The notes under the pieces: model-generated
What the model was told of the DNA's origin: nothing
The model's database searches: none
Seen by the model: only the letters and a program-made list of their open reading frames with translations
Made by a program: the position numbers and the translations under genes
From: Anaerolineae bacterium
Lineage (GTDB): Bacteria > Chloroflexota > Anaerolineae > Aggregatilineales > Aggregatilineaceae
Reading direction: 5' to 3'
NCBI GenBank assembly: GCA_018432315.1
Contig: JAHDLB010000006.1
Coordinates: 1 to 64,000, forward strand
DNA length: 64,000 nucleotides
In this document: piece after piece, positions 1 through 64,000 of the stretch
How the letters are laid out: each line of letters starts with the position of its first letter
Numbering within the stretch: position 1 is the first letter of the stretch

Positions 1-62
1 ACGCGCGGGTCGGGCATATCCCCAAAGTAGACTTCCAGGCTGACGTGCGCTTCGTCGTCCAT
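1..62 (-). CDS. Hypothetical protein, N-terminal fragment (runs off the window)
   Basis: An ATG on the minus strand at 62 opens a frame that stays open to the window edge. It starts MDDEAHVSLE and is followed by an acidic, beta-strand-like segment. A purine-rich ribosome site (AGAGG) lies five bases before the ATG. Only 20 codons are visible, so no family can be named. It is transcribed away from the tRNA-Arg promoter, with which it shares a short divergent intergenic region. Confidence 0.5.
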   Translation of the reverse strand, partial: MDDEAHVSLEVYFGDMPDPR

Positions 63-157
63 CTCAACCTCTTCTCTCTCCGTTGCGATGGATTCTAGCG
101 CCCCCCAGCTTTTATTCACGTTTTGATGCGTTTGCCCTGGCTCCGTGCTGCTCGCCA

Positions 158-186
158 TTGATCCGCGTGACCCATCGTGGTAGGAT
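158..186 (+). promoter_or_regulatory. Sigma-70-type promoter of tRNA-Arg
   Basis: The -35 box TTGATC (158-163) and -10 box TAGGAT (181-186) are separated by exactly 17 bases. The expected start, near 193, lies just before the tRNA at 198. No terminator is evident between the tRNA and trpS, so the same promoter may also feed trpS. Confidence 0.55.
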
Positions 187-197
187 TGTGTATGTTT

Positions 198-270
198 GCC
201 GCCGTAGCTCAGTGGATAGAGCGCTAGTCTTCGGAACTAGGCGTCGCGGGTTCGAATCCTGCCGGCGGTA
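198..270 (+). tRNA. tRNA-Arg (anticodon UCG)
   Basis: A 73-base cloverleaf can be folded by eye: a 7-bp acceptor stem (GCCGCCG with CGGCGGT), D-arm, anticodon stem CTAGT/ACTAG, and T-arm GCGGG-TTCGAAT-CCTGC. The anticodon TCG at 231-233 decodes CGA arginine codons. The discriminator base is A270 and CCA is not encoded directly after it. It lies 65 bases upstream of trpS in the same direction. Confidence 0.96.
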
Positions 271-335
271 CTCTGGTCTTTTCACCCTGCCAGAAGTATC
301 CGGCTCTGCCTCGCACCATACAGGACGATCACGCT

Positions 336-1367
336 ATGAATTCACACGTTTCCAAAACGCGCAAGCGCGTCTTATCTGGCGTCCAACCATCCGGCAATTT
401 GACCATCGGGAATTACATCGGGGCGCTCAGGCAGTGGGCGCGCGAACAGCACAACTTCGAGAGCTTTTTCTGTGTGGTGGACCTCCACGCGATCACAGTC
501 CCTTACGATCCGGCTGAGCTGCGTGCCAAGACGCGCGAAGTTGCCGCGTTGTATCTGGCGTGTGGCATCGATCCCGACATTTCTACAATCTTCGTGCAGT
601 CTCACGTACCCGCCCATTCTGAGTTGACGTGGCTGCTCAACTGCATCACGCCGCTCGGATGGCTGAACCGCATGACGCAGTTCAAGGACAAGGCCGCCAA
701 ACAACAGGCCGACTCGGTTGGAACTGGCCTGCTGGACTACCCGGTGTTGATGGCAGCCGATATTCTGCTCTACCACGCCGACGCGGTGCCGGTTGGCGAC
801 GATCAGCGCCAGCACCTCGAACTGACGCGCGACATTGCCCAGCGGTTCAACCACCTGTTTGGGGAGACGTTCACCATTCCCGAGGCGATGATCCCGCTGT
901 CCGGTGGGCGCGTCATGGGCCTGGACGATCCGACCAACAAGATGAGCAAGAGCGAGACGTCGTCGGAATATCACGCCGTCTATCTGCTCGATCCCCTTGA
1001 TCGCGCCAGAAAAAAGATCATGCGCGCGGTGACCGATTCCGGGCGTGATATCTCGTTCAACGACGATCCGCAGCGCGCCGGTGTGAACAACCTGCTGGAA
1101 ATCTACGAGGCGCTGACCGGCAAGACTCGGTCCGAAATCGAAGCGCACTTCGCCACGGCGCGGGGTTATGGCGATCTGAAGAAAGAAGTGGCCGATGTCG
1201 TGATCGCGGCGCTGGAACCCATTCAACAGCGGTACCGCGAGATCACCGGTGAGCAGGGCTACGTCGACTCGCTGTTGGCCCAGGGCGCCGAACGCGCCGC
1301 CGAGATCGCCCGGTCTACATTGGACACGGTTCGTGATAGAATGGGATTCATCAAGACGCATTCCTAG
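336..1367 (+). CDS. trpS: Tryptophanyl-tRNA synthetase
   Basis: Charges tRNA-Trp with tryptophan using ATP in the cytoplasm. The 343-residue product has the usual length for bacterial TrpRS, a class Ic synthetase. The HIGH-type motif appears as TIGN (about 23-26) inside SGNLTIGNYIGA. The ATP-loop motif is a perfect KMSKS at 202-206. The family-typical PVGDDQ stretch is near 152-157, just before the LELTRDIAQRFN helix. The ATG at 336 is preceded by AGGA ten bases upstream. The following zinc-ribbon gene starts two bases after its stop, so the two are probably translationally coupled. Nothing is missing from the catalytic core. A long minus-strand frame across the gene is an antisense artefact of high GC. 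Confidence 0.98.
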   Translation: MNSHVSKTRKRVLSGVQPSGNLTIGNYIGALRQWAREQHNFESFFCVVDLHAITVPYDPAELRAKTREVAALYLACGIDPDISTIFVQSHVPAHSELTWLLNCITPLGWLNRMTQFKDKAAKQQADSVGTGLLDYPVLMAADILLYHADAVPVGDDQRQHLELTRDIAQRFNHLFGETFTIPEAMIPLSGGRVMGLDDPTNKMSKSETSSEYHAVYLLDPLDRARKKIMRAVTDSGRDISFNDDPQRAGVNNLLEIYEALTGKTRSEIEAHFATARGYGDLKKEVADVVIAALEPIQQRYREITGEQGYVDSLLAQGAERAAEIARSTLDTVRDRMGFIKTHS

Positions 1368-1369
1368 GC

Positions 1370-2101
1370 ATGGATAAGGTCAGCATGTCTGACAGCGCGG
1401 CCACGCCGCCCCCACTGCAAGGATGTTTATTCTGCCATACCGAGCAGTCAACATTCCTGGTTGAGGGGCGGCGCTTATTTGGCATGGGGAACAACTATCC
1501 TGTCCTTCGGTGCAGTCACTGCGGCTCGGCAGCGTTGTTTGACGACGGCGGCGATGAGCCGGACAGGTGGCGCATCCGTTATCGCCGCGTGAACAGGGCC
1601 GACGCGTACTATTACGTAGCAGATCGCCTGGGAAAGGCTGGCTGGTTGTCTGCGCGCGATGCACTTCGCATCAGCCAGGATGGCTTCGTGCAGCGCAAGC
1701 GGGTTCAACAGGCGCACCTGGGAGATCTCGATTGGCTGCAACCCGCGCCGATGAATCCGCCTCCCCCGTTTGTGGAAACCGACGAGGTGCTGTTCCTGGC
1801 ATTACGCGCCGTTTCCTACCAGGAAGGCTCTCTGCCGGGGTTGTGGTCGCGCTTTGGGCCCCGAACGGTTCTCGACTCGGGCAAATTCTACGTCACCGAT
1901 CGCAGTCTTCATCTGATGGGGCAGCGCAAAACATGGTCCCATTCCCTGGCCGAGGTGCAGCGCGTGGCATTCAATCACCGGATGTGGCTGGTCGATATTG
2001 CGGCGGGCAGCCAGATATACCAGTATCAGGGCGCCAATCTAACCGATCAATACGATCCCCAGTTGGTGGCGGCAGTGATCCGCTCGTTGGCGGGCGCCTG
2101 A
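1370..2101 (+). CDS. Hypothetical zinc-ribbon protein with PH/GRAM-like tail
   Basis: A 243-residue protein that I cannot assign to a named family. The N-terminus has two CxxC knuckles, CLFC (about 19-22) and CSHC (about 48-51), as in a zinc ribbon. The C-terminal part (about 150-240) has a beta-rich pattern (KFYVTDRSLHLMG, then WSHSLAEVQRV) resembling the PH/GRAM-like domains of small bacterial proteins, followed by a terminal helix. There is no signal peptide or membrane segment. It begins two bases after trpS, which suggests co-expression, but no role in tRNA charging can be read from the sequence. An alternative ATG lies five codons downstream. The PH-like reading is an inference from the strand pattern only. 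Confidence 0.75.
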   Translation: MDKVSMSDSAATPPPLQGCLFCHTEQSTFLVEGRRLFGMGNNYPVLRCSHCGSAALFDDGGDEPDRWRIRYRRVNRADAYYYVADRLGKAGWLSARDALRISQDGFVQRKRVQQAHLGDLDWLQPAPMNPPPPFVETDEVLFLALRAVSYQEGSLPGLWSRFGPRTVLDSGKFYVTDRSLHLMGQRKTWSHSLAEVQRVAFNHRMWLVDIAAGSQIYQYQGANLTDQYDPQLVAAVIRSLAGA

Positions 2102-2157
2102 TCCACTTTCTTCATTCAGCTATGGCGGGCCATGCCTAACGCGTGGCTGGCAAAAGC

Positions 2158-2186
2158 TTGACAATCTTCTGTAAGTTTTTTATACT
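2158..2186 (+). promoter_or_regulatory. Near-perfect orphan sigma-70 promoter
   Basis: The -35 box TTGACA (2158-2163, 6/6 match) and -10 box TATACT (2181-2186, 5/6) have an ideal 17-base spacer. It points into a region with no plus-strand gene: the next plus-strand gene begins at 6144 and has its own -10. It is the best promoter match in the window and most simply drives a short untranslated RNA. Confidence 0.7.
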
Positions 2187-2192
2187 GACGTC

Positions 2193-2268
2193 AATAGTCC
2201 ATTACAGGACATCCCACCACCCCACCCGCTAGAGCGTCGCGTATCCCCACACGCGACGCTCGCGTTTA
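2193..2268 (+). ncRNA. Candidate C-rich small RNA ending in a GC hairpin
   Basis: This is the predicted transcript of the orphan promoter at 2158-2186. It has no plausible reading frame. Its middle (about 2210-2230) is a run of CCCACC-type repeats. It ends in a perfect 10-bp hairpin (2232-2241 with 2252-2261) whose loop is again C-rich (ATCCCCAC), followed by GCGTTTA. C-rich unpaired seeds of this type are known in Gram-positive small RNAs that pair with G-rich Shine-Dalgarno sequences; that function is inferred here. The hairpin may instead serve only as the 3' end of the neighbouring genes. Confidence 0.4.
2232..2268. terminator. Hairpin between convergent genes
   Basis: A perfect 10-bp stem (GAGCGTCGCG/CGCGACGCTC) with a 10-base loop lies five bases beyond the minus-strand stop codon of the deacetylase-family gene. 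It also follows the orphan plus-strand promoter. The T-tract is short (GTTT on the plus strand), so efficiency is uncertain. It could end transcripts from either side. Confidence 0.55.
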
Positions 2269-3168
2269 TGGTGGCGATATCGCGGCAGCCACGGCGATGG
2301 TCTGCAGATGAATATCGACGATATCCTGTATGTCGCGGGCATATCCGCCCGCCATGACGACTGCCACCGGCAGCCGGCGGTCGCGACACATCCCCAGCAC
2401 GTAGTGATCCCTGGCAAGCAACCCCGCCTTGGTCAGGCTGAGTCTCCCCAGGCGGTCACCAATATACGGATCGGCCCCGGCCAGGCAGATCATCAGGTCG
2501 GGTACGAACGCGCCAAACACAGCTTGTAACCCCATCTCCAGCGCGTTCTGGTAGGCAGCATCGTCGGCGCCATCGTCCAATTCGATGTCCAGATCGCTCG
2601 CCTGTTTGTGGAACGGGAAATTTCGCTTTCCGTGAATCGAGAACGTGAATACGCTCGTGTCGTCGGAGAAGATGTACGCTGTGCCGTCTCCCTGGTGCAC
2701 GTCGCAGTCGACGATCAGGATCTTCTCGGCCAGGCTCTCGCGCTGGATGGTTCGGGCGGCGGCGGCAGCATCGTTGAACACGCAGAAGCCGGCTCCAAAC
2801 TCCGGGAATGCGTGATGCGTGCCTCCGGCGAGATTGACGGAAACGCCCCTCTTGAGCGCGGAACGGCATGCACTGATCGTTCCCCCAACCGATCGGCGCG
2901 ATCGCTGGACCAGCGCGGGCGACCATGGAAACCCGAGCCGCCGGATTTCCTTATCGGTCAACTGGCCGCCCACCACGCGGCGGACATAGTCCTCGGTGTG
3001 GACGTACAGCAGTTGTTCATCGGTCGCCGCGTCAGGGACGTCGAGGTCCTCGTTGCGCAGGATGCCGGTGGCAACAGCCTGTTCGCGGACCATCGCGTAT
3101 TTCTGCATCGGGAAGCGGTGCCCTTCCGGCAGCGGCAGCACGAACTGGTCGCAGTAATACGCTTTCAT
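2266..3168 (-). CDS. Histone deacetylase-family (arginase-fold) amidohydrolase
   Basis: A 300-residue, single-domain member of the HDAC/AcuC/acetylpolyamine amidohydrolase superfamily, zinc enzymes that remove acyl groups from amines. Visible catalytic parts are the His pair H118-H119 in GGTHHAFPEFG, zinc ligands D156 and H158 in DCDVHQGDGTA, a third ligand D233 in GADPYIGDRLG, and the transition-state Tyr in AGGYARD near the end. The opening GHRFPMQKY is typical of the short HDAC11-like or plant-like group. The substrate cannot be told: acetyl-lysine, acetylpolyamine or another acyl amide are all possible. The start lies three bases after the stop of the Ca2+ ATPase, so the two form an operon. 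It ends next to a hairpin at 2232-2261. Confidence 0.93.
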   Translation of the reverse strand: MKAYYCDQFVLPLPEGHRFPMQKYAMVREQAVATGILRNEDLDVPDAATDEQLLYVHTEDYVRRVVGGQLTDKEIRRLGFPWSPALVQRSRRSVGGTISACRSALKRGVSVNLAGGTHHAFPEFGAGFCVFNDAAAAARTIQRESLAEKILIVDCDVHQGDGTAYIFSDDTSVFTFSIHGKRNFPFHKQASDLDIELDDGADDAAYQNALEMGLQAVFGAFVPDLMICLAGADPYIGDRLGRLSLTKAGLLARDHYVLGMCRDRRLPVAVVMAGGYARDIQDIVDIHLQTIAVAAAISPP

Positions 3169-3171
3169 CGA

Positions 3172-5967
3172 TCACCCGCGCAGATCCGCCGTGGTCTGCA
3201 AAGGTGTTGCTTTCTGGTGGTTGGTGTGGCGCAAGTACGCTTTGGTCAGTTCTTCCACAATCGCTGGCAGAATGGTCAGCGGCAGCACATACACCCAGTG
3301 CACAGCATCCAGCGCCACGGTGTCGAACACGCCCTGAAGGAAGGGCACGTACACGACCAGCAGCAGCAGCGCGAAAGACGTGAACACCGCGTATTGCATG
3401 TATTTGTTGCTGAAGACGCCTATTCTGATCAGTGCGTTTTGCTCCGAGCGCGTGGTATAGGCACGAAACAACTGGGAAGCCGACAGGGTGACGAAAGCCA
3501 TGGTTCGGGCCAGCATCCAATTGTCGTCCGGTGCCAGATGCCGTCCCAGCGCGAACGCGCCCAACGTGGCAACCGTGATGATGATCGTCTGGACGAGCAT
3601 CCCAATGCGCATCTCGCGGTTGATGATCGGCTCGTTCACCGGGCGCGGAGGATGGTCCATGATATCCGGGTCCCCCTTTTCGACTCCCAGTGCCAGGGCC
3701 GGCGCGCCATCTGTCAGCAGGTTCAGCCACAAGAGCTGGATCGGGGTGAGCGGAGGGGGAGTACCCGCCAGGGTCGCCAGGAAGATCACGGCAATTTCGC
3801 CCAGATTGCAGCTTAACAGGAAGTACACAAACTTGCGAATGTTCGAATAGATGACCCGGCCCTGCTCGACGGCAGAGACGATGCTGACGTAGTTGTCATC
3901 GGTCAGCACCATATCAGCGGTCTCCTTTGTGACGTCGGTGCCGGTGATGCCCATCGCCACCCCGATGCTGGCACGCTTGAGCGCCGGTGCATCGTTGACG
4001 CCATCGCCTGTCATGGCGACCACATGATCGCGGGCGCGAAACGCCTCGACGATCCGGAGCTTGTGCTCAGGTGACACGCGCGCGAACACGTCGATATCAT
4101 CGATAATACGGGCCAGATCGGACGCGGACATCGCCTCGACCTCGCTGCCGTGGACGACTCGACCGCCCTCGCGGAGCAGCCTGATATTTTGGGCGATGGC
4201 CCGCGCCGTGTCGGGATAATCCCCGGTGACCATCACCGTCCTGATCCCGGCGCTGCGAGCCCGTTCGATAGCCGGTTGGACTTCTGGTCTGGCCGGATCG
4301 ATCATGGCGATCAGGCCGATGAACGTGAGGTGGCATTCGATCGAATCGGGTGTAATCTCAGGCGGCATCTCGTCCAAATAGCGTCGGGCGACGGCCAGCA
4401 CTCGCAGCGCTTGGTGAGCAAATTCCGTGTTCACCGCGCGGATCTCTTCGGCGGCCCGCTCCGTGAGAGGGATGACCTCGCCATTCTCGAGGATCGTGTC
4501 GCACCGCTCCAGGACGATCTCAGGGGCTCCCTTGCAGTACACGACCAGCCCGGCCCCATTGGCTTGCTCGTGGATGGTGCTCATCCGCTTGCGCGTCGAG
4601 TCGAAGGGGATTTCGTTGGCGCGCGGGTATTGCCGGTCAGTGTCGTCCCGGTCCATGCCCGCTTTCGCCGCGGCCACTACCAGCGCCCCCTCGGTGGGAT
4701 CCCCGATGATGCGATGGCCCGGCGGCATACCGTTGTTCTCCGAATCGATCACCAACTGCGCGTCGCTTGCCAGCAGTCCACCCAGCAAAAGCTGCTGGAC
4801 TTCCGCAGATTCGTTCGGGTCAACGCTGTCCCCTTGATACCGGAACTGCCCCTCAGGGATGTACCCCTGTCCGGTGATGTCCCAGTGCGCGTGATTGGCG
4901 TACAGCTTCACCGCCGTCATTTGGTTTTGGGTGAGCGTGCCCGTCTTGTCGGAGCAGATCGCGCTGGCGCTGCCCAGCGTTTCGACTGCCGGAAGCCGCC
5001 GGACCAGCGCGTTGCGCCGGATCATCTCGCGCATGCCGATCGCCAGGTTGATCGTCACGATGGCGGGCAGTCCTTCCGGCACGGCTGCGATCGCGAGCGC
5101 AACCGCCGTCATCAACGCTTCCTCGAATGCCTCGAGCAGGTTGTAGTCGGTTTGGGTGATCTCGCGCGCGAAGATCACGATACCGACGATCAGGCAGATC
5201 ACCAGCGCCCCAATGCTCAGCGTGCGTCCGAGTTGGTCCAGGCGGCGCTGTAGGGGCGTTTCTTCCGTTTCGGTCGACTGGATGAGGTCCGCGATCTTGC
5301 CAATTTCGGTCTTCATCCCGGTATGCACGACGACCGCTTTTCCTCGTCCATAGGTAGCTGTCGAGCCCATATAGGCCATGTTTTTGCGGTCGCCCAGCAG
5401 GCTGTTTGGTTGGATCTCGATGTCGACCCGTTTGTCGACGGGGACCGATTCGCCGGTGAGCGATGCTTCGTCGATTTTGAGATTCACGGCTGTTAGCAGG
5501 CGAACGTCGGCGGGAATATAGTTTCCCGCATCGAGGAGGATGATGTCGCCGGGCACGAGCGCCGCTGCCGGGATGTGCTTCTGGCGGCCTTCCCTGACGA
5601 CGATGGCGTCAGGTGATGTCAGCTTTTGGAGCGCGCTCAGCGCCTCTTCGGCCTTGCCTTCCTGGATGATCCCAAGAATCGCGTTCAAGATGACGATGGC
5701 GGCGATAGCGGCGGTTTCGACCCAGTCGCCGAGCGCTGCCGACAGAACAGCCGCAAAAATGAGAATGTAGATCACGAAGCTCTGGAATTGTGCGAGCAGC
5801 CGCTGCCAGAAGGAAGGCCGGGGCTGTTCCATGAGCTGGTTCGGCCCGTAGCGCTCGAGGCGTTGAACGGCTTCCTGTTCGGACAGTCCCTTGACCGGAT
5901 CGGTGTTGAGCGCTTCGAAGATCTCTTCTGGCGGCGCAACATACCATAAGTGTGCGGGAGTTGTCAT
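3172..5967 (-). CDS. Type IIA cation-transporting P-type ATPase (probable Ca2+ pump)
   Basis: A 931-residue membrane pump. Visible elements in order: N-terminal cation-ATPase domain, TGES dephosphorylation loop (171-174), M4 ion site VPEGLPA (E298), phosphorylation motif DKTGTLT (D340), MVTGDYPDTA hinge, GDGVNDAPALK, M5 with CNLGE, and M6 with NLLTDGAPALALG. PEGL in M4 together with N/TD in M6 is the Ca2+ (SERCA/LMCA1-like) signature rather than the Na+/K+ one. In M8 the stretch aligned by eye to SERCA VTIEMC reads VTLSAS, so the site-I glutamate (SERCA E908) appears absent and one Ca2+ per cycle is likely. It is the first gene of a two-gene minus-strand operon with the deacetylase-family enzyme. 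The ATG at 5967 fits family N-termini. Confidence 0.95.
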   Translation of the reverse strand: MTTPAHLWYVAPPEEIFEALNTDPVKGLSEQEAVQRLERYGPNQLMEQPRPSFWQRLLAQFQSFVIYILIFAAVLSAALGDWVETAAIAAIVILNAILGIIQEGKAEEALSALQKLTSPDAIVVREGRQKHIPAAALVPGDIILLDAGNYIPADVRLLTAVNLKIDEASLTGESVPVDKRVDIEIQPNSLLGDRKNMAYMGSTATYGRGKAVVVHTGMKTEIGKIADLIQSTETEETPLQRRLDQLGRTLSIGALVICLIVGIVIFAREITQTDYNLLEAFEEALMTAVALAIAAVPEGLPAIVTINLAIGMREMIRRNALVRRLPAVETLGSASAICSDKTGTLTQNQMTAVKLYANHAHWDITGQGYIPEGQFRYQGDSVDPNESAEVQQLLLGGLLASDAQLVIDSENNGMPPGHRIIGDPTEGALVVAAAKAGMDRDDTDRQYPRANEIPFDSTRKRMSTIHEQANGAGLVVYCKGAPEIVLERCDTILENGEVIPLTERAAEEIRAVNTEFAHQALRVLAVARRYLDEMPPEITPDSIECHLTFIGLIAMIDPARPEVQPAIERARSAGIRTVMVTGDYPDTARAIAQNIRLLREGGRVVHGSEVEAMSASDLARIIDDIDVFARVSPEHKLRIVEAFRARDHVVAMTGDGVNDAPALKRASIGVAMGITGTDVTKETADMVLTDDNYVSIVSAVEQGRVIYSNIRKFVYFLLSCNLGEIAVIFLATLAGTPPPLTPIQLLWLNLLTDGAPALALGVEKGDPDIMDHPPRPVNEPIINREMRIGMLVQTIIITVATLGAFALGRHLAPDDNWMLARTMAFVTLSASQLFRAYTTRSEQNALIRIGVFSNKYMQYAVFTSFALLLLVVYVPFLQGVFDTVALDAVHWVYVLPLTILPAIVEELTKAYLRHTNHQKATPLQTTADLRG

Positions 5968-6090
5968 GGGTTAAGCTTCTCTTGATTGCTGGTAGCACGC
6001 GCAAAGAACCAATGCCTTATATGGTATCATGAGGTTTCCGAGCGCGCCGCAATGCGCTATCTTGTGCATTTTCTGTTTGCCGTTCGGGTG

Positions 6091-6099
6091 TGCTATACT
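6091..6099 (+). promoter_or_regulatory. Extended -10 promoter of the recombination operon
   Basis: TGC followed by TATACT (6094-6099) forms an extended -10 element. No good -35 is seen 16-18 bases upstream. The expected start near 6106 excludes an in-frame start codon at 6090 and supports translation of the first gene from ATG 6144. Confidence 0.5.
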
Positions 6100-6143
6100 C
6101 TGTATCGAACATCTGTTTGTGTGAGAGCGAGTCGGGATTGCGG

Positions 6144-8210
6144 ATGAAAACAGCACAGTTTGTCGAGGGGCCCGCCGGTTCAGGCAAGACAACCCACGCG
6201 ATCGAGCATATCCGATCGCTGATCGTCGATCAAGGCGTGCGCCCGGACGAAATCTTGCTGCTGGTTCCACAGCGCGTTTTAGGGCGTCCCTACCAGATCG
6301 CGTTTTCGTCGCCCGACTGGCCCGGCGGCGCCGACATCACTCCCGTGACGATTGGCGGGCTTGCCCGGCGCAGTCTGGAATTGTTTTGGCCGCTGATCGC
6401 TGAAAAGGCCGGTTTTGCCCATCCAACCTGGGAACCGGGGTTTCTCACCATCGAGACGGCGCAGTATTTCATGGCGCAGTTCGTCAACGAGGCGGTCGAG
6501 ACCGGCGTGTTTGACAGCATCAGCGTGACGCCGTTTCGAATCATGAACCAGACTCTCGATAACCTCTCCAAAGCGGCGATGAACCAGTTCACGCTCGACG
6601 AAGTTGCGTCGAGGCTCGTCGCTGCCTGGGGCGACCGCCATTCGAGCCGTCCCCCGGTCTATCGTGCCAGCCTGGACCTTGCCGCACGTTTTCGGGATCA
6701 CTGTCTCGAGAACAGCTTGTTGGATTTCTCGCTGCAAATCGATCTGTTCATGAAGGACCTGTTGCAGGAACCGGTGTTTGAGCGGTATGTGAAGCGGGCG
6801 TATCGGCACCTTGTTGCGGATAATCTCGAGGAGAATTTCCCGGTTGTGGCCGACTTCATCCGCTGGGCCTGGGATATGTTGGACTCCGCCCTGCTCGTCT
6901 ATGATACCGACGCGGGGTATCGCAGCTTTCTCGGCGCCGATCCAGCGGGGATGCACGATCTCGCCGATTTGTGCGATGAGGTGCTCGCCTTTCAGCCTCT
7001 GCAATCGGCCAATTCGGCGATACTCGCCCTTGCCGGTGAGTTTTCCAGCCGCCTGGATTCCGCCACGCCGGTGCCCGCCCCTTCACCGGCGAACCCGTTG
7101 GAGGCGGTCCATTTTTCAACGCATACCTTCTATCCTCAGATGATCGACTGGACCGTTGATCGCATCAGCGAACTGGTTGCTGGGGGCGTTTCCCCGCGCG
7201 AGATCGTCGTGCTGGCGCCATTTCTGGGCGATTCGCTGCGTTTTTCCCTGGCCCAGGGCCTCGAGCAGCGGGACATTCCGGTCGTTTCGCACCGTCCCTC
7301 TCGTGCGGTGCGCGATGAACCCGCAGCCCGCACCGTTCTGACGCTCATGTCGCTGGCCTATCCCGAATGGGGCTACGCGCCACCCTCGGCGGACATCGCC
7401 GACGCGTTGGGCCAGGTTATCGACGGCCTGGATCCCGCGCGGGCGTGGCTGCTCGCCACAATTGTCTATAAACAGCAGTCCGGCGAGCTGAGTTCGTTTG
7501 ATGCAATTGAAGCTCGCGCGCAGCAGCGCATCACGTATCGCGCTGGGGAGCGGTACGAGGAACTGCGGCAGTGGCTGGTGGACTCGCGCGATCTGGCGGC
7601 ATCGAACCCGCCGGACGTCTTCATCAGTTACCTGTTTGGGGAAGTTCTGTCACAGCCAGGGTTTGGTTATCATGCGGACCTGGACGCTGGCCGCGTCGTC
7701 GCGGAACTGGTGGAATCCGCGCGGAAATTTCGGCAGACTTTGTACCCGCACGGAATCGAGGACTGGAGTAGCGTTTCGAAGGAATACGTCACGCTGGTGC
7801 GAAAAGGGTTGCTCGCGGCCCTGTATGTGGCAAGCTGGCACGCAGAAGATCAGGACGCAGTTTTTGTGTCTCCGGCCTACACGTTCCTGATGCGCAACCG
7901 TCAGGTGGATTACCAGTTTTGGCTCGATATCGGGAGCAGCCACTGGTGGGAGCGCCTCGAACAGCCGCTCACCCATCCTTACGTGCTGTCGCGTAATTTC
8001 CCTGCTGGTCAAATCTGGACCGACGACCTGGAATACGCGGCCCGGCGCGAGGCGCTGCGGCGGCTGGTGGTAGGGCTTGCGCGGCGGTGCCGGGAGGGGA
8101 TTTTCGCTGTTGCCGCCCAGCTTGGCGAGCAGGGATACGAACAGCAAGGGCCCCTTCTACTGTTGCTCGAGCAGCTTGGGCGGCAGGTTGATGCGGATGG
8201 TGCGGGATGA
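6144..8210 (+). CDS. AddB-like ATPase/helicase-family subunit without nuclease domain
   Basis: A 688-residue protein with a Walker A motif at its very start (GPAGSGKT, 9-16), directly followed by a helix and VRPDEILLLVPQ, as in AddB/RecC-type and UvrD-like proteins. Later segments such as IVVLAPFLGDSLRFSLAQGLEQRDIP resemble the motif IV region. No clear DExx Walker B, motif V or motif VI is visible, so it is probably a structural or DNA-scanning partner rather than a full helicase. Unlike AddB (about 1150 residues), it lacks the C-terminal Fe-S nuclease. Its stop overlaps the ATG of the helicase gene (ATGA, 8207-8210). I chose ATG 6144 over the upstream frame because the predicted promoter lies between. 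Expected partners are the next two gene products. Confidence 0.8.
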   Translation: MKTAQFVEGPAGSGKTTHAIEHIRSLIVDQGVRPDEILLLVPQRVLGRPYQIAFSSPDWPGGADITPVTIGGLARRSLELFWPLIAEKAGFAHPTWEPGFLTIETAQYFMAQFVNEAVETGVFDSISVTPFRIMNQTLDNLSKAAMNQFTLDEVASRLVAAWGDRHSSRPPVYRASLDLAARFRDHCLENSLLDFSLQIDLFMKDLLQEPVFERYVKRAYRHLVADNLEENFPVVADFIRWAWDMLDSALLVYDTDAGYRSFLGADPAGMHDLADLCDEVLAFQPLQSANSAILALAGEFSSRLDSATPVPAPSPANPLEAVHFSTHTFYPQMIDWTVDRISELVAGGVSPREIVVLAPFLGDSLRFSLAQGLEQRDIPVVSHRPSRAVRDEPAARTVLTLMSLAYPEWGYAPPSADIADALGQVIDGLDPARAWLLATIVYKQQSGELSSFDAIEARAQQRITYRAGERYEELRQWLVDSRDLAASNPPDVFISYLFGEVLSQPGFGYHADLDAGRVVAELVESARKFRQTLYPHGIEDWSSVSKEYVTLVRKGLLAALYVASWHAEDQDAVFVSPAYTFLMRNRQVDYQFWLDIGSSHWWERLEQPLTHPYVLSRNFPAGQIWTDDLEYAARREALRRLVVGLARRCREGIFAVAAQLGEQGYEQQGPLLLLLEQLGRQVDADGAG

Positions 8211-10564
8211 CGATGGCCGACTCGGTGCGATTTCGTTCGGAACAAGAGGCAATTCTTGGCTATACGGGCGGCCTGATAGGGGTCGCGGCAGTGCCGGGCA
8301 GCGGAAAGACCTTCACGTTGGCCCATTTGGCCGCCCGCCTGGTGCAGCAGTTGGTCGGTGACCGCGCCTTTGACGTGAGCCAGCCGTCCGAGGTGCTCGT
8401 CGTCACCTTCACCAATGCCGCCGTGAACAGCTTCCAGGCGCGCATCAGCCACATTCTGCGCGAGCACTACAGCGCGATGTCCCCTTACGTCGGGTATCGA
8501 GTTCGCACGCTGCACGGATTGGCTCATGACATCGTGCGCGATCGTCCGTCCCTGGTTGGTCTGGCGGACGATTTTGCGATTCTCGACGAGCGGTTGGCAC
8601 TCGACGCTCAGCGAGTCAGCGTCCTCGAGCGCCTGGCGGTGTGGGGAGATCGCCTGAGCATGTACGCCGATCCGGACGTCGAGCCGCGCACCATCCGCTA
8701 CCGGCTCGAACAGGAGCTTCCCGATCTGGTGAGCGGTGTGATCAAGCGGGCGAAAGACCTCCAGATCGATCCGGAGGAGCTGCAGCGCATGCTGGAGGAC
8801 GTAGAGGGCGATCAACGCTTCGATCTGCTGCGCTTCTCGGCGGAAGTATACGCTGATTACCAGCGGAGCCTGGCTTACCGGGGCGCTGTCGATTTCGATG
8901 ACTTGGTTCGTCTGGCGTTGGAGGCTCTGCAGCGTGACGAGCGCTATCTTCAGCGACTTCGCGATCGCTGGCCGTATATTCTGGAGGACGAAGCCCAGGA
9001 CAGCAGTTTGCTGCAGGAGCAAATGCTGCGGCTTCTCAGCGATCGGCGAAACTGGGTGCGGGTTGGCGACCCGAATCAAGCGATCAACACCACGTTCACG
9101 ACGGCTGATCCCTCTCACCTGCTGGCGTTTTTGGACGATCAGGCGAATCCCGACGTCGTGGAGTATCCGCTGTCCGTCTCCGGGCGTTCGGCGCCACCTA
9201 TCATCGATCTGGCGAACGAGTTGATTCGCTGGACCATCGAAGAGCATCCATCACCGGGAGCGCGAGAGGCGTTCACCTACGAGCACAAGCCCAAACAGGG
9301 GCGGGTACGAGGCGTGATTAAACCGGCTGAGGCTGACGATCCGCAGCCGAATCCGCTCGCCGAAGAGTGTACGATCCATATCCACTTTGTTCCCGGCCAG
9401 AAGATCACGCCGGATGACGAGTTGGAGATGGTCGTGGCGGGAGAGGACTTCTCGCTTGTTGCCTGGATGTCCGAAATCGAACACCTGCCCGAACACGAGC
9501 GCCCCACTGTGGCCGTGCTGGTTCCCGAAAACAGCCGGGGCTTTCAACTGGCAAAGCTGCTCAGGCGGCATGGCGTCCCCTATGAGGAATTGCTACGGAG
9601 CACGTCCGAGACGCGCGAAACGGCGGGAATACTGACGGCGGTGCTGGACTACCTGAGCAGCCCACTGGATTTACGGAAGCTCAAACAACTCTACTGGACC
9701 ATTATGGCTCCGGAGTTGAAGGAGCGGGTGGCCGAGGATATCGATTTGCGAAAGTGGCTCACCGATTTCTTCGCCCAGTTCAGGCACGTTGAGGAGCTGC
9801 TCTGGCCTTCGTCCGGCTTCGAGTGGGGGCAGAATCGGCCTGAAGACGAGGCCACAGTCGTGGGGGATCTTGAGGGATTCAGGGAGCTTGTCTCGCGATG
9901 GCTGGAGGCTACCAGTCTGCCGGTCGACCAGTTAGTTCTGATTGTGGGGCAGGATCTCTTCGCAGAGCCTTCCGATCTCGCGCTGTCGTACAAGATCGCG
10001 GTGCTGTTAGGCAGTATGGCCGAGTCACATCCTGATTGGCGCCTTCCAGAGTTTGCGGGCGAGCTTCGTGTGATCGCCAACAACCAGCGGCGCTTCATCG
10101 GCTTCGATGACGCCGAGGTCGGCTACGAGCCCAAGCCGGGCGTGGTGACGATTGCGACCATGCACAGTGCCAAGGGCCTGGAGTGGGATCGCGTGTACTT
10201 GATGTCGGTGAGCAACTACGGCTTTCCATCTGCCCTGCCCTATGATTCGTACATCGGCGAGAGATGGTATGCGGCAGGGAATCCGTATCGGGGAATCGAG
10301 CACCTGAACCTGGAAGCCGAGGCGATGGCGCAGCTTGAGGCGCTGGTGTCCAATGGCGAGTACTACGAAGGTGACGCCACGCTGGAAGCACGGGTGGAGT
10401 ACGTCAAGGAGCGCTTGCGTTTGCTCTACGTGGGCATCACGCGCGCGCGACGGGAAGTGATCGTCACCTGGAATATGGGACGCCACTGGCAGCAGGGCCG
10501 CGAGAATCAGCCAGCCGTGCCGGTCGTTGCGCTGAAGAGCTTTTTAGGTGTCCACGAGGGATAA
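8207..10564 (+). CDS. UvrD/AddA-type superfamily 1 DNA helicase
   Basis: A 785-residue SF1A 3'-5' helicase with the full motif set: Q-motif SEQEAIL, Walker A VPGSGKT (29-35), Walker B/motif II EDEAQD, motif III GDPNQAI, motif V TMHSAKGLEWDRV and motif VI LLYVGITRARRE. A large insertion between motifs III and V is typical of UvrD 2B-type regions. There is no C-terminal RecB-like nuclease, so it is shorter than AddA/RecB (about 1200 residues). It starts inside the stop codon of the AddB-like gene and ends 12 bases before the stand-alone nuclease. The arrangement implies a three-subunit DNA end-resection machine; the assembly is inferred from gene order and overlap. UvrD/PcrA repair helicase is the alternative reading. 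Confidence 0.93.
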   Translation: MTMADSVRFRSEQEAILGYTGGLIGVAAVPGSGKTFTLAHLAARLVQQLVGDRAFDVSQPSEVLVVTFTNAAVNSFQARISHILREHYSAMSPYVGYRVRTLHGLAHDIVRDRPSLVGLADDFAILDERLALDAQRVSVLERLAVWGDRLSMYADPDVEPRTIRYRLEQELPDLVSGVIKRAKDLQIDPEELQRMLEDVEGDQRFDLLRFSAEVYADYQRSLAYRGAVDFDDLVRLALEALQRDERYLQRLRDRWPYILEDEAQDSSLLQEQMLRLLSDRRNWVRVGDPNQAINTTFTTADPSHLLAFLDDQANPDVVEYPLSVSGRSAPPIIDLANELIRWTIEEHPSPGAREAFTYEHKPKQGRVRGVIKPAEADDPQPNPLAEECTIHIHFVPGQKITPDDELEMVVAGEDFSLVAWMSEIEHLPEHERPTVAVLVPENSRGFQLAKLLRRHGVPYEELLRSTSETRETAGILTAVLDYLSSPLDLRKLKQLYWTIMAPELKERVAEDIDLRKWLTDFFAQFRHVEELLWPSSGFEWGQNRPEDEATVVGDLEGFRELVSRWLEATSLPVDQLVLIVGQDLFAEPSDLALSYKIAVLLGSMAESHPDWRLPEFAGELRVIANNQRRFIGFDDAEVGYEPKPGVVTIATMHSAKGLEWDRVYLMSVSNYGFPSALPYDSYIGERWYAAGNPYRGIEHLNLEAEAMAQLEALVSNGEYYEGDATLEARVEYVKERLRLLYVGITRARREVIVTWNMGRHWQQGRENQPAVPVVALKSFLGVHEG

Positions 10565-10576
10565 GGGTGTAACATA

Positions 10577-11407
10577 ATGCTGCCTAGCGATTTTCGATTC
10601 AGCCAGACCAGTCTGCAGGATTATGTGGATTGTCCGCGGCGTTTTCAGTTGCGGTACGTGGATGCGCAGCCCTGGCCGGCGGTCCAGTCACAGCCTGTGC
10701 TGGAGCGCGAACGCCATCTGGATCTAGGAACGCGGTTTCACCGTCTCGTCGAGCGGCATCAGTTGGGGATGGAGCCGGACACTCTGGCGCGTACGGTAGA
10801 CGATCCTCAGCTTCAAGCATGGTGGTCGGCATATCTTGGGTTCGATTATCTGCATACCATGGAGGGAGAGCGCTTCCCCGAATTTCGTGCGTCGGTCGAT
10901 ATCGAGGGGCATCGTGTTGTCGTGGCGTATGATTTGCTGGTGTTGCGGCCTGAGGGGAATGTCGTGATTCTCGATTGGAAGACGCATCGTTGGCCTCCAT
11001 CAGCGGAGTGGTTCGCGGCGCGTATGCAGTCGCGCCTGTATCCGTTGGTGCTGGTTTTGGCTGCGCGGCGGGGTGTTTTTGGTGCTGTGGTGCGTCCGGA
11101 GCAGGTTTCTCTGGTGTACTGGTTGGTGGGATCGTCTGGTGATGTGGTTGAGTTTGCCTATAACGAGGCGCAGTTCGAGAGCGATCTGTCGTATGTGGGG
11201 TCGGTGTTGCGGGGGGTCGATCGTGAGTCGGCTCGTGAGGAGTGGTTCAAGACGGCGGATGAGGCGCAGTGTCGGCTGTGTGAGTATCGATCGTTGTGTG
11301 GGCGGGATGTGGAAATTGGTGCGTTTGATCAGTTTGGTATCGATGTTGGTAATATTGTGAGTGATGATGTTGTTTTGTTTGAGGATGTGTCTGAGGTTGG
11401 TTTTTGA
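10577..11407 (+). CDS. Stand-alone RecB-like PD-(D/E)XK nuclease with 4Fe-4S cysteines
   Basis: A 276-residue nuclease of the RecB/AddB/Cas4 superfamily. Active-site residues are visible: H55 in GTRFHRLVE, D119, the D-x-K pair D133/K135 in ILDWKTH, and Q151/Y155 in the QxxxY helix. Four cysteines have the iron-sulphur layout of AddB and Cas4: C19 in DCPRRF, then C232, C235 and C241 near the C-terminus. It is probably the cutting module of the preceding two proteins, supplied in trans. The last 300 bases are extremely G/T-rich on the coding strand, unlike the following gene. Its TGA shares a base with the ATG of recJ (TGATG). A Cas4-like role is unlikely, as no CRISPR genes are present. Confidence 0.92.
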   Translation: MLPSDFRFSQTSLQDYVDCPRRFQLRYVDAQPWPAVQSQPVLERERHLDLGTRFHRLVERHQLGMEPDTLARTVDDPQLQAWWSAYLGFDYLHTMEGERFPEFRASVDIEGHRVVVAYDLLVLRPEGNVVILDWKTHRWPPSAEWFAARMQSRLYPLVLVLAARRGVFGAVVRPEQVSLVYWLVGSSGDVVEFAYNEAQFESDLSYVGSVLRGVDRESAREEWFKTADEAQCRLCEYRSLCGRDVEIGAFDQFGIDVGNIVSDDVVLFEDVSEVGF

Positions 11408-13737
11408 TGGCTAATGACTACGCGAAATTCATAGACTGGATTCCTCCAGCCGACACAACCCCCTCACCTGCATTCCTCGAAGCGACCCAGACCAACCCAC
11501 TCACGGCTCAAATCCTGCTCCGGCGCGGGATCACGTCGCCTGAAGCGGCGCTCGCGTTCCTGTACCCCGAACACTACACCCCTGCCCCACCGGGCGACCT
11601 GCCGGATATTGTTGCAGCGGTCCGAATTATCGAGGATGCAATTGCGCAGGGCGATCGCATCCTAATCTGGGGCGACTTCGATGTCGATGGGCAGACAGCA
11701 GTGGCGCTGTTGTTGGATGCGCTGCAGTCGCTGGGGGCTGATACAGTTTATTACATTCCGGATCGCATGCAGGAGTCGCACGGCGTTCACATCAAATCAC
11801 TGGAGCAACGGCTTGCGGATGTGAAACCCGCGGTTTTGCTGACGTGTGATACGGGTGTTTCGGCTTATGTGGCGATTGACTACGCGAAGTCTCGCGGCCT
11901 TTGGACCGTCATCACCGATCACCACGATCTGCCAGCCACCTTGCCGGATGCGGATGCTGTGGTCAACCCAAAACGCCTTGATCCAGCACACCCGCTGGCA
12001 ACCCTGCCTGGTGTCGGTGTGGTCTACAAACTCGTCGAGTATCTCTACGGCTCGCGCGGCTGGGATCGTGATGTGCCGCGCTTCCTCGACCTCGTCGCGC
12101 TCGGCATCGTGGCCGATGTGGCGAGCCAGACGGGCGACACCCGGTACCTGCTTCAACTCGGTTTGCGAGAGCTTCAGCGCACCCGGCGAGTGGGGATTCA
12201 CGCACTGGCGGCGGCTGCCGGTCTATCGCTGGAGGCTCTCTCCACCAGCGATATCGGCTTTCAACTGGCACCGCGGCTCAACGCGGCTGGCCGGCTCAGC
12301 AGCGCATCCCTGGCCGTGGAGCTGCTCACCGCCACTGATACGGCACAGGCCCAACTGTTCGCCACCCAATTGGAGGGTCTCAACAGCCGGCGCCGCCTGC
12401 TCAACCAGCAAATCCTGACCGCCGCGCAGGAACGCATCGCCCGCGATCCGTCCCTGCTGGACTGGACCGCCCTGATGATCGACCACCCGGCATGGCACAG
12501 CGGCGTCATCGGGATCGTCGCCAGCCAGCTCGCCGAACGGTACCAGCGCCCCGTCGTGCTGCTCAGCGTGAACGAGGACGGGCTGGCTCGCGGCTCAGCG
12601 CGCTCGAGCGCGGGATATGACATCGGCGCGGCGATTACGGCACAGGCCGATCTGCTGCTCCAGTTCGGCGGGCATCCTGGTGCCGCCGGGATGTCCCTGC
12701 CCGCCGACAACATCCCGGCATTCCGCCGCCGCCTGTCAGCCGCGTTGGCCGAACAGACGCCGGTCGCAGCCTCGCAGTCGCTCACCATCGACGCGGAACT
12801 ATCCCTGGGCGAGATCACGATCGACCTGATCAACGCGCTGAACCGCCTGGGGCCGTTTGGCGAAGGCAATCCCCCTATCACGCTCGTCACGCCCAACCTC
12901 ACGCTCAAGAGCGCCGCTCACTTTGGGACGGAGCGTCAGCACCGGCGCCTGACCATCGAGGACGAAGCGGGCGCCAAACAGAAAGTCGTCTGGTGGAACG
13001 GCGCCGAGAACTCACTACCAGAGGGTCTGTTCGATCTGGCTTATCGATTGGACTTATACCCCGTCGATGGACAGCTCGAACCACAGCTCACCTGGGTGGA
13101 CTGCCGCCGGTCTGCGAGCGCGCCGGTTCTTGTCGAACCGCCCAAACGCGAGGTTGTCGACCTGCGTTCCGCAAGTGAGCCACGCGCAGCCCTGGCGGGC
13201 GCGCTTGAGAGCTATCCGGACGCAGTCATTTGGGCGGAGGGGTTTCGCCAAGCCGAGTCGCCTGGAGTGCCTCTCGCTGCGCTGTCCAGGGCGGAGGCGT
13301 TGATCGTTTACACCAGCCCCCCCGCCCCGCAAGCCTTGCGCGAAGCGCTCGAACAGGCTCAGCCCACAACGGTGATCCTGATCGGTGTCGATCCGCCATT
13401 CAAGACGGTCGCCGACATCCAGCGCCGCATCCTCGAACTGGTCAAACACGTCCTGAACCGTCAAGATGGCCGTACGACCATCGACGCATTAGCCGCGGCA
13501 GTTGGACACACGACGACAACCGTTCGCTGTGTTCTGGCGCTATCCGAGGCATCCGGTGAAATCACGCTGGAATGGGAGCGAAACGGCGGTATACTGATTA
13601 GGCGGAGCCACGGCAGCCGGCGCGCGGATATTCGTGACCAACAGGCAGCGCTGGCGGCCAGCGTGGCCGAGACAGCCGCTTACCGTGCCTATTTTCGTCG
13701 TGCTGCAGCGCAGCACGTGCTTGGCTGGGAGACATGA
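11407..13737 (+). CDS. recJ: Single-stranded-DNA-specific exonuclease RecJ
   Basis: A 776-residue 5'-3' exonuclease acting on single-stranded DNA in recombination and mismatch repair. DHH-family motifs are visible: DFDVDG (90-95), CDTG, the name-giving DHH (171-173) and LNAAGRLSSA. The DHHA1 domain ends with FGGHPGAAGM. An OB-type region follows, then about 200 extra C-terminal residues ending in a winged-helix-like segment. The total length resembles Bacillus RecJ more than the 577-residue E. coli form. ATG 11407 overlaps the nuclease stop; the TTG at 11404 is less likely. Its place behind helicase and nuclease genes supports cooperative end processing. The stop overlaps the YigZ-family start by four bases. 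Confidence 0.96.
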   Translation: MANDYAKFIDWIPPADTTPSPAFLEATQTNPLTAQILLRRGITSPEAALAFLYPEHYTPAPPGDLPDIVAAVRIIEDAIAQGDRILIWGDFDVDGQTAVALLLDALQSLGADTVYYIPDRMQESHGVHIKSLEQRLADVKPAVLLTCDTGVSAYVAIDYAKSRGLWTVITDHHDLPATLPDADAVVNPKRLDPAHPLATLPGVGVVYKLVEYLYGSRGWDRDVPRFLDLVALGIVADVASQTGDTRYLLQLGLRELQRTRRVGIHALAAAAGLSLEALSTSDIGFQLAPRLNAAGRLSSASLAVELLTATDTAQAQLFATQLEGLNSRRRLLNQQILTAAQERIARDPSLLDWTALMIDHPAWHSGVIGIVASQLAERYQRPVVLLSVNEDGLARGSARSSAGYDIGAAITAQADLLLQFGGHPGAAGMSLPADNIPAFRRRLSAALAEQTPVAASQSLTIDAELSLGEITIDLINALNRLGPFGEGNPPITLVTPNLTLKSAAHFGTERQHRRLTIEDEAGAKQKVVWWNGAENSLPEGLFDLAYRLDLYPVDGQLEPQLTWVDCRRSASAPVLVEPPKREVVDLRSASEPRAALAGALESYPDAVIWAEGFRQAESPGVPLAALSRAEALIVYTSPPAPQALREALEQAQPTTVILIGVDPPFKTVADIQRRILELVKHVLNRQDGRTTIDALAAAVGHTTTTVRCVLALSEASGEITLEWERNGGILIRRSHGSRRADIRDQQAALAASVAETAAYRAYFRRAAAQHVLGWET

Positions 13738-14357
13738 TCAAATATCCGATTCCCGCCCAGACGATCCGGATCGAAAATGTGGTTGTCAATTCGCGCTTCA
13801 TCGCGACCATCGGTCGGGCGGACACCGTCGAGCAGGCGAAGACGTTCATCCAGTCCATCCGCCAGGAAATGCCGGATGCGACGCATCACGTCTACGCCTA
13901 CAAGGTGGGCTACGGCAGCAGCGTGATCGAAGGCATGTCCGACGATGGCGAGCCCTCAGGCACCTCCGGCCCTCCGGTGCTGGCCGTCCTGCGCGGAGCC
14001 GATCTCGGGGACGTGGCGCTCGTCGTCACGCGCTATTTCGGCGGCACCAAGCTGGGAACAGGGGGTCTCGTCCGCGCGTATGGCGGCGCTGCCAAAGACG
14101 CGGTGGCAGCGCTGCCGGTCGAGATGAAAATCCCCAAACATTACATCGGAACGACCGTGCATTACAGCGTCTACGAGCGGGTCAAGCTCTTGCTGGCCGA
14201 ATATCAGGCCGAGACGGACAGCGAAGAATTCGGTGCAGAAGTGACGATCTACGCCCATATTCCCATCGACACGTTCGAGCCGTTCTGCGCCGCCGTTCTC
14301 GAACTGACTGCCGGCCAGGTCACCCCGATCATCCTGGAAGAAGCCGCGGACGCGTGA
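13734..14357 (+). CDS. YigZ/IMPACT family protein
   Basis: A 207-residue protein of the UPF0029/IMPACT family, related to eukaryotic IMPACT, a regulator of translation-stress kinase signalling. The bacterial role is not settled. Family motifs are clear: DATHHVYAYKVG (about 46-57), DDGEPSGTSGPPVL, then VVTRYFGGTKLGTGGLVRAYGGA (about 97-120). The C-terminal part (about 135-205) is the usual EF-G domain V-like ferredoxin fold. It overlaps recJ by four bases (ATGA), so it is the last gene of the recombination operon. A gap of 34 bases leads to the protein kinase gene, which may be in the same transcript. Confidence 0.94.
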   Translation: MIKYPIPAQTIRIENVVVNSRFIATIGRADTVEQAKTFIQSIRQEMPDATHHVYAYKVGYGSSVIEGMSDDGEPSGTSGPPVLAVLRGADLGDVALVVTRYFGGTKLGTGGLVRAYGGAAKDAVAALPVEMKIPKHYIGTTVHYSVYERVKLLLAEYQAETDSEEFGAEVTIYAHIPIDTFEPFCAAVLELTAGQVTPIILEEAADA

Positions 14358-14391
14358 AACGCCATGACGATGCAGCTAGAAAGACCCGGCC

Positions 14392-16584
14392 ATGTTCAAT
14401 GATCTGCTGGGCCAAACCCTGGACAACCGCTACCGGTTCGAACAAAAGCTCGGTGAAGGCACGTTCGCGCACGTCTACCGGATCACCGACCTACACCGGC
14501 AGGCCACCCTTGCGGCGAAGGTACTACGGCCCGAGATCGCTCGCGACCCAGCAGTGTATGGCCGGTTTCAGCGCGAAGCGGCGGTGCTCGCCCGCCTGCA
14601 GCACCCGCACATCGTGCGCTATTACGACATCGTGGACCTGCAAGGCACGATCTTCATTCTACTCGATTACGTCCCCGGCAAGACGCTCGAAGACATCCTC
14701 TCCTCGCGGGATCCGATACTCAAGCCCTACGCGTCGATCAGCTATCTGACGCCGATCGTCACCGCGCTCCAATACGCGCACAATGAAGGCATCATCCACC
14801 GCGATCTGAAACCGGCCAACGTGCTCATTCACGAGAACAACACCGTTCTGATCACCGATTTCGGCATCGCGCGCATCCTGAATATCGCCAGCGAATTGAC
14901 GCTCGGCGCCACTATCGGGACGCCGCTCTACATGGCTCCCGAGCAGATATCCGGCGACTCCGTCACCCCGGCCACCGATATCTACGCGCTGGGCGTCATT
15001 CTCTATCGCATGTACACGGGTCGGGCCCCGTTCAGGGGTGAAAGCGCCACCAGCGAAGGCGCCTCGACAGCGGCGCGCATCATCTACGAGCACGTCCACG
15101 TCGCGCCGCGCAGGCCATCGGACATTCGCCCTTCGCTGGACCTGGCCGTCGAGGAGATCATCCTGCGATGCCTTGAAAAATCGCCCGCGAAGCGCTTCCC
15201 ATCGGTCACTGCTCTGTACGATGCGCTGACGGAAGCCGTCGGCGCCCCGCCGATCTCCCTGGAGCCGTTGATCACCGGGGAACGGATGCTGACCACAATC
15301 GAGCCGCCAGATCTGACACTCCCCGAGTGGTCCCAGTTCATGCGTCCCGTCACCGAGCCGGAACCTGACGAGCTTCCCCGGCAAGCGCCTCCCAGGCCAG
15401 CAGCGACCATCGAGCACCCGATGCCGCCCCAGCTTACCCAACCGCACGTGCACAAAGCGGGCCCTGCCGAGCAGACCATCCCGTCGCTTCGCCCCGTGCA
15501 CCCAGAGAGCGCGCTCAGCACGCAAAGCTCGGCATCCGTTCCGGGGCCGCTCCCGCCGGTTTACGTGGCGCCACCTCCCCCGGCGTCCACGGCGACCCGG
15601 TGGCTCATCAGGGGTGCCGTTTTCGGCCTGATCGCAGTCGTGCTCGCGATTACGGTCTTCGTCGTGTACCTGCTCACATACGAAAGCCGTGAAGCGGAGC
15701 CAAGCCCGACCGCCCTGGGATCGGTTTCTTCGTCCGCCAATCGCGAGCCGGCGCCATCGCCGCCCGCCTCGCGCCAGCGAATCGCGTTCGATTCGCGAAG
15801 GGATGGCTCGCTGGACATCTACACGATGAACGTTGACGGAAGCGACCTGCGCAAGATCACATCGGGGCCGGGCGTCAAACGCGGGCCAAGCTGGTCGCCG
15901 GACGGCAGCCAGATCGCCTATTACGGGGCGACCGGCGAACAGGCGAACTATGACATCTTCATCATAGATGCTGACGGTTCCAACGTCCGCAACCTGACCG
16001 ATTCCCCGTCCGTTGATGAGCGGTACCCGACCTGGGCGCCGGATGGAGAACGCCTGGCCTTTCACAGCAACGCGGACGGCGATTTCGACATCGTCATCAT
16101 CAACACAGACGGCACCGGCTTAGAGACCATCACAGCCAACTCCGCCCAGGATTTGGGGCCGGACTGGTCACCCGACGGCGCGCGAATCGTCTTTCACACG
16201 GATTTATGGGGAACGCCCTACGAATTGGCCTGGGTGGACGTGGAAACCCGGCAGGTCACGCGCCTGACCGACACCGACGTGATCAACGCCTTCGCCACCT
16301 GGTCGCCGGACGGCGCGCGGCTGGCATTTCACGTCATCGTGCCGGGCTCTAATGCTGTGACGGTCTATACGATGGATGCTGACGGGGGCAACCGCCAGCC
16401 CATGACGGACAGCCAGGAGCGAAACGCCTTCCCGGATTGGTCACCGGAAGGCACGCATCTCATCTACCAGAGCGGTTCAGATACCGATTCGGCGATCGTC
16501 ATTCAGTCGGTTTTGGACCAGAGCGCGCGCCCCGTCACCGGGCAGCACGCCAATTTCCTGCCCGAATGGGCGCCTTTCAACTGA
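14392..16584 (+). CDS. Membrane Ser/Thr protein kinase with extracytoplasmic TolB-like propeller
   Basis: A 730-residue PknB-type Hanks kinase. The cytoplasmic kinase domain spans about 14-275, with Gly-loop GEGTFAHV (21-28), catalytic Lys K43 (AAKVL), HRDLKPAN (136-143), DFG (156-158) and MAPEQ. A Pro-rich linker with no other domain follows. One membrane helix lies near 403-428 (GAVFGLIAVVLAITVFVVYLL). The outside part (about 455-730) has repeats of the form IAFxSxxDGxxDIYxMNxDG and WSPDG, the TolB/PD40 beta-propeller pattern, with about six copies. The propeller replaces the usual PASTA sensor and probably reads an envelope ligand. It faces the LytR-CpsA-Psr gene tail to tail. All catalytic residues are intact. 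Confidence 0.95.
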   Translation: MFNDLLGQTLDNRYRFEQKLGEGTFAHVYRITDLHRQATLAAKVLRPEIARDPAVYGRFQREAAVLARLQHPHIVRYYDIVDLQGTIFILLDYVPGKTLEDILSSRDPILKPYASISYLTPIVTALQYAHNEGIIHRDLKPANVLIHENNTVLITDFGIARILNIASELTLGATIGTPLYMAPEQISGDSVTPATDIYALGVILYRMYTGRAPFRGESATSEGASTAARIIYEHVHVAPRRPSDIRPSLDLAVEEIILRCLEKSPAKRFPSVTALYDALTEAVGAPPISLEPLITGERMLTTIEPPDLTLPEWSQFMRPVTEPEPDELPRQAPPRPAATIEHPMPPQLTQPHVHKAGPAEQTIPSLRPVHPESALSTQSSASVPGPLPPVYVAPPPPASTATRWLIRGAVFGLIAVVLAITVFVVYLLTYESREAEPSPTALGSVSSSANREPAPSPPASRQRIAFDSRRDGSLDIYTMNVDGSDLRKITSGPGVKRGPSWSPDGSQIAYYGATGEQANYDIFIIDADGSNVRNLTDSPSVDERYPTWAPDGERLAFHSNADGDFDIVIINTDGTGLETITANSAQDLGPDWSPDGARIVFHTDLWGTPYELAWVDVETRQVTRLTDTDVINAFATWSPDGARLAFHVIVPGSNAVTVYTMDADGGNRQPMTDSQERNAFPDWSPEGTHLIYQSGSDTDSAIVIQSVLDQSARPVTGQHANFLPEWAPFN

Positions 16585-16647
16585 CAAACAAGAAGGGGGC
16601 CATTCCCTCACGGAAATGATCCCGCTGCCGTGATTCACTGTCCCGGC

Positions 16648-18513
16648 TCAGCCCACGTTGACCGGCGTCACCGGGGGCGCTTCGACCGGCGGCCCGGCGT
16701 CGATTTCGTCCTCGGCATTCCCGTAGACACAGGCATTGTACGCCCGCCCAATTTCGACGCGAAAATCCACCGCCCGGTTCGGATCGGGCTCTGACACAAC
16801 CTGCGCATCGCTCACCCGAAGCACGCGTTTCAAGTCCTCGAGCGCGCTGCCTTTCGATTGGCCGGTGTAATCGTAGATCACGGTCAGCTCCCGCGCCACG
16901 ACCGACGAATCTTGCACGCGCCGCGCGGCGTACCCTTCCCAGGCCAGCCGGTCGGTCGCCACCAGGTCGAACCCGATGTTCCACAGCGACGCATCGACCA
17001 CGTCGACGCGGACGGCACCCCGCCCCAGCCGGTTGCTCGTCGGCGGCGTGAGGAAGTCTTCGATCAACATCAGCAGTTTTTCGCGGTCGGGCAAAACCAC
17101 ATCGCGCCCATCATCCGGCGTGAGAAACGGGACGAAATGCACGCCTCGCTCGCCGCTGTACCGGGCGATGTTGCTCATATCGAGGCTCACGGCCAGCGGG
17201 ACGAATGACAGCACGTCCGTCAGCGTCATATCCGTCTCGACGACCTGAACCGCTTCAGGCCACAACTGCGTCACCTGGGTGAACAGCCCTTGCTCGCGCG
17301 CCTGGTACCACATCGCGCGGAGCGTATCCATCTGGCGCCGCCCGCGATCGAGATCGCTGGTAGTTACTCGGCTGCGTACATACCACAGCGCCATGTACGG
17401 GTCCAGCGTCTGCCGCCCGATGGGGAGCGTATACTGCTCCCAGCTCTCTTCCAGCGACGGATCCAGTTCCGGATCGATGAGCCGCCAGTCCCGGATAGCG
17501 CAGTCGACGCTGACCTCAAGCCCGCCCAGCTCCTGAACGATCCGCTGGAAATCGTCGAAATCCACGCGCGCGTAATGGTCGATCTCGATCCCGAAATTGT
17601 ACAGGATCGCTTCCTTCATCAGCCCAAATCCGCCGCCGGGGTAGCCGCTGGATTCACCGAGCGCGTATGCCACATTGATCCGGTCCATCGTGTGGTTCGG
17701 GATGTACACGATCAGGTCGCGCGGGACGTGCCACATGGCGACCGAGCCAGCCACCTTGTTGACCGACACCAGAATGATGACATCGGTTCGCCCTACCCCG
17801 CCGCCGCTGGTATCGCTGCCCAACAGCAGAAAATTCACGATGTCGTCACCGTCTTCCATCAGCGGGACGCGCTCGGGCAGCGGCACGATGGGCGTTTGCA
17901 GCGGGGCCGCGTACGTTCCTTCGATGATGTACGTCGGGCTGGGCTCGATCGTCGGGGTATACGTCGCGGTCGGCGTCGGCGTAATACTCGGCGTGAGTGT
18001 GGCCGTCGCGGTGGGTGTCGCCGATGGAAGCGGCGTATCCGAAGCCGTCGGCGTCATCGACGGGCGCGGCGTATTCGTCGGAATCAAGGTCATCGTCACG
18101 CGCGGCGTGTTCGTCGGGATCAGCGTCACAGTCGGCGGCTCCGGCGTCGCGCTGGGCGGTTCGGTGGGAAGTGGCGTCTCGGTTGGCTCCGGCGTGCTGG
18201 TCGGCTCCTCCGTGTCCGTCGGCGTGGCCGTACTCTGCACGATCGCCAGCGCTTCGGTGGGCTGGATGGTGTCTTCCGTATCAAGCGTTCTCTCACCTTC
18301 AGGGCGATTTACCGCCACAACAGCCAGCCGTTGGGCCAGGGCCGTAGCAGTACTCCCCATCACCCGGTCATGCTGTTCGCGGGTATCACGGGCCGCAACC
18401 TGGTCCAGGAGCCCATTCGCCGCGTACACCACGTAACCAACAGTGCCAACGGTCAGTGCCAGGAAGACGAGTCCGCTGGCGATGAAGCGAAATGCTCGCA
18501 GTCCGTAACGCAT
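16648..18513 (-). CDS. LytR-CpsA-Psr family envelope glycopolymer transferase
   Basis: A 621-residue protein. Members of the family attach lipid-linked glycopolymers to the cell wall or other envelope acceptors. The N-terminus has a membrane anchor (about 10-32). An exposed Thr/Pro-rich linker (about 90-200) follows, containing repeats such as LIPTNTPR twice in tandem, a style frequent in Chloroflexota. The catalytic LCP core (about 225-420) shows NFLLLGSD, GRTDVIILVSVN, HVPRDLIV, INVAYALG, GGLEV and YVRSR, including the arginines and aspartates that bind pyrophosphate. A LytR_C domain (about 500-600) closes the protein. It is preceded by a ribosome site GAGAGG. The neighbouring kinase could regulate wall assembly, as in other bacteria, but no direct link is shown. 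Confidence 0.94.
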   Translation of the reverse strand: MRYGLRAFRFIASGLVFLALTVGTVGYVVYAANGLLDQVAARDTREQHDRVMGSTATALAQRLAVVAVNRPEGERTLDTEDTIQPTEALAIVQSTATPTDTEEPTSTPEPTETPLPTEPPSATPEPPTVTLIPTNTPRVTMTLIPTNTPRPSMTPTASDTPLPSATPTATATLTPSITPTPTATYTPTIEPSPTYIIEGTYAAPLQTPIVPLPERVPLMEDGDDIVNFLLLGSDTSGGGVGRTDVIILVSVNKVAGSVAMWHVPRDLIVYIPNHTMDRINVAYALGESSGYPGGGFGLMKEAILYNFGIEIDHYARVDFDDFQRIVQELGGLEVSVDCAIRDWRLIDPELDPSLEESWEQYTLPIGRQTLDPYMALWYVRSRVTTSDLDRGRRQMDTLRAMWYQAREQGLFTQVTQLWPEAVQVVETDMTLTDVLSFVPLAVSLDMSNIARYSGERGVHFVPFLTPDDGRDVVLPDREKLLMLIEDFLTPPTSNRLGRGAVRVDVVDASLWNIGFDLVATDRLAWEGYAARRVQDSSVVARELTVIYDYTGQSKGSALEDLKRVLRVSDAQVVSEPDPNRAVDFRVEIGRAYNACVYGNAEDEIDAGPPVEAPPVTPVNVG

Positions 18514-18555
18514 AGAAACCTCTCAAATACCCCTTGGTTGGTCTTCAAGGTGCGT

Positions 18556-18561
18556 AGTATA
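18556..18561 (-). promoter_or_regulatory. Possible -10 box of the LytR-CpsA-Psr gene
   Basis: On the minus strand TATACT (18561-18556) lies 43 bases upstream of the ATG at 18513. No convincing -35 is seen, so the call rests on the -10 box and its position. Confidence 0.35.
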
Positions 18562-18706
18562 CCCAAATTCCGGAGGAATGCTTGTCCCGTAAGCCCGTTT
18601 TGGCCTACGGCCAGCATACGTCTGGCTCACAATGATCTTTCAGGATAGTCGGAACGTGTTAAAATGCTTACAGAGACTGTGCCACCATCACCAGAAACAG
18701 CATAAC

Positions 18707-19615
18707 GTGAACCAGACAGACACGGCATCGCCCCAACCCACGGTCGCCATCATCGCGGCCTATAACGAAGATCGTTTTGTCGGAAGCGTCGTGATCAAGG
18801 CGCTCCGCCACGTGGATCACGTGATCGTGATCGACGACGGCTCGACCGATCATACTGCTCACGTGGCCGAGAAAGCCGGCGCGCTCGTCATTCGCCACGA
18901 ACGGAACCGGGGTAAGGCGGAAGCGATCAACACCGGCCTGACCCGCGCCCGCGAGATGAACGCCAGCATCGCGGTGTTGATCGACGCCGACGGCCAGCAC
19001 AACCCCGACCAGATCCCGGAGCTGCTGGCGCCCATCCAAAACCAGGACGTCGATCTGGTCGTCGGCTCGCGCTTCCTGGGCGTGCGCAGCCGGATTCCGC
19101 GCTGGCGCATCGTCGGGCAGCACGCGCTCACCGTAGCCACCAACCTCGCCTCCGGAGTCGTCCTGACGGATTCGCAGAGCGGCTTCCGCGCCCTGTCGAA
19201 CAAGGCGCTTCAGGCGCTCGCCTTCCGCCCCGATGGGGGTTTTTCGATCGAATCCGAGATGCAGTTCCTGATCAACAAACACCACCTCTCGGTTAAGGAG
19301 GTGCCCGTTTCCGTGATCTATGCCGAAGGCCCCAAGCGCAACCCGTTCCGGCACGGCTTCCAGGTGCTCAACGGGGTCGTCGCCATGGTCAGCCAGCACC
19401 GCCCCCTGTTTTTCTTCGGCGTAACGGGGGTCCTGCTGCTCACTGTGGGGATTCTGCTGGGTCTGGTGGTGGTCGACCGGTATAACCAGTACCAGAACCT
19501 GGCGGTGGGATACGCGCTGATCAGCATTCTGCTGGCAATCATCGGCATTCAGACGCTTTTCACCGGGATCATTCTGCACTCTCTGCGCGCATTCCTGTCC
19601 GAGAATGGGCGCTGA
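18707..19615 (+). CDS. Family 2 glycosyltransferase with two C-terminal membrane helices
   Basis: A GT-A glycosyltransferase of about 302 residues, related to dolichol-phosphate-mannose synthase-like enzymes, which use a nucleotide-sugar and often a polyprenyl-phosphate acceptor. Motifs: VAIIAAYNE at the start, VIDDGSTD, the metal-binding DADGQH (DxD-type), SRFLG and a DSQSGFRA segment near the acceptor site. Two helices at the end (FFFGVTGVLLLTVGILLGLVV and YALISILLAIIGIQTLF) anchor it to the membrane. I chose GTG 18707. The upstream codons (18632-18706) encode a His-rich stretch unlike the family and overlap a likely -10 box (TAAAAT, 18660-18665). Together with the LCP protein this suggests an envelope polysaccharide context. 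Confidence 0.88.
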   Translation: MNQTDTASPQPTVAIIAAYNEDRFVGSVVIKALRHVDHVIVIDDGSTDHTAHVAEKAGALVIRHERNRGKAEAINTGLTRAREMNASIAVLIDADGQHNPDQIPELLAPIQNQDVDLVVGSRFLGVRSRIPRWRIVGQHALTVATNLASGVVLTDSQSGFRALSNKALQALAFRPDGGFSIESEMQFLINKHHLSVKEVPVSVIYAEGPKRNPFRHGFQVLNGVVAMVSQHRPLFFFGVTGVLLLTVGILLGLVVVDRYNQYQNLAVGYALISILLAIIGIQTLFTGIILHSLRAFLSENGR

Positions 19616-19626
19616 GGATGTGATTC

Positions 19627-20805
19627 ATGCCCACGATTGTCCTTCGCCACGTCACACTCAGAGGAGATCCACAGCATGCCGGCGAGGCCGCCGGTATCCG
19701 TCACGTGGGCGCACTCACCGCCAACGCTAACGGCGCCTTGCGGCACACGGCCCCGATGCATACCCGATCGGAGCAGGCCGAGCGCGAAAACATCATCGAC
19801 GATCTGTCCCTGACCATCCGCAACGGCGAAACGCTCAGTATCCTCGGGCCGTCCGGCTGCGGCAAAACCACCCTGCTGAAGGTCATTGCCGGGCTGATCA
19901 AGCCCGACAGCGGCGAGATTCTCTACGACAGCCGGCCCATTGACGAGACGCCAATGGCCGATCGCGGGATCGGGATGGTGTTCCAGAATTACGCGCTGTA
20001 CCCGCACCTCGAAGCGCGCGACAACATCGGGTTCTACGATCTCATCCGCAAACAGCCCGAAAAGATTCCGGAGCGCATCCGTAACATCGTCGCGATCATG
20101 GGCGTGGAGATCGAGCACTTGCTGAGCCGAAAGCCGCCCACCCTGTCCGGCGGCGAACAGCAGCGTATCGCCATCGCGCGCTGCCTGGCCCGCGACCCGC
20201 AGCTCTTTCTGTTCGACGAGCCGCTTTCCAATCTCGACGCCAAGCTGCGCGTCGAAACGCGAATTCAGCTCAAGCGCCTGCTGCGCCACTACGCCATCAC
20301 CAGCGTTTACGTGACTCACGACCAGAACGAAGCCATCGCCCTGGCCGATCGCATCGCGATCATGAGCGCGGGCAAAATCGTCCAGAGCGGCTCGTACCAG
20401 GCGCTCTACAACACCCCGGCCAACGCCTTCATCGCCCAGTTTTTTGGCAGCCCGGCCATGAATCTGTTTCCTGGGCGCGCGTACGAAGGCACCTGGCGCG
20501 GCAAAGCGTTCGACGTTAGCCCTATCCGCTCCGACCTCAAGTTGGGGCAAGTCGTGCTGCTCGGCATCCGCCCGGAGCACATCACCCTGGCCGGCTCCGA
20601 TGCCGGAATCCCGGCGGATGTCGAGCTGGTCGAGCCCGTACTCACCCAGCAGCGACAGCTCGTATACATGCGAATCGCTGGGCAGCGCTGCATCGCGAGC
20701 ATTCCGGTTTCGGTCGAGATTCGCCCCCACCAACGGATTTACGTCCAGATCGCGCAGCACAACGTCCACCTGTTCGACCAGCAGACTGGCAGGCGCATCG
20801 GCTAG
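19627..20805 (+). CDS. MalK/UgpC-type ABC transporter ATPase with an N-terminal insertion
   Basis: A 392-residue ATPase of carbohydrate-type ABC importers. Motifs: Walker A GPSGCGKT, Q-loop FQNYALYPHL, signature LSGGEQQR, Walker B LFLFDEP, D-loop SNLDAK and H-loop VTHD. A C-terminal TOBE/OB region (about 280-390) is as in MalK. Oddly, about 40 residues (13-55, Ala/His-rich) lie between the first strand and Walker A, where MalK proteins have about 10-20. No permease or binding protein is adjacent. It follows the glycosyltransferase by 11 bases and may be co-transcribed with it. It may energise a transporter encoded elsewhere, or form part of a polysaccharide exporter; the MalK-like TOBE region favours the former. 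Confidence 0.9.
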   Translation: MPTIVLRHVTLRGDPQHAGEAAGIRHVGALTANANGALRHTAPMHTRSEQAERENIIDDLSLTIRNGETLSILGPSGCGKTTLLKVIAGLIKPDSGEILYDSRPIDETPMADRGIGMVFQNYALYPHLEARDNIGFYDLIRKQPEKIPERIRNIVAIMGVEIEHLLSRKPPTLSGGEQQRIAIARCLARDPQLFLFDEPLSNLDAKLRVETRIQLKRLLRHYAITSVYVTHDQNEAIALADRIAIMSAGKIVQSGSYQALYNTPANAFIAQFFGSPAMNLFPGRAYEGTWRGKAFDVSPIRSDLKLGQVVLLGIRPEHITLAGSDAGIPADVELVEPVLTQQRQLVYMRIAGQRCIASIPVSVEIRPHQRIYVQIAQHNVHLFDQQTGRRIG

Positions 20806-20816
20806 ACCGGCCCGAT

Positions 20817-23800
20817 TCACTCGTAACGCAGCACGTTCATGGGCTTTTCGGTCGCCGCGTTCCACGCCGACAAAATGGCCGCGCCAACCGCCACTCCAAT
20901 CGACATCAACAGCAGCCAGCCCATCGTCGCCACATCGATCGCGTCGCGCAGTTCTCCGGGGCTTTCGCTCGCCAGCACCAGCACGACCGTAATCACGAAC
21001 CCCACGCCCACACCGATCGCCCCCGCCAACAGGCCGATCAGCCCGTTTTCGATGATGAGCATTCCGAGCACGCGCCGCCCCTTCAGCCCCACCGCTTTCA
21101 TGACTCCGATCTGGCGCCGGCGTTCCTGTGTTGCCAGCGCGACGGTATTCGCGATGATCGCCGTACCCGCAACCAGCGCCAGCCACGCGACCAGCGTGGG
21201 AATGGCCTTCAGTTGATCGATCAGGTTCTCGATCAACTGCGTCAGCGCGCCCAGCTCGAACGCGACCGTGCCCGGCACATCCGCCACGCGCGCCAACACG
21301 CCGCCCATCAACTCCTCATCGGACTCGTCGACTGTCGCCACCGTGACGACGTAAAACGGCATCACTCCTTCGTCCGAGAGAGTCCGGGGCGGCACCACGA
21401 ACTGGTCGCCGTAATCGTCCAGTCCGCTGCGTTCCGAGTTGCGCGAGATGACGCCGACCACCGTGAACCGGATCAACCTGTCGTCCTGCTCACCGGGCTG
21501 GTTCTCGAACAGGTACAACAGCCGGTCACCAGTGGTGATCCCCATCTCTTCGGTGAAGAAGGACTCGCGGATCACCATTCGGTGCGTCCCCACGTCGTCC
21601 TCGTTCAGAATGCGTCCCGACTTCATGCGATAGTCAGGCAGATCCTCCAGCCGGGCGCGCTCAGAGAGCATGGTCGTCACGCCCGTTTCCACCCGTTCGA
21701 AATTGCTGTTCTCGCCCCTGTCTTCTTCGTGCATCTCCGAGAATCTGGCGCGCTCGACCCTCTCGCCGTTGATCTCCAGCAGCGTGCCCCGGTACGTCGT
21801 GAATTGGGCGAATCGCTCGACGCCCGGCGCCTCCTCGAGCGTGGTTCGGACGGCGTCGCCCTGGTCCGCCTGCCGCGCGATGATCAACAGATTGCCCTCG
21901 GCGCCTTCACCGAGCTGTCCCTCCAACAGGCGCGTCGCTGCGTTGGTTGACAGCGCCACGATGCTCAACCCCGCGATCCCCACGCTCAACCCCAGCAACG
22001 TCGACGCGACGCGGCTCCGGCGCCCGGACATTTCCCGCAGGATCAGGCGCGCATCCACGTGATACCGCCGCCCAAACCCCCACCACAGCGCCGCCGTGCC
22101 CACGAGCCACGCGGCCACAAGCCCACCATTCGCCCGCTCACCCCCCAGAATGACCAACAGGGTCCCGGCTGCCAGGGCGATCACGACGATCAGCACGTAG
22201 CCGGCTCGCGCTTTGTCCGTTCGCGGACCGTTTTCGCGCGCCACGACAGGCTCCCGCGGGCGCGCCCCATCCTGCAACCGTCCACGCGTGACGAAAACTG
22301 CCAGGATGACGGTCCCCGCCAGCGTCACCAGTATCATTTGCCCGCGCGAAGCAGCCAGCAGCGCCCCGCCCAGGATCATCCCGACCAGCGTCAGGCTCGA
22401 CAACCCGATCAGCGCGCCGGACGGCAGCTTTCCGGCGGCCCACACCACGAGCCAGTACCCGACGAAGACGCCGCTCAGAATGACCAACGCGCCCTCGACC
22501 AGCACAACCCCGGTCGCCATCTCCGAGAGGCGTATCCACAGCGTCGTGTCTCCGAGAGCCTGTTCCATCCCATACCCGATCAGCGCGCCGACACCACCTC
22601 CGACGGTCGCCCCCAGCGATCCCAGGCCGATGATTCCGCCCAGATTGCGCCCCGCAATCCGCACGAGCGCCGCCACGAACAGCGCGATCGCCGTCCATCC
22701 GATCACCGAGCCCATGGCATTCCGTTGCCACGCGTGGACGATGTTCCCCGGCGGTTTTTCCGTTCCCCATCCGAAGGGGAGCCACACCTCGCTCACGACA
22801 AGCAGGACCACCGACGCCAACACAGCGCCCACCGCCAGCGCCCCATATAGTAGCACACCCTGGCGAAGGCCCCGCACGCCGGACGTAACGGCAGCCCGCC
22901 CCCGCGCCATCCGGTCGGCGGAGCGCACGCGGCCCAGCGGGACGATGCTCACCAGCCGCCCGGCCCAGTCCACCAGCCAGTGATCGAGCTGCTCGAACCG
23001 GCGCGACAGGCGAAATATGTAGTGATCGGGGAGCGGCTTACCCAGCCGGGTGTTCGCGGTAATCACGCCGCCGAACAGCCCCGCCAGCGCGCCACCGCCG
23101 GCCAGCATAATCACCGGGCTGATCGTCAGCGCGTCGTTCACAACCGACCCCGCCAACAGCCCCAGCACGACAATCATCACGATCAGGGTCAGCAGCACCT
23201 GGATCAGCCCGGCGGCGGGCATCTGCGCTTCGTTGGGTCGCAGCACGATAGCGGGCCTCACCTGGCCGGCGACCAGTGTCGGCAGAAACCCAAACAGGCC
23301 CGTCACCACCAGCCCGAGGAATATCCCGCTGGTCACAGCCTCCGGGTACAACCGCCAGTTCAGCGACAGCGCAAAGGCTGTCTCGCCCACCCCTTTGACC
23401 GTATAGCTCAGGGCCACCCCAACGATTACCCCCAGGATCGACCCGACCAGCCCCATCAGCAGCGCCTCGATCAGAAACAACTGCGTGACCCGGTACGCCT
23501 TCAGTCCCAGTGTTTTGAGGACGGCAATCTCTACAGTGCGCCGGCTCACCACGACCAGCATCGTGTTGACGATCCCGATCCCGCCGATCAATAGCGACGA
23601 CAGCCCCATCGCGAGGATCATGTCGTCGATGACTCCGGCAGTCTCCGAGTTTTGTTCTTCCAGTTCGGGAACGGTCGCCCGGTTCAGCTCCTGGCCGATG
23701 TCTGTGTCGCCCTCCGTGTGCCTCTCCAGGAACGCGATCAGGCTGTCCTCGACCCGGCTGATGTCTCTTCCCAGCGGGATTTTCAGGAGGACCTGATCGG

Positions 23801-24635
23801 GCAGCGCCGGCTCGCCCACCAAGGGGAGCGCGTCGATTGGCACGTAGATGTAATCAAGGAACGCGGTTCGCGGGGCCGTTAACAGCGTTTCCGACGCGGC
23901 GGGGACGATTCCCTCTACGACGAACAACGTCTCCGATGCCCCCAGGCGCAGCACGTCACCGACCTTGAGGCCCATCCCCGTGCTTCGCGTGAGCTTCGAC
24001 GAAATCGCCACCGGGACCAGGTGCGCAGCCGTGCCGGACGCGTACGCCGGCCACCCCATTCCCTGCCCCGTCATCCCGCTCGGAAGCGCGCTCGCGCCAA
24101 TCGCGCCCAGCCCGGGGAGCAGCCCCCTGGACAGCATCCCCACCTCGCTCCCGCTCCCACCTAATACCTGGACGAGCGCAGCGCCTGGGGGCTCGTTCAG
24201 GGTGATCGTGTTATAGAACGGGTACGTTTCCGGATCGATGTACAGGGCCAGAACGGCTCCCACCGCGTCGATCTCGCCGCCGGACACTCTCCGGATCTGG
24301 GCCAGCGACCCCATACGCGCTTCGCTCACGTCCACGTCCTCGCGCGCGGCCCACTCCCGAATAAGGTTTACGGTGTCGCGGCTGAATACCGGTTCGCCTT
24401 GCGGGGACAGCTCGACCAGCTCCGGGACGCCGCGCGATGCATACAGGCGGATATCACCCCGGTTGAGTTCCGCGAGATTCGTGGTGAGCTCGTCCCTCAC
24501 CATGAGCGAGATCGTTCGCAGCGCTACCACGGCTGCCACCCCGGTCGCGACGCAGACCAGCGCGAACATCGTGCGCGAGCGGTTGCGCCACATATCGCGC
24601 AGGGAGTGCTGGAGAAAGAAGCGAAGCAGTTTCAT
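20817..24635 (-). CDS. Giant MacB/FtsX-type ABC permease (two FtsX units in one chain)
   Basis: A 1272-residue membrane protein. The first unit has a membrane anchor (about 17-38), a MacB-type periplasmic core (about 40-330) and an FtsX helix bundle (about 335-470) with the conserved RRTVEIAVLKTLGLKAYRV loop. A long central block (about 485-850) contains some eight to ten extra hydrophobic helices. A second unit follows, with an anchor near 890-915 (STLLGLSVGIAGLSIVALSTN), a second periplasmic core and a final FtsX bundle with RRQIGVMKAVGLKGRRV, ending MNVLRYE. One chain could therefore replace the usual permease dimer. The ATPase gene overlaps its start by four bases. Lipoprotein or lipid extraction, or peptide export, is the general role of the family; the cargo is unknown. 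Confidence 0.92.
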   Translation of the reverse strand: MKLLRFFLQHSLRDMWRNRSRTMFALVCVATGVAAVVALRTISLMVRDELTTNLAELNRGDIRLYASRGVPELVELSPQGEPVFSRDTVNLIREWAAREDVDVSEARMGSLAQIRRVSGGEIDAVGAVLALYIDPETYPFYNTITLNEPPGAALVQVLGGSGSEVGMLSRGLLPGLGAIGASALPSGMTGQGMGWPAYASGTAAHLVPVAISSKLTRSTGMGLKVGDVLRLGASETLFVVEGIVPAASETLLTAPRTAFLDYIYVPIDALPLVGEPALPDQVLLKIPLGRDISRVEDSLIAFLERHTEGDTDIGQELNRATVPELEEQNSETAGVIDDMILAMGLSSLLIGGIGIVNTMLVVVSRRTVEIAVLKTLGLKAYRVTQLFLIEALLMGLVGSILGVIVGVALSYTVKGVGETAFALSLNWRLYPEAVTSGIFLGLVVTGLFGFLPTLVAGQVRPAIVLRPNEAQMPAAGLIQVLLTLIVMIVVLGLLAGSVVNDALTISPVIMLAGGGALAGLFGGVITANTRLGKPLPDHYIFRLSRRFEQLDHWLVDWAGRLVSIVPLGRVRSADRMARGRAAVTSGVRGLRQGVLLYGALAVGAVLASVVLLVVSEVWLPFGWGTEKPPGNIVHAWQRNAMGSVIGWTAIALFVAALVRIAGRNLGGIIGLGSLGATVGGGVGALIGYGMEQALGDTTLWIRLSEMATGVVLVEGALVILSGVFVGYWLVVWAAGKLPSGALIGLSSLTLVGMILGGALLAASRGQMILVTLAGTVILAVFVTRGRLQDGARPREPVVARENGPRTDKARAGYVLIVVIALAAGTLLVILGGERANGGLVAAWLVGTAALWWGFGRRYHVDARLILREMSGRRSRVASTLLGLSVGIAGLSIVALSTNAATRLLEGQLGEGAEGNLLIIARQADQGDAVRTTLEEAPGVERFAQFTTYRGTLLEINGERVERARFSEMHEEDRGENSNFERVETGVTTMLSERARLEDLPDYRMKSGRILNEDDVGTHRMVIRESFFTEEMGITTGDRLLYLFENQPGEQDDRLIRFTVVGVISRNSERSGLDDYGDQFVVPPRTLSDEGVMPFYVVTVATVDESDEELMGGVLARVADVPGTVAFELGALTQLIENLIDQLKAIPTLVAWLALVAGTAIIANTVALATQERRRQIGVMKAVGLKGRRVLGMLIIENGLIGLLAGAIGVGVGFVITVVLVLASESPGELRDAIDVATMGWLLLMSIGVAVGAAILSAWNAATEKPMNVLRYE

Positions 24636-25342
24636 GCGCGCGCCGCCTCATCTGCGAGCCGCCCGTCACTCAAATGCAGCACGCGGTCCATCCGGGCGGC
24701 CAGCTCGCGATCATGGGTCACCAGCACGACCGTCGTGCCGGTGCCACGCCACACATCGCGCAGCGCCTCGAGGACCACTTCCGACGCCTCCGAATCGAGA
24801 TTCCCGGTAGGCTCGTCGGCTAGCAGCAGCGGCGGATTGTTGGCGAGCGCCCGCGCGATGGCGACGCGCTGCTGTTGGCCGCCGGAGAGTTCCATCGGGC
24901 GGTGATTCAGCCGGTCCTGCAGACCGAGCAGCGACAGAAGCTCGCGCGCGCGTTTCTCCGGGTCGTACTTTGGGTGCTGGGCGAACTGAATGGGGAGTGC
25001 CACGTTTTCCAGCGCGGTAAGCGTCGGGATCAGGTTGAAGAACTGGAAGACAAACCCGATCTTCTCGTTTCGCACTTCGGTCAGGCGCCCTTCGCTCATG
25101 TGGGTGATATCGACGCCGTCGATCTCCACGTGCCCGGTCGTCGGCGAGTCCAGCCCGCCGATCAGCCCCAGCAGCGTGCTCTTCCCGCTCCCCGACGGTC
25201 CCACGATCCCGACCATCTCGTTTTCGTAGATCTCCAGGTCGATGCCCCGCACCGCATGGACAACCACCGCGCCCAATGGCAGGTCCTTGGTCAGCCCGGT
25301 TGCGCGCAGCACGATCCGTCGCTCTTCGTTATTCGTCTTCAT
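24632..25342 (-). CDS. LolD/MacB-type ABC transporter ATPase
   Basis: A 236-residue ATPase that powers the large permease encoded directly downstream. Motifs: Walker [10 protein letters not shown], the MacB-family Q-loop segment [18 protein letters not shown], signature LSGGQQQR, Walker B LLLADEP followed by TGNLDS, and H-loop VTHD. TGNLDS together with FQFFNL is diagnostic of the MacB/LolD/FtsE group. The stop overlaps the permease ATG (ATGA-type, 24632-24635). A ten-base direct repeat, GAAGACGAAT, spans the start codon and offers no second in-frame start. Translation from ATG 25342 gives a normal N-terminus. Confidence 0.95.
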
Positions 25343-25480
25343 TCGTCTTCACCACGTTTTCCCGCTCCACAATCTCAACACGCGCGAATCTCTCCTTTCG
25401 ATCATACACCGTTCGGGCCGCACCACCTCACACAAAACCACCTATTCCCTTACGTCACGCTTGCACGTGCCTCGAAACCG

Positions 25481-25509
25481 TTGACCATCAACCGGTTCGT
25501 TGATATGCT
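25481..25509 (+). promoter_or_regulatory. Promoter of the L,D-transpeptidase gene
   Basis: The -35 TTGACC (25481-25486) and -10 TATGCT (25504-25509) have a 17-base spacer and an extended TGA element. The expected start near 25516 supports translation from ATG 25548 rather than from the in-frame ATG-like start at 25500. Confidence 0.65.
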
Positions 25510-25547
25510 TTATCGAGACAGTTTCGAAAACGAGGGATCGAACCACC

Positions 25548-26708
25548 ATGACTGTTCGCAGAATGATTCCGGTTTTTATTGTTATGCTGAGTGTGCTGGC
25601 GGTCGAGAGTATATCCATCACAGCAGTCCAGGCGTTCCCTGGCGACAAGCGGGACGAAACGTGCGCCGAGTTGATCGCCGCGGCGGAAGCGGCGGCTGCC
25701 CAGGGCGAAACCGTTGACATCCCCGACGATTGCATCCCCGATCCGGGCCTGTCCGCCATCGAGATGCGCGCCGCCGAGGCCGAGATGATCGCCCACCCCA
25801 CCCCCGATGTGCTGCAGGTCCCGTACCAGGAAGACGTCGTGTGGACCCGCGCCTATCGCCGCATGATCGGACACGTGGTCATCTACGATGCACCGCACGG
25901 CAACCCGATCGGCGAGTTGGACGCCGGTTACAACTATGTGACCATCATCAGCGTTGAGGACGGGTTTGTCCAGATCAATTACGGCCAGTGGGTCGCCGAA
26001 GACCACATCACCTGGGCGGATGTCTCCGAGTTTTCGGGCGTGGAAATCACCACGCAGCCCAAACGTCCGTTTGCCTGGATGCTGGCCGAGGCGCATCCCA
26101 GCCGCTACCCTGGCGGGCCCCAGGACAAATCTCTGCCGAAAATTGAACGCTACACGATGCTCAACATCTACGGCATCGAATACGTCGACGGCTGGGAATG
26201 GTATCTTGTCGGTCCCGACCAGTGGATACAGCAGATCCGTGTCGCAAAAGTGAAGCCCATTCTGCGCCCTGAAGGCGTCGGTAAACACGACCGGTGGATT
26301 GCCGTGGACCTGTACGAGCAGACCGCCGTGGCCTACGAAGGTGACCGGATGGTGTTCGCCTCACTGATTTCGTCCGGCCTGCCGCGGTGGGGAACGCGCG
26401 AAGGGCTGTTCCAGATCTACGATCGGTTCGAGGCCACCCGCATGAGCGGCGCCGCCGGCCAGCCGGACTTCTACTTCATCGAAGAAGTTCCCTATGTGCT
26501 GTACTTCGACGGCGACATCGCCCTGCACGGCACCTACTGGCACGATCGCTTCGGCTATCGCCAGAGCCACGGCTGCGTGAATCTATCCATCATGGATGCG
26601 TGGTGGTTCTTCGAGTGGACGAGAGAAGAACCCTACCAGGACGCCTGGGTCTACGTGTATAGCAGCGGCACCTACCGCTCCGACCTGCCTGCCTGGGCGC
26701 GCCGCTAG
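25548..26708 (+). CDS. Secreted L,D-transpeptidase (YkuD domain)
   Basis: A 386-residue exported enzyme. The catalytic YkuD/ErfK domain makes 3-3 peptidoglycan cross-links or attaches proteins to the wall. The N-terminus is a signal peptide (MIPVFIVMLSVLAV..., likely cleaved near AVQA-FPG). The middle part (about 95-250) looks like SH3-type repeats (VVIYDAPHGNPIGELDAGYNYV, then VEDGFVQINYGQWVAEDHI). The C-terminal catalytic motif is HGTYWHD ... SHGCVNLS (about 335-355), with the nucleophilic Cys in SHGC. The start ATG 25548 is downstream of the predicted promoter and has GAGGGA ten bases before it. A strong terminator follows the gene. Catalytic residues are intact. Confidence 0.94.
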   Translation: MTVRRMIPVFIVMLSVLAVESISITAVQAFPGDKRDETCAELIAAAEAAAAQGETVDIPDDCIPDPGLSAIEMRAAEAEMIAHPTPDVLQVPYQEDVVWTRAYRRMIGHVVIYDAPHGNPIGELDAGYNYVTIISVEDGFVQINYGQWVAEDHITWADVSEFSGVEITTQPKRPFAWMLAEAHPSRYPGGPQDKSLPKIERYTMLNIYGIEYVDGWEWYLVGPDQWIQQIRVAKVKPILRPEGVGKHDRWIAVDLYEQTAVAYEGDRMVFASLISSGLPRWGTREGLFQIYDRFEATRMSGAAGQPDFYFIEEVPYVLYFDGDIALHGTYWHDRFGYRQSHGCVNLSIMDAWWFFEWTREEPYQDAWVYVYSSGTYRSDLPAWARR

Positions 26709-26734
26709 ATCGCCCACCGTCCCTGTTCAAGTCA

Positions 26735-26763
26735 GCGGAGCCGTTCGTGGCTCCGCTTTTCAT
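26735..26763 (+). terminator. Rho-independent terminator after the L,D-transpeptidase gene
   Basis: A perfect 9-bp stem (AGCGGAGCC/GGCTCCGCT, 735-743 with 750-758) with a 6-base loop is followed by TTTTC. It lies 26 bases after the stop codon. Confidence 0.8.
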
Positions 26764-26829
26764 TTACGGGCAAAAACACTATCATGAAGGCGAATCGAGT
26801 TCACCCGACAGCGAAACGATGAGCCGCTG

Positions 26830-27396
26830 ATGGATCGCTACAGCCGCAGCATAGTTCTCAGCCTGTTTGTGGTCGCCTTGTTGATTGTCGCGCTGTTGGT
26901 AGCTGCGGTGACCATCACCTTCCCGGTCGGCCTGAACGGGCAGGTCACCCATGTCGAGGGTGAGGTCAAGCTGGGCGCGCCCGGCCAGACGCCAGCCGCG
27001 TTGGGTGATGCCGGTTCGATTCCGCAGACGCTGCGCCCCGGCGAGCGTCTGCGCGTCGAGCCGGGCGGGGCAGCAACGGTGATGTTCTTCAACGACGGGA
27101 CAGCCACCCTGAGCGGCCCCGCCGAGCTGCTGCTGCGCGAATCATCGCGGCGAGGGACCGCCCTCGAACACACGCGGATCCGCCACCATGATGGAGTGGA
27201 GTACGCACTCACCATCGCGCAGCATACCGGGACGATCGAGTACCGTTTCGACCGGGCCGATCCGGTGTTCGACCGGGTAACGATCCGCGTTCAGCTACCG
27301 GGCGAAGTGTACATCCCCACCGCGCCATGCTGGCGGATCGAGATCGACGCCGCCGGGCAGGCCGACGCGCGCACCATCCCCTGTCCCTCATTCTGA
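26830..27396 (+). CDS. Membrane-anchored FecR-like protein
   Basis: A 188-residue protein with one N-terminal membrane helix (about 9-31). An outside beta-rich domain follows: VEGEVKLG, LRPGERLRVEPGGAATVMFFNDGTATL, then SGPAELLL. This pattern matches the FecR-type beta-roll (PF04773-like) found in many envelope proteins. There is no partner sigma factor next to it, so a role in signal transfer cannot be claimed. Two cysteines close to the C-terminus (APCWRIEID, then IPCPSF) could form a disulphide. Its end overlaps the end of the opposite-strand Clp-N/kinase gene by nine bases. Function unknown. Confidence 0.75.
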   Translation: MDRYSRSIVLSLFVVALLIVALLVAAVTITFPVGLNGQVTHVEGEVKLGAPGQTPAALGDAGSIPQTLRPGERLRVEPGGAATVMFFNDGTATLSGPAELLLRESSRRGTALEHTRIRHHDGVEYALTIAQHTGTIEYRFDRADPVFDRVTIRVQLPGEVYIPTAPCWRIEIDAAGQADARTIPCPSF

Positions 27397-29334
27397 CGAG
27401 CTGTAGTAATCCCGGCGCAGCTCGGTTTCATCGAGCTCGGACGTCGTGCCGGGCGAGCCGCTCCCATCGCCCCGGCGCTGGGCCCCGCCGCGCAAATGAT
27501 CCATGCACAGTGCCGCCACCAGAAAAGCCAGCCGGCGGCCATCGACGCTTTCCGCCCGCCAGTCGATCGCGCGCAGCGCGACGAACGCCAGCGCCAGGTA
27601 ATACTCACTCCACCGCCCCGGCTCGCCCAGGCACTCCGCCGCGATCTCGCGCATATCGGCCACGACGCTCAGCGCCTCCGCTGCGGGATGTGCCACGTGG
27701 CGCACGTCGTCCTCGCCGCGGTTGATCGCGGCCACCAGCTCGAGCACCTCCCAAGCGCCCTCCCATCCGGTCGGGGCGCGCGGCGCGACCATCTCGACCA
27801 GCAGGCTAATTTCCAGCAGTGCCCAGTCGAACAGCGTGTGACCGTCCCGCGTCCACGCGAAATCGATCAGCCACGCGTCTCCCCGCGGGCCGACCAGGAT
27901 GTTGCCCAGATGGAGATCGCCATGAATCGTGGAGAGGTGACCCCGCAGCGGCTTTTCCAGCAGCAGGTCGATCTGCGGCAGCGGATTCGGCAGGTCGCCC
28001 AACGTCGCGCCCAGCGAAGGGATCGAGCCGGCGCGCAGGTCGAAATACGGTTCCAACCGCTGGACCGCCCGCAGCAGCAGGTCCTCGCGTGTCATGACCA
28101 CCCGCCCCAGGATCTGGTCGACCACTTCGCCGCGATAATGCGCCGCATCAGACAGGTCGAGTCCACGCACCTCGACCTTGCTCGAGCGGTGCATGGCCTC
28201 GGGTTGGACTCCCGCGGCGAGATGCAGCACATCGCCCGCCGGGTTCGCCTTCTGAACTGCGAATCCTTGCAGCGAAACGATCTCCCCCGCCATGATCTGC
28301 CGGGACCGGCTCCACAAGCCAAACGGTTTGAGGACGCGCGCCGGGCTGCGGCTCTCCGACGCCCGCACAGCCTCGACGACGATAGCCGGCGGCAGCACGT
28401 GCTCGTATTCGCGCCACGCTGCAAAGCGGTACGGGGTGCGTTGCAGCCACCACACCGGCCCGAAGGACTCGAACATCACCCGGATCAGATCACTCACGCG
28501 CTGCGGGTCGTCGCCGGTCGCCATCTCGCGGAGGCTCACCGGGTCGGTATCCTCGACGCGCCCCACGAACGTGTATTTCAGCCCGCCGATAGCAAGGTCA
28601 TCCGGCACGACAGGCGAATCCACCAGGCGAGCAGTGGCCGCCGGCAGGGTCCCCTTCACGTAGAGATCGTATCGCCGCCGTTCGTAGAGGACAGTGTTCC
28701 TATCATCCAGTTTGACGACAACCGGCGCGTCCTTGAGCCCATCGACACGCGTTGGCCGGACCAGCAGCACCCGCGCCCCGCTGTGCCCGCCCGCCAGCTC
28801 ACGCACGATGTGCACGTGGCTGTATTCGCGGAACATCGTCTGCAGAACTTTGATCGCATCGCCGTCCAACTGCGCCGCGCCATCAATCGGAATGTCGGGC
28901 GTCTGGGGATGCAAAGGCGCGTCCCAGTCCGACACGGTCTCAATCAAGGCGTTGATGTCCGCGCCCATCTCGCGCAAAATGCGCGTGACCACGTTGTCGT
29001 TTTCGGAGAGGATGGCTACCAGCAGCTCCCGCTCCGATGGCGTGCGCCCATCCGCCAGACGACTGGCGAGGTCCATAACCCGCAACATGCGCGGAGTCTC
29101 TGGGAAGCCTGCCCAATAGCGCCGGTCCTCGTACCGTCCCACGCTTTCGCGAATGCTGTAGCGCACGAAACGAGGCGACAGCGAGTGATGCTCCAGAACG
29201 GCGCTGGCAAGCCCGGCCTTCAGTTGGGTGAGCGCGATGAAGAGATGCTCGACGCCGACGAAATAATGGCACAGATGGGCCGATTCCTGGCGCGCGAGGG
29301 TGAGAATGTCCTGCAAACGCACGTTGTTGTCCAC
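27388..29334 (-). CDS. Clp-N domain fused to aminoglycoside-phosphotransferase-like kinase
   Basis: A 648-residue two-part protein. The first part (about 1-135) is a double Clp N-terminal repeat: ILTLARQESAHLCHYFVGVEHLFIAL..., then RTPSERELLVAILSENDNVVTRIL. In ClpC/ClpA this domain binds adaptors and substrates. The second part (about 165-600) is a protein-kinase-like APH fold, with a Lys in VVVKLD (K208), Brenner motif HGDLHLGN (471-478) and metal-binding IDFAW (490-494). There is no AAA+ ATPase. APH-like domains of this sort also occur in bacterial conflict systems (ternary-complex-associated domains); membership here is inference. It starts with GTG and lies 73 bases after the GAF kinase gene in the same direction. 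The substrate is unknown. Confidence 0.85.
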   Translation of the reverse strand: MDNNVRLQDILTLARQESAHLCHYFVGVEHLFIALTQLKAGLASAVLEHHSLSPRFVRYSIRESVGRYEDRRYWAGFPETPRMLRVMDLASRLADGRTPSERELLVAILSENDNVVTRILREMGADINALIETVSDWDAPLHPQTPDIPIDGAAQLDGDAIKVLQTMFREYSHVHIVRELAGGHSGARVLLVRPTRVDGLKDAPVVVKLDDRNTVLYERRRYDLYVKGTLPAATARLVDSPVVPDDLAIGGLKYTFVGRVEDTDPVSLREMATGDDPQRVSDLIRVMFESFGPVWWLQRTPYRFAAWREYEHVLPPAIVVEAVRASESRSPARVLKPFGLWSRSRQIMAGEIVSLQGFAVQKANPAGDVLHLAAGVQPEAMHRSSKVEVRGLDLSDAAHYRGEVVDQILGRVVMTREDLLLRAVQRLEPYFDLRAGSIPSLGATLGDLPNPLPQIDLLLEKPLRGHLSTIHGDLHLGNILVGPRGDAWLIDFAWTRDGHTLFDWALLEISLLVEMVAPRAPTGWEGAWEVLELVAAINRGEDDVRHVAHPAAEALSVVADMREIAAECLGEPGRWSEYYLALAFVALRAIDWRAESVDGRRLAFLVAALCMDHLRGGAQRRGDGSGSPGTTSELDETELRRDYYSSSE

Positions 29335-29407
29335 AGCGATACCCCTGCCTCAGTGGCCCAATAAAGGCCGGCATGGCAGCCCGTCTGTCACCTGCCAGGG
29401 GCCGGCG

Positions 29408-32197
29408 TCACAGATGCGTGTCGGTCGAAGGAACCGGCAGCCAGAAACCGAACGTACTGCCTTCGCCGGGCGTGCTCTCGAACCAGACCTGTCCACCATG
29501 CCGCTCGATCACGGTCTTGACCAGCGAAAGGCCCAGCCCCGTGCCGGAGATGTGTTCGGTTTCCGGCTCGCGCGCCCGGTAGAAACGCTCGAAAATGCGC
29601 GCCTGCCGCTGCGGAGAGATCCCATAACCGCTATCGGAAACGCGAAAATCGAAACGATCCGTGTGCAGTTCCAGGCAAACCGCGATCGTGCCGCCTTCAG
29701 GCGTGTATTTGATCGCGTTATCGACCAGGTTCGATATAGCCTGGCGGAGTTGCATCTGGTTGCCGAACACGGGCCCCGTGTCCATTGGGCAGTCCAGCTC
29801 AAGAGATTGGTCTTTGAGTGCCGCCGCCGCGCGTGCGCCGTCCACAACTTCGGAAACGAGCCCACACAGGTCGAACGACTGCCAGTCGCCCTCGCGCTGG
29901 CTCTCGATGCGCTCCAGCGTCAGCAGGTCATCGATTAGAGTTTTCATCATGTTGGCGCTCTGCCGGATATGATCGAGATATTCCTCCTGGGCGGGTGTTG
30001 CGCCCTCTTTTCGGAATGTGAGCGCTACCAGTTCCAGGTACCCCATCAAATTGTTGAGTGGGTTCCGCAGATCATGCGAGGCCATTCGGATCATCTCGGA
30101 CTTGATGGTTTCCAGCTCGCGCACGTCGCCGAACAACCACGCCTGCCGGATGGCAACCGACGCCTGTGTCGCGAGGATCTCGGCCTTGAAAACCTCGCCG
30201 GACGAAAACTGCCGGTCATGTCGTCCCTCGTAGAGCACGGCCAGGCCGATCAGTTCTTCCTGTGCGATCAGCGGCACGACGATAGCCCCGTAGATTTTCG
30301 CGGCGGCCAGGTGCGCCCAATCGTCACTGTCGGGATCCAGGCTCGCGCGCCGCAAGATTAACGGGCGGCGCTCGTCGGCAGCTTTGCGAAACGCGGGATA
30401 GTCCAACAGGTCCAGGATCCAGCCAGTGCCGGGCAAAATCTCCGCCGCATCCTTGACCGTTGCCACCTTGTAGCTCACCATAACCTGCGCCTGTCGGGAT
30501 TCCGGCTTGATGCCCAGGATCAGCGCGCTCGAGCACTCAAGCGCGAGCGCCATCGACTGGGCGATCCGGCGCAGCACCTCGTCGTGATCCAGCGTCGAGG
30601 TGATTGTCCGGCTGGCCGAGTACAACATCGCCATGTCATCGGCCAGTTGCTCGGATTGCCTGAGCAGTCGCGCGTTGTCCAGCGCGACTGTCGCGCGCCG
30701 CGCGAGCCGCTCCAGGAAACTGGCGTGATGGGCGCTGAAAGCGTCGCTGGTCGCCGAAGCCAGCGTCAAGACACCCAGAATCTCGCCGCGCATCGCCAGC
30801 GGGACAGAAAGCTGCGCGCGCGTCTGCGAAGGGCTAAACGGGGCGGCATCGCGCTCGTCGTCGATCTGGTTCATGATGACCGTTTTCCCGGTGTGGGCCA
30901 CCTCCCCCATGATGCTCTTGTCCAGGGGCCACGGGTTTTGTTCAGTGAATCCCATGATTTCCGGATCCACGTAGCCGAGCGCCACAAAAGGCACCAGCCC
31001 TAGCTGGTCTTCAGTCATCAGGGCCACAATGCCCGAGTCCGCACCGGTGCGCCGCAGCGCCCAGTCGATCGTGAGCTTGATCACGCGATCGACGTCCAGG
31101 TTGGAGCTCAACTCCCGGTCGGCCCGGTGAATCATGGAAAGCTCATCGACCTGTTCGGCCAATGCTTCCGCCGACCGGGACGCTTCTGAGAGCAGGCGCG
31201 CATGCTCGACCGTGTAAGCCAGCAGGCTCGCCAGAATGTTCAACGCGCGCAGGCGCTCATCGCCAGGACGCAAGCCATCCACCGGGGCGCCAACGACCAG
31301 CACGCCGATCGGATCGCGCTGCCGGACGCGCAGCGGGGCAAACAGGCGGTCGCCCTCTTGCCACTGAGGGCTGGCCGCATCCCGCACGGGGACGAAAGTC
31401 AACCCGCCCGCCTGGTTTCGCTCGAAGTCCTCCTGCAAGCACTGCTCCAGGACAGCTTCCAGGCCGGCGAGTTCCTCCGTACTGCTGGCCCTTCCCGCCG
31501 GAATCTCCACGCGCAAGGCGCCCGCCTCGTCCCGCAGGGCAACCACCACCTGCTCCCAGCCGAGCACCTCAATGGCCCGCGCGATTTCCTGCATATGCGC
31601 CCGCGTGTCTGCGCTGTCCTGCAGAGCGCGAATCGCCGCCTGCACGACCAGCGACTGCTCGCGTTCCTTCGAGAGCTTCCGGTCGCTGTCAGCCCATGCG
31701 CGCTGCCAGCGCTCGCCGTTCATCAACGCCGCCGCGTACCGCGCGGCCATCTGAACCATTCGCCATGCATCTTGTCTGGGGAACAGCGCCGGCGCTGCAT
31801 CCGCGATAGCCAACACGCCCAGCAGATCCTGCTCCCACAGAACGGGGATCGCCGCGCCGCTCTGCAGGCCCGCCGCCCGCCACGCACCATCGTCAGCGCT
31901 CCAGGCCGCCTCACTGACGATCACACGCTCAAGGCGGCTCGCTGCCTGCCCGGCAAACCCACCACCACGGGCAATACTCTCTGGCACCTGGAGAGCGATA
32001 TCGGACTCTTCCGCGACCAGACACAACAGCGTCCGCTCAGCATCCCAGCGCCAAAAGGCAACCGCCGAAAGTCCCAGCAGCGCCCGCAGATCGCCCGCCA
32101 GCACGCGCAGCGCCGGTTCGAGATCCGGCAGGGGCTCGCTGCCCGGCACTGCGGGATTCACCACTCCCTCCCGAACGCGTTCCCCGCCCTCTGGCAT
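29408..32197 (-). CDS. Soluble multi-GAF sensor histidine kinase
   Basis: A 929-residue hybrid-free histidine kinase with no membrane helix. It contains probably three or four GAF-type sensory domains (about 25-170, 190-340, 360-515 and 530-680), a HisKA dimerisation helix with the phospho-acceptor in ASHDLRNPLNN, and a HATPase_c domain: N-box NLVDNAIKYTPEGG, G1 DSGYGI, F-box IFERFYR and G2 GTGLGLSLV. The start ATG has GAGGAAC before it. No response regulator is adjacent, so its partner is elsewhere. It lies 16 bases after yjbQ and may be in one transcript with the glycosyltransferase and FAD dehydrogenase upstream. Ligands of the GAF domains cannot be read from the sequence. Confidence 0.93.
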   Translation of the reverse strand: MPEGGERVREGVVNPAVPGSEPLPDLEPALRVLAGDLRALLGLSAVAFWRWDAERTLLCLVAEESDIALQVPESIARGGGFAGQAASRLERVIVSEAAWSADDGAWRAAGLQSGAAIPVLWEQDLLGVLAIADAAPALFPRQDAWRMVQMAARYAAALMNGERWQRAWADSDRKLSKEREQSLVVQAAIRALQDSADTRAHMQEIARAIEVLGWEQVVVALRDEAGALRVEIPAGRASSTEELAGLEAVLEQCLQEDFERNQAGGLTFVPVRDAASPQWQEGDRLFAPLRVRQRDPIGVLVVGAPVDGLRPGDERLRALNILASLLAYTVEHARLLSEASRSAEALAEQVDELSMIHRADRELSSNLDVDRVIKLTIDWALRRTGADSGIVALMTEDQLGLVPFVALGYVDPEIMGFTEQNPWPLDKSIMGEVAHTGKTVIMNQIDDERDAAPFSPSQTRAQLSVPLAMRGEILGVLTLASATSDAFSAHHASFLERLARRATVALDNARLLRQSEQLADDMAMLYSASRTITSTLDHDEVLRRIAQSMALALECSSALILGIKPESRQAQVMVSYKVATVKDAAEILPGTGWILDLLDYPAFRKAADERRPLILRRASLDPDSDDWAHLAAAKIYGAIVVPLIAQEELIGLAVLYEGRHDRQFSSGEVFKAEILATQASVAIRQAWLFGDVRELETIKSEMIRMASHDLRNPLNNLMGYLELVALTFRKEGATPAQEEYLDHIRQSANMMKTLIDDLLTLERIESQREGDWQSFDLCGLVSEVVDGARAAAALKDQSLELDCPMDTGPVFGNQMQLRQAISNLVDNAIKYTPEGGTIAVCLELHTDRFDFRVSDSGYGISPQRQARIFERFYRAREPETEHISGTGLGLSLVKTVIERHGGQVWFESTPGEGSTFGFWLPVPSTDTHL

Positions 32198-32213
32198 GTT
32201 GTTCCTCGCATCC

Positions 32214-32630
32214 CTACTCCCCCATGATTTGTAGGACTATACTACGCTGGCGAGGTCGATTGTCAAAATCGACGAAAATGATCTCTTGCCACGTACCGAG
32301 GATGAGCTTTCCATCCACGAATGGCACGGTCAGCGACGGGCCCAACAGGGCCGCCCGAACGTGACTGTGTCCGTTCCCGTCGCCCGCCAGCGCGTTGTGC
32401 GCGTACGCCCGGTCAGGGGCGGCGATCTCATCGAACAGCCGCCTGAAATCGCGGACCGCGCCCTCCTCGAACTCGATCGTCGTGACGCCGCCCGTTGCGC
32501 CGGGGCAGAACACCGTCACGATGCCGCTGTTGATGCCGCTTTGCCTCACTTCGTCCGCCACGCTGCGCGTGATATTAAGTATATGCGCATTCCCTTGGGT
32601 CTGAAGCTCAACACGTGCTGTTGTGATCAT
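32214..32630 (-). CDS. yjbQ: YjbQ/UPF0047 family protein
   Basis: A 138-residue protein of the UPF0047 family, whose members are about this length. E. coli YjbQ has been reported to have a weak thiamine-phosphate-synthase-type activity; the physiological role is unclear. Family motifs: SGIVTVFCPGATGGVTTIEFE, the Asn/His-rich YAHN...GDGNGHSH segment that may bind metal, and GTWQEIIFVDFD near the end. I chose ATG 32630, one base after the stop of the upstream glycosyltransferase gene (TAG-G-ATG), rather than the in-frame codon at 32657 that lies inside that gene. The tight coupling supports one operon. Confidence 0.92.
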   Translation of the reverse strand: MITTARVELQTQGNAHILNITRSVADEVRQSGINSGIVTVFCPGATGGVTTIEFEEGAVRDFRRLFDEIAAPDRAYAHNALAGDGNGHSHVRAALLGPSLTVPFVDGKLILGTWQEIIFVDFDNRPRQRSIVLQIMGE

Positions 32631-32631
32631 C

Positions 32632-34662
32632 CTATTCTTCGCCCCTTTCGTGGCCAAGCGTCACGAAATACACGTAAACCAGCGCGGTGCCCGTGCGCCG
32701 GTTGTCATACCTGCGCATCTCACCTCCCGGCAGCGCGGTCACCAGATCCTCGCCGATCTCCTCGAAACGATCCGGCGCGATCACGAACGCCTGCGCCCCA
32801 CTCGCCGGCTCAATCACCTCGCGCCACCGGGCTATCTCGCCGGGGAACTCCTGTCCCGCGTTTTCCGGGGAGAGATAGTCCAGCAAATCAGTTCCCCGCA
32901 GGTCCAGATAGAGCGACGAGAAGGTCCATACCTGGTAGCGCCCTTCGAACGTGTCGAGGATATCCGCAACCTCGTTCAGTTGGACGGTCGTCTCGCCATA
33001 GACGAGCTTTCGCGGGAGGTTGTCGAACACGTACGCCCCCAGTTCGGCAGTCACCAGGGCCAGCGCCAGCCCGACCGTCACCCAGCGCCACGTCAACCGG
33101 CCAGCCGCCCCCGGAACGTGCGCCAGCGCCGCGCGGATCGCCCCACCAATCGACACGAGCCCCATCCCCACCAGAAGGGCCAACGCGGGCGTCGCGCTCA
33201 CGTAGCGGGGATAATGCGGCGGATCGATGAGTAGCGCCCCGCCCATCAGCCCCGTGCCCAGCACCCACAAGGCCAGGATGGTGAACCGTGGATCGCGCCA
33301 CCGACGGACGGCGAGCGCCAGCCCGGCAATAAACGGCACACCGCCGAACCACCCCAGCACGGGATTATACTTCCCGTACACGTCGCTTTCATCTAGCACC
33401 TGGACAAACGCCATCAGTCCGCGCCGGATTTGGTTGCCCCAGAATTCGACCACTCGACCGTGCTGGCGGGCCGTCTTCGCGGCGCCCGTCTCCCACACGC
33501 TGACCTGTGCCAGCCGGGGGCTGATGGGGCGCTCTTTGTCCATGTACACGCTGTACAGATTCGGGAAAACGACCGCGCCCGCGACGATGGCCGTGATGGC
33601 GAGCACCCCGGTGCGCGCCCGCATCCGGCGCCAGTCGCGCAGGCAAGCCATGCCCACGTAAGCGACGACTAGCAGCGGAACGAGTTTCGCCGCGAAATAG
33701 AAATACTGCGACAGCCCCAATGCCAGACCGGCCAGGGCTGCTTCCATGGCGTCGTTGTCGCGCAGGGCGCGCGCGAGAAAGGCGAACGCGAGCGCCGCAA
33801 ACAACGGGTCGCCCACCATGTTCATCCCGGTGCGGCTAAACTGGACGTGAAAGGGAAACCCCACCAGGAAGATCGCCGCGACCAATCCCACCCGGTGATC
33901 GATCATCCGGCGCCCCATGAGATAGATCGCGGGAACGGTCAGCGCGCCCAGCAGCGCCGACACGATGCGCGAAGCGGCTACCGTCTGCCCCAGCACGTCG
34001 ATTGCCGCCACCACCATCGTGTGATACAGCAAGGGATGGTGCCACACGCCGTATTTGAACGGGTTGGTCACCCAATGCAGCGCGTCTTTCAGGTTGACGG
34101 ACTGGATGGCGAATGCGGCGTCATCACCGGCCATGATGTACGGCTGCGTTTCGAGCCAGGCCACGCGCACGACCAGGCCCAGCACGAACAGGCCGCCGAC
34201 CGCCAGCCATGTGGACGTTTCCTCGCGCACGTTGTGCCCGATTGCCTGGCGCCACCGCCGGGCCGCTTCGGTCGGGACGAGGCCGTATACCGTCAGCCAG
34301 AGCGCGCAGCCCCACAGCAGCAGCAGGTCCCACACCGTATTGGCCTCGGCCAGCGCGCGCCACCCGGTATAGACGACCAGCGCCAGCCCGGCCCCGGCAA
34401 ACGGCAGTTTCCACGTCAACCGGGGACCGGCTTCGGCATCCTCGTCGAACCGTGGCCGGCGCTCCGCCTCGAACTCGTCCTGCCGGGTGGCCGCGATTAC
34501 GAGGATGATCCCCGGCACGGCAGCCCACACACCGGGCGCGGCGCTTTCCTGGTGTTCAAACCACAGCCATTGACCCAGGGCGATGAGCGCCACACCGGAC
34601 AGCATCATCCAGGTTCTCGTGTGAGGCAGTTGCTGGCGCATCTGCGCCCTCCAACTCGTCAT
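32632..34662 (-). CDS. Multi-pass GT-C glycosyltransferase (family 39/ArnT-like)
   Basis: A 676-residue membrane protein with about twelve hydrophobic helices. The first outside loop has the acidic pair in MAGDDAAFA (about 200), where ArnT/PMT-type GT-C enzymes carry their catalytic Asp/Glu. It is followed by HHPLLYH and a helix-rich core. The C-terminal third is a periplasmic domain with a FSSLYLDLRGTDLLDYLSP segment. Such enzymes move a sugar from a polyprenyl-phosphate donor to a lipid, protein or glycan. The start is ATG 34662, 15 bases after the FAD dehydrogenase stop. The stop lies one base before yjbQ. The acceptor is not identifiable. Confidence 0.88.
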   Translation of the reverse strand: MTSWRAQMRQQLPHTRTWMMLSGVALIALGQWLWFEHQESAAPGVWAAVPGIILVIAATRQDEFEAERRPRFDEDAEAGPRLTWKLPFAGAGLALVVYTGWRALAEANTVWDLLLLWGCALWLTVYGLVPTEAARRWRQAIGHNVREETSTWLAVGGLFVLGLVVRVAWLETQPYIMAGDDAAFAIQSVNLKDALHWVTNPFKYGVWHHPLLYHTMVVAAIDVLGQTVAASRIVSALLGALTVPAIYLMGRRMIDHRVGLVAAIFLVGFPFHVQFSRTGMNMVGDPLFAALAFAFLARALRDNDAMEAALAGLALGLSQYFYFAAKLVPLLVVAYVGMACLRDWRRMRARTGVLAITAIVAGAVVFPNLYSVYMDKERPISPRLAQVSVWETGAAKTARQHGRVVEFWGNQIRRGLMAFVQVLDESDVYGKYNPVLGWFGGVPFIAGLALAVRRWRDPRFTILALWVLGTGLMGGALLIDPPHYPRYVSATPALALLVGMGLVSIGGAIRAALAHVPGAAGRLTWRWVTVGLALALVTAELGAYVFDNLPRKLVYGETTVQLNEVADILDTFEGRYQVWTFSSLYLDLRGTDLLDYLSPENAGQEFPGEIARWREVIEPASGAQAFVIAPDRFEEIGEDLVTALPGGEMRRYDNRRTGTALVYVYFVTLGHERGEE

Positions 34663-34677
34663 AGCCTCGCAGCCGCG

Positions 34678-37602
34678 TCACGGGCCGCGCGTTTTAAGTT
34701 TGGACGCCATTAACTCGATGGGATGCAGCGCGTGCCGTCCTGCTCCGTGTTCGATTTGTTCCCGGCACGACACACCACTGGCGACGACGATCGCCTCACT
34801 CGCCTCACGGACCGCCGGGAGAAGCCGCTGTTCGGCGATGGTCATCGAAATATCATAGTGTTCGGCTTCGAACCCGAAGCTGCCCGCCACGCCACAGCAC
34901 CCATCATCCGGCTCGACGACGTCGCAGTGAGGTAGCAGCTCGAACATGCGCCTGGCGGCGTGGGTACCCCACAGCGCCCGCTGGTAACAATGTCCGTGCA
35001 GGACGACCTGGCACGGCGTCGCATCGAATAACGTCTGGTCCACCAGCCCGGCCTCCGCAGCTTCGGCCAGCCACTCCTCGACTGTGATGACGCACGCGGC
35101 GACTTGACGTGCATCGTCCCGCAGATCTCCGCTCACCAGATCGGGATACTCGTCGCGGAAAGCGGCGGCACAGCTTGGCTCGATGAACATGAAACGATCA
35201 CCCCGCGCTGCCAGCGGCGCCATCCGCCTGACGTTTCGATTCGCCAGCCGGCGCGCATCGTCGAGCAGCCCCTTCGAGATCAGGGGCCGCCCGCAGCAAT
35301 CGATCTCGCCCGGCCCCCACACGCGCATCTCGAACCCGGCAGCCCGCCCGACGTCCAGCGCAGCCCGGCCCAGGTGCGGGTAGTTGTACTCGGTATAGGT
35401 GTCCGCGATCAGGATCGGAGCCATACGCCTGCCTGGGTCCGAGCCCGCGCCGTATTGCGACGCGTGTCTGCGATACCAGGCGCTGAAACGCTCGCGGGCC
35501 AGGGTCGGAAGCTGGCGCTGCGGTGCCACGCCCAAGCGGCGGAATGCCCAGCGCCCCAGCGCCGAGTTCATGGCGGCATTCGACACGCGCGGCGCGATGC
35601 TCCCCAACCGGTTCAAACGGTGAATGTGCCCAAACACCCACGACCGCAGCGGCACGCCGTGATGATCGTAGTAGGCGGCGGTGAACTCGGCTTTGAGCCG
35701 CGCCATATCCACTGCGGACGGGCATTCCGCTTTGCACGCCTTGCACGACAGGCACAGATCGAGCACCTCATACACGCGCTCATCGGACAACCCCGCCGCT
35801 CCCAGCTTCCCGGCCATCGCCAGCCGCAGCATGTTCGCCCGCCCGCGCGTCGAGTCGGCCTCATCACGCGTCGCCATGAAGCTCGGGCACATCGTGCCGC
35901 TGCCTTCCTTGCGACACACACCCGCCCCGTTGCACATCTCGACCGCCGCCTCGAAACCACCATCTGCCGACCAGTCCAGGCGTGTCGAGGGCGGGCGGTA
36001 CGGCAGCGCGTAGTCCGGCCCATAGCGGAGCGTGCGCGGATCGTCCATCGGCCCGACATCGACCACCTTGCCGGGATTCATGATGCCCTGCGGATCGAAC
36101 AACCGCTTGACCTCGCGGAACGCCGCCGTCAACTGGGGCCCGAACAGCCGGCGGCTGAACTCGCCCCGCGACAGGCCCTCGCCGTGCTCTCCGCTCGTCG
36201 TGCCCTCGAACTCGAGCACGAGATCGGCCACGGCTTCGGCAATCCCCCGGTAGCGCGCCAGCCCCTCGGCGGTTTTCATGTTCAACAAGGGCCGGATGTG
36301 CAGGCAGCCCGCGCTGGCATGGGCATAAATCGCCATACTCGTACCGTGAGTGGCCACGATCTCGCCCACCCGCTCGACGTAGTCCGCCAGCCGGTCCACC
36401 GGCACGGCGGCATCCTCGATGAATGGGACCGGCTTGTACTCGCCGCGCATGCTCATCAGCAGGCCCAGCCCGGCCTTGCGCACTTTCAAGACGTTCGCCA
36501 TCTGCGCCTCGGTGTCCGCCACGAGCGACACGCCGCGAAATCCCGCGGCGGCCAGCCGGTCACCGAGCCGCGTCACCTGCGCTGCCAGTTCGGCCCCACT
36601 CTGGCCGTAATACTCGACCGCCAGCACCGCGCTCGGATCGCCCTCCACGAACGTGAGATAGCGTGAAAACTCGGCGTGGCGGCGCGTCATATCCAGCAGC
36701 AGTCTGTCGATCAGCTCCACCGATGATGGCCCGGTTTCCAGAATGGCCGGCACCAGTTCGAGCGCTGCGCGCAGCGAATCGAATTGCAGCAGCGCCATGC
36801 GGACCATCGCTGGGCGCTCGACCAGCGCCAGGTCCGCCGCCACGACCGTCCCGAGCGTCCCCTCCGAGCCGACGAACAGCGTCGCCAGATTCAACGTCTC
36901 CGGGTCGAGCCGGTCCAGCGGATACCCGGCCACCGAGCGCCAGGTCTTCGGGTACCGGCTGTGGATCTCGCCCGCATTGGCGAGCAGAATCCGCCGGACT
37001 CCGTCGCGGAGCCGTACTTCACGCTCCGTCTCTGCGGCCCCTGCATCGAACCGGAATCGCTCCCCGTCCGCCAGAACGACCTCGCAGGCCCTGACGTGAT
37101 CGGAGAACATGCCATACAGAATGCTGTGCATCCCGGTCGCGTTGTTGCCGATACAGCCCCCGATTGTCGCGCGGTCACCACTCGCCGGGTCGGGTCCGAT
37201 CATCAGCCCCAGCGGCGCGAGCTGCCGGTTAAGGTGGCCCAACACGACGCCCGGCTCCACGCAGATGCGCCGTTCCTCCACATCGATCGACAGCACCCCA
37301 GCCATGTGGCGCGACAGGTCGAGGATGATGGCGTGGCCGACAGCCTGCCCTGCCAGGCTGCTCCCACCCCCACGCGGCAGCACGGGCACGCCGTGCTGCG
37401 AGGCTGCCGCGTGCACCGCTGCCACGTCGTCCGCATCACGGGGGAATACCACGCCCACCGGATCGATCTGGTAATTGCTCGCGTCGGTGCTGTACAGTGC
37501 GCGGCTTACCGCGTCGAACCGGACTTCACCCTTCACACGCTGTATCAGGTCATGTTCGAGCTGGCGCGCAGCAGACAAGGTGCTGTTTTCGTGCAAGGGC
37601 AT
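34678..37602 (-). CDS. FAD-linked 2-hydroxyacid dehydrogenase fused to Fe-S/CCG module (YdiJ-like)
   Basis: A 974-residue flavoprotein. An FAD_binding_4 domain (RGGGSSLAGQAVG, then GCIGNNATGMHS, about 75-160) and a FAD-oxidase C domain (EHGEGLSRGEF, DPQGIMNPGKVVD) are followed by two 4Fe-4S ferredoxin clusters (CNGAGVCRKEGSGTMCP and CLSCKACKAECP, about 560-680). A glycolate-oxidase-type CCG domain comes last (CCGRPLISKG, DGCCGVAGSFG). The same order is found in E. coli YdiJ, a D-2-hydroxyglutarate dehydrogenase of about 1018 residues; D-lactate or glycolate are alternative substrates. Electrons leave through the clusters, probably to the quinone pool. It is the first gene of a minus-strand set with the glycosyltransferase, yjbQ and the GAF kinase. 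Confidence 0.92.
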   Translation of the reverse strand: MPLHENSTLSAARQLEHDLIQRVKGEVRFDAVSRALYSTDASNYQIDPVGVVFPRDADDVAAVHAAASQHGVPVLPRGGGSSLAGQAVGHAIILDLSRHMAGVLSIDVEERRICVEPGVVLGHLNRQLAPLGLMIGPDPASGDRATIGGCIGNNATGMHSILYGMFSDHVRACEVVLADGERFRFDAGAAETEREVRLRDGVRRILLANAGEIHSRYPKTWRSVAGYPLDRLDPETLNLATLFVGSEGTLGTVVAADLALVERPAMVRMALLQFDSLRAALELVPAILETGPSSVELIDRLLLDMTRRHAEFSRYLTFVEGDPSAVLAVEYYGQSGAELAAQVTRLGDRLAAAGFRGVSLVADTEAQMANVLKVRKAGLGLLMSMRGEYKPVPFIEDAAVPVDRLADYVERVGEIVATHGTSMAIYAHASAGCLHIRPLLNMKTAEGLARYRGIAEAVADLVLEFEGTTSGEHGEGLSRGEFSRRLFGPQLTAAFREVKRLFDPQGIMNPGKVVDVGPMDDPRTLRYGPDYALPYRPPSTRLDWSADGGFEAAVEMCNGAGVCRKEGSGTMCPSFMATRDEADSTRGRANMLRLAMAGKLGAAGLSDERVYEVLDLCLSCKACKAECPSAVDMARLKAEFTAAYYDHHGVPLRSWVFGHIHRLNRLGSIAPRVSNAAMNSALGRWAFRRLGVAPQRQLPTLARERFSAWYRRHASQYGAGSDPGRRMAPILIADTYTEYNYPHLGRAALDVGRAAGFEMRVWGPGEIDCCGRPLISKGLLDDARRLANRNVRRMAPLAARGDRFMFIEPSCAAAFRDEYPDLVSGDLRDDARQVAACVITVEEWLAEAAEAGLVDQTLFDATPCQVVLHGHCYQRALWGTHAARRMFELLPHCDVVEPDDGCCGVAGSFGFEAEHYDISMTIAEQRLLPAVREASEAIVVASGVSCREQIEHGAGRHALHPIELMASKLKTRGP

Positions 37603-37626
37603 AAGCTCCGCTCACATCAATAACAC

Positions 37627-37655
37627 GACCGCCTGTGAAAACACCACAGGCGGTC
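37627..37655 (-). terminator. Hairpin terminator after the MalK-type ATPase gene
   Basis: A perfect 11-bp stem (GACCGCCTGTG/CACAGGCGGTC) with a 7-base loop lies between the ATPase stop (37692) and the FAD dehydrogenase start (37602). On the minus strand it is followed by GTGTTATTG, so the U-tract is weak. Confidence 0.6.
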
Positions 37656-37691
37656 CGAGCCAATGAAATCACGACTGGTGAACCCGGACGG

Positions 37692-38792
37692 CTAAATCGC
37701 CTGCTCCGTGTCCATGTCAAACAGTTGCATAGAAGCCATGTTGAAGACTACAGAGGTGCGCTGTCCAACTGTGACGTGCGCTCGTGGATCCATCCGTGCC
37801 AGGAACGTCTTGCCGCCCTCTTCCAGGTACACGATTTTCTCGTGGCCCATCTCTTCGACGACGTCGACATTGGCTTCGGTCAATGAGGGCTTGATGCCCG
37901 CCGGCTGGTAATCCGGATGATCGATGTTCTCGGGCCGGATGCCGAAGATCACCTTCTTGCCCAGGTACGGGCGATACCGATCGTACCGCTCTTGTGGAAC
38001 TTCCAGGCGGAAGAAACCGGTATCGACATGCATCACGCCGTTTTCTTCGGTGAGGGCCGAGTTGTCGAAGAAATTCATTGCCGGGCTGCCGATGAAGCCA
38101 GCCACAAACACGTTGTTCGGGTGATCGTACAGGTTGGTGGGCGTGTCAATCTGCATCAGTTCACCGGCGCGCAGCACCGCGATACGCTGGCCCATCGTCA
38201 TCGCCTCGGTCTGGTCGTGGGTCACGTAAATGAAGGTCGTGCCCAGACGCTGGTGAAGCTTGCTGATGAACGCGCGCGCCTCAACGCGAAGCTTGGCGTC
38301 CAGGTTCGAGAGCGGCTCGTCCAGCAAGAACACCGCCGGCTCGCGCACAATCGCGCGGCCCAGCGCCACACGCTGACGCTGACCACCCGACAACTGGCGC
38401 GGACGGCGATCCAGCAACTGCTCGATGCCCAGGCTGGCGGCTGTTTCGCGCACGCGCTCCTCGATCACCTGCTTCGGCGTCCGGCGCAGGCGCAGCCCAA
38501 AGGCCATGTTGTCGTACACGGTCATGTGCGGGTACAGCGCGTAACTCTGGAATACCATCGCGATGTCGCGATCCTTGGGGGCCACGTTGTTCACGACCCG
38601 ATCCCCAATCAGGATCTCACCCTCAGTGATTTCCTCCAAACCGGCCAGCATACGCAAGCTGGTCGATTTGCCACACCCTGACGGACCGACGAAGACGAGA
38701 AACTCGCCGTCAGGAATTTCGATGCTGAGGTCCTTGACCGCCTCAACATCTCCCCAACGTTTGGTAACATTTCGATACGTTACACTCGCCAC
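37692..38792 (-). CDS. MalK/UgpC-type sugar ABC transporter ATPase
   Basis: A 366-residue ATPase for carbohydrate import. Motifs: Walker A GPSGCGKS, Q-loop FQSYALYPHM, signature LSGGQRQR, Walker B VFLLDEP, D-loop SNLDAK and H-loop VTHDQTEAM. The C-terminal regulatory region has the MalK-type GSPAMNFF and FGIRPENI stretches. The start is the GTG at 38792, which has a strong ribosome site AGGGAGG; the TTG at 38873 lies near the predicted promoter and is rejected. No permease is adjacent, so it is probably a shared multi-task ATPase for several sugar importers, a known arrangement in Gram-positives. A binding lipoprotein is encoded at 43770 but is not linked. Confidence 0.94.
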   Translation of the reverse strand: MASVTYRNVTKRWGDVEAVKDLSIEIPDGEFLVFVGPSGCGKSTSLRMLAGLEEITEGEILIGDRVVNNVAPKDRDIAMVFQSYALYPHMTVYDNMAFGLRLRRTPKQVIEERVRETAASLGIEQLLDRRPRQLSGGQRQRVALGRAIVREPAVFLLDEPLSNLDAKLRVEARAFISKLHQRLGTTFIYVTHDQTEAMTMGQRIAVLRAGELMQIDTPTNLYDHPNNVFVAGFIGSPAMNFFDNSALTEENGVMHVDTGFFRLEVPQERYDRYRPYLGKKVIFGIRPENIDHPDYQPAGIKPSLTEANVDVVEEMGHEKIVYLEEGGKTFLARMDPRAHVTVGQRTSVVFNMASMQLFDMDTEQAI

Positions 38793-38882
38793 GGGCTTCC
38801 TCCCTAAATTTGGTGACGTGGACGTATAAGTGAGCAAAAAACGCCTTGGATAGCACACTTTAACGATTGACAATGTGCCCCT

Positions 38883-38911
38883 ATTATGGCATTGTCACGC
38901 CGTTAAGACAA
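38883..38911 (-). promoter_or_regulatory. Promoter of the MalK-type ATPase gene
   Basis: On the minus strand -35 TTGTCT (38911-38906) and -10 CATAAT (38888-38883) have a 17-base spacer. The transcript would start near 38876 and carry a leader of about 85 bases before the GTG start. Confidence 0.5.
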
Positions 38912-39027
38912 GTACTTGCCGGGCAAGCCTCCTGTTTAGACAACCAGTCTCTCTATACCACTAAATTTGTATCATACATTTCCGGCGAACACAACCTCCC
39001 CACTCGCCCCACGAAACGCAGCCCCGC

Positions 39028-40569
39028 CTAATGCTGGAAGTGCCGCACGCCCGTGAACACCATCGCCATGCCGTGCTCGTTGGCGGCATCGATCACTTCC
39101 TGGTCGCGGATCGAGCCGCCCGGCTGGACAATCCCCACCACCCCGGCCTCGGCAGCAATCGCAATCGAATCGGGGAATGGGAAAAACGCATCCGACGCGA
39201 GAATCGCCCCGCGCGCCCGATCGCCGGCTTTGGCAACCGCCAGCCGGACAGCATCCACCCGGCTCGGCAGCCCTCCCCCCACGCCAACCGTCGCATTCGC
39301 CACCGCCAGCACGATCGCGTTGCTCTTGACCCGTTGCACGGCCTTCCAGCCGAACCGCATGGCCTGCAATTCTTCGGACGTGGGCCGCCGCTGCGACACG
39401 ACCTGCCAATCGGCATCAACGGGATCGCCCTGGTCCGGCTGCTGGATCAAAAAGCCTCCGCGAATGCTGCGCATTTCGTAGCCCGCGGGCGTCTGTCCCG
39501 GCGGAATCCGGATCAGCCGGCAGTTCTTCCGTGATGTGCTGAGCATCTGTTGGGCGGGCGGCGAAAAGTCCGGCGCCACAATCGCCTCCACGAACAGGGA
39601 GCCAATCGCTTCCACCAGCGCCTCGTCAACTAGGCGATTGCAGGCGATGATCCCGCCGAATGCGGATACCGGGTCCGAGGCCAGCGCCAGCGGAAATGCC
39701 TCGGCCAGAGTCTGCGCTGTCGCGATTCCGGTCGGTGTCAGGTGCTTGACGATCACCACGGTGGGCGTTTCGTACATACTGGCCGCCCGCCATGCCGCGT
39801 CAGCATCCAGCAGGTTATTGTAGGACAGCTCTTTTCCGCCCAACAACTCCCCGCCCAGCGGCCCTACCCCACTCCCGATGGCATACAGGCCAGCTTTTTG
39901 GTGGGCATTCTCTCCGTAGCGCAGTTCTTGCACGCGCGTCAGCCCCAGCGACAGCACATCCGGCAAACCGGTCTCCCCGCCCTCTGCCACCGGCGTCTCC
40001 TGCACCAGGTACGCGTGAATCGCGGTATCGTAATCACGTGTGAGGCGAAACGCCTTGACGGCCAGCTTGCGGCGTATGGCTTCCTCGACCTGGCCGGCGC
40101 CGCGCAGCATTCCCAGGACTGCCGGGTAGTCGACCGGATCCACGACGACGGTTACCCGATCGAAATTCTTCGCGGCGGCCCGCACCAACGCCACGCCCCC
40201 GATGTCAATCTGTTCGATGGCCTCCGCGAGTGTGATCCCCTGCTGGGCCACGGTTTCCTGGAACGGGTACAGGTTGCTGACCACCATATCGATCGCGGCA
40301 TAGCCGTGCCGTTTGAGCGTGTCCAGGTCTTCTGGCGTGTTCCGCGCCAGGATGCCCGCGTGAATGGCCGGATGCAGCGTTTTGACACGACCGGAGAGCA
40401 TTTCCGGTGCCTGAGTCACGCGCTCGACCGGTGTCACGGTCAGGCCGGCGGATTCCAGCGCGCGTGCTGTGCCGCCGCTGGCGACGAGATCCCAGCCAAG
40501 ATCGGCCAGGCCGCGCGCGAATTCTTCCAGTCCGGTCTTGTCATATACGCTGAAGATTGCCCGTGGCAT
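39028..40569 (-). CDS. purH: Bifunctional AICAR formyltransferase/IMP cyclohydrolase
   Basis: Catalyses the last two steps of de novo IMP synthesis. The 513-residue length matches the family. The N-terminal MGS-like cyclohydrolase domain starts with IFSVYDKTG and has SGGTARAL and KTLHPAIHAGIL. The transformylase domain has YGENAHQKAG, the catalytic Lys-His pair in VIVKHLTPTG, PVSAFGGIIACN and the C-terminal SDAFFPFPDSI ... QPGGSIRD. The usual KHxNPCG is KHLTPTG here, a substitution outside the Lys-His pair. I chose ATG 40569 with ribosome site GGGAGG; the longer frame overlaps purB. The gene follows purB by 22 bases in an operon. Confidence 0.97.
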   Translation of the reverse strand: MPRAIFSVYDKTGLEEFARGLADLGWDLVASGGTARALESAGLTVTPVERVTQAPEMLSGRVKTLHPAIHAGILARNTPEDLDTLKRHGYAAIDMVVSNLYPFQETVAQQGITLAEAIEQIDIGGVALVRAAAKNFDRVTVVVDPVDYPAVLGMLRGAGQVEEAIRRKLAVKAFRLTRDYDTAIHAYLVQETPVAEGGETGLPDVLSLGLTRVQELRYGENAHQKAGLYAIGSGVGPLGGELLGGKELSYNNLLDADAAWRAASMYETPTVVIVKHLTPTGIATAQTLAEAFPLALASDPVSAFGGIIACNRLVDEALVEAIGSLFVEAIVAPDFSPPAQQMLSTSRKNCRLIRIPPGQTPAGYEMRSIRGGFLIQQPDQGDPVDADWQVVSQRRPTSEELQAMRFGWKAVQRVKSNAIVLAVANATVGVGGGLPSRVDAVRLAVAKAGDRARGAILASDAFFPFPDSIAIAAEAGVVGIVQPGGSIRDQEVIDAANEHGMAMVFTGVRHFQH

Positions 40570-40591
40570 ACGTCCTCCCGGTTGTCTAGTG

Positions 40592-42007
40592 CTAGTCAAG
40601 CGCTTGTCGAATTTGTGCCGCCAACACGCGGGCGAGACGAGGCGCGTCGCCCACATACGCCCGCGCGTCGAGCAGGCGCCGTAGCTCGTCCGGCGTCATC
40701 ACCGCCACGATGTCGCTGTCGGAAGCCAGCAGCTCGTAAAGTGGATTGATCCCTGTCTCGGCCACCTGGGCCCACGCCGTCATGCTGTGCTGCCGCAGCC
40801 GCTCGTGCATTTCCTGCCGGTCGGCGCCTCGTCGCGCCAACTGCATCAGAACGCGCTCGACTGCCGAAAACGTCCCCCACACGGCCAGGTTGCGCTCTAC
40901 CGCCCCCAGGTCGACGCGCATCTCGGCGAACAACCGCCGGCTTGCCTGCAGAAGCGCGGACGCGGTCAGGAACGCCTGGGGAAGCACCAGCCGCCGGTTC
41001 GCCGAATCGTCGAGCGTTCGCTCCAACACAGAGAGCGCCGCGTTGTCCCACGCTACGCGCGGCAAACTCGCCAGATAGCGCGCCAGGCTGTTGATTTTCT
41101 CGGCGGTGATCGGGTTACGCTTGAACGGCATGGCCGACGAGCCGACCTGCTTCTCGCGGAACGGCTCCGCCCACTCACCAAACGGCGGCGACTGCAGCAC
41201 GCGCAGGTCGAGCGCGAACTTGCTCAGGCTCGCCGCCAGCCCGGCCAGCGCATTGACGACCAGCCAATCCTGCTTGCGGGGATACGTCTGAGTCGTGACG
41301 GTGAACGCTGCCAGCCCCAGCCGGTCCATGACACCGCGCTCCAGATCGCCCGGCGTCCCTGGCAACGCTTCCAGCAGTTCGGCGTAGGATGCGCCGGTCC
41401 CCACCGCGCCCTTGATCCCTTTTCCGCGCAGCAGCCCGCGGACGCGAGCCAGTTCGGACCAATCGCCCAGCAAGTCCTGTCCGTACTGCGCCAACCGGTA
41501 ACCCAGCGTGGTCGGTTCGGCGGGCTGGATGTGTGTGAACCCGATGCAGGCGGTTTCGGCGGTTGCGTCGATCCGGTCGGCCAGCCCGGCCAACAGCGCT
41601 TTGAGCGCGGCCAGGATCTCGTCGAGCGCCTCGATCAGGCGCAGCGCATCCGCGTTATCCTGAATGTCCGCGCTCGTCGCGCCGAGATGCAACACGCCTC
41701 CGCCCACCGCGCACTGCTCCGCAAATGCGCGCAGTTCCGCCATCAAGTCGTGGTGGATTTCGGCCTCGATAGCCTGCGCCCGGCCCAGGTCGATGTCGGC
41801 CATATGCAATCGAATGTCTCGCGCCTGCTCATCCGCGATCAGCCCGAGCTCGGCTTGTGCCTCGGCCAGCGCCGTCCACACGCGCCGCCACAGCAGCCGC
41901 TGGTGATACTGGCTCCAGATTCGGCGCATGTCGTTCGTGCCATAGCGCCACGAAAAAGGCGAAAGGAACGTGGTATGGTCAAAGCGATCATCTGTCACGA
42001 GGGCCAT
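40592..42007 (-). CDS. purB: Adenylosuccinate lyase
   Basis: Splits fumarate from SAICAR and from adenylosuccinate in purine synthesis. The 471-residue protein belongs to the fumarase/aspartase superfamily. The signature loop is GSSAMPFKRNP, with the catalytic Ser in SSAMP. Conserved region LHLGATSADIQDNAD carries a His/Thr site and GFTHIQPAEPTTLG carries the general-acid His. The N-terminus (FLSPFSWRYG) resembles the longer animal/Chloroflexota type more than the E. coli one. It is transcribed together with purH downstream. Confidence 0.96.
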   Translation of the reverse strand: MALVTDDRFDHTTFLSPFSWRYGTNDMRRIWSQYHQRLLWRRVWTALAEAQAELGLIADEQARDIRLHMADIDLGRAQAIEAEIHHDLMAELRAFAEQCAVGGGVLHLGATSADIQDNADALRLIEALDEILAALKALLAGLADRIDATAETACIGFTHIQPAEPTTLGYRLAQYGQDLLGDWSELARVRGLLRGKGIKGAVGTGASYAELLEALPGTPGDLERGVMDRLGLAAFTVTTQTYPRKQDWLVVNALAGLAASLSKFALDLRVLQSPPFGEWAEPFREKQVGSSAMPFKRNPITAEKINSLARYLASLPRVAWDNAALSVLERTLDDSANRRLVLPQAFLTASALLQASRRLFAEMRVDLGAVERNLAVWGTFSAVERVLMQLARRGADRQEMHERLRQHSMTAWAQVAETGINPLYELLASDSDIVAVMTPDELRRLLDARAYVGDAPRLARVLAAQIRQALD

Positions 42008-42134
42008 CCCCGGTTACATCGTCAGGCTACGGCACCGGATTATACAGCATTTGCGCCGCGTGCAAACCGGAACGCAGGGCAGCGCGCCCAGGCGGGTCCA
42101 CGTTTGCCGATTTAGCGGGATGGCGAGTTGCGGG

Positions 42135-42140
42135 TATAAT
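42135..42140 (+). promoter_or_regulatory. -10 box upstream of the small hypothetical gene
   Basis: A perfect TATAAT (42135-42140) lies 44 bases before ATG 42184. The best -35 candidate, TTTAGC at 42111-42116 with an 18-base spacer, is weak. Confidence 0.5.
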
Positions 42141-42183
42141 CGTTTTCAGTACTGCGTGGGTGAGTACATGCGTGAGGTCAGAA

Positions 42184-42507
42184 ATGCCAACCAAAACGAG
42201 CGACAAAGTGAACCTGATGCGCGAAAAACGAGATGCCAAGGCACGCGTGCACCTTGAGCAATACGCGCCCGTTTGGCTTGTAGACGAGACACCCATCCCT
42301 CAGGATGACGCGCTTCAGTTCAACGTGATCTTTTACCATCCCCGATACGGCTGGGTAAATCGCCGGTATCGTTACGACGCCTTCAACGATGTGCTGTACC
42401 ACCAGGGCCAGAATCTCGTCAGCGAGACCCTGGCGCTGGAAATCGAAGAGAAGAAGCCGTATATCGCAGCCGAGACGATCAACACCGTCAATTCGTACGG
42501 CGGCTGA
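42184..42507 (+). CDS. Small conserved-type hypothetical protein
   Basis: A 107-residue soluble protein with no recognisable family motif. It has a charged N-terminus (about 1-28), then alternating strand-like segments (LQFNVIFYHPRYGWVNRRYRYDAFNDVLYHQG) rich in Tyr and Arg, and an acidic C-terminal helix. There is no signal peptide. The start at 42184 has GAGGT five bases upstream and lies after a TATAAT box. The longer frame reaching back to 41857 overlaps purB and is rejected. A terminator-like hairpin follows, so it forms a monocistronic unit. Function unknown. Confidence 0.75.
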   Translation: MPTKTSDKVNLMREKRDAKARVHLEQYAPVWLVDETPIPQDDALQFNVIFYHPRYGWVNRRYRYDAFNDVLYHQGQNLVSETLALEIEEKKPYIAAETINTVNSYGG

Positions 42508-42529
42508 GCCGGGCTTGGCCAGACAGCAG

Positions 42530-42554
42530 CAAGGGGCGCCAGTGACGCCCCTTG
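42530..42554. terminator. Hairpin between the small hypothetical and the acetyltransferase genes
   Basis: A perfect 9-bp stem (CAAGGGGCG/CGCCCCTTG, 530-538 with 546-554) with a 7-base loop lies between two convergent genes. The downstream T-tract is short (TCCCGTTT), so it may act in both directions. Confidence 0.6.
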
Positions 42555-42600
42555 TCCCGTTTCTCGGCCCCTCAAGGATACGTGTGCGGGTGCCCGCCGA

Positions 42601-43641
42601 TCACCTGGCCGCTGCGTCACCGTCCCGGTGATCGATCGCGATCTGGTAGACGTTGACGTCCTTCCCGCCCATGTCGTATTTGTACGACTCGTCGCCGCGC
42701 AGAAAGTCGAACGCCTCGCGCCCCTGCTCAATCGCATATTCGATCAGCCGCGCCAACAGCGTGATCCCCGGACTCAGGTGCCCAAACTGGGCCGGGTCGT
42801 TTCCGGAGTTGTAGACCAATACGCGGTTGTTGTAGTCGAAATTCAGGTACGCCGCCGCGCGCTCGCCGTTCACGGTAAGGAATGCCAGTTGCAGCCAGCC
42901 CTGCTCTGCCATCCTCAGCACCACTTTGTGGAAGAACTCGGCGTTTTGGCGTTCTCTGAGAAACAACGCCTTCTCGTCACTGCTCCGCGCCATCAACGTC
43001 ATGAAACAGCCCAGCTCGGCGCGGAGATCGTGCTCTGAGCCAACAATATACCAATCGACCGCCGCCCCGGCTGCCCGGCGCAGCTTGCGGCGCAGTTCGT
43101 GACGGTTTTTCTTGTCCAGGCTGGCGATATAGTCTTTCCACTCGGTGGGCAGCTCCACCACCGGGCACACCTCCTGCACCTGCACGTCGACGGCGAATCC
43201 CCTTTCGCGCAAAATATCGGGGAAGCGCGCAAGCGCCACGGAGCTTTCCGGGACATTACACAACCGGATTTCGTCATACTGATCCGTGTGGTCAGCGAGA
43301 AAATCGGCAAAGGCGCCATACACCATCTCCTCGCGGCCCCTACGCGCCACCACGTCCAGGTAATCCGTGACATCGACACAGCCGATGGTACGGATAACCC
43401 GCTTGCCGTTGATCATGTCATCGATGAACCAGGGGGCAATGCCTTCGAGCCGGCCCGTCTCTTCGTCACGCGCGGCCAATGCCCAGATTCGACCTGGATG
43501 ATAGGCTTCCCACCAGATCGACTGCCAGTCCCAGGTCAGGAAGATCTGATTGGCGTGGTTGTCGAACAGCAGATCGTTCCACTCATCGCGCAGTTCTTCG
43601 AACAGCGTTTCGCTCTCGTACAGAATAACGTTCACAATCAT
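42601..43641 (-). CDS. FemAB/BioF2-like (CelD/BcsL-type) acetyltransferase
   Basis: A 346-residue protein of the double-GNAT acetyltransferase group (Acetyltransf_6-like), often found with polysaccharide or lipid modification genes. The N-terminal half has WDWQSIWWEAY and a core ending in CPVVELPTEW. The centre has the basic KKNRHELRRKLRR stretch. The C-terminal GNAT fold ends with the family-typical FDFLRGDESYKYDMGG. There is no membrane helix. The acyl acceptor is unknown, with glycans or peptidoglycan-related amines being usual for relatives. It is convergent with the small hypothetical gene and divergent from the sugar-binding lipoprotein gene. Confidence 0.87.
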   Translation of the reverse strand: MIVNVILYESETLFEELRDEWNDLLFDNHANQIFLTWDWQSIWWEAYHPGRIWALAARDEETGRLEGIAPWFIDDMINGKRVIRTIGCVDVTDYLDVVARRGREEMVYGAFADFLADHTDQYDEIRLCNVPESSVALARFPDILRERGFAVDVQVQEVCPVVELPTEWKDYIASLDKKNRHELRRKLRRAAGAAVDWYIVGSEHDLRAELGCFMTLMARSSDEKALFLRERQNAEFFHKVVLRMAEQGWLQLAFLTVNGERAAAYLNFDYNNRVLVYNSGNDPAQFGHLSPGITLLARLIEYAIEQGREAFDFLRGDESYKYDMGGKDVNVYQIAIDHRDGDAAAR

Positions 43642-43726
43642 CCCTCATCGATGACGACTTCCACATGATTCACATACGTCCAGATTCAGATTATACCGAC
43701 TCTGTCCCGATTACCCATCAGAACCA

Positions 43727-43735
43727 TGCTAGAAT
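43727..43735 (+). promoter_or_regulatory. Extended -10 promoter of the solute-binding lipoprotein gene
   Basis: TGC followed by TAGAAT (43730-43735) makes an extended -10. No clear -35 is present. The expected start near 43742 leaves a short leader with ribosome site AGGAG before ATG 43770. Confidence 0.5.
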
Positions 43736-43769
43736 AGACGCAGGTTGTCATCCACACCAGGAGACAGGT

Positions 43770-44981
43770 ATGAGTCTGTTCACCCGGCACGTCCAGTTGG
43801 TATGCATGATCCTGTTGGTGTTTCTGGTGTTGTCAGGGTGTTCGCAGCCGGACGAAGTCGAGCCATCCCCCACCCCGGTCCCGAACAGCGTCCCCAATCC
43901 CGCCCCCCAGCCGTTGATCATCTGGCACGAACTGTCACCCGCAGAGCACGAAGCCTTGCAGCGCATCGCGGATCGTTTTGCCGAAACGCAGCCCGAAATC
44001 GCGATCCGGATCGAGGCCCACGAGGTCTCCGCGCTGCTGCCAGCGTACGAGGCGGCCGTCCTGGACGGGACCGGACCGGATATCGTGCTGGGCCCGGCGG
44101 CGTGGGTGGCTCCCCTGGCCGAGAAGGGAATCATTCAACCGCTCAGCCCGGACCTCGTCCAGGTGATGGTGGACATGCTGCCGCTGCCGGTGGCCCAGAG
44201 CACGCGCATCGCGAACACACCGTACGCGCTCCCCATCAGTGCCGAGTTCGCCACGCTCTACATCAATCGCGCCCTGGTCGATGAGCCACCCCAGATATGG
44301 GACCAGGTCGCGCCAGCCGCTCAGCGAGCCGGCCTGCTCGTCACGCCCACGTTTCTGGCCGCATCGGGGCTGTATTTCACACCGGGCGCCCAGCTCATGA
44401 CCGCCAATGGAGCATCGCTCGCCACCCGGCCCGCGATGGAGCGATTTCTCGCCGACATTCAGACGCTGGCGGGCCAGCCCGGCGTGACATTCACCCAGGA
44501 CTCAACCGCATTCGCACAGGGCGACGCCGGGCTGCTCCTGGCCGCGTCGAGCGAATTCGCCAATCTACAAGCGGCTCTCGGGGACGATCTCAGTGTTGCC
44601 GCCCTGCCCCGCATCCCGCCCAATCAATGGAGCACGCTGCTCGAATTCACGGTGCTCATGCAAAATCTGAACAGCACGGCGGAAGCGGTCCGGGCAACCC
44701 ACGCCTTCGCCAAATTTATCCTCTCGCCGGACGTCCAGCGTATCTGGTTCGAGGAAACGGGACGCGCTCCGGTCAACCCGTCCGGATTGGCTGATACATC
44801 ATTACGCGCCGCCTGGGCAAACGCGCTGGAATGGGGCACCCCGGCGCCGCTGAACAATCGTTTCGAGGCCGATCTCCGGCCCGCACTGGACCGCGCCTTG
44901 CAGGCGATCGTCTCGGATGGGCAGACCGTCGAAGAGGCGGCGGATACTATCCTGGTAGCACTTGAGGACGGCGGCCCGTGA
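43770..44981 (+). CDS. Extracellular solute-binding lipoprotein (sugar ABC type)
   Basis: A 403-residue protein of the family 1 (MalE/UgpB-like) solute-binding group. It has a lipoprotein signal peptide with lipobox LSGC, the acylated Cys being about residue 24, then a Pro/Thr spacer. The mature part starts with LIIWHELSPAEHEALQRIADRFAE, the typical first strand and helix. Later segments GTGPDIVLGPAAWVAPLAEKG and LPISAEFATLYINRALVD are also characteristic. There are no permease or ATPase genes beside it. The ligand is probably a sugar or sugar-phosphate by family. ATG 43770 is placed by ribosome site AGGAG and the upstream extended -10. Confidence 0.9.
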   Translation: MSLFTRHVQLVCMILLVFLVLSGCSQPDEVEPSPTPVPNSVPNPAPQPLIIWHELSPAEHEALQRIADRFAETQPEIAIRIEAHEVSALLPAYEAAVLDGTGPDIVLGPAAWVAPLAEKGIIQPLSPDLVQVMVDMLPLPVAQSTRIANTPYALPISAEFATLYINRALVDEPPQIWDQVAPAAQRAGLLVTPTFLAASGLYFTPGAQLMTANGASLATRPAMERFLADIQTLAGQPGVTFTQDSTAFAQGDAGLLLAASSEFANLQAALGDDLSVAALPRIPPNQWSTLLEFTVLMQNLNSTAEAVRATHAFAKFILSPDVQRIWFEETGRAPVNPSGLADTSLRAAWANALEWGTPAPLNNRFEADLRPALDRALQAIVSDGQTVEEAADTILVALEDGGP

Positions 44982-45022
44982 CTTCTCGCTAACGACAAAC
45001 CAACTCCCGGGCAAATTAGGGC

Positions 45023-45051
45023 TTGTCACACCAGGAGCATGTTGTTATAAT
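45023..45051 (+). promoter_or_regulatory. Strong promoter of tRNA-Thr
   Basis: The -35 TTGTCA (45023-45028) and perfect -10 TATAAT (45046-45051) have a 17-base spacer and an extended TGT element. The expected start near 45058 lies six bases before the tRNA. Confidence 0.75.
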
Positions 45052-45063
45052 GCTCGAAGTGTT

Positions 45064-45136
45064 GCCACCCTAGCTCAATCGGCAGAGCAAACGCTTCGTA
45101 AGCGTTAGGTTAAGGGTTCAACTCCCTTGGGTGGCT
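45064..45136 (+). tRNA. tRNA-Thr (anticodon CGU)
   Basis: A 73-base cloverleaf: acceptor stem GCCACCC/GGGTGGC, anticodon stem AACGC/GCGTT, and T-arm AAGGG-TTCAACT-CCCTT. The anticodon CGT at 45097-45099 decodes ACG threonine codons. The discriminator is T136. It has its own promoter and a terminator just downstream. Confidence 0.96.
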
Positions 45137-45149
45137 CTGATGTTAGTTT

Positions 45150-45183
45150 GCCCCAGTTTTGAACGCTGTGGGCTTTTCTTTTA
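45150..45183 (+). terminator. Rho-independent terminator after tRNA-Thr
   Basis: A GC stem (GCCC-CAG with CTG-T-GGGC, one bulged T) is followed by TTTTCTTTT. It ends 15 bases before the udk start codon, so it also works as a barrier, or partial attenuator, between the tRNA and udk. Confidence 0.65.
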
Positions 45184-45198
45184 TATGGAGATCGCGCC

Positions 45199-45840
45199 AT
45201 GTCTTCGACGCCTGTCCGCCCCTCGCCGGTGACAATCGGTGTGGCTGGTGGAACTGGGTCCGGCAAAACAACCGTCTCCTACGCCATCCTGGAACGTGTC
45301 GGTGCGGAAAACATCGCCTACCTCGCCCACGACTCGTACTACAAAGACATCCGCGACATGCCCCCGTCCCACAGCAACATCATCAACGTCGATCACCCGG
45401 ATTCGCTGGAAACGTCCCTCCTCATCGATCACATCCGCCAACTGAAACAGTGGAAGCCGGTGAGCGTCCCCGTGTACGATTTCACGACCTACCGCCGGAC
45501 GGGGAAATACCTCACGGTCCAGCCGCAGCCGATCATCCTCGTCGAAGGTATTCTTGTGTTCTCCGAGCCAGAATTGCGAAAATTGTTTGATGTACGCATA
45601 TTTGTCGACACGGACGCAGACATCCGGTTCATTCGCCGCCTCAAGCGCGATATTTCCGAACGTGGTCGCACCGTCGACTCGGTCATCGAGCAGTACCTGC
45701 ATAGCGTGCGCCCGATGCATCTGGATTTCGTCGAGCCCAGCAAGCGATACGCCGATGTAATCATTCCCGAAGGTGGCAAGAACCTCGTCGCCATTGAGAT
45801 GGTTGCCGCCCGTATCCGGAGTCTACTTCATAAGGCATAA
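45199..45840 (+). CDS. udk: Uridine kinase
   Basis: A 213-residue P-loop kinase that phosphorylates uridine and cytidine in pyrimidine salvage. Motifs: Walker A GGTGSGKTT (about 17-25), then HDSYYKD, NVDHPDSLET, YDFTTYRR and VEGILVF, followed by DTDADIRFIRRLKRDISERGR, the lid region with the basic residues that bind phosphate. The length is the family norm. A ribosome site GGAG lies eight bases before the ATG. The gene for the VTT membrane protein starts five bases after its stop. Confidence 0.96.
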   Translation: MSSTPVRPSPVTIGVAGGTGSGKTTVSYAILERVGAENIAYLAHDSYYKDIRDMPPSHSNIINVDHPDSLETSLLIDHIRQLKQWKPVSVPVYDFTTYRRTGKYLTVQPQPIILVEGILVFSEPELRKLFDVRIFVDTDADIRFIRRLKRDISERGRTVDSVIEQYLHSVRPMHLDFVEPSKRYADVIIPEGGKNLVAIEMVAARIRSLLHKA

Positions 45841-45845
45841 CCGGC

Positions 45846-46478
45846 GTGGCAAATTTCAAGGATCCGGCCAGAGCACAAATAGAAGAGGCAGGCCCGTCGC
45901 GCTTCACGGCGCCCCGCGTGGGCTGGCTCACCTCCGGTCGTGTCTCGTGCCTGGTTCGCGCCGGGGCGTTGCTGCTGGTAATCACCATCACGTTGACGAT
46001 CTCGCTCAACCGCGAGCGCCTGCAGGACTTCGCGACTCTGGGCTATCTGGGCGCCTTCCTGGTCATGCTGCTCAGCAATGCCACACTGGTGCTTCCGGCG
46101 CCGGGGCTGTTCATCGTCTTTGCCCTGGGTTCGACCCTCAACCCGATCCTGGTTGGCCTTTGCGCCGCTGTTGGCGCGACCATAGGCGAGACAACCGGCT
46201 ACGTCACCGGTTACAGCGGCCTCACCCTGCTCGAAGATACGTCGGTCGCGCGCACCATCAAAGCCTGGATGCAGCGCAACGGCGTGATCACGATCCTGGT
46301 TCTCAGCGCCGTGCCCAACCCGTTCTTCGACATCGCCGGGGTGATCGCCGGCGCGACCCGCATGCCGGCCTGGCGTTTCCTGAGCACCGCCCTGTGCGGA
46401 AAAACCGTGCAGGCAACCGCCATCGCGCTGGCCGGGTCGATGTCGGTCGAGTGGGTCGAGCAGTGGCTGCTCCACTGA
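45846..46478 (+). CDS. VTT/DedA-family (SNARE-associated) membrane protein
   Basis: A 210-residue inner-membrane protein starting with GTG. It has about five hydrophobic segments (VRAGALLLVITITLTI, YLGAFLVMLLSNATLVLP, LFIVFALGSTL, and others). The VTT-type core shows ATLVLPAPGLFIVFALGSTLNPILVGLCAAVGATIGETTGYVTGY and, after the amphipathic loop, VPNPFFDIAGVIAGATRM with FLSTALCGKTVQA. This family includes DedA-type transporters or scramblases of polyprenyl-phosphate and phospholipids. The specific lipid is not evident. It follows udk by five bases and is probably co-transcribed. Confidence 0.88.
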   Translation: MANFKDPARAQIEEAGPSRFTAPRVGWLTSGRVSCLVRAGALLLVITITLTISLNRERLQDFATLGYLGAFLVMLLSNATLVLPAPGLFIVFALGSTLNPILVGLCAAVGATIGETTGYVTGYSGLTLLEDTSVARTIKAWMQRNGVITILVLSAVPNPFFDIAGVIAGATRMPAWRFLSTALCGKTVQATAIALAGSMSVEWVEQWLLH

Positions 46479-46484
46479 TCACCG

Positions 46485-46514
46485 TTGACGGCGCTACCTC
46501 GCTCGTGATATACT
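46485..46514 (+). promoter_or_regulatory. Promoter of the T-box operon
   Basis: The -35 TTGACG (46485-46490) and -10 TATACT (46509-46514) have an 18-base spacer and an extended TGA element. The start would be near 46521, exactly at the 5' base of the T-box Stem I. Confidence 0.65.
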
Positions 46515-46520
46515 CTCGCC

Positions 46521-46765
46521 ATCAACTCCGACGGAGAGGAGTACGCGGTTTGCCGCTGTCAGAGAGTGCGGGTCATGGGCTGAGAACCTGCACAGCTTCG
46601 CCGCCGCGGAAGGTCGCTCCTGAGTTGGCATGCTGAATGAGTTTCGCTAGGCATGCCCGGGCACGCCCGTTAACGCGTCAACAAGCGCCTGGCGGTTCCT
46701 GCCAGGAAGCAAGGTGGTACCGCGGAAGCTCGCTCTTTCGTCCTTGATGGCGAAAGGGCGTTTTT
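46521..46765 (+). promoter_or_regulatory. Valine T-box leader (tRNA-sensing riboswitch)
   Basis: This leader precedes a methyltransferase gene and valS. Stem I closes by CAACTC (46523-46528) with GAGTTG (46622-46627). It holds the GGAGAGGAGTA motif of T-box RNAs and, on its 3' side, the probable specifier codon GTC (46613-46615) for valine. The conserved antiterminator T-box AAGCAAGGTGGTACCGCG lies at 46707-46724. The TGGT within it can pair with the ACCA end of uncharged tRNA-Val. A competing terminator follows. Uncharged tRNA-Val should therefore switch the operon on. Confidence 0.9.
46731..46765 (+). terminator. T-box terminator hairpin
   Basis: The ten-base arms CGCTCTTTCG (46731-46740) and CGAAAGGGCG (46751-46760) pair fully (one T-G), followed by TTTTT. 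It is the off-state terminator of the T-box leader and ends 12 bases before the first possible start codon. Confidence 0.88.
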
Positions 46766-46776
46766 GTTTGGGTGAT

Positions 46777-47553
46777 ATGGTAATGGATGACTTCAACGAC
46801 ACGTCGGCCTTCTACGACTCGTTCTCGGATGATTACCGCCTGTGGTATCGTGACTGGGACAGCGAGTTGGAGCGCGAGGGCCTGAACCTGCGGCGGTACA
46901 TGCGCCAGCACGAGGTCAAAACCGTGCTGGATGCGTCGTGCGGCCCCGGCACGCAGGCTATCGCCCTGGCGCGCCTCGGCTACACGGTCACCGCCGCCGA
47001 TCCCAGCGCCGGGATTCTGGCCCGCGCGCGCGAGAACGCCGCCGAATACGGCGTGACCGATCGCGTGACGTTCGTCCAGTCCGATTTCCAGAATCTGCAC
47101 AACCATGTCGATGGACCGTTCGACGCCGTCCTGTCGAAAGGCAATTCGATCCCGCACCTGCTGCGCGACGAGCAGATCGAAGAGACGCTGCTCATCTTCT
47201 ACGAGCTGATGCGTCCTGGCGGGCTGCTCCTGATCGGCATGCGCGACTTCGAGCCGCTGCTCGAGGATCGCCCGCGCTTCTGGCCGGGGCGCATTCACGA
47301 CGAGGCGGACGAACAGATCATCACGTTCGACGTGTGGGACTGGGACGATGGCCCACCGGTCACCGTCACGTTCAACAGCTTTGTCGTGCGCGGCAGCGGC
47401 ACCACGTACCAGGTCAGCAAGCGCCCCGTGCTGTTCCGCGCCCTGACCGCCGAAGAGCTTGAGGTCGTCATATCCGAAGTCGGGTTCGAGGATTTTCAGG
47501 CCCAACACGATCGTTGGGAGCTTTTGATGACAGCAACCAAACCGGAGCGTTAG
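46777..47553 (+). CDS. SAM-dependent methyltransferase in the valine T-box operon
   Basis: A 258-residue class I methyltransferase. The SAM-binding motif I is LDASCGPGTQAIALARLG (about 44-61), followed by VTAADPSAGIL (motif II acidic residue) and an IPHLL-containing motif near 130. The substrate cannot be told; GNMT-like and small-molecule methyltransferases share this layout. The start is ATG 46777 (or 46783). The in-frame codon at 46714 lies inside the T-box antiterminator and is rejected. It is the first gene after the T-box and ends just before valS, so it is controlled by tRNA-Val charging together with valS. Confidence 0.88.
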   Translation: MVMDDFNDTSAFYDSFSDDYRLWYRDWDSELEREGLNLRRYMRQHEVKTVLDASCGPGTQAIALARLGYTVTAADPSAGILARARENAAEYGVTDRVTFVQSDFQNLHNHVDGPFDAVLSKGNSIPHLLRDEQIEETLLIFYELMRPGGLLLIGMRDFEPLLEDRPRFWPGRIHDEADEQIITFDVWDWDDGPPVTVTFNSFVVRGSGTTYQVSKRPVLFRALTAEELEVVISEVGFEDFQAQHDRWELLMTATKPER

Positions 47554-47576
47554 TTCACATGGCAGACGAGGGAACA

Positions 47577-50210
47577 ATGACGAGAGAAATGCCCAAGACG
47601 TTCGACTTCGCTGAAGCCGAGCCGCGCCTGTACGAATGGTGGGAGCGCAACGGCTGGTTCAAGCCGGAAGTCCATCCCGACGCCGAACCGTTTGTGATCA
47701 GCATCCCCCCACCCAACGTGACCGGGGCGCTGCACAACGGTCACGCGATGTTCGTCAGTATCGAAGATATGATGATCCGGTACGAGCGGATGCGTGGTCG
47801 CGCCGCGCTGTGGGTCCCCGGCACCGATCACGCCGGCATCGCCACCCAGCTCCAGATCGAGACGATGCTCCGCAACGAAGGGACCAGCCGGCAGGCTGTC
47901 GGGCGCGAGGAATTCCTGCGCCGCACCTGGGAATGGAAAGCTAAATACGGTGGGCGCATCGTCCAGCAGTTGCGCCGACTGGGCGCAAGCTGCGATTGGG
48001 ATCGCGAGCGCTTCACCCTCGATGAAGGGCTGTCGCGCGCCGTCCGTGAAGCGTTCGTCACGCTTTGGGATCAGGGCCTGATCTATCGCGGCCCCCGCCT
48101 GATCAACTGGTCACCGGGGCTGCAAACAGCCGTGAGCGATCTGGAGGTCGAGCGCGCCGAAGAACAGGGCCACCTCTACTATTTCAACTATCCCGTGGAA
48201 GACGGCGACCCCGTCCCGGTGGCGACCACGCGCCCGGAGACGATCCTGGGCGATATGGCGCTGGCCGTCCACCCCGACGATCCGCGCTACCAGCGCCTGG
48301 TCGGGAAATACGCCCTGGTGCCCATGCTTCACCGCCGGATACCGATCATCGCGGATGAGTACGTCGACCGCGAGTTCGGCACGGGCGCCCTCAAGATCAC
48401 GCCCGGCCACGATCCGAACGACTACGAGATCGCCCAGCGCCACAACCTGGACGCGATCAACATCATGAACCAGGACGCCACGCTGAACGAGAACGCGGGC
48501 CCGTACCAGGGCCTTGACCGTTTCGACGCGCGCAAGAAGCTGTGGGCCGACATGGAGGCCGCCGGGATGACGATCCGCGTCGAGCCACACACGCACGTCG
48601 TCCCGCGCTCGCAGCGTGGCGGCGAAGTGGTCGAGCCGCTGATCAGCACGCAGTGGTTCGTGAAGATCCAGCCGCTCGCCGAACGGGCCGCCGCCGCCGT
48701 GCGCGACGGGCACATCTCCATCGTGCCTGAGCACTTCGAAAAGGTGTACTTCAACTGGCTGGAGAACATCCAGGACTGGTGCATCAGCCGCCAGCTCTGG
48801 TGGGGGCACCGCATCCCGGCGTGGCACTGTGGGGACTGCGGCGAAATGACGGTCGCGCGCGAGGACCCGACCGCCTGCGCCCACTGTGGCAGCGCGAACA
48901 TCGTTCAGGACCCGGACGTGCTCGACACCTGGTTCAGCAGCGGTCTGTGGCCGTTCAGCACGCTCGGCTGGCCGGACGACACGCCCGATCTCCGGCGCTA
49001 TTACCCCACCAGCGTCATGGAAACGGGCTACGACATCCTGTTCTTCTGGGTCGTGCGCATGATTATGATGGGCCTCTGGTTCACCGACAAGGTGCCTTTC
49101 CGCGTGGTCTATCTCCACGGGCTTGTGCGCGACGAGCACGGCAAGAAGATGAGCAAGACGTATGGCAACGTGATCGATCCGCTGGAAATCATCGAGCAGT
49201 ACAGCACCGACGCCATGCGGTTCACGCTGCTGACGGGCAGTTCGCCCGGCAACGACATGAACCTATCCGAAAGCCGGATCGAATACAGTCGCAACTTCGG
49301 CAATAAGCTCTGGCAGATGTCGCGCTTCGTCTGGTCGAATCTCGACGGATACACGCCCGGCCCGGAGCCTGACGTGGCCGCCTTGACGCTGCCCGATCGC
49401 TGGATCCTTAGCCGCCTGGCCGGCCTGGTGGGCAACGTCCAACGCCTGTTCGACACGTACCAGTACGGCGAAGCCGGGCGCCAGATCATTGAGTTCCTGT
49501 GGAGCGAGTTCGCGGACTGGTACGTCGAGATCAGCAAGAACGCGCTCTACAGCGGCGAGCCGGCAGACCGCGAGCGCGCGCTCGACATTCTGACGTATGT
49601 CCTCAACAATGCCCTGCGCCTGCTGCACCCCTACATGCCGTTCATCACGGAGGAAATCTGGGGCTACCTGCCTACCGGCAGCGATCCGCTGATCCTGGCA
49701 AACTGGCCCGCGGCCAACGAGCGCCACGTCGATCCCGCCGCCGAGGCCGAATTCGGCAACCTGATGGAGCTCATTCGCGGGATTCGCAACGTGCGCGCCG
49801 AGTACAAGGTCGAGCCCAGCCGCAAGATCGGCGCCCGCGTCGATACCGGGGATCACCCCTCGTTCGTGGCGGATTACGGTGACCTGTTCGCGCGCCTGTG
49901 CAACGTGCACCCCCTTCAGCCGCTCGAAAAGAGCGTGCCCACGCCCGAAAAGGCGGCGACCATCGTGGCGGGTGACGTCACCGTCTATCTGCCATTGGCC
50001 GATCTGGTCGATCTCGATGCCGAGCGCGAGCGCCTGCAGCGCGATCTGGCCGATCTCGAGCAGCAGATCGCGCACACCGAGGCCTTACTGCAAAACGAGA
50101 ACTTCGTATCCCGCGCCAAGCCGGAAGTCGTCCAGCGCGAGCGCGACAAGCTGAGCACGTTGACGGCCAGCCACCAGTCGGTCAAGGAGCGTATCGCCAG
50201 CCTGAACTGA
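47577..50210 (+). CDS. valS: Valyl-tRNA synthetase
   Basis: Charges tRNA-Val and edits misloaded threonine. The product is about 877 residues. Class I HIGH motif appears as NVTGALHNGHAM, and the KMSKS motif is HGKKMSKTYGN. The editing CP1 insertion lies between, with the ATTRPETILGD segment that defines the editing pocket. A zinc-type CGDCGEM...CAHCG segment follows, and WCISRQLWWGHRIPAWH is typical of ValRS. The C-terminal coiled coil (ERERLQRDLADLEQQI) binds the tRNA. I placed the start at ATG 47577, preceded by GAGGGA; ATG 47559 is also possible, and 47514 lies within the methyltransferase gene. It is regulated by the T-box upstream. Confidence 0.96.
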   Translation: MTREMPKTFDFAEAEPRLYEWWERNGWFKPEVHPDAEPFVISIPPPNVTGALHNGHAMFVSIEDMMIRYERMRGRAALWVPGTDHAGIATQLQIETMLRNEGTSRQAVGREEFLRRTWEWKAKYGGRIVQQLRRLGASCDWDRERFTLDEGLSRAVREAFVTLWDQGLIYRGPRLINWSPGLQTAVSDLEVERAEEQGHLYYFNYPVEDGDPVPVATTRPETILGDMALAVHPDDPRYQRLVGKYALVPMLHRRIPIIADEYVDREFGTGALKITPGHDPNDYEIAQRHNLDAINIMNQDATLNENAGPYQGLDRFDARKKLWADMEAAGMTIRVEPHTHVVPRSQRGGEVVEPLISTQWFVKIQPLAERAAAAVRDGHISIVPEHFEKVYFNWLENIQDWCISRQLWWGHRIPAWHCGDCGEMTVAREDPTACAHCGSANIVQDPDVLDTWFSSGLWPFSTLGWPDDTPDLRRYYPTSVMETGYDILFFWVVRMIMMGLWFTDKVPFRVVYLHGLVRDEHGKKMSKTYGNVIDPLEIIEQYSTDAMRFTLLTGSSPGNDMNLSESRIEYSRNFGNKLWQMSRFVWSNLDGYTPGPEPDVAALTLPDRWILSRLAGLVGNVQRLFDTYQYGEAGRQIIEFLWSEFADWYVEISKNALYSGEPADRERALDILTYVLNNALRLLHPYMPFITEEIWGYLPTGSDPLILANWPAANERHVDPAAEAEFGNLMELIRGIRNVRAEYKVEPSRKIGARVDTGDHPSFVADYGDLFARLCNVHPLQPLEKSVPTPEKAATIVAGDVTVYLPLADLVDLDAERERLQRDLADLEQQIAHTEALLQNENFVSRAKPEVVQRERDKLSTLTASHQSVKERIASLN

Positions 50211-50235
50211 TCGGCGTGCCGAGTCGGGCAGAACA

Positions 50236-50274
50236 CGGGGGCGCTCCCTGGATTGGGGAACGCCCCCGTTTGTG
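50236..50274 (+). terminator. Terminator after valS
   Basis: A strong GC stem (CGGGGGCG/CGCCCCCG, 50236-50243 with 50261-50268) with extra inner pairs (TCC/GGA) is followed by TTTGTGT. It starts 26 bases after the valS stop and can also end the convergent HEAT operon. Confidence 0.75.
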
Positions 50275-50299
50275 TGCGAGGTTCGAGAAGTGAGGTCGC

Positions 50300-50536
50300 C
50301 TAGGGGTTGGAACCGTCGCGCGACCGCTGTTTGATTCCAAACAGCGCGCGTCCCGCCTCCTGCGCTGCTTGCCGCACCGCCGGATCGGGATCGGTGCGAA
50401 AGATGTGTTCGAGCGTCTCCAACGCATCAACCGCTTCCAGCAGCGCCAGCTCCTCAATGGATTTGATCCGGACGGCGGGGTTCTTGTCCTTCAGCCGCCC
50501 CATGTGGTAACCGATCAAGCGTTGCGTAACCGACAT
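50300..50536 (-). CDS. HEAT-repeat protein 3 (tandem paralogue)
   Basis: A 78-residue protein made almost wholly of two HEAT-type helical hairpins: KDKNPAVRIKSIEELALLEAVDALETLEHIF, then RTDPDPAVRQAAQEAG. The DxxPxVR signature is the same as in the two genes upstream, so it is a paralogue. There is no catalytic motif; such repeats bind proteins or nucleic acids. It is the last of three genes in one minus-strand operon, 13 bases after the middle one. Confidence 0.8.
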   Translation of the reverse strand: MSVTQRLIGYHMGRLKDKNPAVRIKSIEELALLEAVDALETLEHIFRTDPDPAVRQAAQEAGRALFGIKQRSRDGSNP

Positions 50537-50549
50537 TGCGCTGCCAACC

Positions 50550-50876
50550 TCACGATTTGCGTTTGTTCTGCTGCTTCCGGCTTTCCGCCTGGGCCAGGAT
50601 CTCCGCCGCCCGGCGGCGTTCCTCCTCCGATGGCCCTTGCCTGTCCAGCACGCGCTGGATGGCGCGAAAGTAAATCGACTTGCCCGCCCACTGGGCTAGC
50701 GTTCGAATCTCCGGATCAGGATCGGTGGCGAACACGTCGGCCAGTGCGGGCAGGGCTTCCGTGCTTCCCAGCAGTTCCAACTCCTTGATGCTGGTTTTGC
50801 GCACAGACGGATCGGCATCGCCGAGCTTTTGAATCCACGTGCGCAGGCCCACTCCAGGATCGTCCATCAGCCTCAC
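50550..50876 (-). CDS. HEAT-repeat protein 2 (tandem paralogue)
   Basis: A 108-residue protein. Repeats: GDADPSVRKTSIKELELLGSTEALPALADVF and TDPDPEIRTLAQWAGKSIYF, nearly matching the neighbours. A charged C-terminal tail (about 75-108, RRRAAEILAQAESRKQQNKRKS) is specific to this copy and may bind nucleic acid. GTG 50876 directly abuts the stop of the upstream paralogue; ATG three codons in (50867) is an alternative with TGAGG before it. Confidence 0.8.
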   Translation of the reverse strand: MRLMDDPGVGLRTWIQKLGDADPSVRKTSIKELELLGSTEALPALADVFATDPDPEIRTLAQWAGKSIYFRAIQRVLDRQGPSEEERRRAAEILAQAESRKQQNKRKS

Positions 50877-51356
50877 CTACCGCCCCCCATCATTGTCGGG
50901 CGAGCCGCTACCGTCCTCCGAAGGCGCGGACAGCGCCGGGGGCGCGTCTTCGTCCTCGTCGATTTCATCCGTTGAGTCCGGCACACGCAGCGCCTCGTCC
51001 AGGCGCCGCCGGTACATTTGCTCGGCGGCGAAGCGTCGCGCCTTCAAATTGCCGTCGATGGACTGGCCAAACTCGAACGATTCGAGAAAGCGCGCCTGTG
51101 TTTCCGGCGACATGGGGCGCTTGAACATTTCCTCGAGCGCGTGCTCGGTCGAATACCCCCGCCGGTGGGCCTGCCACAACAGGTTTCCGGTCCAGTTCGC
51201 CACGTCACGGACGCCCGGCTCCGGATCGTGCAGGTAGACCCACCGCACAGCACCGAGCGCGCGCGTCTCTTCGACCATCGCCAGTATCCGCAGTGCCTCG
51301 ACCCGCACGCGCGGATCGGGATCGCGCAGCCGCTGCGCGAGTTCCTGAATGTCCAT
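50877..51356 (-). CDS. HEAT-repeat protein 1 (tandem paralogue)
   Basis: A 159-residue protein and the first of three adjacent HEAT-type genes. Its repeats are RDPDPRVRVEALRILAMVEETRALGAVRWVYLHDPEPGVRDVANWTGNLLW. The C-terminal half is different: a basic, alpha-helical segment (KRPMSPETQARFLESFEF) and an acidic, low-complexity tail (about 130-159, DEIDEDEDAPP). There are no other domains. A promoter with an extended -10 precedes it, back-to-back with the nucleotidyltransferase promoter. Confidence 0.82.
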   Translation of the reverse strand: MDIQELAQRLRDPDPRVRVEALRILAMVEETRALGAVRWVYLHDPEPGVRDVANWTGNLLWQAHRRGYSTEHALEEMFKRPMSPETQARFLESFEFGQSIDGNLKARRFAAEQMYRRRLDEALRVPDSTDEIDEDEDAPPALSAPSEDGSGSPDNDGGR

Positions 51357-51378
51357 CGCTCGACCTCCGATGCCGTCC

Positions 51379-51387
51379 AGTATAACA
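51379..51387 (-). promoter_or_regulatory. Extended -10 promoter of the HEAT operon
   Basis: On the minus strand TGT precedes TATACT (51384-51379), an extended -10. The -35 is poorly defined. The ATG of HEAT protein 1 is 23 bases downstream of the -10. Confidence 0.5.
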
Positions 51388-51424
51388 GACTGTTTTGCAG
51401 CGCAACACCAAACGGCGCCGGAGG

Positions 51425-51433
51425 TGATATAAT
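51425..51433 (+). promoter_or_regulatory. Extended -10 promoter of the nucleotidyltransferase gene
   Basis: TGA followed by a perfect TATAAT (51428-51433). No good -35 is found at 17 bases. It lies about 45 bases from the divergent HEAT promoter. The ribosome site AGGAGGAG (51470-51477) and GTG 51488 follow. Confidence 0.55.
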
Positions 51434-51487
51434 CTTCACGTTGTTTGCCCGGCGCGCGCCGGGCTGTCAGGAGGAGTCAGTTCAATC

Positions 51488-52441
51488 GTGATACACCAGG
51501 CTGTCATTCTTGCCGCCGGTCGTGGGGCGCGCTTGGGCCCCCTCACCCACGATCGTCCCAAGTCTATGCTGCCCATCGCCGGGAAACCGATTCTCGCCCG
51601 CCTCATGGATGGCCTCGCCGCTGCGGGCATTCGCGAGTTCATCATCGTGGTCGGCGCCGACAACCGTTCCATAACGGAGTACTTCGGCCAAAACGGCTAC
51701 GCCAGCGCCCAGATCACCATCGCCCACCAGGATCGCCCTACCGGCACGGTCGACGCGCTGCTCCAGGCCGCGCCGCACATCACCGGGCCTTTCCTGCTCA
51801 GCTCGGTGGACAATCTGACCTCGCCGGAGCACGTGCGGAACCTGATCGCACGCTTTCTCGCCCACCCCGATCACGTCGCGGCGTTGAGCCTGCTGCCCGC
51901 CACGCCGGACCAGATTCGCGTGTCGTCAGACGTGCTCATCGATGGCGATCGCATCGCCGGCATCGAGGAAAAGCCCAGCGTCCCGCGCAGCCTGTACGCC
52001 GCCATCATGCTCTACGCCTTCTCGCAGCGCCTGCTGGATTATCTGCCCGCCGTGAAGGTGTCGCCACGCGGCGAGCGCGAGATCGCCAGCGCCATTCAGG
52101 CCAGCATCGAGGATGGCCGCCGCGTGGGGTACGCCATCACCGACTGGCGGCTTCACCTGACGCGCGATTCCGATCTTCTCGCCATCAACCGGCACTTCCT
52201 CCAGCACGACCGCGAACACCGCATCCTGAGCGACCTGCCCGGCACGGTCGAGATCGTGCCGCCGGTGCGGATCGATCCGGGGGTCGTCGTCGGGCCGGGC
52301 AGCATTGTAGGCCCCAACACGTACCTCGAGACGGGGAGTATCATCGGCGACGGATCGCGGCTGCGTGACTGCGTTGTGCTGCGCAATGGGCAGGTGTCCC
52401 CTGGCGCCGAGCTGTCCGACCGGATCATCGCATCGCCCTGA
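51488..52441 (+). CDS. Sugar-nucleotide nucleotidyltransferase with hexapeptide tail
   Basis: A 317-residue enzyme of the NTP_transferase family, which makes NDP-sugars from sugar-1-phosphates. The signature AVILAAGRGARLGPLTHDRPKSMLPIAGKP (about 4-34) is the GxGxRxxPxTxxxPKxxxP motif. SSVDNL carries the metal-binding Asp and EEKP binds the sugar phosphate. The C-terminal third (about 255-317) has left-handed beta-helix repeats (PPVRIDPGVVVGPGSIVGPNTYLETGSIIG), as in glucose-1-phosphate thymidylyl- or GlmU-like proteins. It starts with GTG behind AGGAGGAG. The sugar is unknown. The next gene is 29 bases downstream. Confidence 0.9.
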   Translation: MIHQAVILAAGRGARLGPLTHDRPKSMLPIAGKPILARLMDGLAAAGIREFIIVVGADNRSITEYFGQNGYASAQITIAHQDRPTGTVDALLQAAPHITGPFLLSSVDNLTSPEHVRNLIARFLAHPDHVAALSLLPATPDQIRVSSDVLIDGDRIAGIEEKPSVPRSLYAAIMLYAFSQRLLDYLPAVKVSPRGEREIASAIQASIEDGRRVGYAITDWRLHLTRDSDLLAINRHFLQHDREHRILSDLPGTVEIVPPVRIDPGVVVGPGSIVGPNTYLETGSIIGDGSRLRDCVVLRNGQVSPGAELSDRIIASP

Positions 52442-52470
52442 AGGCCAACATCGGAGTAGAGAGGATTCAC

Positions 52471-52914
52471 ATGACAAAACGTTTTTTGCTGATCGCGCTG
52501 CTCGTCATCGTTGCACTGTCCGCCGCTGCTTGTGGCAGCTCGCAGGAAAACACGAAACAAAGCGATCCGACCGAACAACCCGCCACCTATGAAACGGTCA
52601 GCGTACAGGATGCTCACCAGGAACTGAACGGCAGCAATGGGGCGATTATCGTCGACGTGCGTGAGCCGCAGGAATGGGCAGCCACCGGGTACCCGCCTGA
52701 TGCCCGGTTGATCCCCCTGGGGCAGTTCGCGCAGCGTGCCCCAGACGAGCTGTCGAAAGACACCGACATTTATGTGATCTGCAACAGCGGAAATCGCAGC
52801 CAGGTGGCATCCCAAAGCCTGATCGACCTGGGCTACACGCGGGTCTTCAACGTCGATGGAGGCATCCAGGCATGGCTGCAGGCCGGCCTGCCAACCGACC
52901 CTTACACCCCCTGA
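52471..52914 (+). CDS. Rhodanese-domain lipoprotein
   Basis: A 147-residue exported protein. The signal peptide ends in lipobox SAAAC with the acylated Cys at about residue 21, so it is anchored on the outside of the membrane. The rhodanese domain (about 40-140) has the substrate loop CNSGNRS with the catalytic Cys, DVREPQEW at the front and GGIQAWLQAGLP at the end. It would transfer sulphur or sense thiols. A terminator hairpin follows. It faces a redox cluster (glutaredoxin and DUF1858) on the other strand. Confidence 0.92.
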   Translation: MTKRFLLIALLVIVALSAAACGSSQENTKQSDPTEQPATYETVSVQDAHQELNGSNGAIIVDVREPQEWAATGYPPDARLIPLGQFAQRAPDELSKDTDIYVICNSGNRSQVASQSLIDLGYTRVFNVDGGIQAWLQAGLPTDPYTP

Positions 52915-52919
52915 ATCAA

Positions 52920-52953
52920 AATCGGGCGACTTCGAAAGTGAGGTCGCCCGATT
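52920..52953. terminator. Bidirectional hairpin terminator
   Basis: A 14-bp stem (52920-52933 with 52940-52953, one T-G pair) and a six-base loop lie between convergent genes. On the plus strand it is followed by CTTCTATGACTTTTTTC. Confidence 0.75.
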
Positions 52954-52972
52954 CTTCTATGACTTTTTTCGG

Positions 52973-53212
52973 TTATCCCGGCTGCTCGCCCGGCTCAGAA
53001 CCGGCCAGGTAAGCGTTCAGCTCCGCCAGAATCTGCCCGGCGTCGAGATCCTCCCGCTGGCCGATCAGCTCGCCGAGCGTGCCCCAGAAGGGTTCCCCAC
53101 ACATCACGCACAGGATTTCTCGCTCGGCCAGGAAGCGGATGGCCCGCGGATGGGCCGCTACCAGCTCTTCGACCGGCGTATCCGCCCGAATGGGATCGAC
53201 CTTCTCGATCAC
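52973..53212 (-). CDS. DUF1858-type small Cys protein
   Basis: A 79-residue protein of the DUF1858/ScdA-N-like group. It has the pattern VEELVAAHPRAIRFLAEREILCVMCGEPFWGTLGELI (about 14-50), with the CxxC pair. Proteins of this family often accompany hybrid cluster or redox proteins; the molecular role is unknown. It overlaps the glutaredoxin gene by four bases and is its downstream partner. Confidence 0.85.
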   Translation of the reverse strand: MIEKVDPIRADTPVEELVAAHPRAIRFLAEREILCVMCGEPFWGTLGELIGQREDLDAGQILAELNAYLAGSEPGEQPG

Positions 53213-53463
53213 AGGCCCAGCAGCCGGTCAACTTCCGCCCGGTTGAACCCCACGACGACTCGCCCGTTGATCTCGATCACCGGGACGCCCTGCTGGCCGC
53301 TGCGTTTCACCATATCGCGCGCCGCGACCGGGTCCCGGCTGACATCCACGTCGCGGAAACGAACGCCGCGCTCGCGCAGGTACCGTTTGGCGGAATTACA
53401 GTGCGTGCATGTTGGCGTGCTGAAAACGATGACGCGTTTTTGTTTTTTCTGAACGTTACGCAT
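53209..53463 (-). CDS. Glutaredoxin-like protein (YruB-type)
   Basis: An 84-residue thioredoxin-fold protein with active-site CTHC (C19/C22), cis-Pro segment GVPVIEINGRVVVGF and a C-terminal helix. This is the short glutaredoxin/NrdH/YruB type of disulphide reductant. I chose ATG 53463, with AGGA upstream, over the 15-residue longer frame. It is in one operon with the DUF1858 protein. Confidence 0.9.
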   Translation of the reverse strand: MRNVQKKQKRVIVFSTPTCTHCNSAKRYLRERGVRFRDVDVSRDPVAARDMVKRSGQQGVPVIEINGRVVVGFNRAEVDRLLGL

Positions 53464-53550
53464 AGGGTCCTCATTTTGATCGATGCGTGTAATTTGGCGA
53501 TACATCAATTATGTTTGATGCAAAGTCGCGCCAAAAGTTGCACCCCGATC

Positions 53551-53883
53551 TCAATCAGTCACAGATGCGTTGGGGTTGTCCGCGGAGGATTGTCCCGGTT
53601 CGTAGTACGAACTGATATCCAGCACCTTGTACAACCGCTCCTTGACATCGGTGGGGATGTCGGGCGACGGCAGCCGGTGGTACAGCGTGACGGTCTTGGA
53701 CAGCGTGTTGACCACAACCCGGCAGTTTTTGCACGATACCATGTGCGTCTCCAACTCCCGGCACAGGTCGTCGCTCAGAGATCCGTCAACGTAATCGGAC
53801 AGGCTCTCCAGATAGCGCCGGCACTCTTCGCGGGATGCCCCATGGTGATGAGGGTGGTGATGGTGATGCTCGGCAGCGGTCAT
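53551..53883 (-). CDS. Anti-sigma factor (zinc-finger, His-rich N-terminus)
   Basis: A 110-residue protein. The N-terminus is very rich in His (HHHHHPHHHG, about 6-15). The ZAS-type zinc motif HMVSCKNC (about 47-54, HxxxCxxC) marks an anti-sigma factor of the zf-HC2 kind, which holds its sigma factor until a redox or metal signal releases it. There is no membrane helix, so it is a soluble regulator, like RsrA. The gene overlaps the sigma factor gene by four bases and is its cognate partner. Confidence 0.9.
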   Translation of the reverse strand: MTAAEHHHHHPHHHGASREECRRYLESLSDYVDGSLSDDLCRELETHMVSCKNCRVVVNTLSKTVTLYHRLPSPDIPTDVKERLYKVLDISSYYEPGQSSADNPNASVTD

Positions 53884-54488
53884 GGCGACCTCGTTTCTGC
53901 TATTACTGGCCCTTGCGAAAAATACGTGCTCAGCCGTTCGCGCAGCTTGAGCCGGGCGCGCATCAAACGGCTCTTGACCGCCGAAATCGACAGGTCCAAC
54001 ATTTCAGCGGTTTCCTCGGTCGAAAACCCCTCGATGTCACGGAGCACAAACACGCTCCGCAGCGTGGGCGAAAGCTCCTCGATGGCCCGTGCCATCTCGT
54101 CGCGTGCTTCGCCCCTCAACAAGTAGTCTTCGGGCAAACAGCAAAAGTCAAAAAACTGCCTGGGCATCAGGTCGCCATCATCTGTTTCGAGCGGCTCCTC
54201 CACCGAGACTTGTTCCGGTTCCTTACGTCGCAGCCGCATCAAGGCGGCATTGCTCGCAATCCGGTACAACCACGTGCTCAAGCTCGATCGCGCTTCGAAC
54301 TGGTCGATCGCCTTGAACGCGCTCAAGAAAGTTTCCTGCAGAACGTCTTCAGCGTCCGCTTCGTTTCCCATCATCCGCAGCGCCAGGCCGTAGATCCGGC
54401 TCGCATTCTCTTCGACCAACAGCGCAAAAGCGGATTGATCGCCGGCCTTCAGGCGGGTGACAAGTTCGGCATTGTCGATTTCTGACAT
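53880..54488 (-). CDS. ECF (group 4) RNA polymerase sigma factor
   Basis: A 202-residue RpoE-type sigma factor that directs RNA polymerase to stress promoters. Region 2 (NEADAEDVLQETFLSAFKAIDQFEARSSLSTWLYRIASNAALMRLR, about 42-88) binds the -10. Region 4 (LSPTLRSVFVLRDIEGFSTEETAEMLDLSISAVKSRLMRARLKLRE, about 140-186) is the helix-turn-helix for the -35. It is held by the His-rich anti-sigma factor encoded downstream. The promoter region carries an inverted repeat. Confidence 0.95.
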   Translation of the reverse strand: MSEIDNAELVTRLKAGDQSAFALLVEENASRIYGLALRMMGNEADAEDVLQETFLSAFKAIDQFEARSSLSTWLYRIASNAALMRLRRKEPEQVSVEEPLETDDGDLMPRQFFDFCCLPEDYLLRGEARDEMARAIEELSPTLRSVFVLRDIEGFSTEETAEMLDLSISAVKSRLMRARLKLRERLSTYFSQGPVIAETRSP

Positions 54489-54516
54489 CAGGCACTCTTA
54501 ACGATTGTCGGCGTTC

Positions 54517-54554
54517 GATAGGTTTGTGGCGGTGCTTCCGCCCACCGCCCTATC
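54517..54554. other. Nested inverted repeat at the sigma-factor promoter
   Basis: GATAG (54517-54521) pairs with CTATC (54550-54554), and inside it GGCGGTG (54528-54534) pairs with CACCGCC (54543-54549) with an 8-base loop. The outer arm overlaps the end of the predicted -10 of the sigma-factor gene. It may be an operator or a 5'-leader hairpin. Confidence 0.45.
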
Positions 54555-54580
54555 ATAACGCAGGAGAGTGCCATTCCCAA
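54552..54580 (-). promoter_or_regulatory. Promoter of the sigma/anti-sigma operon
   Basis: On the minus strand -35 TTGGGA (54580-54575) and -10 TATGAT (54557-54552) have a 17-base spacer. The -10 overlaps the inverted repeat at 54517-54554. Confidence 0.45.
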
Positions 54581-54740
54581 TAATACTTCGCCGCTACTTG
54601 CTTAGATGCGCCTTGCCCGAAAAGGTTTCGTGCAACGATCCGCTGGCCGGCGCATCTCAATAAGGGGTCATTTCAGTTACAATAGCAGATGTGTCTCATG
54701 GTCCACCAGGGCCTGATCGATTGCGAAGGGAAAACGAGCA

Positions 54741-55175
54741 ATGAGCGAGAAAAAGCGTTCTACGGTCATTTTGCGCGACGATATGATCTTCCTCGGGCAG
54801 AGCGGCAATGGATTCACGATTCCACTGGATGCCAAAAAAGAAGCCGGCGGCCACGACGCCGGGGTCAGCCCGATCGAACTGATGCTCATGTCGCTGGCCG
54901 GCTGCACGGGCATGGACGTCATCAGTATTCTACGCAAAAAGAAACAGGATGTCACCGCATTCGAGGTGCGGGTCGAAGGCGTTCGCGCCGAAGAGCACCC
55001 GCGCGTCTATACCGAGATCTGGGCGCACTTCGTCGTCACCGGGCACAACGTATCGCAGGACGCTGTCGATCGTGCAATCGAGCTATCGCGTGACAAGTAT
55101 TGTGGCGCGTCGGCTACCTTGCGTCACACGGCTACCATCCACTATTCAAGCGAAATCATCGAAGCAACGGAGTAA
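54741..55175 (+). CDS. OsmC/Ohr-family protein
   Basis: A 144-residue protein of the OsmC superfamily of organic-peroxide reductases and related thiol proteins. Features: PIELMLMSLAGCTGMDVISIL with the first Cys in the central helix (about 53-73) and KYCGASATL with the second Cys (about 119-127). The two cysteines are as in Ohr/OsmC, so peroxidase activity is likely. It is transcribed away from the sigma-factor operon and lies 3 bases before the HD gene. ATG 54741 is chosen; a weak -10 TACAAT lies at 54678. Confidence 0.92.
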   Translation: MSEKKRSTVILRDDMIFLGQSGNGFTIPLDAKKEAGGHDAGVSPIELMLMSLAGCTGMDVISILRKKKQDVTAFEVRVEGVRAEEHPRVYTEIWAHFVVTGHNVSQDAVDRAIELSRDKYCGASATLRHTATIHYSSEIIEATE

Positions 55176-55178
55176 CTC

Positions 55179-55769
55179 ATGAATCGCGAAGAAGCCTGGC
55201 AACTGGTTACCGAATGGACCGAATCCGAGAGCCTGCGGCACCATATGCTGGCGGTAGAAGCAGCCATGCGCGCCTATGCTCAGCACTTCGGAGAAGATGT
55301 CGAGCTGTGGGGCGTCGCCGGATTGGTGCACGATTTCGACTACGAGCGCTACCCGGACATGACCGCGCCGGACGGCCATCCCTTCACCGGGATCGAAGTC
55401 CTGCGCGAGCGCGGCGTGGATGATGCCATCGTGCGAACCGTCGCCGCCCACGCTTCCGAGCGCACCGGGGTGATGCCCGAAAGCCTGATGGAAAAGACGC
55501 TCGTCGCAGTCGATGAACTGACCGGCTTCCTGACGGCGGTCGCCCTGGTCCGCCCCACCCGCGACATTCGGGACATCACCAAGATCAGCTCGGTGCGCAA
55601 AAAGTGGAAGGATCGCAGTTTCGCCGCCGCCGTCAGCCGCGAGGAGATCGAGCACGCTGCTGCGGCCCTGGGCGTGGACTTGTGGGATGAGCACGTGCCC
55701 CGCGTGCTCGACGCCATGAAAGCGATTGCGCCCGAACTCGGACTCGCGGGCGACGCCTCGAACACCTAG
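55179..55769 (+). CDS. HD-domain metal-dependent phosphohydrolase
   Basis: A 196-residue protein. The HD motif appears as LRHHMLAVEAAM (first His), then GLVHDFDYE (the HD pair), and VAAHASE and VDELTGF (last Asp). Such proteins hydrolyse nucleotides or cyclic dinucleotides; the substrate is unknown. It begins three bases after the OsmC-family gene and is co-transcribed with it. A strong hairpin follows. Confidence 0.9.
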   Translation: MNREEAWQLVTEWTESESLRHHMLAVEAAMRAYAQHFGEDVELWGVAGLVHDFDYERYPDMTAPDGHPFTGIEVLRERGVDDAIVRTVAAHASERTGVMPESLMEKTLVAVDELTGFLTAVALVRPTRDIRDITKISSVRKKWKDRSFAAAVSREEIEHAAAALGVDLWDEHVPRVLDAMKAIAPELGLAGDASNT

Positions 55770-55776
55770 CCCTCCC

Positions 55777-55813
55777 GGCCAGGCAGGGGACGGTCGTTCA
55801 GCCCTGTCTGGCC
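55777..55813 (+). terminator. Hairpin after the HD gene
   Basis: A 12-bp stem (GGCCAGGCAGGG/CCCTGTCTGGCC, with one G-T) and a 13-base loop is followed by CTTCTCCTCC. It lies between the HD gene and secD. Confidence 0.6.
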
Positions 55814-55844
55814 CTTCTCCTCCACCAATTGCGCGAAAAGGCAC

Positions 55845-55874
55845 TTGCGGAGTGGCCCTCCTCCGCGTTATCAT
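55845..55874 (+). promoter_or_regulatory. Possible secD promoter
   Basis: TTGCGG (55845-55850) and TATCAT (55869-55874) are 18 bases apart. The -35 matches consensus at only three positions. Confidence 0.3.
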
Positions 55875-55969
55875 GGCGAGGTTTGCACGTTCAAACCAGA
55901 CTGGCCTCGGGCTGGTTCTTTGACACGCTACTTTTCGGCATAGTTGCGCCATTTGAGAGGAAAAAGTCA

Positions 55970-57430
55970 ATGAGAGGGTATCGCCTCTGGCTTGTGGTGA
56001 TTCTGGCCATCGCTGCCATATCGATCTGGATGAGTCTGCCAGATAATCCGGGCATTCACATACTCGGCATGGACCGCGATGTGAAAATCGTGCAAGGGTT
56101 GGATCTGCAGGGCGGCTCGCGCGTTCTGCTTCAAGCTGCCCCTGGCACCGATTTCGACGATCAAACGATGGAACAGGCGGCCAAAAACGTCGAACGGCGC
56201 GTCAACGGCCTCGGCGTCACCGAAGCCGTGGTCCAGCGCCAGGAAGGTGGCCGCATCATCGTCGAATTGCCCGGCGTCCGCCAGCAGGCGGTTGCGTTCG
56301 AATCCATCAAGTCGACCGGGTTGCTCGAATTCGTCGATTTTTCCACGGTCACACCCGGAACCATCCCCGAAGGGGCGTGTATCCTGACCACCGAGCAGGT
56401 CGCGCGCGCCGAAGCGAGTCTGCCCGAAGGCGAAGCGCCCCAACCGTACGATCAATACACCTGCCCCAGCGAAGACCTGGAGAATCCGGTCGAGGAACCC
56501 GCCCTGCTCCAGAACGGCCAGCCATACCGGACGATCATGACCGGCGCCGGCCTGTCGGATGCTGCCGCGACGCTTCAGGGCCAGCTCGGCACGCAGTGGG
56601 CGGTGAATTTCGTGGTACGGGACGGCGGCGATCGCGTGAGCGACTTCATCAATTACGTGGCGAACAATGCCAATCGCTCGATGGCAATCGTGCTGGATGG
56701 GCGGCTCATTTCCTATCCCACCATCCAGGCGGACCTCGCTGCCAGCGCCGCCGCGGGCACGATGGACGGCGGCATCATCACCGGCGATTTCACGCGCGAC
56801 GAAGCGCAAATTCTCGCCGCGCAGCTCAAGTACGGCGCCCTGCCCATCCCGCTGGACATTATCGCGTTCGATACGATTGGCCCTTCGCTCGGCCAGATTT
56901 CGGTCGACCGGTCGATCCGCGCCGGGATCATCGGTGTGATCACCGTGCTGTTGTTCATGCTGATTTACTACCGCGTGCCCGGCATCGCGGCCAGCCTGGC
57001 GCTGCTGCTGTTCGCCGTGATCAACTTCGCGCTGTTCAAGTTCATCCCAGTGACGCTGAGCCTGCCCGCCATCACCGGCTTCTTGATCTCGATTGGCACG
57101 GCGGTCGACGGCAACATCCTGATCTTCGAGCGCATGAAGGAGGAGCTTCGCGCCGGGCGCTCGATGGACCGCGCCATCGAGGCGGGCTTCGAGCGTGCCT
57201 GGACGTCGATCCGGGATTCGAACATCTCGACGATCATCATCTGTCTCATACTGTACTTCTTCGGCAATGCATTTGGCGCCAGCCCGGTCCAGGGGTTCGC
57301 GATCACGCTTGGCATGGGTCTGGTCATCAACCTGTTCACGGCGGTGGTTGCCACGCGGACCTTCCTGCACACCATCGTGCTTCTGATAGGTAACCAGCTC
57401 CGCGAGCGCCAAGAGCTGCTCGGCGTTTAG
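55970..57430 (+). CDS. secD: Protein translocase subunit SecD
   Basis: A 486-residue membrane protein that helps SecYEG release exported proteins, using the proton gradient. Structure: first TM helix (about 5-25); the periplasmic P1 domain (VQGLDLQGGSRVLLQ, RRVNGLGVTEAVVQ, TGLLEFVDF; then GEALVLDG-like MAIVLDGRLISYP, ITGDFT and ALKYGALPIPL); and five C-terminal TM helices with GTAVDGNILIFERMKEELRAG and GFERAWTSIRDSNISTII, the RND-type signatures. I chose ATG 55970 with GAGAGG nine bases upstream; the longer frame adds 47 unrelated codons. secF follows after 25 bases. Confidence 0.96.
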   Translation: MRGYRLWLVVILAIAAISIWMSLPDNPGIHILGMDRDVKIVQGLDLQGGSRVLLQAAPGTDFDDQTMEQAAKNVERRVNGLGVTEAVVQRQEGGRIIVELPGVRQQAVAFESIKSTGLLEFVDFSTVTPGTIPEGACILTTEQVARAEASLPEGEAPQPYDQYTCPSEDLENPVEEPALLQNGQPYRTIMTGAGLSDAAATLQGQLGTQWAVNFVVRDGGDRVSDFINYVANNANRSMAIVLDGRLISYPTIQADLAASAAAGTMDGGIITGDFTRDEAQILAAQLKYGALPIPLDIIAFDTIGPSLGQISVDRSIRAGIIGVITVLLFMLIYYRVPGIAASLALLLFAVINFALFKFIPVTLSLPAITGFLISIGTAVDGNILIFERMKEELRAGRSMDRAIEAGFERAWTSIRDSNISTIIICLILYFFGNAFGASPVQGFAITLGMGLVINLFTAVVATRTFLHTIVLLIGNQLRERQELLGV

Positions 57431-57455
57431 GCACCAGGTAGGGAGATAACCAACC

Positions 57456-58487
57456 ATGTTTCAGTTCGCACAACGCCGTAAGCTTTTCTTCCTGATCTCG
57501 GCCTGCGTGATCATCCCCGGCCTGATTGCGATGATCTACTCGACCATCCAGAACGGCTCGCCGGTCAAGCTCAGCATCGATTTCACCGGCGGCACGTTGA
57601 TGGAAGTCTCGTTCGTCCGCAACGTCGACGAGCAGGAAGTCCGCGACGCGCTCGAGGAATTCGGCCTCAGCGACTACGTCGTGCAGCGTCTCGATCCGAT
57701 CGCGACCGACGCCATCGACGAGACAGACGAACCGGCAGGCAGCCGCTGGCAGCTTCGCTTCGAGGAAACGGATCGCATCGACGATCTCAAGGTCTACATG
57801 CAGGCCCCGGACCGGCTGGGCGAGTTCTGGTCCCCGAAATCTGTCGAAGAGGATCCCACCCGCGAAGACGCGCTCACGACCAGCAGCGTCTCCGCCACGG
57901 TCGGCGCGGAAGTAACCCGCGCGGCCATCCTGGCGACGCTGGCTGTCGCCGTCATCGTACTGGGGTTCATCGTGTTTGCGTTCCGACGTGTTCCTCACGC
58001 ATTCCGCTACGGGGCCTGCGCCATCATCGCCATGTTCCACGACATCTTCGTGACGATGGGCATCATGTCGATTCTGGGTTTGTTGTTCAGTTGGGAGGTC
58101 GATGCCCTGTTCCTGACCGCGATCCTCACCGTGGTCGGCTTTTCGGTGCAGGACTCGATCGTCGTCTTCGACCGCATCCGGGAGAACCTGCCAAAGTATC
58201 GCGGCGAAGAGTACGACATGGTGATCAACCGCAGCGTGCTGGAGACGATTCACCGGTCGATCGCGACCCAGCTCAACGCCATCTTCATCATGATCGCGAT
58301 CCTGCTCTTTGGCGGCGAAACCATCCGTCAGTTCATCGCCATCCTGCTGATCGGCCTGATGAGCGGCACCTACTCGTCGATCTTCAACGCGGTCCCGCTG
58401 CTGGTCGCCTGGGAGAAAGGTGAAATCCCGTTCGTGAATCGGGACGCCAAGCGGCGGCATCAGGAAGAACTGACCGCCGCCAGCTAG
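57456..58487 (+). CDS. secF: Protein translocase subunit SecF
   Basis: A 343-residue partner of SecD. It has TM1 (about 9-28), the periplasmic domain starting with the diagnostic SIDFTGGTLMEVSF (about 38-52), and five further TM helices with FHDIFVTMGIMSILG and GFSVQDSIVVFDRIREN. The ribosome site AGGGAGA is clear. The gene ends in a strong terminator at 58517. Confidence 0.96.
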   Translation: MFQFAQRRKLFFLISACVIIPGLIAMIYSTIQNGSPVKLSIDFTGGTLMEVSFVRNVDEQEVRDALEEFGLSDYVVQRLDPIATDAIDETDEPAGSRWQLRFEETDRIDDLKVYMQAPDRLGEFWSPKSVEEDPTREDALTTSSVSATVGAEVTRAAILATLAVAVIVLGFIVFAFRRVPHAFRYGACAIIAMFHDIFVTMGIMSILGLLFSWEVDALFLTAILTVVGFSVQDSIVVFDRIRENLPKYRGEEYDMVINRSVLETIHRSIATQLNAIFIMIAILLFGGETIRQFIAILLIGLMSGTYSSIFNAVPLLVAWEKGEIPFVNRDAKRRHQEELTAAS

Positions 58488-58516
58488 TGACGGCTTGCTA
58501 CCGAAAGAAGGGTGAA

Positions 58517-58547
58517 GGGTGGCGCTTGTGGTACGCCGCCCTTTTTT
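58517..58547 (+). terminator. Rho-independent terminator after secF
   Basis: An 8-bp stem (GGGTGGCG/CGCCGCCC, 58517-58524 with 58534-58541) and a T6 run (58542-58547). It also sits just after the mutL stop on the other strand. Confidence 0.88.
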
Positions 58548-58559
58548 CGTAACGACGGA

Positions 58560-60380
58560 TTACTCGCGCCCGAACTGCCGCGCCAGGTCCTCGCCGCTGA
58601 TGTGCAGCATGGTGGGCCGCCCGTGCGGGCACGTGCGCGGCGACTCGCAGCGCTCCAACTGCCGGATCAATCCCTCCATTTCCTCGAAGCTAAGCGTCTG
58701 CCCCGCTTTCACGGCGGCGGTCTTGCACACCCGCCGCACGAGCCTTTCCTCGAGCGTGGCCGCGCCGGGGTCCTGCTCGCTCTCCAGGTCCTGCACCACG
58801 GCCCTTACCACGTCGCCCGGTTCCTGATCGGCGAGCAGCGCGGGCACCGCCCGCACCCGGAACGTCGTCCCGCCAAACTCCTCCAGCACGAAGCCCCACT
58901 TGGCGAGCAAATCCAGCGACTCGGCCACCAGTTGGGCGGTCGCCGGGGCGAACTCGACGGTAACCGATGCCAGGGTCTGCTGCGCAACCGGCTCCATCGC
59001 GGCCTGCTGGGCCATGAACTGCTCGTAAAGGATCCGCTCGTGTGCGGCGTGCTGGTCGATCAGGTACAGGCCCGCCGGCCCCTCGGCCACGATGTACATC
59101 GCGCCGACCTGCCCGATCACGCGCAGAACCGGCAGCGTGCGCGGGCGCGCCGGGGCACCCAGGCCGCTCGGAATGTCGGTGTCCGCCGGGCGAGGAAACG
59201 CCGCTGTGTCCGGGCGTTGGTGGGCCCGCCTGCCTGGCGTGAATGCATCCAGGTCCATCTGGAGCTGGCGCTCGCCGGGCACCAGCGGGCGCCCTCCCCG
59301 CCCCGCCTCTGTTCGAGAGCCTCGCCATCCCTCGTCCACATCCCGGTAGGGATCGCCCTGCATCGACGGCACGGGCGCCTGCGCCACCACCGCGTTCCGC
59401 ACGGCGCGCTGGACCGCCGAGAATACCGCGTCCGGCGCCCGGAACCGGACCTCGGCCTTGGTCGGATGCACGTTGACATCGACCTCTTGCGGGGCGAGCG
59501 AGATCATCAGGACCGCCAGCGGATAGCGCCCGTTCGGGATCAGGGTGTGGTACGCCTGCACGACCGCGTAAGTTAGGCTCTGGTCGGCAATCGCCCGCCC
59601 ATTCACGAACAGCACGATGTGGCTGCGGTTCGCCCGGTTGAGCGCCGGCGCTGACGTGAAGCCGTATACCTCCACCTCCGGCAGATCGGCGCGCGCGGGC
59701 GGCAGCGGCGAGACTTCGAGCATATCCGAGAAGGTATCCAGACCGAACGCCTCCACCAGCACGTCGGCCAGGTCGCCGCTGCCCGTGCTGTGAAACTGCT
59801 CCCGCCCTTCCTGCACGAGGCGGAAGCGTACCTGCGGGTACGCCATCGCGTACCGCGTCACGAGCTGTGTGATATGCCGGCGCTCCGTGCTGTCCGACTT
59901 CAGGAACTTCAGGCGGGCGGGCGTGTTGAAGAACAGGTTCGCCACCTCGACCACGGTGCCGGATGGCGCGCCGGTCGCCCGAACCGACCGCAGTTCGCCG
60001 CCCTCGGCCTGGATCGTGGTTCCGGCCACCTCGTCATGGTGCCGCGTGGTCAGGGTAACGCGGCTGACAGCGGCGATGCTCGCCAGGGCCTCCCCGCGAA
60101 AGCCCAGGGTCGTGATGCGGTTGAGATCGTCCACCACCTGGAGCTTGCTCGTCGCGTGACGCGCGAAGGCCAGCTCGACCTCGTCGGCGGGAATACCGCC
60201 CCCGTTGTCGCTAACCCGGATCATCCGCCGCCCGCCATCGTCCACTTCGATCGTGATGGTGTCGGCGCCTGCATCCAATGCGTTTTCGATCAACTCTTTG
60301 ACCACCGACGCGGGCCGCTCGATCACTTCACCTGCTGCGATCTGCGCCGCAACGACATCAGGCAATACGCGAATCGGCAT
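58560..60380 (-). CDS. mutL: DNA mismatch repair protein MutL (endonuclease-type)
   Basis: A 606-residue GHKL ATPase of mismatch repair. The N-terminus has IAAGEVIERPASVVKELIENALDAGA, DNGGGIP, and TLGFRGEALASIAAV. The C-terminal domain carries the endonuclease motif DQHAAHERILYE (DQHA-x2-E-x4-E) and the zinc-site CPHGRP at the end. It is therefore the nicking type found in bacteria that lack MutH. There is a Pro/Arg-rich linker (about 345-420). It lies about 100 bases after the PAS kinase gene in the same direction. Translation from ATG 60380 is supported by a GAGGAT ribosome site. Confidence 0.97.
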   Translation of the reverse strand: MPIRVLPDVVAAQIAAGEVIERPASVVKELIENALDAGADTITIEVDDGGRRMIRVSDNGGGIPADEVELAFARHATSKLQVVDDLNRITTLGFRGEALASIAAVSRVTLTTRHHDEVAGTTIQAEGGELRSVRATGAPSGTVVEVANLFFNTPARLKFLKSDSTERRHITQLVTRYAMAYPQVRFRLVQEGREQFHSTGSGDLADVLVEAFGLDTFSDMLEVSPLPPARADLPEVEVYGFTSAPALNRANRSHIVLFVNGRAIADQSLTYAVVQAYHTLIPNGRYPLAVLMISLAPQEVDVNVHPTKAEVRFRAPDAVFSAVQRAVRNAVVAQAPVPSMQGDPYRDVDEGWRGSRTEAGRGGRPLVPGERQLQMDLDAFTPGRRAHQRPDTAAFPRPADTDIPSGLGAPARPRTLPVLRVIGQVGAMYIVAEGPAGLYLIDQHAAHERILYEQFMAQQAAMEPVAQQTLASVTVEFAPATAQLVAESLDLLAKWGFVLEEFGGTTFRVRAVPALLADQEPGDVVRAVVQDLESEQDPGAATLEERLVRRVCKTAAVKAGQTLSFEEMEGLIRQLERCESPRTCPHGRPTMLHISGEDLARQFGRE

Positions 60381-60484
60381 TACAGGCCATCCTCTTCACT
60401 TGTTTCGGGCGATTTTCTTCCGATGAGACTGTACCACAGGCGCAACCTGGAAAGCACACCCTTGTCGCAGCCATCTTCGAACAA

Positions 60485-61561
60485 TCACGGACCGGGCGCG
60501 CCGGGGAGAGGAATCGACACGTAGAAAGAGCTTCCGGCGCCTGCTTCGCTCTCGACCCAGGCGTCGCCACCGTGGCGCCGGGCCACGCTCCTCACGATGA
60601 ACAGGCCCAGCCCGCTGCCTTTGACCCGCTTCCATTCCTTGCGGTGGATGCGCACGTGCCGCTCGAACAGCCGCGCCTGGTCTTCGGGCTGGATGCCAAA
60701 CCCATCGTCACGCACGCGGAACAAAAGCTGCCGGTCTTCACGCCACAGATCGATCCCGATTTGTCCGTCGTCAGGCGTATACTTGACGGCGTTTTCGACC
60801 AGGTTGGTGAACGCGCTCCGCAGCATGGCGCGATCGACAGGCACCACGGGCACGTCATCCGCTATCGAGCAGTGAATGTCCAGGCGCTTCCTGGCGGCAG
60901 CCTCGGCAAACTCCCCGGCGATTTGCCGGACCATCCCCTGCAGATCGGTCGCCTCGCGGACGAGCTGGTAATTCCCCGTTTCGGGGTCGAGCTTCCCGGC
61001 CTCCAGGACCTTCTCGACGATGTCCGTCATCTGCGTGATGCCGTCCGCGATTTTCCCGGCGAAGCCCTCCTGGCGCTCGTTCAGATCGCCCACCATACCC
61101 AGCATGTCCACGTACCCGCGCATGAAGGTCAGCGGGGATCGGAGGTCGTGCGAAACCGTTCCCAGAAAGTCGGACATGCTGCCGTGAATGCGCTTGACGA
61201 GGGAGATGTCGCGCAGGACAAACACCCACCCCTCGATCGCGCCGTCCGCCGACCGGAGCGCGGAGACGTGCGGCGCGAACACCCGGCTATCGCCCAGCGC
61301 GATTTCGAGCGTGTGCCCGTTCTCCGCCCCGCCCGCGTCCGCTTGCAGCACGCCGATCAGATCGGCCAGCACCGCGAGCTCCCGCAGCGAGCGCCCAGCG
61401 ATCTCACCCACCACCAACGCCCCGGCGGCAGCGTTGCACGCGCGCACCGTCAGATCACCATCCACCACGATCACCGGGTCGGGGATGGAATCGAGGATCG
61501 CCGGAAACCAGTCTGCCGGGAGGTCGCGCCCGTCGTGCGAAGGTTGCTCGGAGTGGTTCAT
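60485..61561 (-). CDS. PAS-domain sensor histidine kinase
   Basis: A 358-residue soluble kinase. A PAS domain comes first (ILDSIPDPVIVVDGDLTVRACNAAAGAL, about 20-47), then HisKA with TVSHDLRSPLTFMRGYV, and HATPase_c with N-box NLVENAVKYTPDD, DDGFGI, FERHVR and GSGLGLFIV. It is divergent from the REC-ATPase gene, and their promoters face away from each other over about 50 bases. They could form a two-component pair. I chose ATG 61561; ATG 61588 is also possible. Confidence 0.9.
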   Translation of the reverse strand: MNHSEQPSHDGRDLPADWFPAILDSIPDPVIVVDGDLTVRACNAAAGALVVGEIAGRSLRELAVLADLIGVLQADAGGAENGHTLEIALGDSRVFAPHVSALRSADGAIEGWVFVLRDISLVKRIHGSMSDFLGTVSHDLRSPLTFMRGYVDMLGMVGDLNERQEGFAGKIADGITQMTDIVEKVLEAGKLDPETGNYQLVREATDLQGMVRQIAGEFAEAAARKRLDIHCSIADDVPVVPVDRAMLRSAFTNLVENAVKYTPDDGQIGIDLWREDRQLLFRVRDDGFGIQPEDQARLFERHVRIHRKEWKRVKGSGLGLFIVRSVARRHGGDAWVESEAGAGSSFYVSIPLPGAPGP

Positions 61562-61647
61562 GGCTTTTCGACCGTTAAGTGCTGGCATGTAATAGCTATA
61601 TACATATTTACGTCTGCCTGATTGACGAAATCCAAAACCCACCGGGA

Positions 61648-61676
61648 ATTATAACATTCGTATGGGGACCGGGCAA
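61648..61676 (-). promoter_or_regulatory. Promoter of the PAS-kinase gene
   Basis: On the minus strand -35 TTGCCC (61676-61671) and a perfect -10 TATAAT (61653-61648) have a 17-base spacer and an extended TGT element. The leader to ATG 61561 is about 80 bases. Confidence 0.65.
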
Positions 61677-61697
61677 CGCGCCCCCCGCGTAGGTGCC

Positions 61698-61726
61698 TTG
61701 CATGCCCGATCTATCCGTGCTACACT
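61698..61726 (+). promoter_or_regulatory. Promoter of the REC-ATPase gene
   Basis: The -35 TTGCAT (61698-61703) and -10 TACACT (61721-61726) have a 17-base spacer and an extended TGC. It lies 21 bases from the divergent kinase promoter, so one bound regulator could affect both. Confidence 0.6.
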
Positions 61727-61774
61727 TCCTGCAGATCGTCCCCGCGTTTTACGCTTGTTTTGGTGATGGGTGGT

Positions 61775-62935
61775 ATGGCAGAAAAAATCCTGATTGTTGA
61801 TGACGATGTTGATAGCCTCAAGTTAATCGGGCTGATGCTCCAGCGCCAGGGATACGAGGTCGTCGTGGCGAATACCGGCCAGCAGGCGCTCGCTCGTGCA
61901 GGCGCCGAACGTCCCGACTTGATCATCCTGGACATCATGATGCCCGATATGGATGGCTATGAGGTGTGCCGCCGCCTGCGAAACGAATCGGCGACTCAGG
62001 CGATCCCCATCATCATGTTCACGGCCAAGACTATGGTCGACGACAAGGTGGCCGGGTTCGAGGCCGGCGCGGACGATTACCTTACCAAGCCGACCCACCC
62101 CGCCGAGCTGGCCTCGCGCGTGAAAGCGGTTCTCGCGCGCAGCGCCGCCCAACGCCGCGGCAAGAACGATCGCGCCTTTGCGATGGGGTTGATCGGCACC
62201 AAAGGCGGGATCGGGACCACGACGCTGGCCGTCAACGTGGCGACCGCCACCGCGCAGCAGGAGCCGACGATCCTGGCCGACTTTCGCCCTGGGCAGGGCA
62301 CCATCGGCCTCGCGCTGGGCTTTGGGCGCTCGACCGGCATGCCGAATCTGCTCTCCCGCCCCACCAACGAGATCACGTCGCGTGCAGTCGAACACGAACT
62401 CGTCACCCACAGCAGCGGCTTGCGCCTGCTGCTCTCGTCGAGCCGCCCCAAAGAGAGCCTCATGAACGTCTCGCCGGACAGCGCGGCGCTCATCGTCCAA
62501 CATCTGCGCTCGCTCTGCCGCCACGTCATGCTGGACCTCGGCCCAGGGATCAACAAGGTGACCGCCCGCCTGCTCCAGGACCTCGATCAGGTGACCCTCA
62601 CCGTCGAGCCGACCCGCCTGGCGCTGGCCCTCGCCCGCGACCTCTTGCTCGATCTCGAGCAGGTCGGTTTCGCCCAAGCCCGTGTGAACGTCGTGCTGAT
62701 CAACCGCACGCAGTCCAGCCTGAGCGTGCCGTGGCAGGAAGCCGAGCACATCCTCAACCACGAAATGACGGCGATCATCTCCCCTGCCCCCGAACTGGCT
62801 TTTCAGGCAACGGAAGCCGGTATGCCGATCGTCCTGTTCCAGCCGAGCGCCATCGTGGCCGACCAGTTCAACAAGCTCGCCGAAGAGATGAACTCGCGCG
62901 TGCAGGCAATCGCCAGGGGAACGCTCACCACCTAG
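61775..62935 (+). CDS. Response-regulator receiver fused to a CpaE/MinD-type ATPase
   Basis: A 386-residue protein. The receiver domain (about 1-120) has the acidic pair VDDD, the phospho-acceptor Asp in LIILDIMMPD, Thr in FTAK and Lys in YLTKP. The second part (about 135-380) is a deviant Walker A ATPase of the ParA/MinD superfamily (GTKGGIGTTT), followed by LADFRPGQGTIGLALGFG and MLDLGPGI. CpaE has this order and localises pilus machinery; here no Tad pilus gene is nearby. I chose ATG 61775 with GGTGG upstream. Alternatives are TTG 61760 and ATG 61766. Confidence 0.9.
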   Translation: MAEKILIVDDDVDSLKLIGLMLQRQGYEVVVANTGQQALARAGAERPDLIILDIMMPDMDGYEVCRRLRNESATQAIPIIMFTAKTMVDDKVAGFEAGADDYLTKPTHPAELASRVKAVLARSAAQRRGKNDRAFAMGLIGTKGGIGTTTLAVNVATATAQQEPTILADFRPGQGTIGLALGFGRSTGMPNLLSRPTNEITSRAVEHELVTHSSGLRLLLSSSRPKESLMNVSPDSAALIVQHLRSLCRHVMLDLGPGINKVTARLLQDLDQVTLTVEPTRLALALARDLLLDLEQVGFAQARVNVVLINRTQSSLSVPWQEAEHILNHEMTAIISPAPELAFQATEAGMPIVLFQPSAIVADQFNKLAEEMNSRVQAIARGTLTT

Positions 62936-63043
62936 CCTTGCCCCGCCGCCTCGTTTCCCCCGGTTGCGAAAGCTCACACACCACCGCCGCCTTACCCGGC
63001 ATCACGTTGACCCCTCTTCACGGCAAGTTAGCGCCGTCTGGTG

Positions 63044-63049
63044 TATAGT
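63044..63049 (+). promoter_or_regulatory. Possible -10 box close to the sirtuin start
   Basis: TATAGT lies seven bases upstream of ATG 63056. If used, transcription would begin at or next to the A of the start codon, giving a leaderless mRNA. No -35 supports it. Confidence 0.35.
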
Positions 63050-63055
63050 TGCTCT

Positions 63056-63814
63056 ATGGACACCGATTCGTTTTCCACCGCCGTCCGGCTGCTCCGGGGC
63101 GCGCAGCACATCGTCGCACTCACCGGCGCGGGAATCAGCACCGGATCGGGCATCCCCGATTTTCGAAGCCCGTCATCCGGCCTGTGGGAGCGGTACAACC
63201 CGGCAGAGGTGGCGAGCCTGTATGGGTTCCGGCACCACCCCGAGCGTTTCTACGATTGGATTCGCCCGCTCGCCCGCACCATCCTCGATGCCAGGCCGAA
63301 CGCCGCGCACCTGGCTCTTGCCCGGCTGGAAGCCGCGGGCTGGCTGAAGGCGATCATCACCCAGAACATCGATATGCTTCACGCCCGCGCGGGCTCGCAG
63401 GTCGTGTACGAGGTGCACGGCCAACTGCGCGAGATGACGTGCATTTACTGCTTCCGGACGTTCCCTGCCGACCATCACATCAACCTGTTCCTGGAAACCA
63501 ATGCGATGCCCCGTTGCCCCGATTGCGGAAATGCGTTAAAACCAAACGTCATTCTATTCGGAGAGCAGTTACCGGCGCTCGCGCTCAGCGCGGCCCGGCG
63601 CGAGGCCCGGCGCTGTGACGTCATGCTGGTCGTCGGTTCGTCCCTGGAAGTTTTTCCGGCTGCAGAACTTCCCATGATCGCGCTGCGATCGGGCGCGTCG
63701 GTCATCCTGGTCAACCTGGTTCGCACACCCATCGACGACGCGGCCCACGTGACCATTCACGCGAACGCCGTCGACGTCCTTCCCAGGCTCGCAAACGTAT
63801 TGCTAGATGAGTGA
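63056..63814 (+). CDS. NAD-dependent protein deacylase (sirtuin)
   Basis: A 252-residue Sir2-family enzyme that removes acyl groups from lysine, using NAD+. Motifs: GAGISTGSGIPDFRS (about 24-38), TQNID, catalytic His in VHGQL, two zinc CxxC pairs (CIYC, CPDC), NVILFGEQLP and VGSSLEVFPAAELP. I chose ATG 63056; the GTG at 63041 overlaps the -10-like box. It overlaps the start of the GAF-type protein by eight bases. It is the second deacylase in the window beside the HDAC-family gene at 2266. Confidence 0.95.
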   Translation: MDTDSFSTAVRLLRGAQHIVALTGAGISTGSGIPDFRSPSSGLWERYNPAEVASLYGFRHHPERFYDWIRPLARTILDARPNAAHLALARLEAAGWLKAIITQNIDMLHARAGSQVVYEVHGQLREMTCIYCFRTFPADHHINLFLETNAMPRCPDCGNALKPNVILFGEQLPALALSAARREARRCDVMLVVGSSLEVFPAAELPMIALRSGASVILVNLVRTPIDDAAHVTIHANAVDVLPRLANVLLDE

Positions 63815-64000
63815 AAACATGCCCGCTTCCGAATCTCACCCGGCTGATGACAAAATCACCGTCGAAAACTACCAGCGTCTGCTCGCGCGCTACGAGCGCC
63901 TGATGGAAGTGATCCGCCAGCTCAACTCGACGCTGGACCTGGGCACCTTGCTCAACCGGATCATCGACGCGGCTGCCGAGCTGACCGACGCCGAAGAAGC
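63807..64000 (+). CDS. GAF-type sensor/regulator protein, N-terminal fragment
   Basis: The window ends after 64 codons. The start ATG 63807 (or 63819, in frame) lies within the end of the sirtuin gene. The visible sequence has a coiled-coil-like helix (YQRLLARYERLMEVIRQLNS) followed by TLDLGTLLNRIIDAAAELTDAEE, the usual opening of a GAF domain in histidine kinases and c-di-GMP proteins. The output domain is not visible. Confidence 0.7.
   Translation, partial: MSENMPASESHPADDKITVENYQRLLARYERLMEVIRQLNSTLDLGTLLNRIIDAAAELTDAEE

Follow-up and report, generated by a model that had tools for sequence, protein, structure and literature searches.

The window analysed here, a 64,000-nucleotide stretch of a contig from an Anaerolineae bacterium, contains four tightly packed open reading frames on the forward strand. 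P0001 (6144–8210) encodes an AddB-like pseudo-helicase of 688 aa without a nuclease domain, P0002 (8207–10564) encodes an intact SF1A helicase of the UvrD/PcrA/AddA type of 785 aa that is also without a nuclease domain, P0003 (10577–11407) encodes a predicted stand-alone AddB-type Fe-S PD-(D/E)XK nuclease of 276 aa, and P0004, which spans 11407–13737 from an ATG and has a possible TTG start at 11404, encodes a long RecJ paralogue. P0001 and P0002 overlap by ATGA at 8207, P0002 and P0003 are separated by a 12-base gap (10565–10576), and P0003 and P0004 overlap by TGATG (11405–11409) such that the start of recJ lies across the stop of P0003. This layout of four overlapping or nearly abutting genes had been proposed in a preliminary description of the DNA, and both the Pfam domains and the junctions agree with it. 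Homologues of P0001 were found in 55 of 61 relatives, mostly at 40–65% identity, and thus the four reading frames are real and far above chance. At 13734–14357 lies a UPF0029/DUF1949 (YigZ/IMPACT-like) gene, which shares four bases with the end of recJ, at its stop, and whose translation may be coupled to that of the operon. The neighbouring genes in the window are housekeeping-like.

In Pfam, P0001 gave only a weak match to the N-terminus of UvrD (3e-5), and its ADDB_N match (0.078) remained under the cut-off; a PDB sequence search with P0001 and P0003 returned nothing useful. The protein carries the Walker A motif GPAGSGKT, of which K15 is kept in 99% of 86 sequences. Motif II is degenerate (DNLEE), with Asn227 replacing the catalytic glutamate, and in the same 86 sequences N227 is conserved in 92% and D226 in 93%. 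The AlphaFold model (pLDDT 88.8, pTM 0.86) has a complete SF1A fold, which aligned over nearly its whole length with AdnB (Z 25.1, rmsd 4.5 over 598 residues) and with AddB (Z 22.7, rmsd 6.0 over 610 residues), spanning AddB residues 2–696. The top Z scores in the fold searches with both the P0001 and P0002 models came from UvrD/PcrA/Rep, mostly with rmsd of 8–12 Å, whereas the AddB, AddA and AdnB matches covered more residues at lower rmsd, and the family of these two proteins was therefore not assigned by Z alone. In profile comparison P0001 was nearest to AddB (1.3e-14), with PcrA close behind (1.4e-12) and AddA far below (3.5e-6), and direct BLAST against the AddB of the same genome recovered just the Walker A motif and a weak 101-residue stretch. 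The profile ranking and the predicted structure together uphold the earlier assignment of P0001 as AddB-like and indicate a likeness to the N-terminal half of AddB, an inactive SF1-like half from which the nuclease is absent. As the catalytic glutamate is lost, P0001 probably keeps the helicase-like shape to bind DNA, and perhaps ATP, and by analogy with AddB would be a scaffold or scanner that does not translocate.

P0002 matched UvrD in Pfam (2e-44) and its motor motifs are invariant among 61 sequences. No PDDEXK match was found in it by Pfam, and the chain ends after motif VI. Its AlphaFold model (pLDDT 89.0) could be superimposed on AddA (4ceh_A; Z 28.1, rmsd 4.6 over 669 residues). The earlier reading of this protein as an AddA/UvrD helicase without a nuclease holds for the intact motifs but not for its closeness to AddA, because the nearest profile was that of UvrD/PcrA (PcrA, 8e-53) and AddA came after it (6e-39). 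P0002 would be the sole motor of the set, unwinding the DNA end as an SF1A 3'–5' helicase.

P0003 matched PDDEXK_1 in Pfam (8e-26), and the residues named earlier as its active site and cluster ligands are indeed at their positions: K135, C19, C232, C235 and C241, as well as H55, D119, Q151 and Y155, are present in 52 of 52 sequences, and D133 in 51 of 52. In profile comparison it was closer to the AddB nuclease (9.7e-11) than to that of AddA (1.9e-3), and it fell under the Cas4 cut-off (TIGR00372, 14.7 bits against 65; PADLOC Cas4 models were weak, 1e-7 at best). These comparisons agree with the proposed stand-alone nuclease and identify it by sequence as a detached AddB-type nuclease with a predicted Fe-S cluster held by four cysteines. 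No second PD-(D/E)XK gene was found in this locus. At the C-terminus of P0003 is a conserved acidic-hydrophobic-aromatic peptide, LFEDVSEVGF (11375–11404, forward strand), for which FEQIAEIEF is typical of relatives and which occurs in 38 of the 49 complete proteins from the loci. Of 18 genomes with the long RecJ, 17 had this tail, whereas all four sampled genomes that keep P0001–P0003 but not the long RecJ lacked it (p = 7e-4 in a post hoc test with few losses; G023 and L134 are exceptions). Since the tail is kept with the long RecJ and is absent where the latter was lost, it is a candidate docking peptide, and its distribution suggests that it docks RecJ. A mimic of the SSB tail was considered and rejected: the SSB tails of these genomes end mostly in DYPF, DLPF, DIPF or EFPF, and the penultimate proline is absent in P0003. 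The likeness to the SSB tail is general only, and the L119 and L133 proteins have extra residues after the motif.

RecJ is a 5'–3' single-strand exonuclease. P0004 contains the complete RecJ domain set (DHH/DHHA1/RecJ_OB in Pfam; TIGR00644 2e-142, 475 bits against a cut-off of 397), followed by a C-terminal extension of ~200 aa with a weak winged-helix match at 671–708. The identification of the fourth gene as recJ stands, but the preliminary description had missed that the genome encodes two RecJ proteins, the 777-aa operon copy and a canonical 585-aa copy on contig C14.

The distribution of the set was surveyed in related genomes. P0001 is single copy in the relatives, except for split hits in two genomes; within its own order it is nearly fixed, and it is common in the class as a whole. 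Among 300 genomes drawn from the phylum, strong matches occurred solely in the class of this genome, and a contig search for P0001 relatives returned 406 stretches, the best 80 of which were from Chloroflexi or subgroups such as Anaerolineae. Phage records and viral contigs searched for relatives yielded none. The order P0001–P0002–P0003–RecJ is kept in most loci, with the first two genes adjacent in 50 of 74, the helicase and nuclease in 39 of 52 and the nuclease and RecJ in 25 of 45; the first two lie apart in 24 of 74 loci. P0002 accompanied P0001 in 23/23 genomes and was found in 0/9 genomes lacking P0001 (Fisher 3.6e-8, ignoring relatedness); the corresponding counts were 22/23 and 0/9 for a P0003-type nuclease and 18/23 and 0/12 for the long RecJ (Fisher 7e-6, ignoring relatedness), all of these counts being phylogenetically non-independent. 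The canonical short RecJ, unlike the long one, occurs nearly everywhere. The long RecJ was undetected in 5 of the 23 genomes with P0001, which makes RecJ an optional member of the set. In G163 and G343, each a single contig, all four genes are present, with the nuclease and RecJ far from P0001–P0002, and G033 has a P0003-type gene and no P0001 match. To judge from this co-inheritance of helicase, nuclease and long RecJ with P0001 across Anaerolineae, the parts belong together and are functionally linked even where they are scattered, as had been supposed from the single locus. The co-inheritance indicates that RecJ belongs to the module, and if it does, the single cutting site attributed to the set is wrong; a second detached nuclease also occurs in some relatives. 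In certain f3-type relatives another stand-alone PDDEXK gene (331–340 aa, with the Cys motif) was located directly upstream of the P0001 homologue (L170:1673–2668, L173:1457–2479, L103:5390–6406 and L106:8935–9954), and these loci thus contain two detached nucleases.

A complete addB-addA pair was found side by side on contig C48 of the same genome (L046:3865–11260). Its AddA contains UvrD plus PDDEXK domains (TIGR02785 1.8e-104), and its AddB gave ADDB_N (5.6e-20), PDDEXK_1 (1.6e-36), TIGR02773 (5e-48) and a PDB AddB chain match (2e-21). The operon is thus not the reduced AddAB of the genome, as first thought, nor its only one, but an additional set; a complete addAB elsewhere in the genome had been named beforehand as a finding that would overturn the earlier reading. 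Among the 61 relatives, ADDB_N was above the cut-off in 29, with none in the sampled families f3 and f4, nor in most of f7, and the four-gene set and AddAB coexist in about half of the sampled members of its own order. A PDDEXK_1 reading frame above 1000 aa was found in none of the 13 genomes that have P0001 but AddB under the cut-off, and among the other sampled genomes of the class with P0001, 15 of 19 had no AddAB/RecB nuclease reading frame above 1000 aa. In many relatives no RecB-family helicase-nuclease set other than the split one was detected, and because the larger reading frame was not found there, the module could fill the AddAB/RecB role in these organisms. In six genomes of the class (G251, G302, G237, G272, G332 and G179) the searches returned no split set and no AddAB/RecB-type nuclease reading frame above 1000 aa.

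Outside the phylum, all four genes occur in the same order and at 32–40% identity on plasmid pSR56 of Salinibacter ruber (L162; NC_014028.1:10001–17884). The set there lies near an XRE regulator, and the plasmid is rich in restriction-modification genes, with type I systems and other methyltransferase and helicase genes, surroundings that point equally to defence. The tree of P0001 homologues has long branches, and the Salinibacter copy had no fixed place in it. A lone P0001-type pseudo-helicase with a degenerate VDNLEN motif II is also present on pILYOP01 of Ilyobacter polytropus (Fusobacteriota; L163:7983–9956), where neither a helicase nor a nuclease gene adjoins it.

The set was compared with known end-processing systems. 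Like AddAB, it has a single SF1A motor, an inactive partner of SF1 shape and an AddB-type Fe-S PD-(D/E)XK nuclease, and P0001 and P0003 between them align with AddB residues 2–696 and its C-terminal nuclease. It differs from AddAB in that AddB is split into two reading frames with the helicase gene between them, the AddA-type C-terminal nuclease is absent, the motor is nearer to PcrA by sequence, a dedicated RecJ is included, and true AddAB coexists with it in this genome. In the AdnAB of mycobacteria each subunit bears nuclease and helicase on one chain; P0001 and P0002 match the fold of AdnB over their whole length at 4.0–4.6 Å, but neither helicase-like chain of this set has a nuclease. Unlike RecBCD, the operon has no RecB with a C-terminal nuclease and no RecC or RecD reading frames, and P0003 is a separate chain. 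In Clostridiales an unfused uvrD and cas4-like pair suggested to act in DNA repair likewise has adjacent, separate genes for a UvrD-type helicase and a pfam12705 nuclease, but no AddB-like protein or RecJ is reported for it in the description used for this comparison (PMC5704561). No published account of the four-gene set was found in the literature searched, the nearest being AddAB/AdnAB and the Clostridiales operon. Taken as a whole, the set is a probable DNA-end-processing module of four genes conserved in Anaerolineae, AddAB-like but in separate proteins and with its own extra RecJ.

On the observed gene content, domain architecture, conserved catalytic residues, predicted P0001 and P0002 folds and co-inheritance, we consider it fairly probable that the four genes form one dedicated DNA-end resection module, with one motor and with P0003 and RecJ both acting on the 5' strand. 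From these features we infer a physical complex, its strand polarity, the docking through the tail and a role in homologous recombination. AddAB uses a single SF1A motor while the inactive helicase domain of AddB scans for Chi, and its AddA nuclease cuts the 3' strand and its AddB nuclease the 5' strand (PMC4824097). As a separate subunit, P0003 would cut the 5'-terminated strand like AddB, and the long RecJ, possibly recruited through the P0003 C-terminal peptide, would finish that strand. As the set lacks an AddA-type nuclease that would act on the 3' strand, 3' overhangs would be formed from the start, with no destructive phase and no need of a Chi switch. By homology, the motor, scanner and 5'-strand nuclease of AddAB would have been kept, the 3'-strand nuclease lost and a 5'–3' exonuclease gained. 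Several findings speak against this reading: the genome already carries AddAB and for this role alone would not need the module, P0002 is nearer in sequence to PcrA than to AddA, the long RecJ is not detected in every genome with P0001, and the plasmid copy has a defence-like setting.

The set might instead be a barrier to plasmids, transforming DNA and phage, with incoming linear or nicked DNA destroyed by the helicase and the 5'-strand nucleases and recombination left to AddAB/RecFOR. In Synechococcus elongatus, transfer or maintenance of RSF1010 increases and natural transformation profits when cas4, a uvrD paralogue, the RecJ paralogue recJcy or a PD-(D/E)XK protein is lost; these are the same three enzyme types, likened by type and by description, and the helicase and RecJ each stand alongside a housekeeping paralogue, but the genes were studied together with Argonaute and no AddB-like partner was named (PMC10653904). 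The restriction-modification genes around the Salinibacter copy and the association of fused UvrD-Cas4 proteins with defence genes (PMC5704561) agree with such a barrier. We nevertheless regard this strong rival as less likely than a resection module: unlike patchy defence genes the set is nearly fixed and single copy in its order and common in the class, its neighbours in the window are housekeeping-like, and it was without a match among phage records and viral contigs.

A role at stalled replication forks or gaps, where helicase, Fe-S nuclease and RecJ would process DNA before RecFOR loading rather than at double-strand ends and P0001 would be a fork-recognition factor, appears less likely still. 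Helicases of the UvrD/PcrA type act at forks, and the profile nearest to P0002 is that of PcrA. The coexistence of AddAB with the set in its own order and the action of RecJ with RecFOR at gaps (PMC1193525) are consistent with this role, but AddB, which P0001 and P0003 jointly reconstitute, is known to work at double-strand ends, and AddAB is absent in many relatives that have the set. Separate action of four proteins grouped merely as DNA-repair genes would suit the dispersal of the genes in many relatives, but is highly improbable given that their presence and absence coincide across the dispersed genomes and that the set is intact on a plasmid of another phylum.

Returning to a dedicated resection module, a wider proposal is made tentatively and with some doubt: the set may represent a further class of end-resection machine beside RecBCD, AddAB and AdnAB, built from a single motor, a scanner derived from a helicase fold, an Fe-S nuclease on its own chain and a dedicated RecJ docked on the C-terminal peptide of that nuclease. 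With both nucleases acting on the 5' strand, its resection would be recombinogenic throughout, and many Anaerolineae would have it as their main resection machine. In AddAB and RecBCD the motors and nucleases are welded into large chains, and Chi switches them from destruction to repair. Resection by a helicase with a separate nuclease is carried out in archaea by HerA-NurA and in eukaryotes by BLM/Sgs1 with Dna2. A naturally dismantled AddAB-like set would allow each activity to be added or removed singly, would give a bacterial counterpart to these archaeal and eukaryotic systems, and would indicate how recombination could be initiated without AddAB in many members of the class.
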